Origin: Roseibium sp. HPY-6
Lineage (GTDB): Bacteria > Pseudomonadota > Alphaproteobacteria > Rhizobiales > Stappiaceae
Length of the DNA stretch: 64,000 nt
Assembly (NCBI RefSeq): GCF_040530035.1
Contig: NZ_JBEWCD010000001.1
Location: forward strand, 1,922,001 to 1,986,000
Reading direction: 5' to 3'
In this document: in pieces, positions 1-64,000 of the stretch
Numbering within the stretch: position 1 is the stretch's first letter
Layout of the letters: each line of letters opens with the position of its first letter
Notes under the pieces: generated by a model
The model's database searches: none
The model's input: the letters and a program-made list of their open reading frames with translations, nothing else
Told to the model about the DNA's origin: nothing
Made by a program: the position numbers and the translations under genes

Positions 1-959
1 AGGGTGTGCTTGATGTGCGCAGCCTTTGCCTGATCCGCGAAACGCTTGCCCGATATGACGGCCTCGCTGACTTTTCCTTCGCCATGCAGGGTCTCGGGAC
101 GGGTGCAATTTCCCTCTTCGGAACAGACGCGCAAAAGAAAGACTGGCTGCCGCTCACGCGCAGCGGCAAGGCAATTTCCGCCTTCGCCCTGACCGAACCG
201 CAGTCGGGGTCCGACGTTGCCAACTCAACCATGACGGCCACGGAAGACGGCGATACATATGTGTTCAACGGCGAAAAAACCTGGATTTCCAATGGCGGGA
301 TCGCTGACGTCTATACGCTCTTTGCCCGAACGGGCGAAGCACCCGGCGCAAAGGGTCTGTCGGCCTTCGTTGTGACGCCGGACGCCACCGGATTTGAGGT
401 CGTTGAACGTCTGGAAACCATCGCGCCACATCCACTGGCGACGCTGCGCTTTACCGATTGCCGCATACCCAGATCAAGTTTGATCGGTGCTCCGGGTGCC
501 GGCTTCAAGGTTGCCATGTCGGTGCTCGATATCTTCCGCTCGACGGTCGCAGCGGCCGCTCTTGGATTTGCAAGGCGCGCGCTCGACGAAGCCCTGCACC
601 GGGTCACGAGCCGCAAGATCCAGGGCGCGCCACTTTTCGATCTGCAACTTGTGCAAGGGCATATTGCAGACATGGCCCTCGACATCGATGCAGCCGCTCT
701 CCTCATCTACCGCGCCGCCTGGGCGAAGGACAGCGGCGCGCCGCGTGTCACGCGTGAGGCGGCGATGGCAAAGCTGTTTTCGACCGACCAGGCACAACAG
801 GTGATCGACAAGGCGGTTCAGCTTCACGGCGGCGACGGTGTGCGCAGCGGCACGACCGTTGAAAAACTCTACCGCGAAATCCGTGCCTTACGTATTTATG
901 AAGGGGCATCCGACGTTCAGAAGATCATCATCGCACGTCAGGCGCTGCAAAGCCTCTGA
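1..959 (+). CDS. Acyl-CoA dehydrogenase, 5'-truncated by window edge
   Basis: FAD enzyme expected to oxidise an acyl-CoA thioester in the cytoplasm. The frame is open to the left edge (first whole codon at base 3), so the true start lies before the window; about 318 residues are visible against roughly 380 for the family. Seen: the flavin/substrate loop [13 protein letters not shown], the following [13 protein letters not shown] strand, and near the C-terminus [13 protein letters not shown], whose Glu sits where medium-chain acyl-CoA dehydrogenases keep the catalytic base. A cupin gene starts 21 bases downstream and an acyl-CoA ligase follows. The real substrate may therefore be the CoA ester made by that ligase; this is inference from context. 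Confidence 0.93.
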
Positions 960-980
960 CGGCCAACAGGAGGGGAAGGA

Positions 981-1439
981 ATGACCATGACCAACGGACT
1001 TGACGGCGGCATCACCCGCAATGGCGAAGGCTTCGACGGCGTTACCCTCAACATTCTGGGGCAGACCTACTATCCAAAGGCCTGGTGCGAGTCGACATTC
1101 GCTTTTGAAACCAACTCCGAGCCGGGGCAGTTCGTTCCTGTCCACGTTCATCCCACCCAGGACGAATTCATTCTGGTGCAGGAAGGCGAACTCGACCTCA
1201 AATTGGACGGCGAGTGGGTCAAGGCACGCGCAGGCGACCTTGTGCGCATGCCTATGGGAGTACCCCACGGGTATTTCAACAAATCAGACAGTCCCTGTCG
1301 TGCCCTCTTCTGGGTGTCACCAGCCGGAAAACTCAAGGAACTGTTCGACGAACTGCACGAAATGACGGACGTGGAAGCAGTTGTGCGGGTCTCCGCGGAA
1401 CACGATGTCGACTTCCTGCCGCCGGAAGCCAACGAGTAG
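981..1439 (+). CDS. Small cupin-domain protein
   Basis: A 152-residue single-domain cupin. The two cupin motifs are visible: HVHPTQDEFILVQEG (His, His and Glu as likely metal ligands) and PMGVPHGYFN (His). A strong AGGAGGGGAAGG element lies just before the ATG. Single cupins of this type may be dioxygenases, isomerases or metal-binding accessory proteins, and the sequence does not distinguish these. Its position between an acyl-CoA dehydrogenase and an aryl-CoA ligase suggests a role in the same catabolic pathway. No signal peptide or membrane segment is seen. Confidence 0.85.
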   Translation: MTMTNGLDGGITRNGEGFDGVTLNILGQTYYPKAWCESTFAFETNSEPGQFVPVHVHPTQDEFILVQEGELDLKLDGEWVKARAGDLVRMPMGVPHGYFNKSDSPCRALFWVSPAGKLKELFDELHEMTDVEAVVRVSAEHDVDFLPPEANE

Positions 1440-1540
1440 CCCGGAAGGCAAATAACTGATTTTTTCGAAAGCGTTAGGGCAACTTGACTGTAGCATACAG
1501 ACGTCGGAATGCTCTGCGGTCCGTTTAACAAAAGGGGAAG

Positions 1541-3178
1541 ATGTCGATCATGGCCGGTACTCTCTCGCCCTCCGCGCATGTGGACACATTTGCACGCGAC
1601 AATCTTCCGCCGGCAGAGCAATGGCCGGACTTCCTGCTTGATGGCTTCGACTATGCGGATCAGCTCAATGTGGCCGTTGAACTGACGGACAAAATGGTTG
1701 AACGGGGATTTGGCGACCACACGGCGCTGATCGGCAACGGCAGGCGCCGGACCTACAAGGAGCTTGCTGACTGGACCAACCGCCTGGCCCATGCACTCAC
1801 CGAGGATTTGGGCGTCAAGCCCGGCAACAGGGTTCTGATCCGCTCCGCAAACAATCCGGCCATGGTCGCCTGTTGGCTGGCGGCGACAAAAGCCGGCGCT
1901 GTCGTCGTCAACACAATGCCGATGCTGCGCGCCGGTGAACTCACAAAGATCGTCGACAAGGCGGAAGTGGAATTCGCTTTGTGCGACACCCGCCTGATGG
2001 ACGAACTGGTCGCATGCGCCAAGACGTCGACCTTTCTTAAGAAAGTCATCGGCTTTGACGGCACGTCCAACCACGATGCCGAACTTGATCGCCTCGCGCT
2101 CGAAAAATCCGTGCTTTACGATGCAGTTGCGACCGGGCGTGATGATGTCGCGCTTCTTGGTTTCACGTCCGGGTCGACCGGAACGCCCAAGGCGACCATG
2201 CACTTCCACCGGGATATTCTGATTATCGCCGATGGGTATGCAAAAGAAGTTCTGGGCGTCACGCCCGACGACGTCTTTGTCGGATCCCCGCCGCTTGCGT
2301 TCACCTTCGGCCTGGGCGGTCTTGCGGTCTTTCCGCTCAGGTTCGGTGCTGCCGCGACACTGCTTGAAAGCGCAACGCCGCCCAACATGATCGAAATCAT
2401 CCAGAAATATAAGGCAACTGTCTGTTTCACCGCACCGACCGCTTATCGCGTCATGCTTCAGGCGATGGAAGAAGGTGCAGACCTGTCATCGCTCCGCGCA
2501 GCGGTCTCTGCAGGTGAAACATTGCCGGCCCCGGTCTACGACGCCTGGATGGAAAAGACGGGCAAGCCCATGCTGGATGGCATCGGCGCAACAGAAATGC
2601 TGCACATTTTCGTTTCCAATCGCTTTGACGATCATAAACCTGCCTGCACTGGCAAACCGGTCACCGGCTACGAAGTCAGGGTCTTGGGCGCTGACGGCAA
2701 AGAGGTTGAACCGGGAGAAGTCGGCCGTCTGGCGGTGCGCGGACCGACCGGGTGCCGGTATCTCGCCGATGACCGGCAGCGCGGCTATGTGGTCGGCGGC
2801 TGGAACATCACCGGCGACAGTTTTTCCATGAGCGAGGACGGTCACCTGCATTTCGCCGCCCGCAACGACGACATGATCATTTCGTCCGGCTACAACATCG
2901 CCGGACCCGAGGTCGAGGCTGCGCTCCTTGCCCATGCCTGCGTTCAGGAATGCGCAGTCATCGGGGTTCCGGACACGGAAAGAGGCGCCATCGTCGAAGC
3001 CCACGTCGTCCTGGCCGCGGATGCGAGCGCCGACGACGCAATGCGCAAGCAACTGCAGGATCACGTGAAATCGACTATTGCGCCTTACAAATATCCGCGC
3101 TCTATCATCTTCACGGACACCCTTCCGAAAACGGAGACCGGAAAGATCCAGCGATTCCGATTGCGGCAGGACCAGTAA
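1541..3178 (+). CDS. AMP-dependent aryl/acyl-CoA ligase (2-aminobenzoate/benzoate-CoA ligase-like)
   Basis: A 545-residue adenylate-forming enzyme that would activate a carboxylic acid with ATP and CoA. Seen: the phosphate-binding loop FTSGSTGTPKATMHF near residue 207, the adenylate motif GIGATEML, the hinge region around ARNDDMIISSGYNI, and the C-terminal PKTETGKIQRF with the catalytic Lys at about residue 535. Overall pattern and length resemble benzoate- and 2-aminobenzoate-CoA ligases, but substrate cannot be read with certainty. Two in-frame starts are possible (1541 and 1550); AGGGGA at 1533-1538 fits the second better by spacing. Flanked by an acyl-CoA dehydrogenase, a Liv-type importer and a RidA protein, it looks like the entry step of an aromatic-acid pathway. 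Confidence 0.88.
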   Translation: MSIMAGTLSPSAHVDTFARDNLPPAEQWPDFLLDGFDYADQLNVAVELTDKMVERGFGDHTALIGNGRRRTYKELADWTNRLAHALTEDLGVKPGNRVLIRSANNPAMVACWLAATKAGAVVVNTMPMLRAGELTKIVDKAEVEFALCDTRLMDELVACAKTSTFLKKVIGFDGTSNHDAELDRLALEKSVLYDAVATGRDDVALLGFTSGSTGTPKATMHFHRDILIIADGYAKEVLGVTPDDVFVGSPPLAFTFGLGGLAVFPLRFGAAATLLESATPPNMIEIIQKYKATVCFTAPTAYRVMLQAMEEGADLSSLRAAVSAGETLPAPVYDAWMEKTGKPMLDGIGATEMLHIFVSNRFDDHKPACTGKPVTGYEVRVLGADGKEVEPGEVGRLAVRGPTGCRYLADDRQRGYVVGGWNITGDSFSMSEDGHLHFAARNDDMIISSGYNIAGPEVEAALLAHACVQECAVIGVPDTERGAIVEAHVVLAADASADDAMRKQLQDHVKSTIAPYKYPRSIIFTDTLPKTETGKIQRFRLRQDQ

Positions 3179-3307
3179 CTTTCAGAATTCACTCGCGAAG
3201 GGGCACGCGAGCGATGTCACAACCAAGAAGCCCCAACCGGCAGACAGTTGAAGAAGCCGGAAAATCAATAAACGGGAACAGACTTTTTTGATCAACAGGA
3301 GCAAGCA

Positions 3308-4444
3308 ATGAAGTTTTTGACAATGGCGGCAGCGGCCGCATTGGCGATGAGCCTGTCAAGCGTACAGGCTGAACCGGTCAAGGTCGGCATGATCACCACA
3401 CTGTCCGGGGGCGGCGCCGGGCTTGGAATTGACGTCCGTGACGGTTTCCTGCTGGCCGTGAAACAGGCCGGCAATGAAGACCTTGAAGTCATCGTGGAAG
3501 ACGACCAGCGCAAGCCGGACATCGCCGTCCAGCTCGCCGACAAGATGGTCCAATCGGAAAAGGTTGACGTCTTGACCGGTATCATCTGGTCGAACCTCGC
3601 CATGGCAGTCGTGCCGTCCGTGACCGCACAGGGCAAATTCTATCTTTCGCCAAACGCAGGACCGTCGGCGCTCGCCGGCAAGGGCTGCCATCCGAACTAT
3701 TTCAACGTGGCATGGCAGAACGACAACCTGCATGAGGCTGCTGGCGCGTACGCCAAGGATACAGGCTACAAGAACAGCTTCATTCTCGCGCCCAATTATC
3801 CGGCGGGAAAAGATGCGCTGACCGGCTACAAGCGCTTCTACGATGGTGATCTTGCCGGTGAACTCTACACCAAGCTTGGCCAGACGGACTACGCAGCCGA
3901 GCTGGCCCAGATCCGCGCTTCGGGCGCGGACAGCGTCTTCTTCTTCCTGCCCGGCGGTATGGGGATTTCCTTCCTGAAGCAGTATGCGGACAGCGGCATC
4001 GACCTTCCGGTTGTCGGTCCGGCGTTCTCGTTCGACCAGGGCATCCTGCAGGCCGTTGGCGACGCTGCGCTTGGCGTGAAGAACACCAGCCAGTGGAACA
4101 AGGACATCGACAACCCGACCAACAAGGCCTTTGTCGAAGCGTTTCAGGCCGAGTATGGCCGCCTGCCGTCGCTCTATGCCTCTCAAGGGTTCGACACGGC
4201 GAACCTTCTGCTTTCTGCAATGGCAAAAGCTGATGTAAAGGACGCCGACGCCTTCCGCGCGGCGTTGAAGGAAGCCGACTTCGACTCCACGCGCGGCAAC
4301 TTCAAGTTCGGGTCCAACCATCACCCGGTCCAGGACATCTATGTCCGCGAGGTCATCAAGGAAGGCGACGTCTTCACCAACAAGATCCTCGCGGCCGCAC
4401 TGACGGATCATGCTGACGCCTATGCCGGCGATTGCAGCATGTAA
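3308..4444 (+). CDS. Periplasmic substrate-binding protein of a Liv-type (HAAT) ABC importer
   Basis: A 378-residue periplasmic receptor of the branched-chain amino acid/aromatic acid type (type-I periplasmic binding fold). A Sec signal peptide covers residues 1-21, with cleavage expected after SVQA. The mature protein begins EPVKVGMITTLSGGGAGLG, the usual opening strand of this fold. AGGAG lies 6 bases before the ATG. The Liv-type permease and ATPase genes follow directly. Family members in ligase/dehydrogenase clusters often bind aromatic acids rather than leucine; that assignment is inference. Confidence 0.9.
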   Translation: MKFLTMAAAAALAMSLSSVQAEPVKVGMITTLSGGGAGLGIDVRDGFLLAVKQAGNEDLEVIVEDDQRKPDIAVQLADKMVQSEKVDVLTGIIWSNLAMAVVPSVTAQGKFYLSPNAGPSALAGKGCHPNYFNVAWQNDNLHEAAGAYAKDTGYKNSFILAPNYPAGKDALTGYKRFYDGDLAGELYTKLGQTDYAAELAQIRASGADSVFFFLPGGMGISFLKQYADSGIDLPVVGPAFSFDQGILQAVGDAALGVKNTSQWNKDIDNPTNKAFVEAFQAEYGRLPSLYASQGFDTANLLLSAMAKADVKDADAFRAALKEADFDSTRGNFKFGSNHHPVQDIYVREVIKEGDVFTNKILAAALTDHADAYAGDCSM

Positions 4445-4458
4445 GCACTCTCCAACGG

Positions 4459-4487
4459 TGCCGTTCCGGCTTTAAGCCGGGACGGCA
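4459..4487 (+). terminator. Stem-loop between binding-protein gene and permease gene
   Basis: A near-perfect inverted repeat with 14-base arms (4459-4472 and 4474-4487, one G-U type mismatch) and a very short central loop, lying 15 bases after the binding-protein stop codon. No T-run follows, so it is more likely an mRNA-stabilising or partial-attenuation hairpin than a full terminator. Such hairpins commonly set a high receptor-to-permease ratio in ABC operons. Confidence 0.5.
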
Positions 4488-4502
4488 TGGGGCTGAATCT
4501 TC

Positions 4503-5423
4503 ATGTCATTTCTGTTGCTCATAGAGCAGGTTCTGAACGGCCTGCAATTCGGCATCATGCTCTTTTTGATGGCGGCCGGCCTGACGCTGATCTTTGGCGT
4601 CATGGGGCTCATCAACCTGGCGCATGGCTCGCTCTACATGATCGGCGCCTTCTGCGCGGCCGCAGTTGCCGCAGCAACCGGATCGTTTCTGCTGGGCCTC
4701 GTTGCCGCTCTCGCAGGCGCCGCCGCCGCCGGTGCGCTGGTGGAGCTCGTGGTCATTCGAAGACTGTACGACAAGGACCACCTTGACCAGGTGCTCGCGA
4801 CTTTCGCCCTGATCCTGATTTTCTCCGAAGGCACCAGATGGATCTTCGGATCGTTCCCCCTGTTCCTCGATGTGCCGGATTTCCTCTCCGGACCCATAAC
4901 GCTGCCGGGCGGCATCGAGTATCCGCTCTACCGGCTGACGCTGATCGTCATCGGTCTTCTCGTGGCCCTAGGTCTCTACATGCTGATTTCCCGGACACGG
5001 CTCGGTATCCAGATCAGGGCCGGTGAAAACGACCGGGAAATGATTGCTGCGCTCGGCATCGATATCGCCAAGCTCTACACCATCGTCTTCGCGCTCGGTG
5101 CGGCACTGGCGGGTCTTGCCGGAGCGCTGGTCGGCGCCATTCAGTCTGTGCAGGTCGGCATGGGCGAACCGGTACTCATTCTGGCCTTCGTTGTCATCGT
5201 CATCGGCGGCATCGGCTCGATCAAGGGCGCGCTTGTGGGTGCCATCCTAGTTGGGCTGACAGACACGCTCGGCGGAATCTTCCTCCCCGAGGCGCTGAAA
5301 CTCTTTCTCGATCCCTCGACGGCGACGTCCGTCGGCTCCTCGCTTGCCTCCATGGCAATCTATATTCTCATGGCAGCGGTCCTGATCCTGCGCCCTGCAG
5401 GCCTGTTCGGAGCGCGCGCATGA
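4503..5423 (+). CDS. livH: Liv-type ABC importer permease, LivH family
   Basis: A 306-residue integral inner-membrane protein with about eight hydrophobic segments, opening LLLIEQVLNGLQFGIMLFLM as LivH proteins do. The conserved GLINLAHGSLYM segment follows and the ATPase-contacting loop with RAGENDREMIAALGID lies mid-protein. It forms the transport channel with the LivM-like protein, whose start overlaps its stop by 4 bases. The symbol names the family; the cargo need not be leucine. Confidence 0.92.
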   Translation: MSFLLLIEQVLNGLQFGIMLFLMAAGLTLIFGVMGLINLAHGSLYMIGAFCAAAVAAATGSFLLGLVAALAGAAAAGALVELVVIRRLYDKDHLDQVLATFALILIFSEGTRWIFGSFPLFLDVPDFLSGPITLPGGIEYPLYRLTLIVIGLLVALGLYMLISRTRLGIQIRAGENDREMIAALGIDIAKLYTIVFALGAALAGLAGALVGAIQSVQVGMGEPVLILAFVVIVIGGIGSIKGALVGAILVGLTDTLGGIFLPEALKLFLDPSTATSVGSSLASMAIYILMAAVLILRPAGLFGARA

Positions 5424-6403
5424 TCCGGGAAACCTATCTGAACGCCCTGACACTTGGGCTCTTCGTTCTCGTTCCGGCTTGGGCGCTGTTCGCGGACGAG
5501 CCCTTCACCATAACGCTGATGACCCGCGCCGTAATTTTTGCGATCGCCGCGATCGGTCTTAACATCGCCCTCGGCATTGGCGGCCTTGTCAGTCTCGGTC
5601 ATGCCGTCTTCTTTGGTATCGGTGGCTACGCGATGGGTATTCTCGCTTACCACGCGCAGACTTATACACCCCTGGCGGAATGGCCGTTCCTGATCGACGG
5701 CACCAAGTCAATGCCGCTTATCTGGCTTGTTGCTGTCGTCGTATCGGCACTCGCGGCGTTCGTGATCGGGTCCCTCTCCCTCAGGACCACCGGCGTCTAC
5801 TTCATCATGATCACGCTGGCCTTCGGCCAGATGTTCTTCTTCTTCACCATTTCCTGGGCCGAATATGGCGGCGAAGACGGATTGTCGATTTACGTGCGCA
5901 ACGGTTTCCCAGGCCTGAACACGCTTGCGCCGATCCAGTTCTATGGCCTTTGCTTCGTCATTCTGTGCCTCGTCCTGCTCTTCACCTGGAGACTGTCGAA
6001 ATCTCCCTTCGGGCTCGCCCTCAACGCCGCGCGGCAAGCGCCTGTCCGCGTCGAGACGGTCGGCCTTGATCCGACCCGGCTCAAACTCGTCGCCTTTGTG
6101 ATTTCCGGTGCCATCACGGGACTGGCCGGAGCTTTGTTCGCCGATCTCAACCGCTTCGTCAGCCCGACCATGTTCAGCTGGCAAACCAGCGGTGAAATCA
6201 TGATCTTCCTGATCCTGGGCGGTGTCGGTCGTCTCTACGGGCCGGTCGTCGGAGCCCTCGCCTTTGTCGCGCTCGAACACTGGCTCGGCGGCCTCAGCGA
6301 CTACTGGCATATTTATCTCGGCATCCTGCTTCTGCTCATTGTGCTCTTCGGCCGGGGCGGCCTGATAGGCCTTGCATCCGGAAAGGCGGCCGTTCATGAC
6401 TGA
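5420..6403 (+). CDS. livM: Liv-type ABC importer permease, LivM family
   Basis: A 327-residue membrane protein and second channel subunit. LivM hallmarks are visible: NIALGIGGLVSLGHAVFFGI near the N-terminus, GSLSLRTTGVYFIMITLAFG, and a cytoplasmic loop with ALNAARQAPVRVETVGLDP. It overlaps the upstream livH by ATGA and the downstream ATPase gene by 8 bases, so translation of the set is probably coupled. Confidence 0.92.
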   Translation: MIRETYLNALTLGLFVLVPAWALFADEPFTITLMTRAVIFAIAAIGLNIALGIGGLVSLGHAVFFGIGGYAMGILAYHAQTYTPLAEWPFLIDGTKSMPLIWLVAVVVSALAAFVIGSLSLRTTGVYFIMITLAFGQMFFFFTISWAEYGGEDGLSIYVRNGFPGLNTLAPIQFYGLCFVILCLVLLFTWRLSKSPFGLALNAARQAPVRVETVGLDPTRLKLVAFVISGAITGLAGALFADLNRFVSPTMFSWQTSGEIMIFLILGGVGRLYGPVVGALAFVALEHWLGGLSDYWHIYLGILLLLIVLFGRGGLIGLASGKAAVHD

Positions 6404-7145
6404 TCCGGTTCTCGAAACGCGCGATATCTGCAAAAGCTTCGGTGCCTTGCGCGCCAGCAGGAACATCTCGCTTGATTTGAAAGCTGGCGAAATCCACGCC
6501 ATCATCGGTCCGAACGGAGCTGGCAAGACAACATTGATCGGCCAGATCTGCGGAACGCTCAGGCCGGATTCAGGTTCTGTCCGTCTTCTGGGTCAGGACG
6601 TGACGGGTTTTGCCACCAGGGACCGTGCTCAACGTGGCCTCGGCCGCACGTTTCAGATCTCTTCGCTCGCCATGGAAGACACCGTTCTTCAGAACGCCGT
6701 GCTCGGCGCGCTTGGTGCAACGGCAAATCCCTGGCGGTTCTGGAAAGACGTTCTGAAAGACACGGATCTGCGGACGAAGGCCGAAGAAGCGCTCCACCGT
6801 GTCGGGCTGCAGGATCACGCACTGTCGCGAACTGCAGAGCTCAGCCACGGCCAGCGCCGGCAGCTTGAAGTGGCCGTTGCGCTCACAAAAGAACCCAAGG
6901 CCTTTGTCATGGACGAACCGATGGCCGGCATGGGATCGGAAGGGTCCAAACGCCTGACGGAGTTCCTCGACAAACTGCGCGAGCAGGCACCGATCCTGTT
7001 GGTTGAACACGATATGGACGCCGTTTTTGCGCTCGCGGACAGGATCAGCGTTCTTGTATATGGCGAAGTGATTGCCACCGGAACCGTCGATGAAATTCGC
7101 TCCGATGCCGCCGTGCGCGAAGCTTACCTCGGAGAAGATGCATGA
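6396..7145 (+). CDS. livG: Liv-type ABC importer ATPase, LivG family
   Basis: A 249-residue cytoplasmic ATPase. Walker A is GPNGAGKTT at residues 38-46, the signature is LSHGQ, Walker B is AFVMDEPMAGM and the switch His is in LLVEHDMDAVF. The long insertion after the Q-loop (LGRTFQISSLAMEDTVLQN onward) is typical of LivG. The ATG at 6396 gives MTDPVLETRD, the normal LivG opening, and overlaps livM by 8 bases; an upstream in-frame ATG at 6372 lies well inside livM and is less likely. Confidence 0.92.
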   Translation: MTDPVLETRDICKSFGALRASRNISLDLKAGEIHAIIGPNGAGKTTLIGQICGTLRPDSGSVRLLGQDVTGFATRDRAQRGLGRTFQISSLAMEDTVLQNAVLGALGATANPWRFWKDVLKDTDLRTKAEEALHRVGLQDHALSRTAELSHGQRRQLEVAVALTKEPKAFVMDEPMAGMGSEGSKRLTEFLDKLREQAPILLVEHDMDAVFALADRISVLVYGEVIATGTVDEIRSDAAVREAYLGEDA

Positions 7146-7828
7146 CGCTTCTAACGGCCTCGAACATCACCGCCTCCTATGGCGCCAGCCAGGCCCTCTT
7201 CGGTGTCGATCTGTCCATCGGTGCGGGCGAAGTTCTCGCTCTCATGGGGCGCAATGGCATGGGCAAGAGCACGACGGTCAAATGCATCTGCCGCATGCTG
7301 CAATCGGGTGGCACACTGACCTTTGACGGCAGTGATTTGAGCAAACTTCCGAGCCATCGCGCTGCAAGACTTGGACTGGGCCTCGTCCCGGAAGGCCGCC
7401 GCTGCTTCGGCAATCTGACGGTTCATGAAAACCTGATCGCAGCTGCCCGTTCGGGGGACTGGACCTTCGAGCGCGTCGTCGACATGTTCCCAAGGCTCGG
7501 GGAGCGGCGCAATCAGAACGCATCATCGCTATCGGGCGGGGAGCAGCAGATGCTCGCCATCGGACGTGCACTGATGACCAACCCGAAACTGCTCATTCTG
7601 GACGAGGCGACCGAGGGCCTTGCCCCGATCATTCGCCAGGAGATCTGGGCCGTCATCCGCTCGCTCAAGGCCGAGACCGGCCTCGCGATCCTCGTGATCG
7701 ACAAGTCGATCAAGGAACTGAGAGACATCTGCGACACCGCGACCATTCTCGAGCGAGGCAGAACGGTCTGGACGGGAAAGATCGCAGATCTCACCGACGA
7801 CATCACAACAACATATATCGGCGTTTGA
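7142..7828 (+). CDS. livF: Liv-type ABC importer ATPase, LivF family
   Basis: A 228-residue ATPase that pairs with LivG. Walker A is GRNGMGKST (residues 36-44), the signature LSGGEQQ and Walker B LLILDEATEGL. Where most ABC ATPases have the switch His, this protein reads LVIDKSIKEL; LivF proteins usually carry VEQN here, so lack of His fits the family, but the exact residues are unusual. It overlaps livG by ATGA and is followed 24 bases later by a RidA-family gene. Confidence 0.92.
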   Translation: MTLLTASNITASYGASQALFGVDLSIGAGEVLALMGRNGMGKSTTVKCICRMLQSGGTLTFDGSDLSKLPSHRAARLGLGLVPEGRRCFGNLTVHENLIAAARSGDWTFERVVDMFPRLGERRNQNASSLSGGEQQMLAIGRALMTNPKLLILDEATEGLAPIIRQEIWAVIRSLKAETGLAILVIDKSIKELRDICDTATILERGRTVWTGKIADLTDDITTTYIGV

Positions 7829-7852
7829 AACATCCAAGGAAAGTCTGAAGCC

Positions 7853-8248
7853 ATGCCATCGAAACACATTCAACCCGAGGGGTGGGCACCAGCAAAGGGA
7901 TATGCGAACGGAATGCTGACAAAAGGTCAGACCCTGCATGTCGGCGGACAGATAGGCTGGACCAAGGATCAGGTTTTCGAGACACACGACTTTGTCGGCC
8001 AGATGGAGCAGACGCTGACCAATATCGCGGATATCGTGCGGGAGGCCGGCGGCGAGGTCACCGACATTGTCCGCCTTACATGGTTCATCACCGACAAGCG
8101 CGAATACCTCGCCCGTCAGAAGGAAGTTGGACAGGCTTACCGGCGGGTCTTTGGCCGGCACTTTCCGGCCATGTCCGTTGTCGTTGTTGCGGGATTGATC
8201 GAGGACGAGGCCCTGATCGAAATCGAGGCAACCGCGCAGCTAGATTGA
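7853..8248 (+). CDS. RidA/YjgF-family protein
   Basis: A 131-residue RidA-fold protein. Family pattern is visible: LHVGGQIGWTKDQ, the helix with QMEQTLTNIADIVREAGG, and a C-terminal LIEIEATAQLD. RidA proteins hydrolyse reactive enamine/imine intermediates to ketones plus ammonia. The Arg that contacts the substrate carboxylate in canonical RidA is not obvious in the MSVVVVAGLIEDEALIEIEAT strand, so this may belong to a divergent subgroup with another substrate. It is the last gene of the transporter operon and ends 15 bases from the convergent aldolase gene. In a 2-aminobenzoyl-CoA-type pathway it could resolve enamine intermediates; this is inference. Confidence 0.87.
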   Translation: MPSKHIQPEGWAPAKGYANGMLTKGQTLHVGGQIGWTKDQVFETHDFVGQMEQTLTNIADIVREAGGEVTDIVRLTWFITDKREYLARQKEVGQAYRRVFGRHFPAMSVVVVAGLIEDEALIEIEATAQLD

Positions 8249-8263
8249 AAGCTGGCTTCTCAG

Positions 8264-9094
8264 CTAGACCAGCGTAATCGTCTTCAGAATATCCGAAACG
8301 CTTTGACGCATCGCCGGCATGGTTGATTTCAAGATGGAAAGTCTGTCGAACACTTGCGGGTTGTCTTCAAGCGTCTGCCGCAGGGACGCTCCAAAAGTCT
8401 GACGCAACTCGGTGCCCAGATTGAATTTACACACTCTGGTCTCCTGCGCGAGACGCTTGCGCACGGCAGGTGGAATACCGCTGCCTCCATGCAGAACGAG
8501 AGGCTTGGAGGTAACGCGCTCGATCGCCGACAGTGCCTCGAAGTCGATACCGTCCGTCTTTTCCGTCTGCAAATGGACGTTTCCAACGGAAATCGCGATC
8601 GCATCCGCCCCGCTTTCCTTGTCGAAACGCTCTGCTTCTCCCGGATCGGTGAAGGCAGAGGCGGCACCCTCGGCGTAGCCGACATACCCGACCTCTCCTT
8701 CGACAGAGACATTGGCGGCATGGGCCACTTCGGCGAGCCCCGCGGTCAGGTCAATATTTTCGGACACCGGCAGTTTGGAGCCGTCAAACATGACCGACGT
8801 AAAGCCGTGATCGATCCCGGTGCGGCACTCATCGACCGTGTAGCCGTGATCGAGATGGCAGACCACCGGCACCCTTGCCTGATCCGCCAGATGACGCATC
8901 ATCTTGCCGATCACCGGAACCGGGGTGTGGGCCCGGCATCCGGGCCCCGCCTGAAGAATGACCGGACACCCGGCTTCTTCGGCAGCCTCCACAAACGCGA
9001 CGGCGTCTTCCCATCCGAGCACCACAAGCCCGGCCAGCGCATAGTTTCCGCTGAGCGCAGGTTCGAGGACCTCAGCGAGCGTCGCAGCGGTCAT
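8264..9094 (-). CDS. iolJ: Class II ketose-bisphosphate aldolase, IolJ-like
   Basis: A 276-residue class II (metal-dependent) aldolase of the FbaA family. Seen: PVVCHLDHGYTVDE with the catalytic Asp and a zinc-ligand His, EGEVGYVGYAEG with a Glu in the metal region, VGNVHL, and VLHGGSGIP with another His. In the inositol pathway the IolJ step splits 6-phospho-5-dehydro-2-deoxygluconate into dihydroxyacetone phosphate and malonate semialdehyde. It is last in the leftward iolD-iolC-iolB-aldolase operon and overlaps iolB by 4 bases. The family includes other ketose-bisphosphate aldolases, so the symbol leans on context. Confidence 0.85.
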   Translation of the reverse strand: MTAATLAEVLEPALSGNYALAGLVVLGWEDAVAFVEAAEEAGCPVILQAGPGCRAHTPVPVIGKMMRHLADQARVPVVCHLDHGYTVDECRTGIDHGFTSVMFDGSKLPVSENIDLTAGLAEVAHAANVSVEGEVGYVGYAEGAASAFTDPGEAERFDKESGADAIAISVGNVHLQTEKTDGIDFEALSAIERVTSKPLVLHGGSGIPPAVRKRLAQETRVCKFNLGTELRQTFGASLRQTLEDNPQVFDRLSILKSTMPAMRQSVSDILKTITLV

Positions 9095-9933
9095 TTGAAC
9101 TTCGCGATCATGTCCTTGATGCCGGGAATGGTCTCGATCTGCCAGGCGTGATCAGGTTGGAAGAACTGCACCAGCGAACGCTGCGACAGACCGCCGAGAA
9201 TTGTGAAATAATACATCTCGTAGCCCGGCGCGACGACGCAGGGGTGGTATCCTTTGTCGAGCACGATCGTCGAACCGTCGACAATGTGGTAGGCATCGCC
9301 CACCTCCCCGTCCTCGCGCTGAACGAGCTGCATACCGAAGCCCTTTTTCGGGCGGAAGCGGAAATTATAGGTCTCGTCGTGCCGGCTCTCTTCCGGGATC
9401 CGATCCGTGTCGTGTTTGTGGGGCGGAAAGCCCGACCATCCACCCTGCCCGACCGTGAAGAGCTCGGAGACAAGCAGGCGACCGACCTTGTCGTGATACT
9501 TGGTTCCGAGGATATGCTTGATCTTGCGGTGCGTCTTGGTGTCGTCCGACCCGTACTGGACAAGATCGATATCGGCCGTCCGCACGTCAAAGGGCTCCAG
9601 CACCTTGTCGTATTTTGCACCGGCGATGAAGACTTCAGCTGTGTCGCTCACGCAGACGAGCTGCGCTTTTGCACCGCTGGGAACATAGACCCCTTCCGGC
9701 TCGCCGTCCCAGACATCTTCGCCCCGGTTGCCAAGAGCCGAGAAGGCAACGCCTTCAACGTCGACATCGACGGTTCCGGTTGCTGGAACAATAGCGGTTT
9801 CATAACCCGGCACCGCGTATTCAAACGCCTGGCCACGGGTCAGCTTGACGATATTGAAGTAGTTCAGCGGAACCCTGCTGTCCTCGACATCGATGATCGC
9901 CTTGTTCGCATTGTCATAGGGAGGAAAATGCAT
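9091..9933 (-). CDS. iolB: 5-deoxy-glucuronate isomerase IolB
   Basis: A 280-residue bicupin of the KduI/IolB family that converts 5-deoxy-glucuronate to 5-dehydro-2-deoxygluconate. Metal-site residues lie in SGFPPHKHDTDRIPEES (two His and nearby acids), and the second half carries DKGYHPCVVAPGYEMYYF, both characteristic of IolB. Length is close to the usual 270-300. It sits 13 bases after iolC and overlaps the downstream aldolase gene by 4 bases. Confidence 0.95.
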   Translation of the reverse strand: MHFPPYDNANKAIIDVEDSRVPLNYFNIVKLTRGQAFEYAVPGYETAIVPATGTVDVDVEGVAFSALGNRGEDVWDGEPEGVYVPSGAKAQLVCVSDTAEVFIAGAKYDKVLEPFDVRTADIDLVQYGSDDTKTHRKIKHILGTKYHDKVGRLLVSELFTVGQGGWSGFPPHKHDTDRIPEESRHDETYNFRFRPKKGFGMQLVQREDGEVGDAYHIVDGSTIVLDKGYHPCVVAPGYEMYYFTILGGLSQRSLVQFFQPDHAWQIETIPGIKDMIAKFK

Positions 9934-9946
9934 CTTGTGTGTCTCC

Positions 9947-10921
9947 TCAGGACTGGGGGGCTGAGTGATTGGAAAGAAAAGCGTCGAGCTCAGATGGCGT
10001 CGGCATTGCGGGCGCGCACCCGAACTTCGAAACCACCATCGCGGCAGCGGCCGAGCCTCTTAGGACGGCCTCTTTTAACGAGAATTCCGCGGCGATTGAC
10101 GCCATGAGCGACGCCATGAACGCATCGCCCGCGCCCATGGGCTTTATGGCCTCGACCTTGAAAATGCCGGTCTCGAACGGTTCGTCACCCGAGAATACGA
10201 CCGAGCCGCGTTCGCCGAGTTTGTAGATTATTGTTTTCTCGGAAGTCCCAAGCGAAGCGGCCAGGTTTCGCCCGTCTTCGTGCGCACCATTGGCAACGAC
10301 CGCGAACTCGTCATCATTGCCGACGACAAAATCGGAACTTTCGATGGCCGCCCGGTAAACCTCGGCTGCTTCATGTGCGCTCGGCCAGGAATAGGGTCTG
10401 TAGTCAAGGTCGATCACAACAAGGGCACCAACGCGGCGCGCGTGTTCCATCGCCCTAAATGTTGCTTCCCTTGAAGGGTTGGCCGCCAGGGCGGTTCCCG
10501 TCACGATCAAGGCTTCAAAATCAACATAGGGAACGGCGAGCACCTGTTCTTCGCTCATCAGGAGATCAGACGCGTTGTTCCGGTAAAGCGTGTTCTGGGT
10601 GTTCTCGATCCGGGTTTCCGTAACCGCGAGCGATGTCCGCGATTCCCCGCTGAGCACCCGAACATGGTCTGTTGCGACGCCATATGCCTTGAGCTGATTC
10701 AGCACGAAACGGCCAACGGAGTCATCGGAGACACAGGTCAAAAGACTGACCGAAAGGCCGTGCCGCGCAAGTCCGGCCGCGATATTGCCGGACGATCCGC
10801 CGAGGGCGGTGGTGAACCTTGTGGCATGTTCCGCCTCGGCTCCGGGAGGATCTGCATAAAAATCCATCCCGGCTCGGCCGAGCACCAGAAATTTCGACTT
10901 TGGGGTCAGGTAGGCAGGCAA
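9947..10921 (-). CDS. iolC: 5-dehydro-2-deoxygluconokinase IolC
   Basis: A 324-residue PfkB-family sugar kinase that phosphorylates 5-dehydro-2-deoxygluconate with ATP. The N-terminal glycine pair region is FTTALGGSSGNIAAGLARHG, and the catalytic motif MGAGDAFMASLMASIA, with its catalytic Asp, lies near residue 265. IolC proteins characteristically open with a LGRAGMDFY-like segment, seen here near residue 15. It lies between iolD (2 bases upstream) and iolB. Confidence 0.95.
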   Translation of the reverse strand: MPAYLTPKSKFLVLGRAGMDFYADPPGAEAEHATRFTTALGGSSGNIAAGLARHGLSVSLLTCVSDDSVGRFVLNQLKAYGVATDHVRVLSGESRTSLAVTETRIENTQNTLYRNNASDLLMSEEQVLAVPYVDFEALIVTGTALAANPSREATFRAMEHARRVGALVVIDLDYRPYSWPSAHEAAEVYRAAIESSDFVVGNDDEFAVVANGAHEDGRNLAASLGTSEKTIIYKLGERGSVVFSGDEPFETGIFKVEAIKPMGAGDAFMASLMASIAAEFSLKEAVLRGSAAAAMVVSKFGCAPAMPTPSELDAFLSNHSAPQS

Positions 10922-10923
10922 AG

Positions 10924-12804
10924 TCAGACGCCTTTTCTCTGCGGAGCGCGACCGGCTTCCCAGTCTTCATGCGCTTTGCGCACGCGCTCGCTGTTCGAAA
11001 CCTCCGGCGTTCCAACTTCCCACCAGGTGTGCCCTTCCTGCGTCCAGCCCTCGAACGCATCCACTTTCATCGAGATGACATAGGTTCGCTCGGACTGTTT
11101 TGCCCGCTGGAAAGCCTCTTTCAACTCTTCAATGGAATGAATCGTTTCGGCATTCGCTCCCATTGACCGGGCATGTGCCTCGAAGTCGACGGAAAAAGGT
11201 TCGACGGCTAATTTACAGTCGGAAATCAGGTTGTTGTACGACTCGTTCCCCGTATTGTTCTGCAACTTGTTGATGACCGCAAACCCGCCGTTATCACAAA
11301 CGACGACGATCATCTTCGCTCCGGATAGCACCGAGGAATAGATGTCTGAATTGAGAAGCATGTAGGACCCGTCACCGACAAAAATGATGGTTTCCTTGTC
11401 CGGATGTTTTTCCATATGACCGAGACGCGCGCCCCATCCGCCGGAAATTTCATAGCCCATGCAGGAAAAGCCGAACTCAACGTCAACGCTGCCGATCGAT
11501 TTCGTGCGCCAGTTCGCGGTGACTTCTGCCGGCAATCCACCTGCCGCTGCGACCACACGGTCTTCCGCGTCGCAGACCTCGTTGATCGCGCCGATCACCT
11601 GGGCATAGGACATTGGCCGATTACTGCCGTCCTCGCCCGTCGGCGAGGTGTTTTCGTCGAGATAGGCCGACCAGTCCGCCCGCTCTTTCGCGGCGCGCTC
11701 CAGCCAACCGCCTGCTGCTCTGAATGAGCCCAACGCCTCTGAAAGAACCGGCAGCGTCAGCTTGGCATCACCGACAACCGGGGTAGACATGTGCTTTGCC
11801 GCATCGTGGCGTCCGACATTTACCGTGACGATCTGCGCATCAGCAGCGAAAGCCGTCCAGGAACCTGTCGTAAAGTCCTGCAGCCGCGTTCCAACAGCCA
11901 GAATGACATCGGCCTCTTGTGCAAGGTTGTTGGCCGAGTTTGATCCCGTCACCCCAAGCGGCCCGCAATTCAGCTCATCGGAGAAAACGAGATTGGCCCG
12001 TCCTGCGATGGTCTCGACCACCGGGATCCGGTGCGTGTGCGCAAAGTCGCGCATTTCCGCTGTTGCCAGCGAATACTGGATCCCGCCCCCGGCGATGATC
12101 AGCGGGCGTTCCGCTGTCTTGAGAATTTGCGCCGCCTGCTCCAGTTCCCGAACGTCCGGCATCTGCCGCCTGAGATAGTGCGTTTTCGGTTCGAAGAATT
12201 TTTCAGGATAGTCATAGGCCCAGCCCTGCACATCCTGCGGCAGTCCGAGGAAAACCGGCCCGCAATCGGCCGGGTCGATCAGCGTGTTGATGGTTGCGGG
12301 AAGTGACTGAAGCAATTGCGCCGGATGCGTGATGCGATCCCAGTACCGCGTTACGCTCTTGAAGGCATCGTTGACCGAAAGGCTCGGATTGCCCGGATGC
12401 TCGACCTGCTGCAGGACCGGGTCTGGCAGGCGCGTCACGAAAGCATCCCCGGCAAGCATCAAAAGCGGCAATCGGTTGGTGTGCGCAATCCCGGCTGACG
12501 TCAACAGGTTGGTCGTGCCCGGCCCCGCCGAAGAGGTTGCAAACATGAAGCGTTGGCGCAGTTGCTGCTTGGCATAGCCGACAGCGGCCATTGCCATCGA
12601 CTGTTCGTTCTGGCCGCGCCAAAGCGGCAGCTCATCCTTGTGTTCAAAGAGGGCTTCTCCCAGGCAGGTCACGTTTCCGTGCCCGAAAATACCGAACCCG
12701 CCAGCGCAGAACCGCACGCGTTGACCGTCGATTTCAACAAATTGCGCAGCCAGATAGCGCACAAGCGCCTGCGCCATTGTCAGGCGTACCGTCTTCTGGA
12801 CCAT
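10924..12804 (-). CDS. iolD: 3D-(3,5/4)-trihydroxycyclohexane-1,2-dione hydrolase IolD
   Basis: A 626-residue thiamine-diphosphate enzyme that opens the inositol-derived ring. Seen: RGQNEQSMAMAAVGYAKQ with the ThDP-activating Glu, a central Rossmann domain (AERPLIIAGGGIQYS), and the ThDP/Mg motif beginning VGDGSYMLLNSDIYSS. The ATG at 12804 lies 11 bases after GGAGG at 12816-12820 and gives MVQKTVRLTMAQALVRYL; an upstream GTG at 12816 overlaps that site and is rejected. It is the first gene of the leftward operon, divergent from the dehydrogenase gene at 12922. Confidence 0.95.
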   Translation of the reverse strand: MVQKTVRLTMAQALVRYLAAQFVEIDGQRVRFCAGGFGIFGHGNVTCLGEALFEHKDELPLWRGQNEQSMAMAAVGYAKQQLRQRFMFATSSAGPGTTNLLTSAGIAHTNRLPLLMLAGDAFVTRLPDPVLQQVEHPGNPSLSVNDAFKSVTRYWDRITHPAQLLQSLPATINTLIDPADCGPVFLGLPQDVQGWAYDYPEKFFEPKTHYLRRQMPDVRELEQAAQILKTAERPLIIAGGGIQYSLATAEMRDFAHTHRIPVVETIAGRANLVFSDELNCGPLGVTGSNSANNLAQEADVILAVGTRLQDFTTGSWTAFAADAQIVTVNVGRHDAAKHMSTPVVGDAKLTLPVLSEALGSFRAAGGWLERAAKERADWSAYLDENTSPTGEDGSNRPMSYAQVIGAINEVCDAEDRVVAAAGGLPAEVTANWRTKSIGSVDVEFGFSCMGYEISGGWGARLGHMEKHPDKETIIFVGDGSYMLLNSDIYSSVLSGAKMIVVVCDNGGFAVINKLQNNTGNESYNNLISDCKLAVEPFSVDFEAHARSMGANAETIHSIEELKEAFQRAKQSERTYVISMKVDAFEGWTQEGHTWWEVGTPEVSNSERVRKAHEDWEAGRAPQRKGV

Positions 12805-12886
12805 AGGCCTCAACACCTCCCGGAATGGAATTTTCTTGTGCGGTCCCAGGGACCCTTGACTGTGAAAGCTAATGGGTGTTTAGCTG

Positions 12887-12906
12887 TTTTGCAAGCGGTT
12901 GCAAAA
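12887..12906. promoter_or_regulatory. LacI-type operator between iolD and the dehydrogenase gene
   Basis: A 20-bp palindrome, TTTTGCAAGCGGTTGCAAAA, with one mismatched pair across the centre. It matches in 19 of 20 positions the perfect palindrome at 17228-17247 beside the LacI-family gene. It lies in the 117-bp divergent gap and ends 15 bases before the dehydrogenase start, so a bound repressor could block both directions. The CG-centred inverted repeat is the normal LacI/PurR half-site layout. Confidence 0.85.
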
Positions 12907-12921
12907 ATGGATCAAAAATAG

Positions 12922-14043
12922 ATGGAAACGCGCGTGATTGGCATCGGCATAATCGGTGGCGGCTATATGGGGAAAGCCCATGCTGTTGCTATGCATTCCG
13001 TCGGGGCGGTGTTCGACACCACGTTGCGTCCGGTTCTGGAAATGGTTTGCACCACGACTGCAGAAGGTGCAGCCCGAAAGGCGAGCGAGCTTGGGTTCAA
13101 ACGCTCGACAGCTGATTGGCGAGAGCTGGTCCACGATCCCAAAGTCGAAGCGATCGTGATCGCGTCGCCGCAAAGCACCCACCTTGAAATCGCGACCGCG
13201 GCATTCGAATTGGGAAAGCCGGTCTTCTGCGAAAAGCCGCTCGGACAGGATCTGAGACAAAGCCGGGACATGACGGCAGCCGCGAACGTCTCCGGCTGCA
13301 TCAACATGGTCGGCTTCAACTATATCCGCACACCCGCCTCGCAGCTCGCGCGCGAAATCATCGAAGCAGGCGAAATCGGTGAGATCACCTATCTGCGCGG
13401 CGAACATACCGAGGATTTTTTTGCAGATCCCAACCTCCCCGGAACCTGGCGCGCACAGGGCCGCTCCAACGGCAACATGGGAGATCTGGCGCCCCATATC
13501 ATCAATGGAACACAGGCCCTGGCCGGTCCGATTGAGCGCGTACTTGCGGAAATCGACACTGTGGTGAAAGAACGCCCCTCCGACAACGGTATGGTTCCGG
13601 TTACCAATGACGATCAGGCGCAACTCATGTGCCGGTTCACCTCCGGTGCTCTGGGCGCGCTCTATATCAGCCGCACGGCGTGGGGCCGTAAGATGGGCTA
13701 TGCCTACGAGATCTTTGGAACCAACGGAGCGATCCGTTTCGACCAGGAAGATCAGAACGCTCTCTGGCTTTACGAAGGGGGCCAGAACCCGTCACGGGAA
13801 GGTTTCCGGAAAATTCTGACCGGGCCGCATCATCCCGACTATGTGAATTTCTGCCTTGGCGCGGGTCACGGCACCGGATATCAGGACCAGATCATCATCG
13901 AGGCCAAGGATTTCCTGACGGCAATCGAGACAGGACAGAACATCTGGCCCTCCTTCGAGGACGGCCTTTATGTAAACCAGGTCATCGAGGCGGCCTGGCA
14001 ATCGCACGAATCCAAGAGCTGGATCAATCTCGACGAGGTCTAG
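12922..14043 (+). CDS. Gfo/Idh/MocA-family dehydrogenase in the inositol operon
   Basis: A 373-residue NAD(P)-dependent sugar/polyol dehydrogenase. The Rossmann motif is GIGIIGGGYMGKAHA near the N-terminus, the catalytic Lys is in VFCEKPLGQD, and the C-terminal active-site pair Asp/His is in GDLAPHIING. It is a candidate myo-inositol 2-dehydrogenase or an enzyme for another inositol isomer; it is longer than classical IolG (about 330-340). No clear ribosome-binding site precedes the ATG. A four-codon in-frame ORF (MDQK then stop, 12907-12921) abuts the start; GTG at 12934 is an alternative. Confidence 0.9.
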   Translation: METRVIGIGIIGGGYMGKAHAVAMHSVGAVFDTTLRPVLEMVCTTTAEGAARKASELGFKRSTADWRELVHDPKVEAIVIASPQSTHLEIATAAFELGKPVFCEKPLGQDLRQSRDMTAAANVSGCINMVGFNYIRTPASQLAREIIEAGEIGEITYLRGEHTEDFFADPNLPGTWRAQGRSNGNMGDLAPHIINGTQALAGPIERVLAEIDTVVKERPSDNGMVPVTNDDQAQLMCRFTSGALGALYISRTAWGRKMGYAYEIFGTNGAIRFDQEDQNALWLYEGGQNPSREGFRKILTGPHHPDYVNFCLGAGHGTGYQDQIIIEAKDFLTAIETGQNIWPSFEDGLYVNQVIEAAWQSHESKSWINLDEV

Positions 14044-14073
14044 GCGAAAGCGCTCCCTGCCCGTCATTTTTGG

Positions 14074-14985
14074 ATGAATCAAATGACAATCAAGATCGGA
14101 AATGCACCCTGTTCCTGGGGTGTTGAATTCGCGGATGATCCGCGTAATCCCTCCTGGCAATCGGTCCTCGATCAATGCCGGGACGCCGGCTATCGCGGCA
14201 TTGAGCTCGGCCCCGTCGGCTTCATGCCCGAAGACCCTTCAGAGCTGGGTGACGCGCTCGCCGAGCGGGATCTGGAACTGATCGGCGGCGTTGTGTTCCG
14301 CCCCTTCCACGACCCGGCAAAATGGGACGATGTCAAAGATGGTTCGGTGCGTACCTGTGAAGCACTGAAAGCGCACGGTGCCAGGCACCTCGTTCTGATC
14401 GATTCCATCTCACCGCGCCGCGCGCCGACTGCCGGCCGCCCAGGCGAGGCAGAGCAGATGTCGGCGTCCGAATGGTCCGCATACCGGGACAAAATCCAGG
14501 ACATCGCCAAGATGGGGACGGAAGAATACGGCCTGATAACTGCAATCCATCCGCATGCCGGCGGCTTCATGGATTTTGAGGACGAGGTCGAACGCCTGCT
14601 TGAGGAAATCGACGACAGCCTCCTTAAGATCTGCCTGGACACAGGTCACAGCCACTATGCGGATTTCGACCCGGTCGCTTTCATGGATCGTCACATGGAC
14701 CGGATTTCCTATATGCATTTCAAGGATATAGATCCGGAGGTACGCAGCCGGACCGTCGCGAACCGCGCCGATTTCTACGACGCGTGCGGCGATGGTATTT
14801 TCTGCAATCTCGGCAAGGGATCTGTCGACTTTCCCGCCGTCAAAGCCAAGCTGGAAAGCTCCGGCTTCACCGGCTGGTGCACGGTGGAGCAGGACTGCGA
14901 CCCTGAAAAGGCGCAGTCGCCGCTGGACGACGCCCGCGAAAACCGCACTTTTCTGCACTCTATCGGTTTTGAGGTTGCGGCATGA
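14074..14985 (+). CDS. iolE: Myo-inosose-2 dehydratase IolE
   Basis: A 303-residue TIM-barrel protein of the xylose-isomerase-like superfamily that dehydrates 2-keto-myo-inositol. The IolE opening is seen (KIGNAPCSWGVEF), with metal-site residues spread through TAIHPHAGGFMDFEDE, CLDTGHSHYAD and YMHFKDIDPEV. Starts at 14074 and 14083 are both possible. It overlaps the next dehydrogenase gene by ATGA, making them one translational unit. Confidence 0.95.
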   Translation: MNQMTIKIGNAPCSWGVEFADDPRNPSWQSVLDQCRDAGYRGIELGPVGFMPEDPSELGDALAERDLELIGGVVFRPFHDPAKWDDVKDGSVRTCEALKAHGARHLVLIDSISPRRAPTAGRPGEAEQMSASEWSAYRDKIQDIAKMGTEEYGLITAIHPHAGGFMDFEDEVERLLEEIDDSLLKICLDTGHSHYADFDPVAFMDRHMDRISYMHFKDIDPEVRSRTVANRADFYDACGDGIFCNLGKGSVDFPAVKAKLESSGFTGWCTVEQDCDPEKAQSPLDDARENRTFLHSIGFEVAA

Positions 14986-16121
14986 CCAAACTTAAATGGG
15001 GCATGATCGGCGGCGGCGAAGGATCGCAAATCGGGCCGGCACATCGCATCAGCGCGTCACTGGACGGGCATTTCCATCTGACAGCCGGGGCGCTCGATAT
15101 CGATCCGGCCAAGGGCAAGGATTACGCAATGCGGCTTGGCGTTGCCGAGGACCGCGCCTATGGAAACTGGCAGGAAATGTTAGAGGGAGAGCGTGCGCGC
15201 GAAGATCGGCTGGACCTTGTGACGGTCGCCACACCGAACGCCACGCACTACGAGATTTCCCGCGCCTTCCTGGAAGCAGGCTTTCATGTGCTGTGCGAAA
15301 AACCGCTGACGATGACTGCCGAAGAAGCCGAGCATATCGTTGAGCTCGCTGAAGAAACAGGCAGGATTTGTGCGGTCAATTATGGCTATAGCGGATATCC
15401 GCTCGTGCGTCAGATGCGGGCCATGGTCGCCGGTGGAGAGCTCGGAAAAGTCCGCCTGATCAAGGCAGAATTCGCGCATGGGTTCCATGCCGATGCCGAG
15501 GAAGCCGACAATCCGCGGATCCGCTGGCGGTATGACCCCGATCAGGCAGGAACGTCCGCCGTCTTTGCCGATGCAGGCATCCATGCCTTCCACATGGCCT
15601 GCTTTGTTTCGGGACAAACACCAGCTGAACTATCCGCCGATTTCGCATCCATGGTTGGAGACCGCCAGCTTGAAGATGACGCCATGATCAACATCCGGCT
15701 GTCGGACGGCGCACTTTGCAGGCTTTGGACAAGCGCCATCGCCGTCGGCCGCATGCATGGCCTGACGTTGCAGGTTTTTGGTGAAAAGGGCGGGCTTTCC
15801 TGGCAGCAGCAGCATCCCGAGCAACTGCACTGGACACCGCTCAACGGCAGGACGCAGGTTCTTGAACGCGGTGACTCGGCGCTTTCGCCTCAGGCGGTGC
15901 GCGCGTCCAGAATTCCGATCGGCCACGCGGAAGGCATGCCGGTTGCCTTTGCCAATATCTATCATGATCTGGCTGATGTTCTGAAAGCGGAACGCGACGG
16001 CATTGCCGCCGATCCGCTTGCACGGGACTTCCCAACGGCAATGGACGGTCTGTGGTCCATGCGGGCGATCGAGGCCGCAGCACGCTCTGCCAAGTCACGC
16101 GGCGCGTGGGTCGGGCTCTGA
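14982..16121 (+). CDS. Second Gfo/Idh/MocA-family dehydrogenase of the inositol operon
   Basis: A 379-residue NAD(P)-dependent dehydrogenase. The Rossmann motif is WGMIGGGEGSQIGPAHR; the catalytic Lys lies in VLCEKPLTM; DAGIHAFHM carries the His used in the active site. It differs clearly from the dehydrogenase before iolE, so the two probably act on different inositol isomers or oxidation states, for example scyllo- or chiro-inositol; this is inference. It overlaps iolE by 4 bases and ends 39 bases from the convergent LacI-family gene. Confidence 0.9.
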   Translation: MTKLKWGMIGGGEGSQIGPAHRISASLDGHFHLTAGALDIDPAKGKDYAMRLGVAEDRAYGNWQEMLEGERAREDRLDLVTVATPNATHYEISRAFLEAGFHVLCEKPLTMTAEEAEHIVELAEETGRICAVNYGYSGYPLVRQMRAMVAGGELGKVRLIKAEFAHGFHADAEEADNPRIRWRYDPDQAGTSAVFADAGIHAFHMACFVSGQTPAELSADFASMVGDRQLEDDAMINIRLSDGALCRLWTSAIAVGRMHGLTLQVFGEKGGLSWQQQHPEQLHWTPLNGRTQVLERGDSALSPQAVRASRIPIGHAEGMPVAFANIYHDLADVLKAERDGIAADPLARDFPTAMDGLWSMRAIEAAARSAKSRGAWVGL

Positions 16122-16160
16122 TCCGGCTCACTATGGCTTTTGCGTGTTAATCCACCGGAT

Positions 16161-17159
16161 CTAAATGACGGGCCGCAACGAACCGCGTTCTATGACAGAA
16201 CAGGGAAAGAGACGAATTTCCGGGCTTCGGCCCGGATTTTCCACCATGCCGACAACCAGTTCCACGGAACTCATTATGATGTCGCGTATAGGCTGGCGGA
16301 TTGTCGTCAGTGCATAAGCATCCCAGCTTGCCATCCCGATATCGTTGAAGCCAAGAAAACCGATATCTTCCGGGATTGATTTTCCGGCATCGCGTGCTGC
16401 GTCCATCGCGCCCATGCAGATCAGGTCGTCGCCGCAGAAAACCGCCTCGACAGCGTCATCTTCCAGCACATCACGCATCGCATCACGCCCGGCCTGGTAA
16501 GTATAATTCTCCGCAAAACACACCTTCGCGACACGTAGTCCCAATTCCTTTGCAGCTCGCCGGAAACCGGAGGACCGGTCCTGCGTAGACGTTGCCGTTT
16601 CGGGACCGCCGAGCAAAGCGACGGTCTTGTAGGAGCGGTCCGAGAACGTTCGCGCTGCCATGGCACCACAGAATTCATTGTCGATCCCGACGACATGCAC
16701 ATTGGCGTTAGCCTGGAATTTTCCGAATGTATGGATCACCGGAATACCGGCAGTCTGAAAAGCGGTCGCAAAACTCGTGGGCAGCGTGGACGTAGCAACA
16801 ATGACGCCGTCGACGCTGTATTGACGCAGCAGCTCAACGATTTTCTTCGGTGACGTTTCGCCCGAAAGATTGACGAGGAGCGGACGCAGTTCGCGCTTCT
16901 GCAGTTCACTTGTGAACAGGTCGAAGACATCCAGAAAGGCCGGGTTCTGGAAATTGTTGGCAACAAGTCCGATCAGCTTGGTCCGGTTTGTCGCAAGGCT
17001 CCTGGCAATCAGAGACGGTCTGTATCCGAGTGCCTTTGCCGCCTTTTCGACTTTCTCCCGGGTTCGCGTGGAGACACTGGCACCGTCCGTAAAGGTCCGC
17101 GAAACCGCCGAGCGGGAAACGCCTGCCAATTCCGCAACTTCCTTCAGTGTAACCGCCAA
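16161..17159 (-). CDS. LacI-family repressor of the inositol genes
   Basis: A 332-residue regulator. The N-terminal helix-turn-helix and hinge helix are seen in VTLKEVAELAGVSRSAVSRT and the following GYRPSLIARSLAT, then a periplasmic-binding-protein-like sensor domain starting KLIGLVANNFQNP. It is divergent from the inositol importer genes and has a perfect 20-bp palindrome in its upstream region. The twin of that palindrome lies before iolD, so it very probably controls both sets and itself. The inducer is likely inositol or an early intermediate (inference). Confidence 0.93.
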   Translation of the reverse strand: MAVTLKEVAELAGVSRSAVSRTFTDGASVSTRTREKVEKAAKALGYRPSLIARSLATNRTKLIGLVANNFQNPAFLDVFDLFTSELQKRELRPLLVNLSGETSPKKIVELLRQYSVDGVIVATSTLPTSFATAFQTAGIPVIHTFGKFQANANVHVVGIDNEFCGAMAARTFSDRSYKTVALLGGPETATSTQDRSSGFRRAAKELGLRVAKVCFAENYTYQAGRDAMRDVLEDDAVEAVFCGDDLICMGAMDAARDAGKSIPEDIGFLGFNDIGMASWDAYALTTIRQPIRDIIMSSVELVVGMVENPGRSPEIRLFPCSVIERGSLRPVI

Positions 17160-17227
17160 ATCCCTTGCCTGCCTGTTTCAGTCTTCCGTTTCAATGAAAC
17201 TACACAAAAGCTTCACCCCGTCAATTT

Positions 17228-17247
17228 TTTTGCAACCGGTTGCAAAA
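17228..17247. promoter_or_regulatory. Perfect LacI-type operator before the importer operon
   Basis: The sequence TTTTGCAACCGGTTGCAAAA is a perfect 20-bp palindrome in the 173-bp gap between the LacI-family gene and the importer operon. It is nearly identical to the site at 12887-12906. Position between divergent genes fits repression of the importer plus autoregulation. Confidence 0.88.
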
Positions 17248-17332
17248 TTAATGAGAGTGTGGTTCTTTGACGTAAGGCACTTTTTCTTTTTGAAGGAAAC
17301 GCAAGGACGTGCCTGGAAATTGGGAGGAACGA

Positions 17333-18274
17333 ATGAAGAAGACGTTGTTTGCGATGGCGGCTGCTGCCATTGCGTTTACGGGTTTGTCTGGGCCTGCATT
17401 GGCTGATGGAGAGCGTTTTGTTCTTGTGAGCCATGCGCCGGACAGCGACAGCTGGTGGAACACGATCAAGAACGGTCTGGCGCTTGCCGGTGAGCAGGTG
17501 GGTGCCGAGGTTGAGTACCGCAATCCTCCGACAGGCGACATTGCGGACATGGCGCGCATCATCGAGCAGACGGCAGCCTCCAATCCGGACGGGATCATCA
17601 CGACGCTGGCCGATCCGGACGTTCTGTCCGGTCCGATCCAGAACGCGGTTGCCAAGGGCATTCCGGTGATCATCATCAATTCCGGCACGCCCGAGCAGGC
17701 CGCTGACGTTGGTGCTCTGATGTATATCGGCCAGCCCGAATACGATGCCGGTCTTGCGGCCGGTCAGCGCGCCAAGCGCGATGGTGTCGGCTCGTTCCTG
17801 TGTGTGAACCACGTTGTCTCCAACCCGGTTGTCGGTGAGCGCTGCCGCGGCTTTGCCGATGGTCTGGGTGTCGAGCTGGGCGACAGCATGATCGACAGCG
17901 GCCAGGATCCGGCCGAGATCAAGAACAAGGTCAAGGCGTATCTGTCCGCCAATCCGGATGTGGAAGCCATTCTGACGCTTGGCCCGACTTCGGCGGACCC
18001 GACCATTGGTGCGCTTCAGGAGATCGGCAAGGCCGGCGACATTTACTTCGGCACGTTTGACCTGGGCACGGAGATCGTCAAGGGCATCAAGGACGGCACC
18101 ATCCAGTGGGGCATTGACCAGCAGCCTTTCCTGCAGGCCTATCTGCCTGTGATCGTTCTGGCCAACTACCAGCGTTTTGGCGTTCTTCCGGGCAACAACA
18201 TCAACTCCGGTCCCGGCTTCATCACCAAGGACGCCCTGTCCAAGGTTGAAGAACACGCCGGCGAGTATCGCTGA
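17333..18274 (+). CDS. Periplasmic sugar/polyol-binding protein of the inositol-locus ABC importer
   Basis: A 313-residue type-I periplasmic binding protein of the ribose/fructose/inositol group. The signal peptide is residues 1-24 (basic MKKT, hydrophobic core, cleavage after PALA). The mature part starts DGERFVLVSHAPDSDSWWN; the aromatic WW is usual for sugar stacking in this group. GGGAGGAACGA precedes the ATG at 17333; an upstream in-frame ATG at 17309 would disrupt the signal peptide. Codons are strongly biased, as expected for an abundant receptor. Location with iol genes and the shared operator argues for myo-inositol as ligand. Confidence 0.9.
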   Translation: MKKTLFAMAAAAIAFTGLSGPALADGERFVLVSHAPDSDSWWNTIKNGLALAGEQVGAEVEYRNPPTGDIADMARIIEQTAASNPDGIITTLADPDVLSGPIQNAVAKGIPVIIINSGTPEQAADVGALMYIGQPEYDAGLAAGQRAKRDGVGSFLCVNHVVSNPVVGERCRGFADGLGVELGDSMIDSGQDPAEIKNKVKAYLSANPDVEAILTLGPTSADPTIGALQEIGKAGDIYFGTFDLGTEIVKGIKDGTIQWGIDQQPFLQAYLPVIVLANYQRFGVLPGNNINSGPGFITKDALSKVEEHAGEYR

Positions 18275-18285
18275 GAGCGTCTTGC

Positions 18286-18334
18286 GGCCGCCCCCGGGCG
18301 GCCCCTGGAGAGGCGCATGGCCGCCTCTCCCTTT
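18286..18334 (+). terminator. Tandem stem-loops between importer receptor and permease genes
   Basis: Two hairpins lie in the 193-bp gap: a GC-only stem with 7-base arms at 18286-18292 and 18297-18303, then a 9-base perfect stem at 18307-18315 and 18322-18330 followed by CTTTA. The T-run is short, so partial termination or mRNA protection is more likely than a full stop. The rest of the gap up to 18467 shows only a strong AGGAGGAG ribosome-binding site near its end. Confidence 0.5.
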
Positions 18335-18467
18335 AGGCCCCTTCCAGGGTCACGAGACCACCTGAGCGGACCTGACCGTCCGGCTGATCTCACCAGGAAC
18401 ACCAGAGCGTTTGAGCGGCAGGGCCGCACAGGAGCGGCCGGCCCGACCGGCACGCAGGAGGAGACCT

Positions 18468-19634
18468 ATGGCTGAGTCCCAAGAGACCGCCGCACCCGAG
18501 GCATCTGAGCCAGAGACACCTGAGCCCGGGGCACCTGAGAAGGACGAACGCGTCCGCGAGATGTCCGCCATGCGCAAGGCCCTGATCCGCCCCGAACTGG
18601 GCGCGATCTGCGGCACCATCCTCGTTTTCATCTTCTTTATCTCCATTGCCAGCGGCAGCGGCATGTTTGCCGCCGAGGGCATCGTCAACTGGGGCACGGT
18701 ATCGGCCCAGTTCGCCATCATCGCCGTCGGCGCCTGCCTGTTGATGATCGCCGGCGAGTTCGACCTGTCGGTCGGCTCCATGATCGGCTTTTCCGGCATC
18801 ATCATCGCCCTCATGAGCGTGCAATGGGGCTTTCCCACCTGGTTTGCCATTCTGGTCGCCTTCGCCATGGCGCTCGCCATCGGCGCCCTCAACGGCTACC
18901 TGGTGGTCAAGACCGGCCTGCCCTCCTTCATCGTCACCCTGGCCTTCCTCTATATCCTGCGCGGCCTGACGATCTTCATTGCCATCGCCACCACCCGCAA
19001 GACCATCATCGGCGGCGTCAAGGATGCGGCCGAGGGCGATCCGATCGCCTGGCTCTTCGGCGGCAAGGTCTTCAACTGGCTGTTTGTCTGGCTTGCCGAT
19101 CTTGGCGTTGTCGGCACTTTCGTCGCCGGGCCCAAGGCCGGCCAGCCGGTGGTCGAGGGCATTCCCATGCTGATGATCTGGGCCGTCATCCTGATCGTCT
19201 TCGGCCATTTCCTTCTGACCCGCACCAAGTTCGGCAACTGGATCTTCGCCTCCGGCGGCGATGCCCAGGCGGCCCGCTATGTCGGCGTGCCGGTGAACCG
19301 GGTCAAGATCTCCATGTTCATGTTCACCGCCTTCTGCGCCACCATCTTCGCCACCTGCCAGGTGATGGAGTTCGGTTCAGCGGCCGCCGACCGCGGTCTC
19401 CTGAAGGAGTTCGAGGCGATCATCTCCGTGGTCATCGGCGGGGCGTTGCTGACCGGCGGCTACGGCTCGGTCATCGGTGCCGCCCTGGGCGCGCTTATCT
19501 TCGGCGTGGTCCAGCAGGGCCTGTTCTTTGCCGGTGTGGAAAGCTCGCTCTTCCGCGTGTTCCTCGGGGTGATCCTGCTGCTGGCCGTGATCCTCAACAC
19601 CTATATCCGCCGCATGATCACGGGGGAGCGTTAA
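18468..19634 (+). CDS. ABC importer permease (FrcC/RbsC family) of the inositol locus
   Basis: A 388-residue membrane protein with about 8-10 hydrophobic segments. It has the BPD_transp_2 pattern: [16 protein letters not shown] and [20 protein letters not shown] early, then [20 protein letters not shown] as the ATPase-contact loop. An unusual hydrophilic N-terminus of about 35 residues, rich in Glu, Pro and Ala, precedes the first membrane segment. CAGGAGGAGACCT before the ATG at 18468 supports this start over one at 18411. The ATPase gene follows one base after its stop. Confidence 0.9.
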
Positions 19635-19635
19635 G

Positions 19636-20415
19636 ATGTCTGATGCCCTCATAGAACTCGTCGATATCGAGAAGCATTTCGGTCCGGTGATCGCGCTGAA
19701 CGGGGTTTCGGTCTCCGTCAGGGCGGGCGAGTGCCACTGCCTTCTGGGCGACAACGGCGCGGGCAAGTCCACCTTCATCAAGACCATGTCCGGCGTGCAC
19801 AAGCCGACCAGGGGCAAGATCCTGATCGAAGGCAGGGAGACCAACTTCGAGAGCCCGCGCGATGCCATGACCGCCGGCATTGCCACGGTCTACCAGGACC
19901 TGGCCATGATCCCGCTGATGTCGGTCACCCGGAACTTCTGGATGGGGCGTGAGCCGGAAAAGCGCTTCGGCCCGTTCAAGTTCTTCGACTTTGCCACCGC
20001 CAACGAGGTCACCATGAGCGAGATGGCCAGGATGGGCATTCACTTGCGCTCGCCCGACCAGGCCGTCGGCACCCTGTCGGGCGGCGAGCGCCAGACCGTC
20101 GCCATCTCAAGGGCGGTCTACTTCGGCGCCAAGGTTCTCATTCTCGACGAGCCCACTTCCGCCCTCGGGGTCCGCCAGACCTCGAATGTGCTGGCCACCA
20201 TCGACAAGGTCCGCAAGAAGGGCATCGGCGTCGTCTTCATCACCCACAACGTCCGCCACGCCATGGCCGTCGGAGACCGCTTCACCGTCCTCAACCGCGG
20301 CAAGACACTTGGAACAGCCGAACGCGGACACATCAAGGCCGAAGAACTCCAGGAACTCATGGCTGGAGGACAGGAACTCGCGCAACTCGAAGGATCCCTC
20401 GGAGGAACGGTGTAG
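19636..20415 (+). CDS. ABC importer ATPase (FrcA type) of the inositol locus
   Basis: A 259-residue single-domain ATPase; RbsA-type proteins are about 500 residues with two domains, so this is the half-length FrcA type. Walker A is GDNGAGKST (residues 38-46), the signature LSGGERQ, Walker [12 protein letters not shown], and the switch His is in [12 protein letters not shown]. It is the last gene of the importer operon. Confidence 0.92.
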
Positions 20416-20424
20416 CCATCACCG

Positions 20425-20451
20425 GGCCGCGATCAGTCATCAAGCGCGGCC
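20425..20451 (+). terminator. Weak hairpin after the importer operon
   Basis: An inverted repeat with 7-base GC arms (20425-20431 and 20445-20451) and a 13-base loop lies in the 62-bp convergent gap between the ATPase gene and the histidine kinase gene. Only a CCGTTTAAG follows, so a terminator role is uncertain. Confidence 0.3.
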
Positions 20452-20477
20452 TGCTTCCGTTTAAGAACAAGTCACCA

Positions 20478-22508
20478 TCAGGCGACTTTGCGGCACTCTG
20501 CCAAAGGCACTGTCAGGACAAATTCAGTGCCTTGCCCCTTTCGTGAGCGGCAGGAAAGCTCCATGCCGTTCTCGCGGGCGAGTTCATAACAAACGGACAG
20601 GCCAAGACCGTGCCCCTCGGATGTTTTCCCCTTCTTGTAGGCTTGCGCAAATTCTGCGATCTCATTTTCATCCATGCCTTTGCCGGTGTCATAAACGCAC
20701 AGGTTCAACTGGCCGTCCTGTGATCTGACACCGAACACCACCTTCCCGGCCTCGGTGTATTTCACCGCATTTGAAACGAGATTGCTCACGATCCGCATGA
20801 TGATAAGCGGCGGCACCGAGACGCGTTTGCGTGACGCGACGCGCCGAAGCTCGATGCCTTTCGAAACCGCCTCCTCCCTGAACATTTCATGGACAGTGTC
20901 GAGAACCAGCGCGATTTCATAAATCTCTGTTTCAGTGTCCTGATCTCCGTCAACCTGGAGGTCATCCGCCTCTGCGCTCACATTCTGATCGTCCGTCTGA
21001 GCATGGTCCGTTTCATCAGGTGTCGTTTGCCGGAGATAGTCGTTCGAAAGCGCCTCGATATAGTCGAAGGCTTCTTTCAGCCGCGACCGCACTTCCGGCT
21101 CCAGATCCGTCGCCAGACTGTCGACATTCATGCGTAGCGACATGATCGGCTGCTTGAGATCGTGAGATGCGGTGGCCAGTTGCCTCTGCCGCAAGCTCGC
21201 CAGCTCGCGGGCCCGGGTGTAGTTACGTTCGGCGACGAGCAGTTCCTGGCTGCGCCTTGCCTCTGCTTCCAGAGCGGACAATTCTGCCTGTACGGCTTTT
21301 GAATGCTGTCGGCGGAGGTTGATGATATGCGCCGTCAGGCCCGTCATCGTCGCGATCAGCAAGACAGAAAAGACACCCTTGACTGCCGTCGATACCGGGA
21401 TGATCTCTGCCCGGCTTCCAGCGACGAGAAGTGCGACAAGACCGGCACCGAGCAGAATGCCGATGACGGCGATCAGCATGCCCGTCAGGTGTATCTCACC
21501 GTGTTTGCGGCGCCAGATACCGCTTGCGACAAACATGGCAACAAACATCAGAACAAGAAGCACGTAGCTGAAAAGGGCCGCATAGGGTCCTGGCGAGATG
21601 AGCGAGATCACAAAACCGGCCAGCGACAGGAGGCTGAGGAGAGACAGACCAACGGACAGTCTTGTTTCGCCGCTTTCATCCCTGACCGATCGCCCGGCGA
21701 TCAGAAATCCGGTCCCGGAAAGCGCATAGAGCAGGAAAAAGCCGACGGCGGATTGGATGTCAGGCGTTTCAGGATAGAAGAAGCGGAACCACAGACCATC
21801 AATATAGGCGATCAGGGCAAGCCCGACAGTAAACTGCACGGCGTAAAGCATGCCGATCCAGTTCTTCATCGCCAGATGAAATCCGAAAAAGAACACGAGA
21901 CTGGAAATGCAGAAGGCGTAGAAAGCCGTGTGCGTGATCCCGGAAACAAAGGCCGAGGCTTCCAGTTCGGAGGGTGTTTCAAGTCCCATGCGAAAGGACT
22001 GAAAGGGTCCGAACTTGAAATTCACCAGAAGGGTCACCTTCTCCCGGGGCGCGATTTCAAAAACCGGGGTTCTAAGGCGCGTCACAGAGTGGTCGTCGGG
22101 AATGAACGGCTCGAAGATCGAATAGTCGATCAAAGCCTCCGTAAATCCACTTTCGCGAATCAGATAGGCATCCACTTCGCTGACGAGCGGAAGGTCGACC
22201 ACCAGGATCAACGGGTCGGCACCGCGTCCGTCATCGATTGTGTCATTGAAAATCTCGACCGCCGCCCATGCTTCCGGTGCGTAGTTCCACTCCAGCATCG
22301 TTGTTTCAAGATCCGGACTGAACTCGCCCGCGCGATAAAGCCTCAAAATATCGCCGAGAGACTTCGACGGATCGCTGAAAAATGTCAGTTGGCCTCTTAG
22401 ATCCGCAACGCCTTTTCCGGGCTCAAGACGGACGGTTTCCGCACGGCTGAGGCTGAGCGCGAGGAGCCAGAAAAGCAGAGACAAAACAAGGCGAAGCGAA
22501 CTGGTCAT
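20478..22508 (-). CDS. 7TMR-DISM sensor histidine kinase
   Basis: A 676-residue inner-membrane sensor kinase. Order: signal peptide (about 1-23), a periplasmic beta-sandwich sensor of the 7TMR-DISM extracellular type (about 30-175), seven predicted membrane segments (about 185-395), a coiled coil, then the kinase core. The phospho-acceptor is His449 in ATASHDLKQPIMSL. A low-complexity acidic stretch (DETDHAQTDDQNV onward) interrupts the region between the H-box and ATPase domain. The ATP site shows SNLVSNAVKYTE, DTGKGM and GHGLGLSV. DISM receptors often sense carbohydrates or other small molecules. The divergent response regulator gene 50 bp away is its likely partner. Confidence 0.92.
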   Translation of the reverse strand: MTSSLRLVLSLLFWLLALSLSRAETVRLEPGKGVADLRGQLTFFSDPSKSLGDILRLYRAGEFSPDLETTMLEWNYAPEAWAAVEIFNDTIDDGRGADPLILVVDLPLVSEVDAYLIRESGFTEALIDYSIFEPFIPDDHSVTRLRTPVFEIAPREKVTLLVNFKFGPFQSFRMGLETPSELEASAFVSGITHTAFYAFCISSLVFFFGFHLAMKNWIGMLYAVQFTVGLALIAYIDGLWFRFFYPETPDIQSAVGFFLLYALSGTGFLIAGRSVRDESGETRLSVGLSLLSLLSLAGFVISLISPGPYAALFSYVLLVLMFVAMFVASGIWRRKHGEIHLTGMLIAVIGILLGAGLVALLVAGSRAEIIPVSTAVKGVFSVLLIATMTGLTAHIINLRRQHSKAVQAELSALEAEARRSQELLVAERNYTRARELASLRQRQLATASHDLKQPIMSLRMNVDSLATDLEPEVRSRLKEAFDYIEALSNDYLRQTTPDETDHAQTDDQNVSAEADDLQVDGDQDTETEIYEIALVLDTVHEMFREEAVSKGIELRRVASRKRVSVPPLIIMRIVSNLVSNAVKYTEAGKVVFGVRSQDGQLNLCVYDTGKGMDENEIAEFAQAYKKGKTSEGHGLGLSVCYELARENGMELSCRSRKGQGTEFVLTVPLAECRKVA

Positions 22509-22558
22509 TTCCCGAAAGGCATGTCAGGTTATTCCTATCGTCAAAAGGATACTGGGCC

Positions 22559-23212
22559 GTGAACGACCAAAAATACAACGCAATAATCGCGGATGATCAT
22601 GCAATTGTTCGGGCGGGCCTGAAAGATGCACTCGAAAAGCCGGGACTGATTGAACCGGAGGGCATTCGCGTCGTCGCTGAAGCCGGCGATGGTCTCAGCG
22701 CCATTGCAGCGGTGCGAAAGCATAGACCCCACCTTCTCTTGCTGGACGTCTCCATGCCGATGGCAGGTGGTGTCGAAGTCCTGGTGGAGGCAAGGCGTTG
22801 GTCCAAGGAGACCCGTGTTGTCGTGCTCACGGGCATTTCCGCCGTTGGCCTGGTTTCCGATCTGGTGGAAACGGGTGTCGACGGGCTTTTTTCGAAAGCC
22901 TCGGACAACACGGAATTCTACGAAAAACTGCCGGGAATCCTGCGCGGCCAACGGCACGTATCGGAGTATTTTCTGAAGATCCTGGAAGAAACGCCGACAC
23001 CGCCGGTCCTAACCGACCGGGAGCGTCAAACGCTGAACATGATCCTTTCAGGCAAGTCCAACAAGGAAATCGCCGAAGGTTTCGGCATAAGCATCAAAAC
23101 CGTCGACAAACACCGGACCAGCCTGATGCAGAAGCTGAAAGTGCACTCTGTCCCGCAGCTGATAGCACGCGCCTTGAAGGAGGGTTTGATCGATCCGTCA
23201 AAGGAACTCTAA
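22559..23212 (+). CDS. NarL/LuxR-type response regulator
   Basis: A 217-residue two-domain regulator. Receiver domain: acidic pair in IIADDHAIVRAGL, phospho-acceptor Asp63 in LLLLDVSMP, and a conserved Thr/Lys region (VVLTGIS and LFSKAS). C-terminal LuxR helix-turn-helix: LTDRERQTLNMILSGKSNKE through IKTVDKHRTSLMQKL. The start is GTG at 22559. It is divergent from the sensor kinase with only 50 bp between the genes, so one small control region serves both. Confidence 0.93.
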   Translation: MNDQKYNAIIADDHAIVRAGLKDALEKPGLIEPEGIRVVAEAGDGLSAIAAVRKHRPHLLLLDVSMPMAGGVEVLVEARRWSKETRVVVLTGISAVGLVSDLVETGVDGLFSKASDNTEFYEKLPGILRGQRHVSEYFLKILEETPTPPVLTDRERQTLNMILSGKSNKEIAEGFGISIKTVDKHRTSLMQKLKVHSVPQLIARALKEGLIDPSKEL

Positions 23213-23289
23213 CTGGGGCATCAACCCCATGGCACGAAAAGCCAGAACGCGGGATCATTCATAAAACAGCCTGATACGGGACAAGAACC

Positions 23290-23958
23290 ATGCTGTGCGC
23301 GAAACAAGCGATCCGTCAGATGACCAAAGGCCTCGCCCTTGCCGCTTTGTTTATGGCTTTTCCGCTCTCATCAAACGCGCAGCCGGCATCTGGCGAAGGC
23401 TTTCGCGAGGTGCGCGTTGCCCCCGGCACCGCCGTCGCAGACGATTTGATCGACGTGGTGCTGCCATTTCTGAAAGGTCACCCGGAACGGGATGAAGGCA
23501 ACGGCGGAATGCAGTTGAATATCCGCAAGGACAGCGGAGGTTATCTCGTGAACATCATACTGACAGGCTATCTGGATGATGTTCTGCATGGCGAGCATTT
23601 CCGCGGAGTTGTTATTCCGCTGCCCGACGATCGCTGGGAACTTCTTTCCATGTCAGTGAAACCGCTCTGTGCCCGCGGCCAGAATATTGATGGCGTCTGC
23701 CAGAGCACACCAGCTTCCGAGCGCACCATGGCATCGGATGTGACGCCGGCCGGCCCCGGAATGTGCGTGGATGTGCCGTTGGACGACACATTGAACCTGC
23801 GTGCCGGACCGGGAACACGGCATCATGTTGTCGGCTCACTGGCGCCTGGCACCTGCTCTGTCGAACTGTTTGACATATGTGAGGGGAACTGGTGTCAGGT
23901 CAGGTGGGCCCAGATTTCCGGGTGGGTAAATACCCGTTATCTTGCACCCATGAACTAG
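23290..23958 (+). CDS. Exported protein with C-terminal bacterial SH3 domain
   Basis: A 222-residue protein with an N-terminal signal sequence (hydrophobic LALAALFMAFPLSSNA; an internal ATG at 23320 would give a more compact one). Residues about 40-140 match no family I recognise. Residues about 155-220 form an SH3b domain: TLNLRAGPGTRHHVVGSLAP, then GNWCQVRW and SGWVNTRYLAP. Such domains bind cell-wall or protein ligands in the periplasm. Six Cys residues in the mature part suggest disulfides. It follows the response regulator by 77 bp and may be its target. Confidence 0.75.
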   Translation: MLCAKQAIRQMTKGLALAALFMAFPLSSNAQPASGEGFREVRVAPGTAVADDLIDVVLPFLKGHPERDEGNGGMQLNIRKDSGGYLVNIILTGYLDDVLHGEHFRGVVIPLPDDRWELLSMSVKPLCARGQNIDGVCQSTPASERTMASDVTPAGPGMCVDVPLDDTLNLRAGPGTRHHVVGSLAPGTCSVELFDICEGNWCQVRWAQISGWVNTRYLAPMN

Positions 23959-23961
23959 TCT

Positions 23962-24885
23962 ATGCTGCCGCCGGCGGCATTCAATGACCAGATACGAGAA
24001 GCAACACACCGTCCGATGTGCAATCAAGGATCCCGAAAGACCGTTCTTTTCTGCCAGGTTATCCTGGCAGCGAGCCTTGCCGTCCTGATTTCAACACATC
24101 TGGCGTTGGGTGAAGAGCTCCGTAAACCGACCTTCCTGGAAAGCGGCGACAATGATCTTATCAGGTTTCAGATGGGTGACATTCCAAAGGCATCCCGGTC
24201 AGAACAAAGGGCTTTGTCCGACGCGCTTGATGAAGCGGCACCGGTGATAAGTCCTGAGGTGGCAGCCGACGCACTGAAGGAAGAAGCGCTTGCCGGGCCA
24301 GCGCCCAATGCACCTGCGCAGCTTACCGCGCGTTCGAGCAGTGGAAAGACAACGCAAACGAACTCAGGCACAAGTTTTGGGCTCGCTCGCCAACCGTTGA
24401 ACAGGATCTCACCGGACAGCTCGGACGTACAGGTTCTGACACCCAAAAACAGAAGGCAGCGGACTATGGAACTCGAAAGGACTGGCGAGCTTTCAGCGCG
24501 TTTCGCCCCGGATGCCGAAGCTTTGAGCCCGAGCAACGGCCTGTCCGGTTCAGGTTTTTCAGCTACCTTGCCAGCGCCCTCTGAAGCGGCAGCTCCGGAA
24601 CCGGACTTCTCCGACACGGTGAGTGCCCGTCTTGTGACTGTCTGTCTGAACAATCCGGATGATGCGAGCGGCGCAAAGGCTTTCGACATTCGACGAGACA
24701 GTCCGCCGCGTTACATAGCTGATGTCGGCACCTCCACCTGTGCAAGGTTCGAACCGACACGACACACCCTTTACCTATGGAAAACCAACGACATTGGAGC
24801 TTTGTCGCTGATCCTGTCCAACAGGCTGGATCTGAATGACGAGGATGGAACGCAGGTCACGCTGGATTGGCTGAGGGATGAATGA
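23962..24885 (+). CDS. Exported protein of unknown function, disordered middle
   Basis: A 307-residue protein I do not recognise. A signal-like hydrophobic stretch (VLFCQVILAASLAVLISTHL) starts about residue 28; an ATG at 24016 would place it at the true N-terminus. The middle (about 60-200) is rich in Ala, Ser, Pro and charged residues and looks disordered. The last 90 residues look folded, with two Cys (TVCLNNP, GTSTCARFEP). It starts 3 bases after the SH3 protein stop, so the two are co-transcribed. A short motif in the middle resembles one in the vWA protein encoded convergently next door. Confidence 0.65.
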   Translation: MLPPAAFNDQIREATHRPMCNQGSRKTVLFCQVILAASLAVLISTHLALGEELRKPTFLESGDNDLIRFQMGDIPKASRSEQRALSDALDEAAPVISPEVAADALKEEALAGPAPNAPAQLTARSSSGKTTQTNSGTSFGLARQPLNRISPDSSDVQVLTPKNRRQRTMELERTGELSARFAPDAEALSPSNGLSGSGFSATLPAPSEAAAPEPDFSDTVSARLVTVCLNNPDDASGAKAFDIRRDSPPRYIADVGTSTCARFEPTRHTLYLWKTNDIGALSLILSNRLDLNDEDGTQVTLDWLRDE

Positions 24886-24953
24886 CGCCCAAAATGCATG
24901 AAAGAGCGCGGGCAAGCCGAATGACTTGCCGGCGCCATTCTTTCAATGGATGA

Positions 24954-26798
24954 TCACCTCTGTGACACTTCGGCGAGCCTGACGAGGTTCAGGAATTCGG
25001 ACCGGTAACCGAAAGGGTCTTCACCACGATTGGCTTGTGCGAGCTGGGCGACATCGCCGAAGGTCCAGCTCTCCAGATAGTCGCTTCCTTTCAGCAATTG
25101 CCCAAATCCGGCAACAGAGGCGGCAAAAAGCGTTTCAGCTTGCGGAATGTCATGCGTATCAGCGCTCACCGGCGTTGTAACCAGCTTGCTCTTTTCAGCG
25201 CCGGGAACCTTGTAACGCAACTTCACGAAGGCAAGTTCTTCAGCTGGTGATTGACCGATCGGTTTTACTGACGGCACTTCGTTTCCATATCGAAGATCGG
25301 AGAATTTTCGGGCTGGCGATCCAACCGGCGTGACTTCATAAAGCGCTGTCACCGTATGCCCGGCCCCGATATCACCGGCGTCAACCTTGTCGTTTCTGAA
25401 GTCCTCGGTGTTGAGAGCACGGGTCTCGTAGCCGATGAGCCGATATTCGGCGACGGTTGCCGGATTGAATTCGACCTGGATCTTCACGTCCTGGGCGATC
25501 ATCGAAATTGAACTGACCACCTGGTCCACAAGCACTTTCCGGGCTTCCGACAAGGTATCGATATAGGCAGCGACACCCTGCCCGTTCTGCGCAAGCGTTT
25601 GCATGAGCGCGTCGTTGTAGTTCCCGCGCCCGAACCCGAGAACCGACAGCGCGGTCCCCTTTTCCCGCTGCTCGGAGATATAGCGTTTCAGGCTCTCCGT
25701 ATCCGAAAGACCGACATTGAAATCTCCGTCGGTGGCTAGAATAACGCGTGTCTGCTCACCTTCTCCGGTCATCTTCTCCGCAAGCGCATAAGCGCCCTTG
25801 AGACCTGCATGACCAGCCGTTGAACCGCTCGAGGTCAGCGCATCGATTTTTTGAAGGATGTGCGACTTCTCGGAGGCTTTTGTCGGTTCAAGCAGCACGC
25901 CCGCACTTCCTGCATAGGTCACGATCGCGACCTCGTCCTGATCCCGCAGGGACGCTAGCAAGAGCCGGAAGGACTGCTGCAACAGCGGCAGCTTGTTGGC
26001 GTCCGCCATGGACCCGGACGTATCTATCAGGAATACGAGGTTTTGCGGCGGAAGATCAGCGAGCGGAACCTTGTATCCCTGGATGCCGATCTGCATCAGT
26101 TTTGTATCCGCATTCCAGGGTGTATCGACAACAGAAACACTTGTGCGAAACGGCACGTCCCGATCGTCAGGCAGACTGTAATCGTACTTGAAATAATTGA
26201 TCATTTCTTCGACGCGAACTGCATCCTGTTTCGGCAAATACCCGCCATTGAGATTGGCTCTGACAAAGGAATAGGAAGCCGTGTCGACGTCGATGGAAAA
26301 GGTCGAAACCGGGTCGCTCGCAACCTGTTTCAGCGGAGTTGGTTGCGCGGACGCAAACCGTTCCCGATCTGTATTCAGCACAACGGGTCGGGAGGGATCC
26401 GAAGGTGCCAAGCGATGCTGAACGAGAGCTTCCTGAGAAGGAGCGAACCCTTCCAGAAGGCGCCCCGCGGATTGAGCAGAGTTGGTCTGGGAAAGCCCCA
26501 TGCGCTTGTTCGACGGTGTAATGGGCCGAACCTCGGCGGGTGTCAAAGCCGGAACGACGGTCGGTGACGGCGTCGGAACCTGCGTCACTGCATCGTTCAG
26601 TTCACTGTCGGCTTCCGTTCGAAGACGTGCGGAATCGAGCACAGTGTTTTGAGCTGCCTGCGGTGGTGCCTGCGTGCCTTTCTCGGCAAAAAGCTCTTTG
26701 AAATCGACGGTCTGCGTTGCCAGCGCAACGAAGGCCAGGGTCACGATTGAGGCCGAGCTGATCAGGACGGCCTTGGGGAGATGCTTACTGAGTGTCAT
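24954..26798 (-). CDS. von Willebrand factor A domain protein (YfbK-like)
   Basis: A 614-residue exported or membrane-anchored protein. An N-terminal hydrophobic segment (about 8-28) is followed by a long Pro/Ser/Thr-rich linker to about residue 165. Then comes the vWF-A N-terminal extension (STFSIDVDTASYSFVRANLN), the vWA domain with metal-site motif VFLIDTSGSMADANK and ILATDGDFNVG, and a C-terminal region (about 430-614) typical of YfbK-type proteins (DUF3520-like). GAGGA precedes the ATG. The metal site looks intact, so ligand binding is expected. It converges with the SH3/unknown pair. Binding partner unknown. Confidence 0.85.
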   Translation of the reverse strand: MTLSKHLPKAVLISSASIVTLAFVALATQTVDFKELFAEKGTQAPPQAAQNTVLDSARLRTEADSELNDAVTQVPTPSPTVVPALTPAEVRPITPSNKRMGLSQTNSAQSAGRLLEGFAPSQEALVQHRLAPSDPSRPVVLNTDRERFASAQPTPLKQVASDPVSTFSIDVDTASYSFVRANLNGGYLPKQDAVRVEEMINYFKYDYSLPDDRDVPFRTSVSVVDTPWNADTKLMQIGIQGYKVPLADLPPQNLVFLIDTSGSMADANKLPLLQQSFRLLLASLRDQDEVAIVTYAGSAGVLLEPTKASEKSHILQKIDALTSSGSTAGHAGLKGAYALAEKMTGEGEQTRVILATDGDFNVGLSDTESLKRYISEQREKGTALSVLGFGRGNYNDALMQTLAQNGQGVAAYIDTLSEARKVLVDQVVSSISMIAQDVKIQVEFNPATVAEYRLIGYETRALNTEDFRNDKVDAGDIGAGHTVTALYEVTPVGSPARKFSDLRYGNEVPSVKPIGQSPAEELAFVKLRYKVPGAEKSKLVTTPVSADTHDIPQAETLFAASVAGFGQLLKGSDYLESWTFGDVAQLAQANRGEDPFGYRSEFLNLVRLAEVSQR

Positions 26799-27363
26799 GG
26801 CTGGAATCCTCGAGCGGATACGGGTCTGACGCGACTAAGACAGACCGGTCCGCTTTTTTGTTGGAACAAACGAATTGACGGACGCACCGCCCCCCAGCCC
26901 ATGAACATCACGGAAATTGGCGATACCGGCACATAACGTGCCTCACTTCACTGCAAATCGCTTTGAATCGCCGGTAAAGACCGCACGATCAACACGCTTT
27001 TCAGGTGCATTTTCCGAAATAAGTTTCGGGTTTCACCTTCCTTTCTCGAACAAAATTCTGCCTGAGGGCAGATGACGATCGTTCGACGCGGGAAAGATGA
27101 AGGATGCGACCTTACGCGGGTATGGGGTCAATACCCCATATTGGCAGCCTCCTGCCTTCCGGGGCGCATGCCTTGACAATTTTTACAATCCGGAGTTCAG
27201 ATCAACTCTGCCCAGAAAGCAGGTGTTTTTTCTGAAAGAAATTGGTTTTGGTAAATAATAGCTTCCGCGTGTGCTTGTCTTTAGGCCTTGCTTTGTAATT
27301 GTATTTCTACAAACAATCGCTACATACAATCCATCTTATTGTTCAATATTCGGGAAGGGGCAC
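26799..27363. other. 565-bp non-coding gap between vWA gene and the AAA+ operon
   Basis: No credible gene seen. It holds the divergent control regions of two operons. A perfect 8-base inverted repeat with 4-base loop lies at 27121-27140. The stretch from about 27180 to 27350 is clearly more AT-rich than its surroundings, as expected for promoter DNA. A TTGACA hexamer occurs at 27173-27178, but no good -10 element follows at standard spacing. Confidence 0.6.
27121..27140. promoter_or_regulatory. Perfect inverted repeat, possible regulator site
   Basis: TATGGGGT-CAAT-ACCCCATA is a perfect palindrome with 8-base arms in the gap before the AAA+ operon. No T-run follows, and it lies over 200 bases from either gene, so an operator for an unknown regulator is more likely than a terminator. 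Confidence 0.45.
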
Positions 27364-28440
27364 ATGGCGGATTTCAGCGCTCAAATTGAAAAATCCAAAC
27401 AGGAAGTCGCGGCAGCACAGCAGAAGATCAGCGAGCTGACCTCCAAGATCGAAACTGCACGATCCAAGCTCGACTCCGGCCAGGATATTTCCATTGATAT
27501 TGAAAATGCCACGCTGGACGATGTGCACTCGCATACCGAACTCATGGGCGCGAATATTGCCGAACTCATCATGGGCCTTGATGACGTAACGTCGAATTTT
27601 TCCAAAGACTTCGATGCCATGCGCTCTAAGACCGGCTGGGAAAGCTTCATTGGAATTTTTTCAAAGGCCAGGTCGGACAGCATTCGCCAGGAGCGCATGC
27701 GCACGGCGAGTATCGACGACAAGCTTCAGGACCTGATTTCCAAATCGAATGTCATCGGTCAGTTGCTGCAGGATCAGCTGAATACGCTGAACGAGCACAG
27801 CAAGCGCGTTGAGGGCAATTTGAGCGAAACACTCAACCAGCGCGAGCAGGCCGTCGCCGGGCTTGAAACCATCAAGAAAGATCTCCTGGCGATGGATCCG
27901 AAGATCATTGCACTGGAAAACAAGATCTCCGTCGAGACGGATGCTGCGGCCCGCACCAAACTGGAATCCGAGCTTGCCGAGTTGAACTCCGAGTACAACA
28001 GGCTCGCTCAGGAAGAACAGGTCAAACTCGCCGAAAGCCAGACGCTGGAGCGTTACATCGAAAAAGGCAAGACCTGGGTCGACAGTCTGCAGAACCAGGC
28101 CGCCACTCAGATGGTGCTGATCAACAAGCTGCAGACGGACACAAAACAACGCGTTGTCCTTTACGATGCCCTGGTCAAGTCACTGAAGACGGCGCAACAG
28201 CAAGACGTCGCGCACAAGATCAACGAGATCGGCGTCGCCACCGACAAGGAAGCGCAGTCTGCCATGGCAGCCATCGGTTCAGCCACAAATCAAAGTATGG
28301 CTGACATGATGGAAGCGCACGAAGATCATATGGTCTTTGCCCGCAAGGTTCTGGAAGAAAAGGCAAAGTCCGACGAACGTTTCGCACGCCGCTTCCAGCA
28401 GATCGTCGACAAGCACGACAAGAACGCCTACGGAGCCTGA
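27364..28440 (+). CDS. Coiled-coil protein, first gene of the AAA+ operon (TelA-like)
   Basis: A 358-residue, almost wholly helical, strongly charged protein with no signal peptide or membrane segment. Heptad-rich stretches cover about residues 1-35 and 120-260 (for example SELTSKIETARSKLDSG and ELAELNSEYNRLAQEEQ). The C-terminal half (QMVLINKLQTDTKQRVVLYD, then a helix with ATNQSMADMMEAH) recalls the helical core of TelA/KlaA toxic-anion-resistance proteins; this is a loose resemblance. The ATG at 27364 has GAAGGGG 4 bases before it; an upstream in-frame start at 27271 is AT-rich and not protein-like. It leads five tightly spaced genes. Confidence 0.75.
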   Translation: MADFSAQIEKSKQEVAAAQQKISELTSKIETARSKLDSGQDISIDIENATLDDVHSHTELMGANIAELIMGLDDVTSNFSKDFDAMRSKTGWESFIGIFSKARSDSIRQERMRTASIDDKLQDLISKSNVIGQLLQDQLNTLNEHSKRVEGNLSETLNQREQAVAGLETIKKDLLAMDPKIIALENKISVETDAAARTKLESELAELNSEYNRLAQEEQVKLAESQTLERYIEKGKTWVDSLQNQAATQMVLINKLQTDTKQRVVLYDALVKSLKTAQQQDVAHKINEIGVATDKEAQSAMAAIGSATNQSMADMMEAHEDHMVFARKVLEEKAKSDERFARRFQQIVDKHDKNAYGA

Positions 28441-28450
28441 GGGCTGAACG

Positions 28451-29584
28451 TTGGATCTGACACTCGATCACAGAGTCCTTGAAGAAGCACATGAGACGCG
28501 GCGCTACTTTGCCAAGTTCGAGCGCATCATCTCTCATCTTCAAGGTGTCGCAGACAGTGTCGTGTCGGAGAACACGGCACTGCTGTCCGAAATCCCGATC
28601 CTGAAGCAATATCTGGAAGCGCTCTCCGGGACATTCACTGCGTTGTCCTACAAGTACCTGCTTGCCGGACGTGTTTCGGACAAGCTGCCGAACCTTCTGA
28701 GCATTGACCGGCAGGACAGCGGCTTTCCGATCTACCAGGAACTTCTGGAGATGGCGAATGATGCCATGCAGGCGGAAAACCACCTGAGATCGCTTCCCGT
28801 CATGCGGGATCTGAAAATCGCGATGGTGAACCATATCCTGCGCGAGCAATCCACGCCGGTGAACCTCCAGTTCGCTGCGTCAGAACGCCAGTACTACGAG
28901 CAGTTGACGCAGGGAACCCTGTTTTGGGCGCGCAATGATCCCCGCCTCGCCTGGACCGGAAATGTCAGCGAGAAAAGGCGCAAGTACCGCATTCACTGGG
29001 CCGTTTACGACAGCCAGCAGAACATTCCGTTGATTTACGTCTTGGACCTTGAGGACAGCGGCCGACGGCCTCTGGCAAAGGACGAACGGCGCTGGCCGCG
29101 CGTGCAGGGTCATCTCGTTTCGCAGTCATCGGCCGGGCTGAAACTGCTGACGATCGCGCGCGGTTTCGATCACGACTTCGACGATCTTCACCCGAAGCGT
29201 CTGCGCCGCTTTTACGTGGGTCCGATGTACAGTCACACCTTCACCCAGCAATCAGGACCGCTGCGGGACGTGCTTTCGCAGGCAGGCCAGAAACCCGGTG
29301 AAGACTGGGCGCTTGCCTGGACGACGGAAACGCTGCTTTCCACGGGCACGCAGCAGGAATCGACCGGTTTCTTTTCGTCTGTCGAACGGCAGGTCTACGA
29401 TCTGGATCCTTTTGCCGCCGCCGGAGAAGGCGGACAGGATGCGGCCGGTCACACGCACCGGCAGCGCTCGCTCATCTTGCCACAACGTCCCTATCAGGTT
29501 CTGGAAGAACTCAACCCGCCGGGTTTTTCCAACATTCGCAAATATGCCGTAAGCCCTGCCGGCAAAATTCTCAGCTACAAATAG
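28451..29584 (+). CDS. Unknown protein, second gene of the AAA+ operon
   Basis: A 377-residue soluble protein. The N-terminal third is helical (THETR-type charged helices around VLEEAHETRRYFAKFERI). The rest is mixed alpha/beta with a conserved-looking core (KYRIHWAVYDSQQNIPLIYV, then HLVSQSSAGLKLLTIARGFD). No catalytic motif is recognised. The start is TTG at 28451, with GAGGGC 6 to 12 bases upstream, and it lies 10 bases after the coiled-coil gene stop. I recall a DUF6384-type annotation for genes in this position in related bacteria but could not confirm it. Confidence 0.7.
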   Translation: MDLTLDHRVLEEAHETRRYFAKFERIISHLQGVADSVVSENTALLSEIPILKQYLEALSGTFTALSYKYLLAGRVSDKLPNLLSIDRQDSGFPIYQELLEMANDAMQAENHLRSLPVMRDLKIAMVNHILREQSTPVNLQFAASERQYYEQLTQGTLFWARNDPRLAWTGNVSEKRRKYRIHWAVYDSQQNIPLIYVLDLEDSGRRPLAKDERRWPRVQGHLVSQSSAGLKLLTIARGFDHDFDDLHPKRLRRFYVGPMYSHTFTQQSGPLRDVLSQAGQKPGEDWALAWTTETLLSTGTQQESTGFFSSVERQVYDLDPFAAAGEGGQDAAGHTHRQRSLILPQRPYQVLEELNPPGFSNIRKYAVSPAGKILSYK

Positions 29585-29593
29585 GTTTCCGCC

Positions 29594-31543
29594 GTGACCG
29601 TTTCCAACGATTTAATGGAACTCAAGGAAGACAAGATCCGCGAAAAGTACGCTGCCGCGGAAGCCCTGCTTACCGGGTTTGATCATACACCCCGCATTGC
29701 TGCGAAACGCGAGCCGGACGTCGTTCAGGAACGCTCGCCCGGGCTTGGGACAAGAAGACGTTTCCGCTCGACAACACCCGGTCTTGTGACACGCTCGACA
29801 GCCCGACCGGAAGGTGTCCAGCTTTCAGCCAGAATTTTCGAGAGTGACGACGACGCACTCACGACCCCCCTGCAGGCGGGCGTCTTGCAGGCATTGCGCC
29901 GCGCGCTGTCCGTTGCGCAGGTGATGTCCGATCAGTTTGCCGAGCAGACAGGTCTTGCCGATCTCAAGCGCGCCAACCTTGCGGGCACGCTCGATGCCTC
30001 GCGTGCAGACAGGTTCCAGCAGCTCCTTTCAGCTTCCGCGCTCATTTCGCTGCATGTGTTTGCGAACATGACCGACTTTCTGATCTCCGGACTTGCCGCC
30101 GACACCGCAGACGCTGAAATACAATGTGGTGACGTTGAAGAAATCCTTTTGGACAATGACCAGCTGGCGCTCCACGGCACGCTTTGGGAACTGGACCAGG
30201 AGATCTCTGCAGCGCCGATCCAGACCGATGCCCAACTTGTCTCGCTGATTGCCTCGTTTTGCGAACAGCTGATGGAGAAGGTGACGCTCCGCGCCGAAGG
30301 TTCGGCACTGCTTCAATCGTTTTCCGAAGCCAGATACAGGGTTGAAGCGGACAATTTCGAAATCACCGGCTTCACGCCAGCCGCCAGAGCCCGCTCAACG
30401 TCTCTGACGATGGCCTTCAAGAAACCGGAGGAAGTGGTCGGCAATCACATTGCCAAATATCAGGCCATGAAGCTCGCCAAGATGCTCATGGCTTATGATT
30501 TCGAGCGCAAACTGAACCCGTTCGCAGAACTTGGCGGCTTCATCTTCACCTTCATGGGAGACGGAAAACCGGGGACCGGCAAGACAACGCTGATCCAGAT
30601 GATGGCGGGCTTGATCAACGATTACTGCACCAATGCCGGCTACGCTTTCCGCTATCAGAACCTGTCGACCGACAGCATTGACAGTTATCAGGGCAAGTCT
30701 GCCCAAAATGCCAAGGCGTTCATCAAGACGGTGACCGACCCGAATGTCATCGGCTTTGGGACCATCGACGACATCGACCAGCTGGCAGGCAAGCGCGGCG
30801 ACCGGCAGTCGTCGGCCGGACAGCTCGAAATCACCGCTGTCCTGATGGAAAGCTTTGCCGGTGCAAACACGGTGGTTCGCGGCAATTGCACATTCGGCAT
30901 GTTCTCGAACTATCCCGAAAACGTCGATGACGCCCTGCGTCAGCGCGCCGGTGCACGCTTTCTTGTCGACGGCCCCCAGACGCGGGAAGACTACATCGAC
31001 ATCCTCTATCTCCTGATGGGCAAGAACCATTCGATCCCGGTTGGCGAACACGAATTGTTCGAGGCCCAGGTCATCCAGAAAGCCGTTGCCGCATCTTACG
31101 AAAGCCATTCGCGCCCAAAGGAAGATGCCTTGGTGAGTGTCTTCGACAGGATCAGTAATTCCATCGGAGAGCTGGATACTATTGCCAAGCTCGGCGCTTA
31201 TCTGAAAGCGATCCAGGAGGCTGACGAACGCTTTACCGGGCGCGCCATCAAGAACATCACTGATGCCGTCAAGGTTCGTGCCATGGACTTTGAACTGCCG
31301 GACGAATGGATGGAAGACCCCGATCTGTTCCTGCTTAAGGACTATGAAACCAAGAAGTCCATGATCGCAGAACTTGCCCAGCCGATTTCCATCGAAATGG
31401 TCATCCAGGAAATCAACCGCTATGCAGACAGCGAATTCCGCTATGCTGACAAGTCCGATGAAGTCGCGATCGAAAACGCGGTGCGGGAGATGCAGAGGAT
31501 GGAAGAGGCCAAGCGCCGTTACATGGATCTTTCCCGCTCATGA
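29594..31543 (+). CDS. AAA+ ATPase, core of the five-gene operon
   Basis: A 649-residue cytoplasmic ATPase. About 300 N-terminal residues of unknown fold precede one AAA+ module: Walker A GKPGTGKT at residues 324-331, Walker B IGFGTIDDID with the acidic pair at 392-393, a sensor-1 region VRGNCTFGMFSNYPENVDD, and an arginine-rich segment DDALRQRAGARF (about 445-456) fitting an Arg finger. The C-terminal about 130 residues are helical. It resembles no recognised remodeller or MoxR/RavA protein in full. The start is GTG at 29594; it overlaps the next gene by ATGA. The neighbours are probable partners or substrates. Confidence 0.85.
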   Translation: MTVSNDLMELKEDKIREKYAAAEALLTGFDHTPRIAAKREPDVVQERSPGLGTRRRFRSTTPGLVTRSTARPEGVQLSARIFESDDDALTTPLQAGVLQALRRALSVAQVMSDQFAEQTGLADLKRANLAGTLDASRADRFQQLLSASALISLHVFANMTDFLISGLAADTADAEIQCGDVEEILLDNDQLALHGTLWELDQEISAAPIQTDAQLVSLIASFCEQLMEKVTLRAEGSALLQSFSEARYRVEADNFEITGFTPAARARSTSLTMAFKKPEEVVGNHIAKYQAMKLAKMLMAYDFERKLNPFAELGGFIFTFMGDGKPGTGKTTLIQMMAGLINDYCTNAGYAFRYQNLSTDSIDSYQGKSAQNAKAFIKTVTDPNVIGFGTIDDIDQLAGKRGDRQSSAGQLEITAVLMESFAGANTVVRGNCTFGMFSNYPENVDDALRQRAGARFLVDGPQTREDYIDILYLLMGKNHSIPVGEHELFEAQVIQKAVAASYESHSRPKEDALVSVFDRISNSIGELDTIAKLGAYLKAIQEADERFTGRAIKNITDAVKVRAMDFELPDEWMEDPDLFLLKDYETKKSMIAELAQPISIEMVIQEINRYADSEFRYADKSDEVAIENAVREMQRMEEAKRRYMDLSRS

Positions 31544-32928
31544 TGAGGCTGGTGAAAAACGGGCTGATGTACGGCAACCTGATGGAAGTGTCGTCGCCTT
31601 CCCTGGTGAACCGCTACAATCGGGCGCTTGAGCACCTGACGGGACGGCGGACCAGCCTTCAGGAATTCCACATTGATATCTCAGGGTTTTCTCCGGAGAT
31701 CGGAGACGAACTCGGCGATCCGCTCTATCTCAATCCCAACGGTTGCAATCGACAGTTCATCTTGTTGAATGTCGCTCAGAAAAGCGCACCGCTTCTTAAC
31801 GCGCACTTTTCAACATCGCGGTCGATCCTTCGTCGGTTCATTGACGACAATGAAGAGCAGCTCTTTGCCTTGTCTATTCGCGACGCCGTCGTCGGGGAAC
31901 TGGTCAATACCGTTTTCTCGATTGCGTCACCGGCGGACCTGTTCGACATCCGCACGATCGACGTCGAGGCGGATACGGTTGGTGGCCATGTCGAAGCCGG
32001 AGGTGAGCTGACCGAGAAAATCGACCGGTTCATGAACGAGCCGGACGGCTGGTGGGATGATGTTCTGATCGCTGAAATGGTCGAATTGTCCAAGCACACA
32101 GGCGACATCATTCGCACACCGATCGCGCTTCGGCCCCAGAGTTTCGAGCAAGGCAATTTTTACACACGCCACTACGGCGGTCTGTACATTTTCCAGGATG
32201 TAAAGAGAACAGCCTGCATCTCTGAAAAGCAGCAAGACATCGTGGACAATCTGCCCGTCAAACACGTCATGACACTCCAGGACCGGCGCGAAGTTGCATC
32301 GTTCCTTTCCAGAAACAAACTCGTCGAACCGATCACGCGCGCCGGCTCTGAACGTGCTGAGAGTATTTTGAGACAAAAGCTCGACTTCATTGTCGTCGAC
32401 ACGGCCGCCAACAGCGGTGAAGACCTTTCAAATGTCTCCCGGCGGGACCTGCGCTCGCTGAAGCGCAAGTATCATCGCCAGCTTCCGGATGAGTATCACG
32501 CACTGGAAAGGGTCGTTCGGCAGATCTCCAAGGGAACGAAAACTCCCCGCATCACGCATGAAAACCCGGCCTTTTTCTATTTGCTGCGGTCTGGCAACCA
32601 CCGGGACAAGCAACTGGTGAACATGTTGCTGTCGCAGCTGACACCGCTCGACTTCCGCCAGCTTTTCATCTGCCACAAGGATGCGTTTTACGCGCAATAC
32701 CAGAGCTGGAGCGAAGCGAAGAAAACCTATTGTGCCCAGTTCCTGGCCGAAGAGTATGTCGTCGATAAAGTCGGCACGCGCACCGAGTTGTTCGGTCCTG
32801 AGCCCGGGATGAGCGACGAACACGACCACTCCGATTACGGCTTCGGGCGAAATCAGGGTCCCTGGGGTGCCATTCCGAGGGATGACGACGACGATGATGA
32901 TGATGACGACGAGGACGACGACGACTGA
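31540..32928 (+). CDS. Unknown protein with acidic C-terminal tail, fourth gene of the AAA+ operon
   Basis: A 462-residue soluble protein with no recognised domain. It opens MMRLVKNGLMYGNLMEVSSP; a central segment FYTRHYGGLYIFQDVKRTA and a Lys/Arg-rich helix RRDLRSLKRKYHRQLPDEYH are notable. Residues 448-462 are ten Asp, one Glu and four Asp, coded by mixed GAT/GAC, so selection rather than a simple repeat probably maintains it. It overlaps the ATPase gene by 4 bases and the next gene by one (TGATG). I recall a DUF6638-type name for similar genes; unverified. Confidence 0.72.
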   Translation: MMRLVKNGLMYGNLMEVSSPSLVNRYNRALEHLTGRRTSLQEFHIDISGFSPEIGDELGDPLYLNPNGCNRQFILLNVAQKSAPLLNAHFSTSRSILRRFIDDNEEQLFALSIRDAVVGELVNTVFSIASPADLFDIRTIDVEADTVGGHVEAGGELTEKIDRFMNEPDGWWDDVLIAEMVELSKHTGDIIRTPIALRPQSFEQGNFYTRHYGGLYIFQDVKRTACISEKQQDIVDNLPVKHVMTLQDRREVASFLSRNKLVEPITRAGSERAESILRQKLDFIVVDTAANSGEDLSNVSRRDLRSLKRKYHRQLPDEYHALERVVRQISKGTKTPRITHENPAFFYLLRSGNHRDKQLVNMLLSQLTPLDFRQLFICHKDAFYAQYQSWSEAKKTYCAQFLAEEYVVDKVGTRTELFGPEPGMSDEHDHSDYGFGRNQGPWGAIPRDDDDDDDDDDEDDDD

Positions 32929-33596
32929 TGAAGTACATAAAATGGATCGTCGGCATCCCGTTGGTTCTGGTTGTCGTTCTGTTTGCCCACTACACGCTTC
33001 CGGGCCGCGACGTTGTGCGGATCGTGGGAACGGATGTCAAACGTATGGATATCGGGTCCTCGTCGCTTTTCTGGGCTGCCCCGGATGCTGGCACGAACCC
33101 GAACTGGACACGCGATGTCCGGTTCATAAACGCCGTATGGCCGAACGGGGAACCGCGGGTCTACCGCAATGAGGACACTGAATGGAGCTGGCCACCCTAC
33201 CTGAAGTTCAACAGCTCAAACGTCACGGCGCAGGCGCAGGACCTTGCGAAGAAGGATGGTGAGGTCTGGGTTGCGGTCACACACTATGGCTGGCGGATCC
33301 AGCTCTTCACGATCTTTCCGAACATCATCAGCATTCAGCAAGTCTCAGGGCCGAACGCGTTCCTGATACCCTGGTTCAACATCATCTTCTTTTTGACCCT
33401 GGCAGTCATCGCCTATCTGATCTTGCGCGTCGTTCGGGCTTTCAAACGCAGACGTATCGATCCTGTTGTCGAAAACATCGATGGATTCATCGATGATGTC
33501 GGCGAAAACGCGGAGCAAGCGCGCGCTCACGCGGAAAAACACGCAACTGCCGCCACCAGCGGCTTCCGTCGCTGGTTTAAACGCTGGTTCGGCTGA
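32928..33596 (+). CDS. DUF1523-like membrane protein, last gene of the AAA+ operon
   Basis: A 222-residue inner-membrane protein with an N-terminal segment (about 4-23), a periplasmic domain of about 120 residues starting YTLPGRDVVRIVGTDVKRMD, a second segment (about 146-168, FNIIFFLTLAVIAYLILRVV) and a basic cytoplasmic tail. The opening pattern fits the DUF1523 family known from Rhodobacterales, whose function is undescribed. The tail holds acidic and then basic stretches (ending SGFRRWFKRWFG). As the only membrane protein in the set, it may anchor the ATPase complex (inference). Confidence 0.78.
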   Translation: MKYIKWIVGIPLVLVVVLFAHYTLPGRDVVRIVGTDVKRMDIGSSSLFWAAPDAGTNPNWTRDVRFINAVWPNGEPRVYRNEDTEWSWPPYLKFNSSNVTAQAQDLAKKDGEVWVAVTHYGWRIQLFTIFPNIISIQQVSGPNAFLIPWFNIIFFLTLAVIAYLILRVVRAFKRRRIDPVVENIDGFIDDVGENAEQARAHAEKHATAATSGFRRWFKRWFG

Positions 33597-33927
33597 GACG
33601 GTAGTGCGACCTGCACACGAAACCCAACCCGGTTGGCGCGGCACGGATTGAACCGCTCGAAAAGGTCTTTTGTCACAGAGGCTTATACCGTCACGGCAAG
33701 GTCAACTGCCGTATCCCAAACCTATTGTCCCTCACACGCGGGACAGTCGTTTTGATTGGCTTTCAAGGAACCGCCTTGACTTATGACGCGGATGTTTCTT
33801 GACCAATCTGAAACAAAGTTTCTATTGTTAATATTTAAGTTTACACGCGCAAAGTTTTACCCTCGCCTTCACCGGCCGGGTTAGGCGGCACGGCTTAGAA
33901 TGCACACAAGAGTGTCAAGGCGAATGC
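33597..33927. other. 331-bp gap between the AAA+ operon and the polyol regulator
   Basis: No gene seen. A weak hairpin with 6-base arms (33726-33731 and 33740-33745) followed by TCGTTTT could end the AAA+ operon. A plausible promoter for the regulator is TTGACC at 33799-33804 with TATTGT at 33823-33828 (18-base spacing). The operator-like site at 33840-33853 lies just downstream of it. Confidence 0.5.
33840..33853. promoter_or_regulatory. Operator-like site before the polyol LacI-family regulator
   Basis: TTTACACGCGCAAA matches 13 of 14 positions of the site at 34963-34976 before smoE. It lies about 12 bases downstream of a candidate -10 element and 75 bases before the regulator start, a position suited to autorepression. 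Confidence 0.65.
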
Positions 33928-34959
33928 ATGAGCGATAGAAAAATCAAAAACATGGAAGAATTCGCCACGGTCAGCGGCATTTCCAGACCTACCGTCTCGA
34001 AATATTTCAACGACCCCGAAAGTGTGCGCCAAACGACACGGGACCGCATCGAGCAGGCATTGGAGCGCTATGATTTCCGGCCGAATATCTTTGCGATCAA
34101 CCAGAACAGGCGCTTGACCAAGAATGTCGGGGTGGTGGTGCCTTACCTTTCCGATCCATTCTTTGCCGAGATCGCCCGAAACATTGAGCATCGCTGCCTT
34201 GATGCCGGCTATTGGCCGATATTGTTCAGCGCCCACGGCCAGCAATCCCTGGAAAACGATATCCTGAACAGTTTGCGCTCCCTCAAGCCGGCCGGGGTTC
34301 TACTTGCGCCCTTGGGTCGCGCATCAGACCGCGGATCGATCGAAAAATTCTGCAAGGACGTACCAACGGTTCTGTTCGACAGTAATCTGGAAGGCATCGG
34401 CGAGGCCTTTGTCGGCTCCGACAATTTCAGCTTTGTTTCGCAGACCGTGGAGTACCTGACGCGCTCTGGCGAACCGCCCTGTTTTTTCGAAATGAAAACA
34501 CCCGCGAACCCGAACGCCAACAAGCGTCGCATTGCTTACATCGAGGTGATGGAGCGGCTCGGGCTTGAACCCCAGGTCGTCAAGGTTGATGGCGAAGGCT
34601 GGGCGTTCGAAGAGATCGGGCACGAGGGCGCAATGCGCATCCTCGATGTCCACGGGTTTCCTTCTGACACGATCCTTTGCAGCAACGACCGACTGGCGAT
34701 CGGTCTGCTCTCTGCATGCTACGAGAAGGGGCTCAGAGTAGGTCGCGGCGAAGGCTGCGCCTTGCGCGTCGCCTCGCATGACGACCACCCGTTTTCAAGG
34801 TTCACCTGCCCGTCGCTAACCACTGCCGCGCACGATTATGACTCGGTCGCAAACAATGCGTTCAGCACATTGATGGATCTGATCGAAGCTGGCGGCACAT
34901 TCAACAATCGGCAGGAAACCCTTTTCGCAGCAAGACTTATACTACGTGCGTCTGCCTAA
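33928..34959 (+). CDS. LacI-family regulator of the polyol operon
   Basis: A 343-residue regulator. Helix-turn-helix and hinge: MEEFATVSGISRPTVSKYFN with YDFRPNIFAINQNR; the sensor domain begins NVGVVVPYLSDPFFAEIARN. It lies directly upstream of and in the same direction as smoE. Matching 14-bp motifs before its own gene and before smoE suggest that it represses both. Characterised smo operons elsewhere use other regulators, so the LacI link here is read from position and motif. Confidence 0.9.
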   Translation: MSDRKIKNMEEFATVSGISRPTVSKYFNDPESVRQTTRDRIEQALERYDFRPNIFAINQNRRLTKNVGVVVPYLSDPFFAEIARNIEHRCLDAGYWPILFSAHGQQSLENDILNSLRSLKPAGVLLAPLGRASDRGSIEKFCKDVPTVLFDSNLEGIGEAFVGSDNFSFVSQTVEYLTRSGEPPCFFEMKTPANPNANKRRIAYIEVMERLGLEPQVVKVDGEGWAFEEIGHEGAMRILDVHGFPSDTILCSNDRLAIGLLSACYEKGLRVGRGEGCALRVASHDDHPFSRFTCPSLTTAAHDYDSVANNAFSTLMDLIEAGGTFNNRQETLFAARLILRASA

Positions 34960-34962
34960 AAT

Positions 34963-34976
34963 TTTACGCGCGCAAA
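34963..34976. promoter_or_regulatory. Operator-like site before smoE
   Basis: TTTACGCGCGCAAA is a near palindrome (one mismatched pair) framed by A/T runs, 69 bases before smoE. The twin site lies before the regulator gene. A GATAAT hexamer at 34993-34998 is a possible -10 element, which would put the site over the -35 region. Confidence 0.7.
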
Positions 34977-35044
34977 TTTTTTCTTGACGCCAGATAATTT
35001 ATGCCTCAGGCTCAGGTCAACATCCAAGCCAGGGAGGACATAGG

Positions 35045-36349
35045 ATGTATTTGAAGAACGCATTACGTGCGGCGACTGCACTTACCTTGATTACAGCTAC
35101 AAGCGCCTTCGCGGACACGATCACGATCGCGACCGTGAACAATGGCGACATGATCCGCATGCAGGGTCTGACGGACGATTTCACCAAGAAAACCGGTCAC
35201 GAAGTTGAGTGGGTTACCTTGGAAGAAAACGTGCTGCGTCAGCGCGTGACCCAGGACGTCGCCGCCAAAGGCGGTCAGTTCGACATCATGACCATCGGCA
35301 TGTACGAAACGCCTATCTGGGCAGCCAACGAATGGCTGGTCTCTCTGGCTGATCTGCCGGCGAGCTACGACGCGGATGACATTCTGCCGGCAATGCGCGC
35401 TGGTCTCAGCCATGACGGCACACTCTATGCCGCTCCGTTCTATGGCGAATCCTCGATGATCATGTATCGCACGGACCTGATGGAAAAAGCCGGCCTGACG
35501 ATGCCCGATGCTCCGACCTGGAGCGATGTCGAGGCCGCCGCCAAGGCGATGACCGACAAGGACAACGAGATCTACGGCGTTTGCCTGCGCGGCAAGGCTG
35601 GCTGGGGTGAGAACATGGCGTTCATCACCACCGTTGCCAACTCCTTCGGCGCACGCTGGTTCGATGAAAACTGGAAGCCACAGCTCGACACGCCGGAATG
35701 GAAGGCAGCTGTTACCTTCTACAACGACCTGCTGAACAACTACGGCCCTCCGGGAGCCTCGACCAACGGCTTCAACGAGAACCTTGCGCTGTTCCAGCAA
35801 GGCAAGTGCGGCATGTGGATCGACGCGACCGTGGCTGCATCCTTCGTGACCAACCCGAACGACTCCACCGTTGCTGACAGCGTCGGTTTCGCTCTGGCGC
35901 CGAACAAGGAAGGCGTCGACAAACGCGCCAACTGGCTCTGGGCATGGGCTCTTGCCATTCCGGCCGGCACCCAAAAGGAAGCGGCCGCGAAGCAGTTCAT
36001 CGAGTGGGCGACATCCAAGGAATACATCGAGCTTGTCGCATCGAAAGAAGGCTGGGCCAACGTACCTCCGGGCGCACGGACATCGCTCTATGAGAATCCG
36101 GAATACAAGAAAGTGCCGTTTTCTGCGATGACCCTTGAGAGCATCAATGCGGCCAATCCTGACAGCCCGACGGTCCAACCCGTCCCCTATGTCGGCATCC
36201 AGTATGTCGCCATTCCTGAGTGGGCAGGCATCGGTACTGCCGCCGGACAGGAATTCTCTGCAATGGTTGCCGGTCAGCAGACCGTCGACGAAGCATTGGC
36301 GAAAGCCCAGGCGAACACCGCCGAGGAAATGGAAGCCGCCGGCTACTAA
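35045..36349 (+). CDS. smoE: Polyol (sorbitol/mannitol) ABC importer binding protein SmoE
   Basis: A 434-residue type-II periplasmic binding protein (extracellular solute-binding family 1). The signal peptide is about residues 1-23 (cleavage after SAFA). The mature part starts DTITIATVNNGDMIRMQGL. Aromatic-rich stretches such as YAAPFYGESSMIMYRTDLM and KRANWLWAWALAIPAG are as in SmoE. GGGAGGACATAGG precedes the ATG. The permeases, ATPase and two polyol dehydrogenases follow in the order known for smoEFGK-smoS-mtlK. Confidence 0.92.
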   Translation: MYLKNALRAATALTLITATSAFADTITIATVNNGDMIRMQGLTDDFTKKTGHEVEWVTLEENVLRQRVTQDVAAKGGQFDIMTIGMYETPIWAANEWLVSLADLPASYDADDILPAMRAGLSHDGTLYAAPFYGESSMIMYRTDLMEKAGLTMPDAPTWSDVEAAAKAMTDKDNEIYGVCLRGKAGWGENMAFITTVANSFGARWFDENWKPQLDTPEWKAAVTFYNDLLNNYGPPGASTNGFNENLALFQQGKCGMWIDATVAASFVTNPNDSTVADSVGFALAPNKEGVDKRANWLWAWALAIPAGTQKEAAAKQFIEWATSKEYIELVASKEGWANVPPGARTSLYENPEYKKVPFSAMTLESINAANPDSPTVQPVPYVGIQYVAIPEWAGIGTAAGQEFSAMVAGQQTVDEALAKAQANTAEEMEAAGY

Positions 36350-36366
36350 GTCTTTCCTCCCCAACT

Positions 36367-36399
36367 GGGAGGGCGGAACGCAATCCGCCCTCCCTTTTT
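36367..36399 (+). terminator. Strong intrinsic terminator/attenuator between smoE and smoF
   Basis: A perfect 11-base stem (36367-36377 with 36384-36394), a 6-base loop and a following run of five T. It begins 18 bases after the smoE stop, while smoF-mtlK continue in the same direction. Partial readthrough would make the receptor in excess over the membrane components. Confidence 0.85.
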
Positions 36400-36467
36400 G
36401 TTAACCTGCACCCCATCGTCCCGTTCGCTGCGTCAGTTCCGCTGCCGTAAACAGAGAAGGTGTGTCC

Positions 36468-37334
36468 ATGGCAACCCAGCACTCCCGTTCCGCAGCCCGC
36501 TTCATGATGGCTCCCGCAGTCATTCTGCTGCTCGGCTGGATGCTCATCCCGCTCACGATGACCCTCGTCTTTTCGTTCAAGAGATATCTGCCGCTGCGCG
36601 GTGGTGATCTTGGATGGGTCGGCTTCGAAAACTATGTCCGCTTTGTCTCCTCCAGTGCCTTCTGGCCAAGCGTCCAGACAACGCTGATCATCGTTGGCGG
36701 CGTATTGTTCATAACAATTGTCTTTGGCGTTCTCCTGTCGATCCTGCTGGATCAGCCGATGTGGGGCCAGGGCGTTGTGCGCATCCTCGTAATCGCGCCG
36801 TTCTTTGTAATGCCGACAGTGTCCGCGCTTGTTTGGAAGAACATGTTCATGGACCCGGTGAACGGCCTGTTCGCGCACCTTTGGAAAGCCTTTGGCGCGC
36901 AGCCGATCGAATGGTTGAGCGACCTGTCGCTGTTTTCGATTATTCTGATCGTCTCCTGGCAGTGGCTGCCATTCGCAACGCTGATCCTGCTGACCGCGAT
37001 CCAGTCGCTCGACAGCGAACAGCTCGAAGCAGCCGAAATGGACGGGGCGCCACCGCTTTCGCGCTTTGCCTACATCATCCTGCCGCACCTTTCGCGGGCG
37101 ATCACGATCGTCGTCCTGATCCAGACGATCTTCCTGCTGGCAATCTTCGCGGAAATCTTCGTGACCACCAGCGGCGCCTTCGGCACCCGCACGCTGACCT
37201 ACCTGATCTACCAGCGTGTTCTTGAAAGCCAGAATGTCGGTCTTGGATCGGCAGGCGGTGTCTACGCCATCATACTTGCCAATATTGTTGCCATCTTCCT
37301 GATGCGCATCGTCGGCAAAAACCTGGACGCGTGA
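36468..37334 (+). CDS. smoF: Polyol ABC importer permease SmoF
   Basis: A 288-residue membrane protein of the MalF-like group with about six membrane segments (the first about residues 12-32). The ATPase-contact EAA motif is EAAEMDGAPPLSRFAYIILP, about 80-90 residues before the C-terminus. GAGAAGG at 36454-36460 gives 7-base spacing to the ATG at 36468; an upstream GTG at 36462 is in frame but too close. SmoG begins 13 bases after its stop. Confidence 0.92.
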   Translation: MATQHSRSAARFMMAPAVILLLGWMLIPLTMTLVFSFKRYLPLRGGDLGWVGFENYVRFVSSSAFWPSVQTTLIIVGGVLFITIVFGVLLSILLDQPMWGQGVVRILVIAPFFVMPTVSALVWKNMFMDPVNGLFAHLWKAFGAQPIEWLSDLSLFSIILIVSWQWLPFATLILLTAIQSLDSEQLEAAEMDGAPPLSRFAYIILPHLSRAITIVVLIQTIFLLAIFAEIFVTTSGAFGTRTLTYLIYQRVLESQNVGLGSAGGVYAIILANIVAIFLMRIVGKNLDA

Positions 37335-37346
37335 GGAGGGAACGAA

Positions 37347-38177
37347 ATGGCTCGTGCTGTCACCACCCGACGCAAGACGATCAACACCATAGTGGCCTGG
37401 GCAATCGGCTTTTTGATCTTCTTCCCGATTCTCTGGACCATATTGACCAGCTTCAAGACCGAAGCCCAGGCAATCAATGATCCGCCGTTGTTCCTGTTCT
37501 TTGACTGGACGCTGGAGAACTACGCTGTTGTTCAGGAGCGCTCCGACTATATGCGCTTCTTGTGGAACTCGGTGATCATCGCCGGCGGCTCCACGGTGAT
37601 CGGTCTGCTGATCGCGATCCCGGCCGCCTGGTCGATGGCCTTCGTGCCTTCAAAACGCACCAAGGACATCCTTCTTTGGATGCTGTCGACCAAGATGCTT
37701 CCGGCCGTCGGCGTGCTCTATCCGATCTATCTGCTGTTCATCGAACTGGGACTTCTGGACACGCGTATCGGTCTGACGATTGTCCTCATGCTGATCAACT
37801 TGCCGATCATCGTGTGGATGCTCTACACCTACTTTAAGGAAATCCCCGGGGAGATTCTGGAGGCCGCCCGCATGGATGGCGCGACCCTCAAGGAGGAAAT
37901 CCTCTACATCCTCACACCGATGGCAATTCCCGGGATCGCTTCAACCCTGCTCCTCAACATCATTCTGGCGTGGAACGAAGCCTTCTGGACACTGAACCTG
38001 ACCGCTGCGAAAGCAGCACCGCTTACCGCGTTCATTGCCAGTTATTCCAGCCCGGAAGGCCTGTTCTACGCCAAGCTGAGCGCAGCCTCGACCATGGCGA
38101 TTGCACCCATTCTGATCCTCGGTTGGTTCAGCCAGAAACAACTTGTACGCGGCCTCACGTTTGGCGCGGTTAAATAG
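37347..38177 (+). CDS. smoG: Polyol ABC importer permease SmoG
   Basis: A 276-residue MalG-like membrane protein with six predicted segments. The EAA loop reads [20 protein letters not shown], followed by the conserved final helices. GAGGAGGGAACGA gives a strong ribosome-binding site. It pairs with SmoF to form the channel. Confidence 0.93.
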
Positions 38178-38188
38178 GAGTTCCCGAC

Positions 38189-39192
<1,004 letters not shown>

Positions 39193-39193
<1 letters not shown>

Positions 39194-39963
39194 TGCGGCT
39201 TGAAGGCAAATCAGCACTGATAACGGGCGCAGCGCGCGGCATTGGCAAGTCTTTTGCCAAGCGTTATGTCCAAGAGGGCGCAACAGTGGCCATTGCGGAT
39301 ATCGATCTGGCCAGAGCACAAGCCTGTGCTACGGAAATCGGCCCGAAAGCCTATGCAGTGCATGTCGACGTGACCGATCAGGAGTCGATCGATGCCGCCG
39401 TTGCCGCCACTGAGGCAAAGGCCGGCAGGCTCGACATTCTCATAAACAATGCAGCCTTGTTCGATCTTGCTCCGATCGTCGAAATCACGCGCGAAAGCTA
39501 TCAGCGGCTGTTCGATATCAATGTTGCAGGCACGCTCTTCATGATCCAGGCCGCCGCAAATTCGATGATCAAAGCCGGTAACGGCGGCAAGATCATCAAC
39601 ATGGCAAGCCAGGCGGGCCGTCGGGGGGAATCCCTTGTTGGTGTCTATTGCGCCACGAAGGCGGCGGTCATCAGCCTTACGCAATCTGCGGGCCTGAACC
39701 TTATCCAGCACGGTATCAACGTCAACGCCATCGCACCGGGAGTTGTCGATGGCGAGCACTGGGACGGTGTCGATGCACTCTTTGCGAAATACGAAGGTCT
39801 TGCGCCGGGTGAGAAAAAGGCGGCTGTCGGCCGTTCCGTGCCCTTCGGACGCATGGGGACCGCCGAGGACCTGACTGGAATGGCCGTTTTTCTGGCATCC
39901 GACGATGCCGACTACATCGTGGCTCAAACCTATAACGTCGACGGTGGCAACTGGATGAGTTGA
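39193..39963 (+). CDS. smoS: Sorbitol/L-iditol 2-dehydrogenase SmoS (short-chain dehydrogenase)
   Basis: A 256-residue NAD-dependent SDR that oxidises D-sorbitol (and related polyols) to fructose-type ketoses. Seen: the cofactor loop TGAARGIGKSFA, NNAA in ILINNAALFD, catalytic Ser in INMASQAG, and Tyr-x3-Lys in VYCATKAAV. The ATG at 39193 overlaps the smoK stop (TGATG); a GTG at 39190 directly before it is a weaker option. It is followed 3 bases later by mtlK. Confidence 0.92.
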
Positions 39964-39966
39964 CCA

Positions 39967-41442
39967 ATGACAAGAAAGCTTGACATGACTGTGCTCGCTT
40001 CGCTTCCGGACACGATTGCTGCGCCGGCTTTTGACAGGTCTGCCCTGTCAGTCGGCATCGTTCATATCGGTGTCGGCAATTTTCATCGCGCCCACCAGGC
40101 CGTCTATCTGAACAAATTGTTCGAACTGGGTGAAAGCCATGACTGGGCGATCGTCGGCGCGGGTCTCATGCCCTACGATGAGGCCATGCGCGAACGGCTT
40201 CAAAAACAGGATTGGCTGACAACGATCGTTGAGCTGGATCCGGATGGTTTGAGCGCGCAGGTGTGTGCCTCGATGATCGATTTCGTTGAAGTTGATCCGG
40301 CTGCACTGATCGACCGGCTTTGCCAGTCCGAGATCCGGATCGTTTCGCTGACCATTACGGAGGGCGGCTATTTTGTCGATCCGAATACCGGCGGCTTCGA
40401 CGTTTCGCATCCCGAGATCCTGGCTGACCTTGAAAATCCGGATGCGCCTTCGACGGTCTTCGGTGTCCTTGTTGCTGCGCTGATCCGAAGGCGTGCGGCT
40501 GGACTGATGCCGTTTACGGTCATGTCCTGCGACAACCTTCCTGAAAACGGGCACATTGCCAAACAGGCAACTGTCGGATACGCCCGCGCAATGTCAGCCG
40601 AGGACGCCGGCTGGATCGAGGGCAACGTGACCTTTCCAAGCGGGATGGTGGATTGCATCACTCCGGCGACGGGCGATCGTGAACGCACGCTCATCCGCGA
40701 AACCTTCGACGTAGAGGACTCCGCACCCGTTGTCTGCGAGCCGTTCAGGCAGTGGGTTCTGGAAGACAAGTTTCCGGCTGGCCGCCCGGCCCTGGAAAAG
40801 GTCGGCGTGGAATTTGTGACGGATGTCGCACCCTATGAATTGATGAAGTTGCGGATCCTGAACGGCGGTCACGCAGCCATCGCCTATCCTGGCGCTCTGC
40901 TCGGACACCACTTCGTGCATGATGCCATGGCCGATCCTCTCATTCGCGCCTACCTTGCCAAACTAGAAACGGAAGAAATAGTCCCGACGGTCCCGGAAAT
41001 ACCAGGGGTCAGCTTCACGAATTATCTGGCAACGGTCATGGACAGGTTCTCGAACGCTGCGGTCGGAGACACGATCCCGCGTCTGTGTCTCGATGGATCG
41101 AACCGTCAGCCGAAGTTCATTCTGCCGACCATACAGGATCGCATTGACCGCGGTCTGCCAATCAGGGGCCTTGTCCTGGAAACAGCCTTGTGGTGCCTCT
41201 ATTGCCTTGGACGCAACGAGGCGGGGCAAGAGATCCGTCTGGAAGACGAAAACGCTGACATTCTCAGAGAATGGGCGCACACCGTCTATTCGGAAGGCAA
41301 GGTCGACGAGCTGCCGGAACTGTTTGGCCCATTATGCACCAACCCGGCATTTCTCGGCGAGTTTGGAACCGCTGCGAACAAGCTGCAAAACTTGGGAGCT
41401 GCCAAAACGCTGGAGGATTATCTCTCCGCGTCAACCGCATAA
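39967..41442 (+). CDS. mtlK: Mannitol 2-dehydrogenase MtlK
   Basis: A 491-residue long-chain polyol dehydrogenase that oxidises D-mannitol to D-fructose with NAD. The N-terminal nucleotide-binding segment is IVHIGVGNFHRAHQAVYLN. The family's catalytic Lys-x4-Asn-x2-His pattern is seen in LMKLRILNGGHAAIAYPG. Length is normal for the family. It ends the smo operon; the 198-bp gap that follows shows no clear terminator. Confidence 0.95.
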   Translation: MTRKLDMTVLASLPDTIAAPAFDRSALSVGIVHIGVGNFHRAHQAVYLNKLFELGESHDWAIVGAGLMPYDEAMRERLQKQDWLTTIVELDPDGLSAQVCASMIDFVEVDPAALIDRLCQSEIRIVSLTITEGGYFVDPNTGGFDVSHPEILADLENPDAPSTVFGVLVAALIRRRAAGLMPFTVMSCDNLPENGHIAKQATVGYARAMSAEDAGWIEGNVTFPSGMVDCITPATGDRERTLIRETFDVEDSAPVVCEPFRQWVLEDKFPAGRPALEKVGVEFVTDVAPYELMKLRILNGGHAAIAYPGALLGHHFVHDAMADPLIRAYLAKLETEEIVPTVPEIPGVSFTNYLATVMDRFSNAAVGDTIPRLCLDGSNRQPKFILPTIQDRIDRGLPIRGLVLETALWCLYCLGRNEAGQEIRLEDENADILREWAHTVYSEGKVDELPELFGPLCTNPAFLGEFGTAANKLQNLGAAKTLEDYLSASTA

Positions 41443-41640
41443 GCCGCCTTTGTGGTCTTGATCCCGGCCTGCATACCGCCAGTCTCGCTCCATGTTGCAT
41501 GTTGCGAGCGCTGATCGCCTGAAATTGAGAATCCGTGTAGTTGCGTTCTTGCCCTGAGGGATTACCTGTGATGCGGGCTTGGGCGCAACACGAGCAGCGT
41601 AGCCCGGGGGATGAGTGAATATTCAGGAGCAGGTGCTGAA

Positions 41641-42183
41641 ATGATCAGGTTGAGCAGGCGGGAAATTCTGGCAGGAAGTGCGGCGGTCGCAATTGCAGGA
41701 ACGCCGGCATTGGCCGAAGAGGTCAATTTGCGGGCGCTCGGGCTCGCCGAACCTGCCTTTAGCGTTGATGCAGAACTCAACATTCCGGATCTCACCGGTG
41801 CCGTTCATCAACTGGAAGATTATCGCGGCAAAACAGTTGTGGTCTCCTTTTGGGCGACCTGGTGCCCGCCTTGCCGTAAGGAAATGCCGACGCTTGCGCG
41901 ACTGGGGCGTGAACTGGGGTCCGATGATTATGCTGTCCTTGCGGTGAATATCGGCGACCGTCAGGACAAGATCCAGGCTTTCCTTGATGAGATCGAGCAT
42001 GAGGGCATGTCCATCCTGATGGATAGTGACAAGGAGATGCCGTCCAAGTGGTCTCTGCGCGGCCTGCCGGTAACCTACATCATCGATGCAAATGGTGATG
42101 TTGCTCTGGGCGCCATCGGCGAAAGGATTTGGGATTCCCCGGAAATGATCGCCGGTATCAGATCCGTCGGTGGCACGTCATGA
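41641..42183 (+). CDS. Exported TlpA-like thioredoxin
   Basis: A 180-residue thiol-disulfide protein. The start at 41641 (MIRLSRREILAG) gives a twin-arginine-like signal with cleavage near TPALA; an upstream in-frame ATG at 41611 adds ten residues. The active site is FWATWCPPCRKEMPTL and the cis-Pro region LRGLPVTYIID. A Cys-Pro-Pro-Cys centre is typical of reducing TlpA/ResA-type proteins used for cytochrome c or copper-site assembly. Its partner is unknown; it stands alone between the polyol and hut operons, converging with hutC. Confidence 0.88.
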   Translation: MIRLSRREILAGSAAVAIAGTPALAEEVNLRALGLAEPAFSVDAELNIPDLTGAVHQLEDYRGKTVVVSFWATWCPPCRKEMPTLARLGRELGSDDYAVLAVNIGDRQDKIQAFLDEIEHEGMSILMDSDKEMPSKWSLRGLPVTYIIDANGDVALGAIGERIWDSPEMIAGIRSVGGTS

Positions 42184-42217
42184 CCCAAACGCAATTCTGA
42201 CGCGACCCGCAAAGTCA

Positions 42218-42919
42218 TCATATTTCGGTTCGCATCCGGTAGCCGGGTGCGAAAATCATCCGCACATGCGTGATCGGTTGCTCACCCGTCCAGGTGATGC
42301 GTTCCATGGCAAAGAGCGCGGTGCCAACAGCCGCGTCCAGCTTTGCCGACAGTGTCTCATCGGCGTTGACGGCAAAGAATGACAAGTCGCCGTGACTGTA
42401 GGGCGCGTTGTGCACCAGCCACTCGTTCGCGCTGACATCGTTGAAAGACAGATCGCGTGCCGCGGGCGCGGAATCCAGATTGATGTACCGCTCCTCGAAG
42501 GCGTAAGGGCGTTCGTTCGAAAAATGCAGCGTCTTCAGAAAGAGAACGTCGTCGCCGAGCGACACCTGGAATGCCCCGTGCAGCATTGGAGGCAAAGGCC
42601 TCAGATCACGCTGAAGCACTGAGTGCCTGTAGGATCCGCCGAGCGATTCCACCTCTTCCCGAATGATCGGTATTGTCAGCGTTGCCCGCTGCGGCGGGTT
42701 GACGGCAACACGGGTTCCGGCACGCCGTTTGCGCACGACAAGACCGCTTTCGGCAAGATCCCTGAGCGCGCGGTTGACCGTCGTGCGTGCACAGCCGAAT
42801 TCCTCCGCGAGATCGGCTTCATGCGGGATCTGTTCTCCCGGCTGCCAAAACCTGTCGTGTATGCGCCGCAGGAGGACTTCGCGGATGCCGGTCCAGGAAT
42901 TCGTATCTGTCAGCGTCAC
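42218..42919 (-). CDS. hutC: Histidine utilisation repressor HutC
   Basis: A 233-residue GntR/HutC-family repressor. The N-terminal winged helix is seen in QIPHEADLAEEFGCARTTVN with RALRDLAESGLV; the C-terminal UTRA ligand domain contains FLKTLHFSNERPYAFEERYI and a final AMERITWTGEQPITHV. In characterised HutC proteins urocanate is the inducer. It lies 9 bases after hutF in a leftward hutF-hutC unit. A candidate operator sits in the hutF-hutI gap. Confidence 0.93.
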   Translation of the reverse strand: MTLTDTNSWTGIREVLLRRIHDRFWQPGEQIPHEADLAEEFGCARTTVNRALRDLAESGLVVRKRRAGTRVAVNPPQRATLTIPIIREEVESLGGSYRHSVLQRDLRPLPPMLHGAFQVSLGDDVLFLKTLHFSNERPYAFEERYINLDSAPAARDLSFNDVSANEWLVHNAPYSHGDLSFFAVNADETLSAKLDAAVGTALFAMERITWTGEQPITHVRMIFAPGYRMRTEI

Positions 42920-42928
42920 GTCAGTTCC

Positions 42929-44308
42929 TTACAGTCTCATCCGCAACGCAGCCACTGTCTTGCGGTAAGCTGCACGGATTGCGTCGCCTTTTACATGTTT
43001 TCCCTCACGAACAACATGCCTGCCGGCGGACCAGACATCGGTGATCATCCTGTCATCACCTGCGAAGATGTAAGCATCCAGGATTTCATCGCCCTCACGG
43101 CCCTCCAGGTCGATGGCCTTTTCATCCAGCGCGACAAGGTCCGCGAAACCACCTGTTGCGAGAGCACCTGCCTTGCGCCCGATTGCCTGTGCACCACCCA
43201 AGGCGACTTTCTCAAACAGGACACGCCCTGTCGATTTTTCCGGCGTCGCAATCGAGGCTCTGCACTTGTCCCGGAGGCGCTGCGAATATTCCAGCGTGCG
43301 CAATTCTTCCGAGAGTGAGATGCGAATATTGGAGTCCGATCCGATCCCGAATTTCCCATCATTTTCCGTGTAGCGGACACCATCGAAGATGCCGTCACCC
43401 AGGCTTGATTCAGTGATGGGACAAAGCCCTGCAACCGCACCGGTCTTTGCAAGCGCAGCCGTCTCCTCAGGCAGCATCTGCGTGCAGTGAATCAGGCACC
43501 AGTTCTCAGAGACAGGAGCATTGCGAAGAAGCCACTCTACCGGTCGCGTGCCACGTGCAGCAATGACCTCCTCGACTTCGGCAACCTGTTCGGCAAGATG
43601 CATATGCAGCGGCCTGTCGCCGGCGAGCGCGATCGCAGCTGTCAGGCCGTCCTCATCAACCGCTCGAAGCGAATGCGGCGCGACGCCGAGAACCGCATCT
43701 TCAGGCAAGCGACTCATTGTCCCCGCTGCCAACTCAAACAACATTGCGAAGCGATCGGGGTCGTTGCCGAAACGGACTTGTCCGGGTGCAAGCGGACGCC
43801 GGTCGCAACCGCCATGCTGGTAGAGGACAGGAAGGAGAGTCAGGCCAATCCCTGTCTTTTCGGCAGCCTCGATGATCCTGTCGCTCAATTCCGCGAGATT
43901 TGCATAAGGCGTTCCGCCCGGCTGATGGTGGAGATAATGGAATTCACCGATCGAAGCATAACCTGCCTCGAGCATTTCCATTTGTACAAAGGCGGCGATC
44001 GAGCCGATATCCTCCGGGGTCAGCACATCCAGAAACCGGAACATGATCTCCCGCCAGGTCCAGAAACTGTCGTGTGCTTCTTGTCCGCGGCGCTCGCTCA
44101 TCCCGGCCATGGCCCGTTGAAACGCATGGCTGTGCAGGTTGGCGGGGGCCGGAAGCAGGATGCCGACGCTGTTGCCGGCCGGCACAGTATCTCGCTGCAT
44201 CGAAGATATGTGTCCGTCGTCTGAAACGGTGATCGCGACATTCTCAGCCCACCCGTCCGGCAAAAGCGCCTTCTTCGCAAAAATATGCGCTCCGGAGATC
44301 GTCGACAT
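42929..44308 (-). CDS. hutF: Formimidoylglutamate deiminase HutF
   Basis: A 459-residue amidohydrolase that converts N-formimidoyl-L-glutamate to N-formyl-L-glutamate plus ammonia. Metal-site motifs: PANLHSHAFQRAMAG (His-x-His), PLHMHLAEQVAEVEE, LIHCTQM and GSDSNIRIS. GAGGA lies 8 bases before the ATG at 44308; longer in-frame starts run into the operator region. Together with HutG this indicates the five-step route via formylglutamate. Confidence 0.94.
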   Translation of the reverse strand: MSTISGAHIFAKKALLPDGWAENVAITVSDDGHISSMQRDTVPAGNSVGILLPAPANLHSHAFQRAMAGMSERRGQEAHDSFWTWREIMFRFLDVLTPEDIGSIAAFVQMEMLEAGYASIGEFHYLHHQPGGTPYANLAELSDRIIEAAEKTGIGLTLLPVLYQHGGCDRRPLAPGQVRFGNDPDRFAMLFELAAGTMSRLPEDAVLGVAPHSLRAVDEDGLTAAIALAGDRPLHMHLAEQVAEVEEVIAARGTRPVEWLLRNAPVSENWCLIHCTQMLPEETAALAKTGAVAGLCPITESSLGDGIFDGVRYTENDGKFGIGSDSNIRISLSEELRTLEYSQRLRDKCRASIATPEKSTGRVLFEKVALGGAQAIGRKAGALATGGFADLVALDEKAIDLEGREGDEILDAYIFAGDDRMITDVWSAGRHVVREGKHVKGDAIRAAYRKTVAALRMRL

Positions 44309-44331
44309 GCCGCACATCCTCGTTGACACGT

Positions 44332-44351
44332 TAATATGTGCATGCATATTA
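44332..44351. promoter_or_regulatory. Candidate HutC operator in the hutF-hutI gap
   Basis: Perfect 7-base arms TAATATG and CATATTA with a 6-base centre lie in the 79-bp divergent gap. HutC-type GntR repressors bind AT-rich inverted repeats of this size. Assignment is by position and symmetry. Confidence 0.65.
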
Positions 44352-44387
44352 TCTATTATCGCGATCTAATCAAGCCGGAGTTGGTCC

Positions 44388-45593
44388 TTGTCGCAGCGCC
44401 TCCTGACGAATGCCAGTCTGGCAACCATGCTGGATACCGGCTCGCCCTATGGCTTGATAGAAAACGGAATTCTTGCGCTCGAGGGCGGCAAAATCTCCTG
44501 GGTGGGCGCCGGGACAGAACTCCCGCCGGAGTATTCGTCTTGGGCTGTGGAGGATCTTGGCGGACGTTTGGTTACGCCGGGTCTGATCGACTGTCACACA
44601 CATGTGGTTTTTGGCGGCGACCGGGCCCGGGAATTCGAAATGCGTCTTGAAGGCGCATCCTATGAAGAGGTAGCGAAGGCGGGTGGCGGCATTATCTCCA
44701 CGGTCAAGGCAACCCGCACGGCAAGCGAAGATGAGCTCCTTGCGGAAGCCCTCACCCGGGTCGATGCCCTGATCGCAGAAGGCGTCACGGCACTTGAAAT
44801 CAAGTCCGGCTACGGCCTCGATGTTGAAACCGAGTTGCGCATGCTGCGGACGGCGAGAAAGATCGGCGAAGTTCGGCCGGTGCTGGTCCGTACGAGTTTC
44901 CTCGGCGCACATGCTATACCACCGGAATACAAGGGCCGCGCCGACGCTTATCTTGATGAGGTTTGCCTGCCCGCCTTGGCAGCCGCCCATGACGAAGGAC
45001 TTGTCGATGCAGTCGACGGGTTCTGTGAGGGCATCGCTTTTACGCCGGACCAGATCGCACGGGTGTTCGAAAAGGCGAAAGAGCTCGGCCTTCCGGTTAA
45101 ACTCCATGCCGAGCAGCTTTCCAATCTCGGTGGCACAGCCCTGGCTGCTAGCTATGGTGCCTTGTCTGCCGATCATCTTGAATATCTGGATGAAGCCGGT
45201 GTTAGTGCGCTGAAAGAAAGCGGCAGTGTTGCCGTTCTTCTGCCCGGTGCGTTCTACACTCTGAGGGAAACACAGCTACCGCCTCTTGATCTGTTGCGCC
45301 GATACAAGGTCGCAGTCGCGCTCGCCACTGACTGCAATCCCGGTTCCTCTCCCCTCGCCTCGCTTTTGCTGACGATGAACGTGGGTTGCACATTGTTCCG
45401 CATGACCCCGGAAGAAGCGCTGGCAGGAGTGACGCGAGAAGCCGCGAAAGCTCTTGATCTCGGCGACCGCGGCACGCTTGAGGCTTGTAACTGCGCCGAT
45501 CTGGCCATCTGGAACGTCCGGCATCCGGCAGAACTGAGCTACAGGATCGGCTTCAATGCGCTGGAAAAACGTCTTTTCGGAGGCCTGGAATGA
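44388..45593 (+). CDS. hutI: Imidazolonepropionase HutI
   Basis: A 401-residue metal-dependent hydrolase that opens imidazolonepropionate to formimidoylglutamate. Seen: [14 protein letters not shown] (His-x-His and a substrate Arg), [19 protein letters not shown] and [12 protein letters not shown]. The start is TTG at 44388 with GGAG 7 bases upstream. Its stop overlaps the hutH start by 4 bases. Confidence 0.95.
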
Positions 45594-47146
45594 AAGCGCT
45601 CACGCTGACCCCCGGCCTGGTGAACCTCGCCGATCTGGAACATGTCTACCGCGAAGAAGCCGCTGTGCGCGTTGACCGCGCAGCTGAACCCGCCATCCGG
45701 CAGGCCGCCGAACGCGTTGCAAAGGCAGCTCGGGGTAGCGATGCCGTCTACGGTGTCAACACCGGCTTTGGAAAACTTGCAAGCGTCAAGATCGCCGCTG
45801 ATGACACGGAAACTCTCCAGCGCAATCTGATCCTGTCTCACTGTTGCGGGGTCGGTGAACCGCTCGACCGCACCACGACCCGTCTGATGATGGTCCTGAA
45901 ACTTCTGTCGCTGGGGCGCGGGGCTTCCGGCGTACGGCTCGAGGTTTTGCAGCTGATAGAAGCCTGCCTGGATAAAGGCGTCACGCCCGTCATTCCGTCG
46001 CAAGGGTCTGTCGGGGCTTCAGGTGATCTTGCGCCGCTTGCGCATATGACGGCCGTGCTGATCGGCGAAGGCGAAGCGATCTTTGAAGGCAACCGTCTTG
46101 CTGGCGCGGAAGCGCTCGCAAAAGCCGGTCTTGAGCCGATCGTGCTCGGCCCGAAGGAAGGCCTTGGCCTGATCAACGGAACGCAATTCTCGACCGCTTG
46201 TGCGCTTGTCGGATTGTTTGACGCCTGGCGGCTGGCAGAAGCAACGCTCGTCACGGCAAGCTTGTCGACCGACGCCATCATGGGCTCGACCGCCCCACTT
46301 CTTGCCGGCATTCACGAACTGCGCGGTCATCGCGGCCAGATTGAAGTCGCCCGGATCATGCGGGACATCATGACAGGGTCCCAGATCAGGGAAAGCCATC
46401 GCGAAGGCGACACACGCGTTCAGGATCCTTATTGCATCCGCTGCCAGCCGCAGGTTGCCGGTGCGTGCGTTGATCTCTTGCGTATGGCCGCGACAACGCT
46501 TGAGATCGAAGCCAACGCGGCAACCGACAATCCGCTCGTGCTCGTCGATGTCGACCGGATTGTGTCAGGTGGAAATTTTCATGCTGAACCGGTTGCCTTT
46601 GCCGCCGACCAGATCGCACTCGCTGTCGCCGAACTCGGCGCTATTTCCCAGCGCCGGATCGCGCTGATGGTTGACCCGACGCTCTCCTTCGACCTGCCAC
46701 CGTTCCTCGCCAAGGATCCCGGTCTCAATTCAGGCATGATGATCGCCGAGGTCACGACGGCAGCACTCATGAGCGAGAACAAGCACTTGGCCAATCCCTG
46801 CTCGACGGACTCCACACCGACCAGCGCCAATCAGGAAGACCATGTGTCCATGGCGGCGCATGGTGCCCGCCGTCTTCACCGGATGACCGCCAACCTGTCG
46901 CATATTCTCGGCGTCGAACTTCTATGCGCCATCGCAGGTATCGAACACCGTGCGCCCCTGGAAACCAGTCCCGCTCTTCAGTCGGTCATCGCGAGATTAC
47001 GCGAGGAAGTGCCCGCGCTTGAAGAAGACCGCTATCTGGCACCCGATCTTGAAACCGCTGCAGACCTTGTCCGCTCAAGGGTTCTTGTGTCGGTTTTGTC
47101 GAACGAGCACATGATCAAACTGGGGGCAGCCGATGCAGCCGGTTGA
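45590..47146 (+). CDS. hutH: Histidine ammonia-lyase HutH
   Basis: A 518-residue lyase that deaminates L-histidine to urocanate. The Ala-Ser-Gly triad that forms the MIO cofactor is in [17 protein letters not shown] near residue 144. Further family motifs are [17 protein letters not shown] and [13 protein letters not shown] Tyr near residue 53 (DAVYGVNTG) is the expected catalytic residue. It overlaps hutG by 14 bases. Confidence 0.96.
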
Positions 47147-47960
47147 GGTCACGAGTGGGGACGGCCCCGTTGTCCTGGGTCTTCCGCATTCAGGCACTTT
47201 CGTGCCGGACGAGATCTGGCAACAGCTTAACCCACTCGGACAAAAGCTTGCCGATACGGACTGGCATGTCGACCGGCTCTATTCCGGTCTTCTGCCTCGC
47301 GCGACGATGGTTCGGGCGAACTTTCACCGCTATGTCATCGACGCCAACCGCGATCCGGAAGGCATAAGCCTTTACCCCGGCCAGAACACGACCACGTTGT
47401 GCCCGACGACCGACTTTGATGGCACGCCGATTTACCGCGAAGACGCAGCACCGGACAAAGCGGAAATCGAAGCGCGCCGGATTGCCTGGCACGCGCCGTA
47501 TCACGCGGCGCTCGCAGCGGAACTGAACCGGGTCAGGGCAAAGCACGGCATTGCCATTCTCTATGACTGTCATTCGATCCGTTCCGTCGTACCGTTCCTG
47601 TTCGAGGGCACGCTACCTGACTTCAATGTGGGCACCAACAACGGGGCGACCTGCGCACCGGAGATCGAAGCGGCGGTTTATCGGCATGTGAAAGACGCTG
47701 AAGGTTACGCGTCGGTTCTGAATGGCCGCTTCAAGGGTGGCTGGACAACACGGCATTATGGGCGCCCCAAAGAGGGTTTTCATGCCATCCAGATGGAGCT
47801 TGCCCAACGGACGCATCTGACCGTCGAAGACCAGCCTTTTGACTACGACGAACGCGAGGCACAGCGCCTGCGCAGTCACTTGCAGACCATTTTAAGTGCG
47901 CTTGAAGCTTTGGCGCCGGCACTTGCAGAAAAACAAGAAGATCGAGGGAACGCATCATGA
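47133..47960 (+). CDS. hutG: N-formylglutamate amidohydrolase HutG
   Basis: A 275-residue deformylase that gives glutamate plus formate, the last step of the five-step hut route. Seen: [28 protein letters not shown] with the metal-binding Asp/His, and [13 protein letters not shown] with substrate-contacting basic residues. It overlaps hutH by 14 bases and hutU by 4, an arrangement implying coupled translation. Confidence 0.94.
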
Positions 47961-49630
47961 ATGATCGCCGCCATAACGCCCGCGACGTCTATCCGCCGAC
48001 CGGGCCGGAGCTGAACGCCAAGTCATGGCTGACCGAAGCGCCGCTGCGCATGCTCATGAACAACCTCCATCCCGATGTTGCCGAAAACCCGCATGAGCTG
48101 GTGGTCTATGGGGGGATCGGCCGCGCCGCGCGCACCTGGGACGACTTCGACCGGATTGTCTCCGGCCTGAAACAACTCAATGAAGACGAAACGCTGCTCG
48201 TTCAGTCCGGCAAACCGGTTGGCATTTTCAAAACGCACAAGGATGCGCCACGCGTTCTCATCGCCAATTCGAACCTCGTACCGAACTGGGCAAACTGGGA
48301 TCACTTTCACGAGCTCGACAAGAAGGGTCTGGCCATGTACGGCCAGATGACGGCCGGTTCCTGGATCTATATCGGTACCCAGGGCATTGTTCAGGGCACC
48401 TATGAAACCTTCATGGAAGCCGGCCGCCAGCACTATGGCGGGAACCTCAAGGGCCGCTGGATCCTGACCGGAGGTCTTGGCGGCATGGGCGGTGCACAAC
48501 CTCTTGCAGCCGTCATGGCCGGCGCCTGCTGTCTCGCGGTTGAGTGCGACGAAAAGAGCGCCGATTTCCGACTGCGAACTCGCTATGTCGATGAAAAGAC
48601 CCACTCGCTCGATGAAGCCCTCGCACTGATTGACCGCTGGACGAAGGCTGGCGAAGCGAAGTCCGTCGCCCTGATCGGCAATGCCGCCGATGTTTTCCCT
48701 GAATTGGTCAGGCGTGGTGTAAAACCGGACATCGTCACGGATCAGACCTCTGCGCACGACCCCATCAACGGCTACCTGCCACAAGGCTGGAGCGTGGCCG
48801 AATGGCGGGCGAAGGCGGAGAATGATCCGAAGGCAGTTGAGAAAGCCGCGCGCGCGTCCATGAAAGTCCATGTCGCCGCCATGGTCGACTTCTGGAACCA
48901 GGGCGTGCCGACACTCGATTATGGCAACAACATCCGTCAGGTTGCGCTTGAGGAAGGTCTGGAAAATGCGTTCGCATTCCCCGGCTTTGTGCCTGCCTAT
49001 ATCCGACCCCTGTTCTGCCGGGGTATTGGGCCCTTCCGCTGGTGTGCGCTCTCCGGCGACCCGGAAGACATCTACAAGACCGACGCCAAGGTGAAGGAGA
49101 TGATCCCGGACGATCCGCACCTTCACAACTGGCTCGACATGGCGCGGGAGCGCATCTCCTTCCAGGGCCTGCCCGCAAGGATCTGCTGGGTCGGCCTGGG
49201 CCAGCGCCACCGTCTCGGTCTGGCCTTCAACGAAATGGTCCGCACGGGCGAGCTGAAGGCACCCGTTGTTATCGGACGCGATCACCTGGATTCCGGCTCA
49301 GTGGCGTCGCCAAACCGGGAAACGGAATCCATGAAGGATGGATCGGACGCTGTGTCCGACTGGCCATTGCTGAATGCCCTGCTCAACACCGCCTCCGGGG
49401 CGACCTGGGTGTCGTTGCACCATGGCGGCGGTGTCGGCATGGGATTTTCACAGCATTCCGGCATGGTCATCTGCTGCGACGGCAGCGAAGATGCCGACAG
49501 ACGGATTGCACGCGTTCTTTGGAACGACCCGGCCACCGGCGTCATGCGCCACGCCGATGCCGGATACGAGATCGCGCTTGAATGCGCGAAAGAACAGGGG
49601 CTGAACCTGCCGGGCATTCTGGAGGAATAA
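47957..49630 (+). CDS. hutU: Urocanate hydratase HutU
   Basis: A 557-residue NAD-dependent hydratase that converts urocanate to imidazolonepropionate. The tightly bound NAD site is [20 protein letters not shown]; the family's conserved catalytic Cys region is [20 protein letters not shown]. Length is standard for the family. Gene order hutI-hutH-hutG-hutU is compact; a transporter gene follows 50 bases later. Confidence 0.96.
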
Positions 49631-49680
49631 CAACCACGGCGGGACACTCCACACCCGAATTCGAACAGAGGGGTAAAACC

Positions 49681-50778
49681 ATGAAAAGACGTGATTTTCT
49701 AAAAGCCGGCGCGGCCGGAACCGCAGCTGTCACGACCGCTGCATTGGCATCGCCTGCCATTGCCCAGGACATTCGTCAATGGCGCATGGTCACGGCGTGG
49801 CCAAAGAATCTTCCGGGCCCGGGCGTTGCCGCACAGATGCTTGCCGATCGCATCACTGCGCTGTCCGGCGGGCGCATCGAGGTCAAATTGTTCGCCGCCG
49901 GAGAAATCGTTCCGGGCAATGGCGTCTTCGATGCTGTCGGCCAGGGTACGGCAGAGCTTTATCACGCCGTTCCCGCTTATTGGGGGTCCAAGTCAAAAGG
50001 GATCCTGCTCTTTGGGTCGCAGCCCTTTGGCCTGACAGCACCGGAACAGGCCGGTTGGCTGATCCATGGCGGCGGACAGCCGCTCTATGACGAAATCTAT
50101 GCCCGCTTCAACCTGAAGCCATTCCTTTGCGGCAACTCCGGCCCGCAATGGGCAGGCTGGTTCCGGACTGAAATCAACAGCGTCGACGACCTGAAAGGCC
50201 TGAAATTCCGCTCCACCGGCCTTGCATCCGAAATGTGCTCCAAGCTCGGCATGGCAGTGCAGGCCATGAGCGGTCCGGCCATGTTCCAGGCACTCCAGTC
50301 TGGCGCGCTCGACGCCGGCGAATTCATCGGCCCCTGGACAGACAGCGCGCTCGGCTACTACCAGATTGCCAAGAATTACTATTGGCCCGGCGTCGGCGAG
50401 CCGTCCTCTGCCGAAGAATGTGCGGTCAATCTGGAGGCCTACAACGACCTTCCGGATGACTTGAAGGCAGCTGTGTCGCAGGCCTGCGCCAGCCTCTACA
50501 ATGACGTTCTCACCGAATACAACACCAAGCACGCGCAGGCACTGACCCAGCTCGTCAACGAACATGATGTCATGGTGCGCAAACTGCCGGACGACGTCAT
50601 CGTTGCAATGGGCAACGCCGCCGGTGAAGTGATCGCAGACCTGCGCGCAAGCGACGACGAACTGGTCAAGCGCATCACGGAAAGCTTCCTCGCCTATCGG
50701 ACCTTGATGCACGAATACATGCCCTACGCCGACAACGGGCAGATGAACGCCCGCCTGCTCGACTACAAGTACGACTGA
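49681..50778 (+). CDS. TakP-like TRAP transporter substrate-binding protein
   Basis: A 365-residue periplasmic receptor. It has a twin-arginine signal (MKRRDFLKAG, cleavage near PAIAQ), so it is probably exported folded. The sequence resembles the 2-oxoacid-binding TakP group: WRMVTAWPKNLPGPG, LFAAGEIVPGNGVFDAV, GWFRTEINSVDDLKGLKFR. The Arg in that last motif is the usual carboxylate ligand of TRAP receptors. It is 50 bases after hutU with its two permease genes downstream, so it may take up urocanate, an oxoacid or a related acid; the ligand is inference. Confidence 0.9.
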   Translation: MKRRDFLKAGAAGTAAVTTAALASPAIAQDIRQWRMVTAWPKNLPGPGVAAQMLADRITALSGGRIEVKLFAAGEIVPGNGVFDAVGQGTAELYHAVPAYWGSKSKGILLFGSQPFGLTAPEQAGWLIHGGGQPLYDEIYARFNLKPFLCGNSGPQWAGWFRTEINSVDDLKGLKFRSTGLASEMCSKLGMAVQAMSGPAMFQALQSGALDAGEFIGPWTDSALGYYQIAKNYYWPGVGEPSSAEECAVNLEAYNDLPDDLKAAVSQACASLYNDVLTEYNTKHAQALTQLVNEHDVMVRKLPDDVIVAMGNAAGEVIADLRASDDELVKRITESFLAYRTLMHEYMPYADNGQMNARLLDYKYD

Positions 50779-50864
50779 CCGGTCTGTTTTCACCAGAGAA
50801 AAACCCTGAGGAAGGGAGTCTTCTCCCTTCCCCCGTTCGTGGAAACAAATTTATCCTCGCATGC

Positions 50865-50978
50865 CTCTTCATCCTGAGGAAGTGTGACAGCGCTGTCTCG
50901 AAGGATGGGCCACTTGCTCCTGGAGTTTGCTGCCCATCCTTCGAGACGGGCCTGATGGCCCTCCTCAGGATGAGGAGA
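50865..50978. repeat. REP/RIME-like intergenic palindromic element
   Basis: A large two-part inverted repeat: 50865-50880 pairs with 50962-50977 (CATCCTGAGGA and its complement), and 50894-50910 pairs with 50931-50947 (TCGAAGGATGGGC and its complement). The internal sequence folds into a cruciform-like structure. CATCCTGAGGA...CGAAGGATG elements are common dispersed repeats between genes of many Hyphomicrobiales. The rest of the 342-bp gap (50779-51120) shows no gene; it separates the receptor from the permease genes. Confidence 0.75.
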
Positions 50979-51120
50979 GTGTTTGATAAATCGGAAATTG
51001 CACCGCGGGGTGCCGGTCTTGCCGCTTCGCCTCAAAACGGGATGACAAACGACGGCATTGGGGTCGCCATCGGGATCTGATGTTTCAGGCAAGACCGAAA
51101 AGCCGGGGAGCTAACGGGGA

Positions 51121-51624
51121 ATGGAACGACTCGCGGGCGTGCTGGAGCGCGTCAATTCAATCATCGGCAACATGCTGTGCTGGACGGCGCTTGCCATGCT
51201 GCTCCTGCAGTTCGTGATCGTGCTCCTGCGCTATGTTTTCGGCTACAGCTACATTTTTCTGGATGAAGGCGTGCTCTATTTCCATGCCGCGCTTTTCATG
51301 CTTGGCGCAGGCTATACGTTTCTCGTCAACGCCCATGTCAGGGTCGACATTTTCTATGCCAAATGTTCTGAACGCACCCAGGCCTGGATCGATCTCTTCG
51401 GTCATCTCTTCCTGCTTACCCCTGCCCTTATCGTCCTGATCTGGTTCTCGTGGCCGTATGTACGTGGAAGCTGGGCCATACTGGAAGGTCCGATTTCCGT
51501 TGGTGGCATTCCGGCCTCCTATCTGCTCAAGACGCTGATCCCGGCCTACTGCGTGCTGCTGCTGATCCAGGGCGTTGCCGCCTTCCTGCGCGATATTCTT
51601 AAGCTGCGAGGCACCGGCGCATGA
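51121..51624 (+). CDS. TRAP transporter small permease (DctQ family)
   Basis: A 167-residue inner-membrane protein with four predicted segments (about 15-37, 52-72, 92-114, 132-155). It has typical DctQ features such as LRYVFGYSYIFLDEGVLYFH and VNAHVRVDIFYAK. It overlaps the large permease gene by ATGA and belongs with the TakP-like receptor upstream, although the palindromic repeat intervenes. Confidence 0.92.
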   Translation: MERLAGVLERVNSIIGNMLCWTALAMLLLQFVIVLLRYVFGYSYIFLDEGVLYFHAALFMLGAGYTFLVNAHVRVDIFYAKCSERTQAWIDLFGHLFLLTPALIVLIWFSWPYVRGSWAILEGPISVGGIPASYLLKTLIPAYCVLLLIQGVAAFLRDILKLRGTGA

Positions 51625-53171
51625 GCCTTCCGCTCGATCTCATCATGTTCGGTGCGCTCATCGCGTTCATCCTTCTGGGCTATCCCGTCGCGTTCACCAT
51701 TGCCGGTGTTGCCACGGGTTTTGCGCTTCTTGGCTGGATGCTGGGTGACTTCAACATCCAGCTGATGGGCGCCATGGGCCAACGGTTTTTCGGCGTTCTC
51801 ATCAATCCGGTCCTGACAGCGATCCCGCTCTTTGTGTTAATGGGCGTCATCCTGGAAAAGAGCCGGATCGCGGAAGACCTGCTTGAGACCATGGGGCGCC
51901 TTTTCGGGCGCATGAACGGCGGTCTCGGCGTCTCCGTCGTGCTTGTCGGCGCGCTACTGGCGGCTTCAACGGGCATTGTCGGTGCAACGGTGGTCGCCAT
52001 GGGCCTCATCGCCCTGCCGACGATGTTGCGCAACGGCTATGATCCCAAGCTCGCCTCAGGCATGGTCTGCACGGCCGGAACGCTCGGCCAGATCATACCG
52101 CCCTCGACGCTTCTCATCATCCTGGCCGACGTCATGTCGAACGCCTTCCAGCAGGCACAATATGCGCAGGGCAAATTCACCATCGAAACCATCTCGGTCG
52201 GACAGACCTTTGCCGCCGCCATGGTCCCCGGCCTGCTGCTGGTCGTTGTCTATTGCGTCTACATCCTCGCGCGCGCCAGGCTGTTTCCGAGCGATGCGCC
52301 GGCCATGCGCGAGGACGTCGAAAAACCATCCACGCAGGAAATCGCCGCCGCGATCGTTCCTCCGATCCTCCTGATCATCGCCGTCCTCGGGTCCATTCTG
52401 GGCGGGATAGCGTCTCCTAACGAAGCTGCCTCCGTCGGGGCGATCGGCGCCATATTACTGGCCGGCCGCCGTCTTGGCGTTTCCACTAGGTTGATTGTCC
52501 TTGCGACCCTCGCCTTGCTCGTGCTGGCGGTTGCTGCGACGGCGTTGCCGGTCCGTCTACAGCGCTCCGATGTGACACTAGGCGGTTATCTGCTGGCCGG
52601 ACTTTATGCCGGTCTCGCAATCTTCGCGCTCGGTGTTGTCCTGCGCATTCTGGTCGCGGCCTTTGCTGATGGTCTTTTAAAGGCATCGCTTCTGTCGACC
52701 CTCACCGTGACCTCCATGATTTTCGCAACCATCCTCATGGCCAGTTTCTTCTCGCTGGTCTTTGTTGGTCTCGGCGGTGAGGACAGGGTTCATGCGATCC
52801 TCAACGAAATGCCCGGCGGTGCGACAGGCGCATTGATTTTTGCAATGCTGTTCGTCTTCGTGCTCGGCTTCTTTCTCGATTTCGTCGAGATCTCGGTGAT
52901 CCTGCTGCCTGTGCTGATCCCGCCGCTCATTCTGATGGGCATCGACCCGATCTGGCTGACGGTCCTGATCGCGATCAACCTGCAGACATCCTTCCTGACA
53001 CCACCCTTCGGCTTTTCCCTGTTTTACCTGCGCGGCGCGGCGCCCAAGGAAATCACGACCGGACAGATCTATCGCGGGGTCGTCCCGTTTATCTTCCTAC
53101 AGGTGGTGGCAGTCGCAATCCTGTGGCTGTTTCCAATCCTCGCAACATGGTTGCCGCGCTCGCTTTATTGA
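51621..53171 (+). CDS. TRAP transporter large permease (DctM family)
   Basis: A 516-residue membrane protein carrying the sodium-driven transport path, with about 13-14 hydrophobic segments. Seen: VVLVGALLAASTGIVGATV, MVCTAGTLGQIIPPSTLLII and a C-terminal NLQTSFLTPPFGFSLFYLRG, all conserved in DctM. It is longer than the usual 425 because of an extra hydrophobic insert at about residues 285-360, as in the TakM-like subgroup. Its last 7 bases overlap the convergent glycosidase gene. Confidence 0.92.
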   Translation: MSLPLDLIMFGALIAFILLGYPVAFTIAGVATGFALLGWMLGDFNIQLMGAMGQRFFGVLINPVLTAIPLFVLMGVILEKSRIAEDLLETMGRLFGRMNGGLGVSVVLVGALLAASTGIVGATVVAMGLIALPTMLRNGYDPKLASGMVCTAGTLGQIIPPSTLLIILADVMSNAFQQAQYAQGKFTIETISVGQTFAAAMVPGLLLVVVYCVYILARARLFPSDAPAMREDVEKPSTQEIAAAIVPPILLIIAVLGSILGGIASPNEAASVGAIGAILLAGRRLGVSTRLIVLATLALLVLAVAATALPVRLQRSDVTLGGYLLAGLYAGLAIFALGVVLRILVAAFADGLLKASLLSTLTVTSMIFATILMASFFSLVFVGLGGEDRVHAILNEMPGGATGALIFAMLFVFVLGFFLDFVEISVILLPVLIPPLILMGIDPIWLTVLIAINLQTSFLTPPFGFSLFYLRGAAPKEITTGQIYRGVVPFIFLQVVAVAILWLFPILATWLPRSLY

Positions 53172-54415
53172 GCGGGCGACAGTGCACACAGGTGATCTCC
53201 CGGCGTGATTGCCGGCAACGGACTTACAGTCCCGGTTGAAGTGGACAGGCGTGGCTGAAGCTGCTTCAACCGGCTTTTCAGAGCCAGAATCCGCTCATAG
53301 GCCGCATTGATTTTATCGACCAGAAGCGGGTCATCCTCGGCAGCGTCCAATAGAATACCCGCCACCTTTTCGGGAATATCCGGATCCGGTCGTTTGTCAT
53401 TGGCAAAGAGCAGTATGTCGGTTTGTGCATGGACGGCTTTCAGGACCGCATCCTCCAGCGCAAAGTTCCTCCGGATCGCATCCATCTGAATGTCGTCGGA
53501 AATGATGACGCCGGTAAATCCAAGGTCGCTGCGCAGGATCTCTACAAGTGCGGTCTCAGAAAGCGACATGGGACGGTTCTTGTGCGTTTCCTCAAGTGCC
53601 CGGTTGATCACATGTGCCGTCATGATCAGATCAACCTTGTTCTCTGCGATCAGCTGGCGAAACGGCACCAACTCGTCCGCGCTCCAGGTTCTTGAAATGT
53701 CGACGGCACCCTTGTGGCTGTCTGTCCGGCTGGAACCGTGCCCGGGAAAGTGCTTCAGCGCCGTCAGGATACCATGATCCCTGTGTGCGGATACAAAGGC
53801 AGCTCCGTAGGCTGCGACGCGTTCCGGATCGGAAGAGTAAGATCGTCCCAGCCGTCCGATAATCGGGTTGCGCCGGTGGACGTCGACATCGACAACAGGA
53901 CCGAGATTAAGCGTGAAGCCCCAGTCGGCAAGCCCTTCTGCGAGGGTGCCATAGGCCGTCTCTGCTTTTTCAGGGGTATACCGGCGCGCCATGCGTTTCG
54001 CCGAGGGTGTATCGGGAAAGCCGTGATAGCGCTTGAGACGCTGGACCTTTCCACCCTCCTGATCAATCGCAATGAGGGGCGGCAGGTGCGTCGGCGCAGC
54101 GTCCTTCAGAACCGCATTCATCTGCCGGACAGTTTTCCGGTCCTTCAGGTTCCGCCCGAGATAAAGCACGCCGCCGATTTCACCGGCTTCCATCTGGTCA
54201 CGAACGCGCCTGAACCCTTTTCTGTCTGACGTATTTCCGAGAAAACCGACCAGGATCATCTGGCCGATTTTGTCTTTCAGGCTGACCGTTTCCTCTGACG
54301 CGGGATCACTGCCATCATGCTGTGCCCGAACCTCGGCAAACGCGCTGCCGAAGCTGCTTGCGACAACAAGCAACGCACAAATGATGATTACACTCGCCCC
54401 AATAGGCACATTCAT
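53165..54415 (-). CDS. Exported glycoside hydrolase family 3 (beta-N-acetylhexosaminidase type)
   Basis: A 416-residue GH3 enzyme. Signal peptide residues 1-27 (MNVPIGASVIIICALLVVAS). NagZ-type catalytic parts: KHFPGHGSSRTDSH with the general acid/base Asp-His pair, and VIISDDIQMDAI with the nucleophile Asp. The sugar-site motif is LIAIDQEGGKVQRL. CGGAG lies 6 bases before the ATG at 54415; a longer in-frame start at 54478 would bury the signal peptide. NagZ proteins are usually cytoplasmic, so the signal peptide points to a periplasmic or secreted form acting on peptidoglycan or chitin-type sugars. Confidence 0.9.
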   Translation of the reverse strand: MNVPIGASVIIICALLVVASSFGSAFAEVRAQHDGSDPASEETVSLKDKIGQMILVGFLGNTSDRKGFRRVRDQMEAGEIGGVLYLGRNLKDRKTVRQMNAVLKDAAPTHLPPLIAIDQEGGKVQRLKRYHGFPDTPSAKRMARRYTPEKAETAYGTLAEGLADWGFTLNLGPVVDVDVHRRNPIIGRLGRSYSSDPERVAAYGAAFVSAHRDHGILTALKHFPGHGSSRTDSHKGAVDISRTWSADELVPFRQLIAENKVDLIMTAHVINRALEETHKNRPMSLSETALVEILRSDLGFTGVIISDDIQMDAIRRNFALEDAVLKAVHAQTDILLFANDKRPDPDIPEKVAGILLDAAEDDPLLVDKINAAYERILALKSRLKQLQPRLSTSTGTVSPLPAITPGDHLCALSPAQ

Positions 54416-54546
54416 GAACGTCTCCGAGCCGCCCAGCCTCTTTCGAGACTTAGATAAGGCATCGGAGCGTATTTTCACACAAGTTCAGCCTAGTTCGCCT
54501 TCATCGGGTCGAAGGGCCAGCCGATATCCGGCAGTTAACTGTCCCG

Positions 54547-55824
54547 TCAGGCCACCAGCGATTGAGCAGCCGTCTCCAGTGCTGCTTCGGTCTGGCGCAG
54601 ATCCTCTTCGGTAAGCGCAAGATGCGCATAGAGTTTGCTGTCGGGTTTCAGAATGCCGCGCGCGCGCAGGCTTTGATTGAACGCCTTCGCCTTTGCGCCA
54701 TCGTTTTTAAACATATCGCGATAGTTTCGGACCGGTTGATCGGTGAAGACGACATCGAACAAAAACGGCTCACCGACGATCTGGTGTGCAATACCGGCAG
54801 CATCGAGATGCGTTTTGAAGGCGCTCATGAGCCGCGCGCCGTTCTGGCGCAACTGCTCATAGGCACCCGGACGCTTCAGGATTTCCAGCGTCTTCAAGCC
54901 CGCGATGCTGGCAACGGGATTGCCGCTCAACGTTCCGATCTGAAACGTGAAGCCCTCGTCTCCGACAACCCCCTTGTCGAAATGGGCCATGATCTCCTTC
55001 TTGCCGGCAATCGCTGCCAGCGGGAAACCGCCGCCGATGATCTTGCCAAGCGTGCACAGATCCGGCGTGACGCCGTAGTATTCCTGCGCGCCGCCATAGG
55101 CGAACCGGAAGCCGGTCACAACTTCATCGAAAATAAGAACGATGCCATGCTTGCTCGTCAGATCTCTGAGCGCTTTCAGGAGACCGGGCGCTGGCGGAAT
55201 GAGCCGTTGCAGGGGCTCAACGATCACGCAGGCAATCTCACCGGCATGCTCTTCGATAAGAGATTCGACAAATTCCGCGTCGTTGAACGGGGCGATCAGC
55301 ATGTTGTCGCGGACGCTTTCGGGAATACCCGCAGAGTCTGGAACGGCCTGCGGAAAGTTGACGAGCTTGCGTGGTGACAGGCTCATCAGTGCTTCACCGG
55401 ACATCCCATGGTAGCCGCCCTCGAATTTCAGGATCTTGTCCCGGCCTGTGAAAGCGCGCGCGAGCCGCATGGCATACATGTCCGCTTCACCGCCTGTCGA
55501 CACATACCGCACCTGCTCTGCGCAGGGCACCGCCTCGACCAGGACTTCGGCAAGCTCGATCCCGCGCGCATTGTTGGTGAAGAAGGTCATGCCCTTGCCG
55601 AGCTGTTCCTGAACGGCGTCCTGAACTTCAGGATGGCCATGGCCCAGGATCATCGGTCCGGACCCGATCAGATAGTCGATAAATTCCTTCCCGTCCTCGT
55701 CCCATACGCGCGATCCTCTGCCCTCTCGCAGGATGACGCCCGGATCGAAGTTGCCGAAACCGGCCGCCGGCAGAACTTCAGCAGCGCGGGCTTTCCAGTC
55801 GTCCTGGGAAATCGTGGTTTTCAT
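54547..55824 (-). CDS. Class III aminotransferase, glutamate-1-semialdehyde aminomutase-like
   Basis: A 425-residue PLP enzyme. The Schiff-base Lys is in TLGKIIGGGFPLAAIAG; VLIFDEVVTGFR holds the Asp that contacts the cofactor ring; SGPMILGHGHPEV and YVSTGGEADMYAMRLARAF are family hallmarks. It resembles HemL, but location in a betaine-type catabolic cluster rather than with heme genes suggests another amino or ketone substrate (inference). AAGGAGG precedes the ATG at 55824. It follows the first enolase-superfamily gene with a 13-base separation and is the last gene of the leftward operon. Confidence 0.88.
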   Translation of the reverse strand: MKTTISQDDWKARAAEVLPAAGFGNFDPGVILREGRGSRVWDEDGKEFIDYLIGSGPMILGHGHPEVQDAVQEQLGKGMTFFTNNARGIELAEVLVEAVPCAEQVRYVSTGGEADMYAMRLARAFTGRDKILKFEGGYHGMSGEALMSLSPRKLVNFPQAVPDSAGIPESVRDNMLIAPFNDAEFVESLIEEHAGEIACVIVEPLQRLIPPAPGLLKALRDLTSKHGIVLIFDEVVTGFRFAYGGAQEYYGVTPDLCTLGKIIGGGFPLAAIAGKKEIMAHFDKGVVGDEGFTFQIGTLSGNPVASIAGLKTLEILKRPGAYEQLRQNGARLMSAFKTHLDAAGIAHQIVGEPFLFDVVFTDQPVRNYRDMFKNDGAKAKAFNQSLRARGILKPDSKLYAHLALTEEDLRQTEAALETAAQSLVA

Positions 55825-55837
55825 CTGACAGCCTCCT

Positions 55838-56962
55838 TCAGGCAGCAAGCGATAGGACGGGTTCGCCCAGAACGTCCGGGTTTGGCGTTACGCCAAGACC
55901 GGGACCGGCAGGTGCAGAAATTCGACCTTTGGAACGGACCGGTGCATCCGGATCCAGACGCGGATAAACATAGTTCGAGAGGTCGCATACATTCAGGACA
56001 TTCTCGGGCGGCGACGAAGCCGCGACATGCAATGCGGCGGCAGTGGCAATATCCGAGCCCCAGGTATCTTCAACGCACATCTTCGCACCGAAATGCAGGC
56101 AAAGATCGCGCGCGCGCCGAAGCTCAGAAATTCCTCCAAACTTCGACAGCTTGAGCGCAACTGCATCCATGCAGCCAAGTTCATAGGCCTTGAAGAGGCT
56201 CGCCGTGTCATGTGCGGTTTCATCGAGCTTCATCGGCAGGCCCGTGGCCGCGCGGACCGAGGCACATTCTTCAAGCGTGGCACAGGGCTGCTCCAGCATG
56301 ACATCAAGATCGCGGACGGCGCGCCCGACCCTTGTTGCATCCAGCCGGCTTGCTCCGCAGTTCCAGTCGCCATAGACAAGTGGTCCCGGGCCAATGGCCT
56401 CACGCACCATCCTGAGCCTGGCAACATCTGCTTCCCAATTATCGTCAGCGCCGAGTTTCACCTGGATTTGCCGCATCCCAGTGGCCAGCGCGTCCTTGGC
56501 GATGCGCGCCATATCCTCAGGTGCGATGCAGGTGATGGAATGATAGAGCGGCAGATCGGCCGCCTGTCTGCCGCCAAGCAACGTGGAAACCGGAACGCCG
56601 CAGGCCTTGCCCGTCAGATCCCAAAGGGCAATGTCGATCGCGGACTGTGCGTAGACGTGACCGAGCAGGTGTTTCCGGCAAGCCGACATAAGAGCTTCCA
56701 CGCCGATCGGATTTGCCCCGATCAAGACCGGCGCCAGTTCTGCAAGCGCCGGGGCGACGCCATTCGCGTAGGCAGGCAGGTAGTGCGGAATTGGACAGAC
56801 TTCGCCCCACCCGCTGACACCCTGGTCCGTATCGATCCGCAAGACCATACTGTCGACCGTCGCGCACGTTTTGCCGTCGGCCATGTAGTAGGTTTCATGG
56901 CTGGTCAGAGGCACCTTCCAGAGTGTCAGCCCAGTGATTTGAGTGTCGGGATAGTTGCTCAT
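55838..56962 (-). CDS. Enolase-superfamily protein 1 (MR/MLE, HpbD-like)
   Basis: A 374-residue TIM-barrel enzyme of the muconate-lactonising subgroup. The N-terminal capping domain is residues about 1-120. The catalytic Lys of the second strand is in QIQVKLGAD and the opposite Lys in AVALKLSKFGG; metal ligands are in VYGDWN, LEQPC and MKLDE; the final motif is VEDTWGSDIAT. The opening GWGEVCPIPHYLPAYANG resembles HpbD betaine racemase. GGAGGGG precedes the ATG at 56962, which overlaps the upstream gene's stop by 4 bases. A longer in-frame extension to 57349 lies inside that gene and is rejected. Confidence 0.88.
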   Translation of the reverse strand: MSNYPDTQITGLTLWKVPLTSHETYYMADGKTCATVDSMVLRIDTDQGVSGWGEVCPIPHYLPAYANGVAPALAELAPVLIGANPIGVEALMSACRKHLLGHVYAQSAIDIALWDLTGKACGVPVSTLLGGRQAADLPLYHSITCIAPEDMARIAKDALATGMRQIQVKLGADDNWEADVARLRMVREAIGPGPLVYGDWNCGASRLDATRVGRAVRDLDVMLEQPCATLEECASVRAATGLPMKLDETAHDTASLFKAYELGCMDAVALKLSKFGGISELRRARDLCLHFGAKMCVEDTWGSDIATAAALHVAASSPPENVLNVCDLSNYVYPRLDPDAPVRSKGRISAPAGPGLGVTPNPDVLGEPVLSLAA

Positions 56963-58074
56963 GCGCCCCCTCCAAAAACCGCAACAGGCTCTCCGAGCGC
57001 CGCCGGCTCCGGTGTAACGCCAACTCCGGGCGCATCGCTGAAAATGACATAACCGTCTTGATTGCGCGCGCCCTGCCCCGGAACCGGATCCACAGCCAGA
57101 TGCGCATGACACAGCCAGCTGGCAAGCCTGTTTGGGCCCGGTGTCGATGCGGCGAGGTGCAGCGTCGCCGTGTCGGCAAAGGCACTTCCGCCCGTATCTT
57201 CGATGTGCATCTGCCAGCCGACCGAAACGCCGAAATCTCGGATACGCCGCGCCTTGGTCAATCCGCCAACCCGGTTGGGTTTGACCTTGACGCCCTGACA
57301 CGCGCCCGATTTCCAGGCCTGAAGATGATCCTGAAACGTGTGCAGGCATTCATCCAGCATGATTGGTTGAGGCACCTTTTCAGCGACCGCAGCGCATTCA
57401 TCCAACGTCTCGCAGGGCTGTTCGATCCAATCGCGCGCCGAAACGGCATTCAAGACCTGCAGCGCAACGCCCGGGGTCCAGGCCCTGTTCACGTCGAACG
57501 TAACTTGTTCACCCTTCGGCAAGGCCGCGGAAATCGCTTCAATGCGTTCGATATCGGCGGCAAAGTCACTGCCGCCAACCTTCGCCGAATGCGTCCGGTA
57601 ACCTTTGGCGCTGGCCTCGTGGATCAGGGCAATCATCTCCTCGGGCGACCCTGTCGAAATGGACGAGTTAATCGCGACGGGCGCAGGTATTTCCGCACCC
57701 AGCATGCGCCAGAGAGGCTCACCGGTGGCCTTGCCGAGAAGATCCCAGCAGGCAATGTCGATCGGTGATTTGGCGTAAGGGTGCCCTGGAAGCTGGACAT
57801 CCATGGTCCGGTTGATCTCATCGAGCGCACGCGGATCCCGCCCCAGAAGCGCCGGCGCCAGCAATTCGATCGCCGACCGCAATCCCGGGGCGTGAGCCGG
57901 GAGATAAGTGTGCCCCCAGGGACAGCCTTCGCCCCAGCCGGAAAGGCCCTCATCTGTATCGATCCGCACGAAGGTGCTGTCGATTGTCTCGAATTTCAGC
58001 CGTCCGCCCGATAGCCAATAGGGCTTGGAGAGTGGAAGGTCGACCTGCCAGACGCTGATCCTGGAAATCCTCAT
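56959..58074 (-). CDS. Enolase-superfamily protein 2 (MR/MLE)
   Basis: A 371-residue paralogue of its neighbours. Catalytic Lys residues are in THSAKVGGSD and VKVKPNRVGG; metal ligands in VTFDVNRAW, WIEQPC and IMLDE. The last barrel motif reads IEDTGGSAFAD, with Gly where both neighbours have Trp. In HpbD the equivalent Trp packs against the quaternary ammonium, so this copy may act on a different substrate. It overlaps both adjacent genes by 4 bases. Confidence 0.88.
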   Translation of the reverse strand: MRISRISVWQVDLPLSKPYWLSGGRLKFETIDSTFVRIDTDEGLSGWGEGCPWGHTYLPAHAPGLRSAIELLAPALLGRDPRALDEINRTMDVQLPGHPYAKSPIDIACWDLLGKATGEPLWRMLGAEIPAPVAINSSISTGSPEEMIALIHEASAKGYRTHSAKVGGSDFAADIERIEAISAALPKGEQVTFDVNRAWTPGVALQVLNAVSARDWIEQPCETLDECAAVAEKVPQPIMLDECLHTFQDHLQAWKSGACQGVKVKPNRVGGLTKARRIRDFGVSVGWQMHIEDTGGSAFADTATLHLAASTPGPNRLASWLCHAHLAVDPVPGQGARNQDGYVIFSDAPGVGVTPEPAALGEPVAVFGGGA

Positions 58075-59183
58075 GCCGCCACTCCGTATTCGGCAACCGG
58101 TACACCAAGGCTGTCGAAATCGGGTTCGACGCCGAGGCCCGGCCCATCGGATGCGTAGAGCTTTCCGTCTTCGGTTCTCGGTCCCGGATATCCGGTCGAG
58201 CGGGTGTTGTAATTGTGAAGATCGGTCGTGTTCTGCAGAAACTCCGCCGGTGTTGAGGCCGCAAAATGCGCCAGTGTGGCCGTGGCAATCTCTCCGCCCC
58301 AGGTGTCCTCCGAGACAACCGGAATGCGGTTATCGATGAAGAAATCACGCACACGCCGCGCTTTCGAGAGCCCGCCCAGATTGGAAATTTTCAGACACAC
58401 CAGATCCGCAGCCCGGTCGGCCACGATCCGCTGCGCTGCCTGCATGCCGGTGACGCACTCATCCAGCTTCATCGGCAAGTCGATCCGGCTGCGCACCTGC
58501 AGGCACTCTTCGTATGTGCGGCAGGGCTGTTCGAAAATGAAATCAAGATCCCGCGTCGCCCTTGCGACCCTGAGCGCGTTGTCGACACGCCAACCCTGGT
58601 TGGCATCCGCCATCGCCTTTTCGCCCGGTTTAAGCAGCGGAACTACGGCGCGGATCCGTTCGATATCCTCGACCCAGTTCGCGCCGACCTTGATCTGAAA
58701 TTGCCGGTATCCGCTTGCGCGGTGACGCTCCAGTTCGGCGACCGTTTCTTCCGTCGAGCGGTGCGGGGCGACCCGGTACATCGGCGCTCCGTCCGTCAGC
58801 TTGCCGCCGAGCAGCATCCAGACCGGTGCATTCAGTGCCTTTCCGGCAATATCCCAACATGCGGCATCGAACGGGGCCTTCGCGTAGCCATGTCCCTGCA
58901 CAAGATGATCCAGCAGTTGTTCAATGCGGGCGACCTGGCGCGGGTCCTCACCGATAAGCGCGGGTGCGACGAGCCGGGCGAGCGCCTCAACTCCTTCTGA
59001 ATGCGCAACCATGTAATTCTCACCGCAGGGTGTGAACTCGCCGCAGCCGGAAAGACCCGCATCCGTATCCATGACCACAACAGAGGCCCGGGCCGTCGAA
59101 ATGGCGTTGCCGGCACCCCAGCCGTAGCTGCCGTCGACATAGGGGAGATCCGTCTTGAAGATGCGTACGCGCGTGATCTTCAT
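58071..59183 (-). CDS. Enolase-superfamily protein 3 (MR/MLE, HpbD-like)
   Basis: A 370-residue MR/MLE enzyme. Lys acid/base residues are in QFQIKVGAN and LVCLKISNLGG; metal ligands in MADANQGW, IFEQPC and MKLDE; the final motif SEDTWGGEIAT keeps the Trp. It is the first of the three in transcription order and overlaps the dehydrogenase-like gene upstream by 4 bases. The lysine pair allows 1,1-proton transfer (racemisation/epimerisation). Betaine epimerase activity is inference from HpbD likeness and neighbours. Confidence 0.88.
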   Translation of the reverse strand: MKITRVRIFKTDLPYVDGSYGWGAGNAISTARASVVVMDTDAGLSGCGEFTPCGENYMVAHSEGVEALARLVAPALIGEDPRQVARIEQLLDHLVQGHGYAKAPFDAACWDIAGKALNAPVWMLLGGKLTDGAPMYRVAPHRSTEETVAELERHRASGYRQFQIKVGANWVEDIERIRAVVPLLKPGEKAMADANQGWRVDNALRVARATRDLDFIFEQPCRTYEECLQVRSRIDLPMKLDECVTGMQAAQRIVADRAADLVCLKISNLGGLSKARRVRDFFIDNRIPVVSEDTWGGEIATATLAHFAASTPAEFLQNTTDLHNYNTRSTGYPGPRTEDGKLYASDGPGLGVEPDFDSLGVPVAEYGVAA

Positions 59184-60274
59184 GGGATCACCACGATGTT
59201 TCCCGTGTGCTTCTTCTCAATGAAGGCGGTCTGCGCCGCGTGAAAATCCTTGAGGGGATAGGTCGCGGCCAAGGCAGGTTTCACTTCGCCGCGTTCGATA
59301 TAGCCGACAAGATCCTTGAAGATATGAGGTTCCACGACGGTGGACCCGATGAGCGAAAGATCCTTTAGATAGAAGGTCCTGAGATCCAGCTCGACGATCG
59401 GCCCGGCAATCGCGCCTGAACAGGTGTACCGCCCGCCACGCTCCAGGACATCGATCAGCTTGCCCCAGTAGGGCCCTCCAACGATATCGGACACCACGGA
59501 AACGGTCTCCCGTCCAAGGGCTGCCTTCAGAGCCGCGCCGAGATCCTCCGGCGCGCGGTCCAGAAGTACGTCCGCTCCGAGCGCCTTTACGTCCGCGTGC
59601 TTTGACGTGGAGGCCGTCGCGACCACCGTCGCGCCGCGGCGTTTGGCAAGTTGGACAACAGCAGATCCGACGCCTCCGGAAGCTCCGGAGACAAGAACCG
59701 TGTCCGCTTCGGTAACCTTCGCCCGGCTGAGCATTCCCTCGGCCGTCGTGTAGGAACACGAGAACGTCGCCAGTTCCGCATCGCTCAAATTGGACTCAAC
59801 TGCACCGACATTCTTGGCGTTGGCGACTGTGTATTCGGCATATCCCCCGTCACATTCCGAGCCGAAATATCCGGCCTTGTCGCGGTTGAAGGGATCCGAC
59901 CAGTCACGGACCCATCCGTCTACCATCACCCGCTTTCCCAGCAGATCGTGAGGAGTGCCGTCGCCGAGGCCGACAACCTCTCCAACCGCATCGGCGCCTT
60001 GAATACGCGGAAATGTAATCGGCGCTCCACCCCAGGTCGGATCTTCCTGCCCGACCTCCTCGTAGGCCCCGCCCGTGGTCGCGTCGGAGACGGTTTTCGA
60101 ATACCAGCCGGACCTCGTGTTGACGTCGGTATTGTTCAGTCCGCACGCACCGACCTTGATCAGAACCTCTCCCGGGCCGGGTTTCGGCGTCGGCCAGTTT
60201 TCGTGCCAGACAATCTGGTCAAGCCCTCCATGGCCTTTCAGGACCATGGCTTTCATTGTTGCAGGTATTGTCAT
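59180..60274 (-). CDS. Medium-chain dehydrogenase/reductase, quinone-oxidoreductase-like
   Basis: A 364-residue NAD(P)-binding protein. The N-terminal GroES-like domain lacks the zinc-ligand Cys found in alcohol dehydrogenases (GACGLNNTDVNTRSG at that position), so it is likely zinc-independent. The Rossmann motif is VLVSGASGGVGSAVVQLAKR. It may reduce an enone or aldehyde in the pathway. It overlaps the FAD-dehydrogenase gene upstream and enolase gene 3 downstream by 4 bases each. Confidence 0.87.
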   Translation of the reverse strand: MTIPATMKAMVLKGHGGLDQIVWHENWPTPKPGPGEVLIKVGACGLNNTDVNTRSGWYSKTVSDATTGGAYEEVGQEDPTWGGAPITFPRIQGADAVGEVVGLGDGTPHDLLGKRVMVDGWVRDWSDPFNRDKAGYFGSECDGGYAEYTVANAKNVGAVESNLSDAELATFSCSYTTAEGMLSRAKVTEADTVLVSGASGGVGSAVVQLAKRRGATVVATASTSKHADVKALGADVLLDRAPEDLGAALKAALGRETVSVVSDIVGGPYWGKLIDVLERGGRYTCSGAIAGPIVELDLRTFYLKDLSLIGSTVVEPHIFKDLVGYIERGEVKPALAATYPLKDFHAAQTAFIEKKHTGNIVVIP

Positions 60275-62751
60275 TCGGCTGCCACTCCGACAGGCGCGTC
60301 TGTTCTGGGAAGAATGCTCTCCGGGTCGTAAGCGGGGGCGTCCAGAATGCGGGCCTTACGGCGATTGTTCATGATAACCACTTCAAGCGCGCGCCCAGGC
60401 TGAGCGGCTTCAGGCTCGACATAGGCAAAGGCAAGGATTTTGCCGACCGAATGTGCGAAGGCGACAGAGCTGGTCGCTCCCACCGGCCGGCCATCCATCA
60501 GAACCGCCTCGCCGCCGTGTCCGTCCTCAAGACCGTCGGGCTCGATTTCGAGATAAACGCAAACCCACGGCAGATTGCTCGCCGCCGCGCTCTTTTCCGT
60601 GGCCGCCTTGCCCAGAAAATCGCCTTTATCAAGCTTCACGAACCGCATCACATCGGCTTCGGGCAGCGTCACTTCATTGGTCAGTTCACCGGCGCCCTTG
60701 AAGCCCTTTTCAAGGCGAAGCGCATTCATGGCAAAGGAGCCGTAATCCTTCAATCCGAGCGGTTCGCCCGTTGACCAGAGCGCATCATAGATTTCCAGCA
60801 TATGCTCGCGGGGGATATGGAATTCCCAACCGAGCTCACCGGCATAGGACATGCGGAATGCCCAGACCTTGTGACCGGCGACCTCGATTTCCTGGGCGGT
60901 CAGCCAGCGGAACGACGCGTTGTCGAGGGCTGCTGTCGTGTTCGGTGCCAGGATATCGCGAGCAAGCGGGCCATTGAGTGTCATTGCGCCCCATTCGTTG
61001 GAACGGTTCGTGATCGTCGCGTCTTCACCTTCCAGGTTCTGGGCCAGATGATCCAGAAGCCGCTGCTCGAAGAATGCGGCACACACCAGGTAGAACCGGT
61101 CTTCGGCAAGCCGAACCACGGTCAGCTCCATTTCAATCCGGCCGCGCCGGTTGAGCATATGAGTAAGAGCGATGCCGCCGACTTTCTTCGGCAACCGATT
61201 GGCGACCAACCTGTCCAGATAGCGTTCCGCATCCGGGCCGGACAGCTCGATCTTGGTGAAAGCCGAAATGTCCATGATCCCGGCCGTCGTCCTTACGGCT
61301 TTCGTTTCCTTTGCCACGGCTTCGTGCCAGGCGGCGCGTCTGAAGGAATAGTAATCCCGCTGCTCAAGACCGTCCTTTGCAAACCAGCGCGGGCGTTCGT
61401 GCCCGTAGACCTCTTCATAGACCGCGCCCTTTTCCTTCAGGCGGTCGTAAAGCGGGCTGGGTTTGATCGGGCGGCCTTCCAGCCGGTTGAAATGCGGGAA
61501 CGGGATTTCATGGCGGAGGCAATAGTCTTCCTTGGCTTTGACGACCTGCCAGTCCTTGTCGGCGTAACCGCCGAACCTGCGCGGATCGAATTCACGCATG
61601 GAGATGTCCGCCGAGCCGTGAACGATCCAACGCGCAAGTTCACGGGTCAGGCCCGGTCCCCAGCCGATACCGATCTGGGTTCCACAGCAGCACCAGTAAT
61701 TCTTGACGCCCGGAGCCGGACCGATCAGCGGGTTGCCGTCGGGCGGATGCGAGATTGCTCCGTGGACTTCGCGCTTGATGCCGAGTTCAGCGAAGATCGG
61801 CATACGGTCCATGGCATTTTCCAGCCATGGCATGATGCGGTCGTAATCGGCTTCGAAAAGCTCGTTCTCCGCTTCCCACGGACAGAAGTCTTCCCAAACG
61901 GTGTTCGGGTTTTCCTTCTCGTAGATCCCGATCAGACCGGACTTCTGCTCCATGCGGATGTAGCCGGAGACAAGCTTGTCGTCGCGGATGACCGGCAGTT
62001 CCTTATCCAGTTCCTTGAACTCCGGAACGGTATCCGTGACGATATAATGGTGGGTCATGGAGGTCATGGGCAGTTGCAACCCGCTCCACTCCCCCATTTG
62101 CCGGGCGTAGGTTCCGCCCGCGTTGACCACGTGTTCGCAGGTGATGTCGCCGAGTTCCGTGGAGACCTTCCACTCACCATTGGCCTGCTGCTTGATATCG
62201 GTTGCGCGGCAGCGGCGAATGATCTTCACACCGAGCTTGCGCGCACCGATGGCCAACGCCTGCGTGACCCCGGAAGGATCCGCGTGACCGTCGTCAGGTG
62301 TGTGCAGCGCGCCGAGGACACCATCAAGATTGTAGAACGGATGAAGCTCGCGAATACGGTCCGGCCCGACCATTTCCATTGGAAACTTCAGCGCCCTGCC
62401 GACACTCATCGTGTGCCGGAGCCAGTCCATTTCGTCTTCGGTGTAAGCCAGCCGGAACGAGCCGCACCCGTGCCAGGTCACTGACTGACCCGTTTCCTCC
62501 TCAAGCTTCCCGGCATAGAGATCGATGTTGTAGCCGACGCACTTTCCAAGGCCGAAACTTGATGTCGAATGCGTGATCTGCCCGGCTGCATGCCAGGTCG
62601 AGCCGGAGGTCAGCTCCGCCTTTTCCAGAAGAACGACATCCGTGCAGCCTTCATGAGCCAGATGGTAGGCAAGGCCGCAGCCCATGATGCCGCCGCCAAC
62701 GATGACGACGCGGGCCGAAGACGGCAGTTTGGAGGTTCCGGTTTCCGACAC
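60271..62751 (-). CDS. Dimethylglycine/sarcosine dehydrogenase-like FAD and folate protein
   Basis: An 826-residue flavoprotein that removes N-methyl groups and passes the one-carbon unit to tetrahydrofolate. The FAD domain opens VVIVGGGIMGCGLAYHLA; LTSGSTWHAAGQ contains the His used for covalent FAD in the DMGDH family. The C-terminal half (from about residue 430) is a GcvT-like folate domain (TAGIMDISAFTKIELSGPDA). GTG at 62751, 7 bases after GGGAG, is the best start; an ATG at 62820 would overlap the start of the divergent regulator. It leads the leftward operon. A role on N-methylproline-type intermediates, as for HpbA, is inference. Confidence 0.9.
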   Translation of the reverse strand: MSETGTSKLPSSARVVIVGGGIMGCGLAYHLAHEGCTDVVLLEKAELTSGSTWHAAGQITHSTSSFGLGKCVGYNIDLYAGKLEEETGQSVTWHGCGSFRLAYTEDEMDWLRHTMSVGRALKFPMEMVGPDRIRELHPFYNLDGVLGALHTPDDGHADPSGVTQALAIGARKLGVKIIRRCRATDIKQQANGEWKVSTELGDITCEHVVNAGGTYARQMGEWSGLQLPMTSMTHHYIVTDTVPEFKELDKELPVIRDDKLVSGYIRMEQKSGLIGIYEKENPNTVWEDFCPWEAENELFEADYDRIMPWLENAMDRMPIFAELGIKREVHGAISHPPDGNPLIGPAPGVKNYWCCCGTQIGIGWGPGLTRELARWIVHGSADISMREFDPRRFGGYADKDWQVVKAKEDYCLRHEIPFPHFNRLEGRPIKPSPLYDRLKEKGAVYEEVYGHERPRWFAKDGLEQRDYYSFRRAAWHEAVAKETKAVRTTAGIMDISAFTKIELSGPDAERYLDRLVANRLPKKVGGIALTHMLNRRGRIEMELTVVRLAEDRFYLVCAAFFEQRLLDHLAQNLEGEDATITNRSNEWGAMTLNGPLARDILAPNTTAALDNASFRWLTAQEIEVAGHKVWAFRMSYAGELGWEFHIPREHMLEIYDALWSTGEPLGLKDYGSFAMNALRLEKGFKGAGELTNEVTLPEADVMRFVKLDKGDFLGKAATEKSAAASNLPWVCVYLEIEPDGLEDGHGGEAVLMDGRPVGATSSVAFAHSVGKILAFAYVEPEAAQPGRALEVVIMNNRRKARILDAPAYDPESILPRTDAPVGVAAE

Positions 62752-62818
62752 GTGTGATCTCCCAGGCCGGTGATTTTTCGATGGACATCGTAATTGTACA
62801 AATGTACTCTCGTCAATC

Positions 62819-63736
62819 ATGAATGATATGATCGTACCAAAAACGGATTTGAAAGCCCCTCAAGAGGTTCTCACCGAGCTTGCCTCGGAGCTTGAGGACC
62901 TGACGCCGGAGCTGCGCAAGGCTGCGAGCTATGTGCTTGAAAATCCTAACGATGTCGGCGTGAGCTCAATCCGCGAAATTGCGGATGCAGCAGGCGTGAA
63001 ACCGAACACGTTCGTGCGTATGGCGCGCTCGGTCGGCTTCGATGGGTACGAAGACTTTCGCCATCCGTTCCGCGAAGCGATCCGCAGTCGTGGTACGGAT
63101 TTCCCGGACCGGGCACGTTGGCTTCAGTCGCTCGCCAAGGGCGGTCAGCTGGGCGCACTCTTCGCGGAAATGGCAGCCTGCGCGATCTCCAATATCGAGA
63201 ACACCTTCGCCGCAACAGACGCCAACGCGATGAAGGCGGCCGCCGATGCAATCGTGAATGCGCGCCATACCTACGTTCTCGGCGTTGGCGTGAACAATTC
63301 CAACGCGCGCAACTTCTCCTACCTCGCTGACATGGCAGTCGATACGATCTGGACCATTCCGAGGATGGGGTCTGTTGCTACCGATGATCTTGCCCGTGCG
63401 GATGAGCGCGATGTGCTCGTCGCCATGACCTGCAAACCCTACCGCACGGATGTCATCGCCGCCGTGGAAACGGCACGCGAACAGGGACTGACCATCGTCG
63501 CCATTTCCGACAGTCCGGCCTCGCCCATTGTCGTCTGCAGCGATCATGCGTTCGTCGTCGACGCGGAAACGCCTCAGTTTTTCCCTTCGTCCGTTTCGAC
63601 AATTGCGCTGCTTGAAACGCTGCTCGCCTTCGTCATCGCCGATGCGCCCGAAGACGTGATTTCAAGCATCGACCGCTTTCACACACGCCGCCACAAGATG
63701 GGGCTCTACCAGGAAGAGTGGAAGGACCGCTCATGA
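62819..63736 (+). CDS. RpiR/MurR-family transcriptional regulator
   Basis: A 305-residue regulator with an N-terminal RpiR helix-turn-helix (SSIREIADAAGVKPNTFVRM, about residues 42-62) and a C-terminal sugar-isomerase (SIS) domain (about 125-270; VLGVGVNNSNARNF and VAISDSPASPIV). It is divergent from the FAD dehydrogenase with about 67 bp between starts and overlaps the Rieske gene by ATGA, so it likely controls this catabolic cluster. A second ATG at 62828 is possible. Ligand unknown. Confidence 0.92.
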   Translation: MNDMIVPKTDLKAPQEVLTELASELEDLTPELRKAASYVLENPNDVGVSSIREIADAAGVKPNTFVRMARSVGFDGYEDFRHPFREAIRSRGTDFPDRARWLQSLAKGGQLGALFAEMAACAISNIENTFAATDANAMKAAADAIVNARHTYVLGVGVNNSNARNFSYLADMAVDTIWTIPRMGSVATDDLARADERDVLVAMTCKPYRTDVIAAVETAREQGLTIVAISDSPASPIVVCSDHAFVVDAETPQFFPSSVSTIALLETLLAFVIADAPEDVISSIDRFHTRRHKMGLYQEEWKDRS

Positions 63737-64000
63737 ACGTTCACAACCAGCTCGTCCATTCGCTTGAAGCCCACTATTACACGGATCCGGAGCACTTCGA
63801 ACGCGAAAAGGCAGGGCTGCTTGCGCGAACGTGGCAATTTGCCGGGCATGTTTCGCTGCTCGAAAAGCCCGGAGACTATTTCACCATCGACATTGCTGAC
63901 GAAAGCATCATCTGCCTGCGCGACCGGGAAGGCGAGCTCAGGGCTTACTACAATGTCTGTCAGCACCGCGCGCACCAGCTGGTGCAGGGCGAAGGCAACA
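63733..64000 (+). CDS. Rieske-type ring-hydroxylating/demethylating oxygenase, N-terminal part
   Basis: The first 89 residues of a Rieske non-heme iron oxygenase alpha subunit; the gene runs off the right edge. Seen: EHFEREKAGLLARTWQFAGH, typical of GbcA/HpbB-like N-terminal helices, and YYNVCQHRAHQL, the first half (Cys-x-His) of the 2Fe-2S site. The second Cys-x2-His is beyond the window. Such enzymes N-demethylate betaines. Overlap with the regulator gene supports a shared pathway with the divergent FAD dehydrogenase. Confidence 0.9.
   Translation, partial: MNVHNQLVHSLEAHYYTDPEHFEREKAGLLARTWQFAGHVSLLEKPGDYFTIDIADESIICLRDREGELRAYYNVCQHRAHQLVQGEGN

Follow-up and report, generated by a model that had tools for sequence, protein, structure and literature searches.

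Comparison of a five-gene operon from Roseibium sp. HPY-6 with its relatives reveals two hypervariable slots inside a conserved block: four genes, A to D, keep their order around an AAA+ ATPase (gene C), and the A-B and C-D junctions of many relatives hold small cargo genes that differ from locus to locus. We tentatively read this arrangement, with a rough probability of 0.38, as an AAA+ threading machine with exchangeable effectors, which it may control and which perhaps serve in conflict or defence.

The operon and its conserved core

The operon lies in a 64,000-nucleotide stretch of the genome, which was analyzed as a whole and is called the window here. As the initial annotation had described, genes A to E are five co-directional open reading frames with short gaps (10, 9, −4 and −1 bases), encoded on the + strand between 27364 and 33596. 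The features used below are:

Gene A, 27364..28440, + strand: 358 aa, coiled-coil protein of no named family, core member
A-B junction, 28441..28450, + strand: 10 bases, first cassette slot, empty in the window
Gene B, 28451..29584, + strand: 377 aa, TTG start
Gene C, 29594..31543, + strand: 649 aa, GTG start, AAA+ ATPase
Walker A of C, 30563..30586, + strand: residues 324-331, GKPGTGKT
Likely pore loop 1 of C, 30686..30694, + strand: residues 365-367, Tyr-Gln-Gly, within YQGKS in 135/136 relatives
Walker B acidic pair of C, 30767..30772, + strand: residues 392-393, Asp-Asp
C-D junction, 31540..31543, + strand: 4-base overlap, second cassette slot, empty in the window
Gene D, 31540..32928, + strand: 462 aa, DUF6638, core member
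Acidic tail of D, 32881..32925, + strand: last 15 residues, restricted to close relatives
Gene E, 32928..33596, + strand: 222 aa, DUF1523, two membrane spans, separable membrane module

The literature searched, thin on subscription journals, describes no function for the A-E block.

We compared 162 related loci, each retrieved through a match to at least one of C, D and E; 80 were named loci found by C, and the remaining 82 were regions for which any of the three genes could serve. The order A-B-C-D is conserved in 136 of the 162, the other 26 having been dropped because one of the four genes was missing or because C was identical to that of another locus. Among the incomplete loci, one lacks A together with the first 118 residues of B (L023), and D and E are not detectable in three (L077, L086 and L095). 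Free variation of the genes around the ATPase had been named at the outset as grounds against a single system. Such variation does exist, in an unexpected form: A, B and D stay with C, and it is the A-B and C-D junctions that are hypervariable in relatives. The proposal that all five genes form one unit stands for A to D in their fixed order; E proves separable, and a sixth gene, F, commonly lies before it. Because A to D travel together in this order, they are likely to encode an ATPase-centered machine.

The core is patchily distributed, though not rare: C is found in 16 of 36 congeners and, among the order's other families, in 4 of 24 genomes, with a single match in the window's own genome. 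All six genes also occur in one genome from outside the class (G483), which suggests lateral transfer of the set.

The AAA domain of C follows an N-terminal part without family assignment and matches Pfam AAA (PF00004) at 48.4 bits, with a cut-off of 21.2. The initial annotation had called both Walker motifs intact. Walker A is, its GxxxxGKT pattern being kept in 134 of 136 relatives, and Walker B ends in Asp-Asp rather than Asp-Glu, as it does in 135 of 136 relatives, the remaining sequence lacking the pattern. After sensor 1, a segment reading NYPE..DDALRQR contains arginines conserved in 132 of 136 relatives, which we take to be arginine fingers, and the Tyr-Gln-Gly at residues 365-367 is, judging from other AAA sequences, presumably pore loop 1. 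Overall, the ATPase motifs are kept in 132 to 136 of the 136 relatives, and mean column identity is 78% in an alignment that retained 62 of 68 rows. The closest PDB sequence is an i-AAA protease domain (5ubv; best E-value 0.0006), and the closest database protein, from an uncultured Roseibium, is 97% identical. By its fold, C is thus an AAA ATPase of the classical type, sharing Walker A, the arginines after sensor 1 and an aromatic-x-Gly loop with that group; it differs by its Asp-Asp Walker B, with which ATP hydrolysis is only putative, and by an N-terminal part of unassigned nature.

Gene A encodes a protein without predicted membrane span, and its mean column identity reaches 80% across 52 sequences (all rows of the A and B alignments were kept). 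The suggestion that it recalls TelA (PF05816) was not borne out. A is alike in its helical nature and similar length; at the profile level it differs, with an hhalign probability of 0.7% against a clean TelA profile compared with 0.3% for reversed controls. PF05816 gave no match to the window's A at E up to 10 and was absent among the 25 most frequent of the 85 families matched, at the same limit, by the 52 relatives of A. In one genome (G082), a true TelA lies on a different contig from the one that carries C, D and E, and the family was found in none of 41 near relatives and in 12 of 142 genomes of the class. TelA was likewise rejected for B, where PF05816 reaches only E 0.063, below the cut-off, in 2 of 60 members. 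The B protein has a helical N-terminal part and a beta-rich part at about residues 161-344; in a structural comparison of its predicted model, the beta-rich part weakly resembles tunnelling-fold (T-fold) proteins; the model, also considered as a possible HORMA protein, gave weak matches only.

Two hypervariable junctions and their cargo

We found that long junctions are confined to particular positions of the operon. Among the 136 relatives, junctions of at least 150 bases occur 68 times between A and B, 9 times between B and C and 102 times between C and D, and never between D and F (0/112) or between F and E (0/112). As a control, we took nine other co-directional gene pairs that are conserved across the named loci and applied a threshold of 190 bases, which was reached in 1 of 136 cases in all. 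By the same count, it was reached at 42 of 61 C-D, 31 of 59 A-B and 2 of 64 B-C junctions; D-E intervals are also long (52/63), because F sits there. Open reading frames on the plus strand cover at least 70% of 91 of 100 C-D and 54 of 65 A-B junctions, and minus-strand frames reach the same coverage at 11 and 19, respectively.

The slots hold 206 open reading frames (68 in A-B, 6 in B-C and 132 in C-D), which fall into 128 sequence clusters, 104 of them with a single member; their mean G+C content is 6 points below that of the core. Many overlap the start of the next core gene by 4 bases (63 of 132 in C-D; 18 of 68 in A-B). Even where C is at least 95% identical between two loci, homologous cargo was found in only 14 of 121 occupied pairs at C-D and 12 of 118 at A-B, although these close pairs are largely from Ruegeria and so are not independent. 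The A-B and C-D junctions are therefore hypervariable slots in the relatives. The window contains no cargo, and cargo is likewise missing from all seven loci with a C that shares at least 83% identity with that of the window's stand-in (L021); two further loci (L144 and L220) are also cargo-free.

Most A-B frames encode membrane proteins: a span is predicted in 61 of 68, mostly two spans, compared with 4 of 76 shadow frames used as a control. In the C-D slot, 84 of 132 frames have a predicted span, most commonly two (33) or three (34). The C-D frames match 12 Pfam families, including DUF559 (7), AbiJ_NTD4 (3), putAbiC (2) and Mrr (1), against 84 in a length-matched neighbor control, and most of the cargo has no Pfam family. 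One C-D family of four carries two R-x4-H motifs, the RNase signature of HEPN proteins (PMC3710099). The initial remark that the block lacks nucleases and toxins is true of the window and fails for relatives, which have Mrr-, HEPN- and Abi-type proteins at this junction. PADLOC matches were not enriched in the cargo (20 families compared with 37 in 132 length-matched neighboring frames). The cargo content is suggestive, and it is mostly dark.

Some candidates were set aside. The seven DUF559 frames were not counted as evidence for effectors, because inspected insertions in that lineage, such as the rhizobial L218 and L219, have inverted repeats on either side and resemble a dispersed element. 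A C-D cluster at 17 loci had been considered a GC-rich repeat and is instead a family of three-span proteins, the commonest cargo of that slot. A model of the putAbiC-like proteins matched strongly only its own four rows, with five weak matches away from D.

Could the block belong to an established class of anti-phage systems, for example as a form of type III CBASS in which C would be the TRIP13-like remodeler? Among the PADLOC profiles, C matches best that of TRIP13, the TRIP13/Pch2-like remodeler of such systems (E 1.1e-5, 23 bits, residues 323-499), and CBASS effectors are alternative nuclease or membrane proteins in one slot, an arrangement that the alternating cargo here would fit by analogy. 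The TRIP13 match is, however, weak and local, the B model points, if weakly, to tunnelling-fold enzymes, and A, B, D and E have no PADLOC match below E 0.09. The PADLOC library presumably contains nucleotide cyclase models, and none of the five proteins matches one at E up to 1. We regard this explanation as very improbable.

Partial copies of core genes lie beside the cargo. At 3 of 75 A-B junctions, a second, shortened start of B (about 18 to 25 codons) stands between two cargo frames, the first of which ends in a 4-base overlap with that start. Among 108 C-D junctions, one (L183) has a shortened start of D after a cargo frame, with a 1-base overlap, and another (L061) has the final 60 codons of C repeated between two cargo frames. 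Displaced core ends thus occur at 5 of 183 junctions, four being starts of B or D and one the end of C, and none was found in either control (segments from the middle of core genes; reversed junctions). Such an end would be the remnant expected if an incoming cassette had brought along a new start for the gene that follows.

In this respect the operon presumably resembles Rhs and CDI loci, with which it shares a fixed site for hypervariable cassettes and, next to tandem cassettes, displaced fragments of core genes. Those loci encode a large exported carrier protein with a variable C-terminal tip, and their cassettes are such tips, whereas here they are separate genes inside an operon. The likeness raises an alternative, whereby the slots would hold immunity or recognition proteins, as in kin discrimination or bacteriocin immunity, directed against neighbors' toxins, and the AAA+ core would assemble or remove them. 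Small, variable two- and three-span membrane proteins do dominate the slots, as this alternative would have it. However, soluble nuclease-like and HEPN-like proteins share the C-D slot, and A to F include no exported carrier: none of A to E is a large exported protein, and F has about 90 residues. We consider an immunity role improbable.

A separable membrane module

D matches DUF6638 (PF20343) over residues 10-447 at 622.6 bits, and E matches DUF1523 (PF07509) over residues 1-172 at 212.8 bits, with a cut-off of 23; both matches are near full length. The assignment of E as a DUF1523-like two-span membrane protein was confirmed, a simple hydropathy scan giving two spans. The papers found describe no function for either family, and an even sample of the class (385 genomes) contains DUF6638 above its cut-off in 7 genomes and DUF1523 in 12. 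The D alignment kept 47 of 64 non-redundant relatives, with L060 and L101 left out for in-frame stops and others left out to shorten it; the E alignment kept 35 of 55 rows.

F is a small two-span gene that separates D from E in 113 of 136 loci and is absent from that position in the window. E itself is present in 122 of the 136 loci. In the family of G082, which from contigs shared with named records we infer to be the Rhodobacteraceae, 69 of 149 genomes carry D, and E was found in 117 of 133. Of these 133, all 60 genomes that bear D also have E, and 57 of the 73 others have E without D. Several loci carry A to D and no E, including all ten of one family (f24) that we take as rhizobial from its repeats. 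By this distribution, A to D are one accessory unit, and E is part of another, more widely distributed membrane module. The proposed membrane-linked machine is kept in part: an ATPase-centered machine with linked membrane genes is likely, and E cannot be retained as a fixed member. Nor can the acidic tail of D as a functional element, because a tail with at least 10 acidic residues among the last 15 occurs in only 4 of 136 loci, all close relatives.

The three-span cargo family is tied to this module. Its model, from whose alignment one doubtful member (L171) was left out, has matches of at least 60 bits in 30 of 149 genomes. Nineteen of the 30 have D, with the match just upstream of it (in G927 the region is split over contig ends); ten of the 19 are rows of the model, making this count partly circular, and the 11 genomes without D are independent. 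Ten of these 11 were fetched, and E adjoins the match in all ten, F was detected in five, and A to D were not found at E 0.001 in the ten regions. Since this cargo adjoins E even without the motor, its role may lie with E and F and not with C.

An alternative, close to the view of the initial annotation, is that the core is a general envelope or protein-quality machine, and that its junctions are a permissive parking site where horizontally moving genes gain operon expression. The slow evolution of A and C, the cargo-free state of the window's lineage, L144 and L220, the wide occurrence of E in the family of G082 and the flat PADLOC comparison are all consistent with it. A neutral parking site would, however, not select membrane proteins, which the A-B cargo nearly always encodes, and insertions avoid D-F, F-E and mostly B-C. 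The patchiness of the core, both among congeners and, as judged by D, in the family of G082, also argues against a general machine. We hold this explanation to be a genuine possibility.

A proposed motor with exchangeable effectors

We favor the effector-motor reading over a general envelope machine. The positions of the slots, the membrane bias of their contents and the displaced gene ends speak for it; the slow core, the cargo-free lineage of the window, the flat PADLOC result and the tie of the three-span family to E speak for the envelope machine. In particular, the slow evolution of the core (80% identity for A, 78% for C) is unusual for a defense sensor and counts against the preferred reading.

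According to the effector-motor reading, A to D would make a cytoplasmic AAA+ machine in which C threads or pulls protein by means of its conserved aromatic loop, and in which A (an almost invariant coiled coil), B and D would be its fixed partners or substrates. E, together with F where present, would form an inner-membrane module that shares the locus and is more widespread. Many relatives encode exchangeable proteins as well: small, usually two-span membrane proteins in the A-B slot, and two- or three-span membrane proteins or proteins of HEPN, Mrr or Abi type in the C-D slot. Triggered by a stress such as phage infection, the core may control these proteins as replaceable effectors or restrain those that are toxic. 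The window would then represent a version without cargo, its core and E either working by themselves or having lost the effector function. A more specific proposal is that A to D are an undescribed AAA+ conflict or defense system in which recombination near the starts of B and D exchanges the contents of the slots and a slow motor drives fast-changing membrane and RNA- or DNA-cutting effectors; we consider this form doubtful, and on balance unlikely.

The hypervariable slots are a measurable fact for any account of the operon, even if the core does not act in defense. If the effector-motor reading is correct, marine Rhodobacterales and their relatives would carry an unrecognized modular system with a constant motor and an effector that varies between species. 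Two Pfam families that lack a function, DUF6638 and DUF1523, would gain one, and the slots would offer a source of small membrane effectors together with a natural experiment on the exchange of cassettes inside an operon.

Insertions and a GC-rich element between genes C and D

The slot between the AAA+ ATPase gene (C) and the DUF6638 gene (D), which is empty in the window, carries insertions flanked by inverted repeats in four related loci (L218, L219, L221 and L222), and the insertion in L218 contains a DUF559-like ORF. At 95–96% identity in C, the slot is almost empty in L220 (−1) and L144 (9 bases).

Another eight loci (L040, L044, L058, L081, L099, L163, L164 and L170) carry a GC-rich element in this slot, 85–95 bases 5′ of D, that has the look of an inverted repeat. 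Allowing at most one mismatch, further copies of its core were found outside the slot in four of the six genomes searched, with counts that exceeded the controls only in places. The slot copy is the sole copy in genome G870 at the same threshold.

Gene distribution, losses and transfer

All six genes (A to F, with E the DUF1523 membrane gene and F the small membrane gene) are present at locus L142, whose genome (G483) belongs to another class of the same phylum, making lateral transfer possible. At four loci (L145–L148, the match in L148 being weak), DUF1523 genes occur with none of A–D or F within ~8 kb on either side. In L004 and L023, where C and D are 83–90% identical to those of the window, neither the coiled-coil gene A nor the first 118 residues of B were detected; a deletion in one close relative is the likely cause.

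Database naming of the ATPase

29594–31543, gene C, AAA+ ATPase

In several JGI-sourced entries C appears as 'energy-coupling factor transporter ATP-binding protein EcfA2'; for a classical AAA protein this label is misleading.

Neighbouring genes

24954–26798, strand opposite to the operon, upstream, YfbK-like von Willebrand A protein

The counterpart of this protein in L021, the window's stand-in locus, has relatives in 11 other loci. Among the control ORFs drawn from neighbouring genes, some gave PADLOC matches to the MADS defence system (mad2 twice, mad3 and mad8), and therefore a defence system may lie near at least one related locus.
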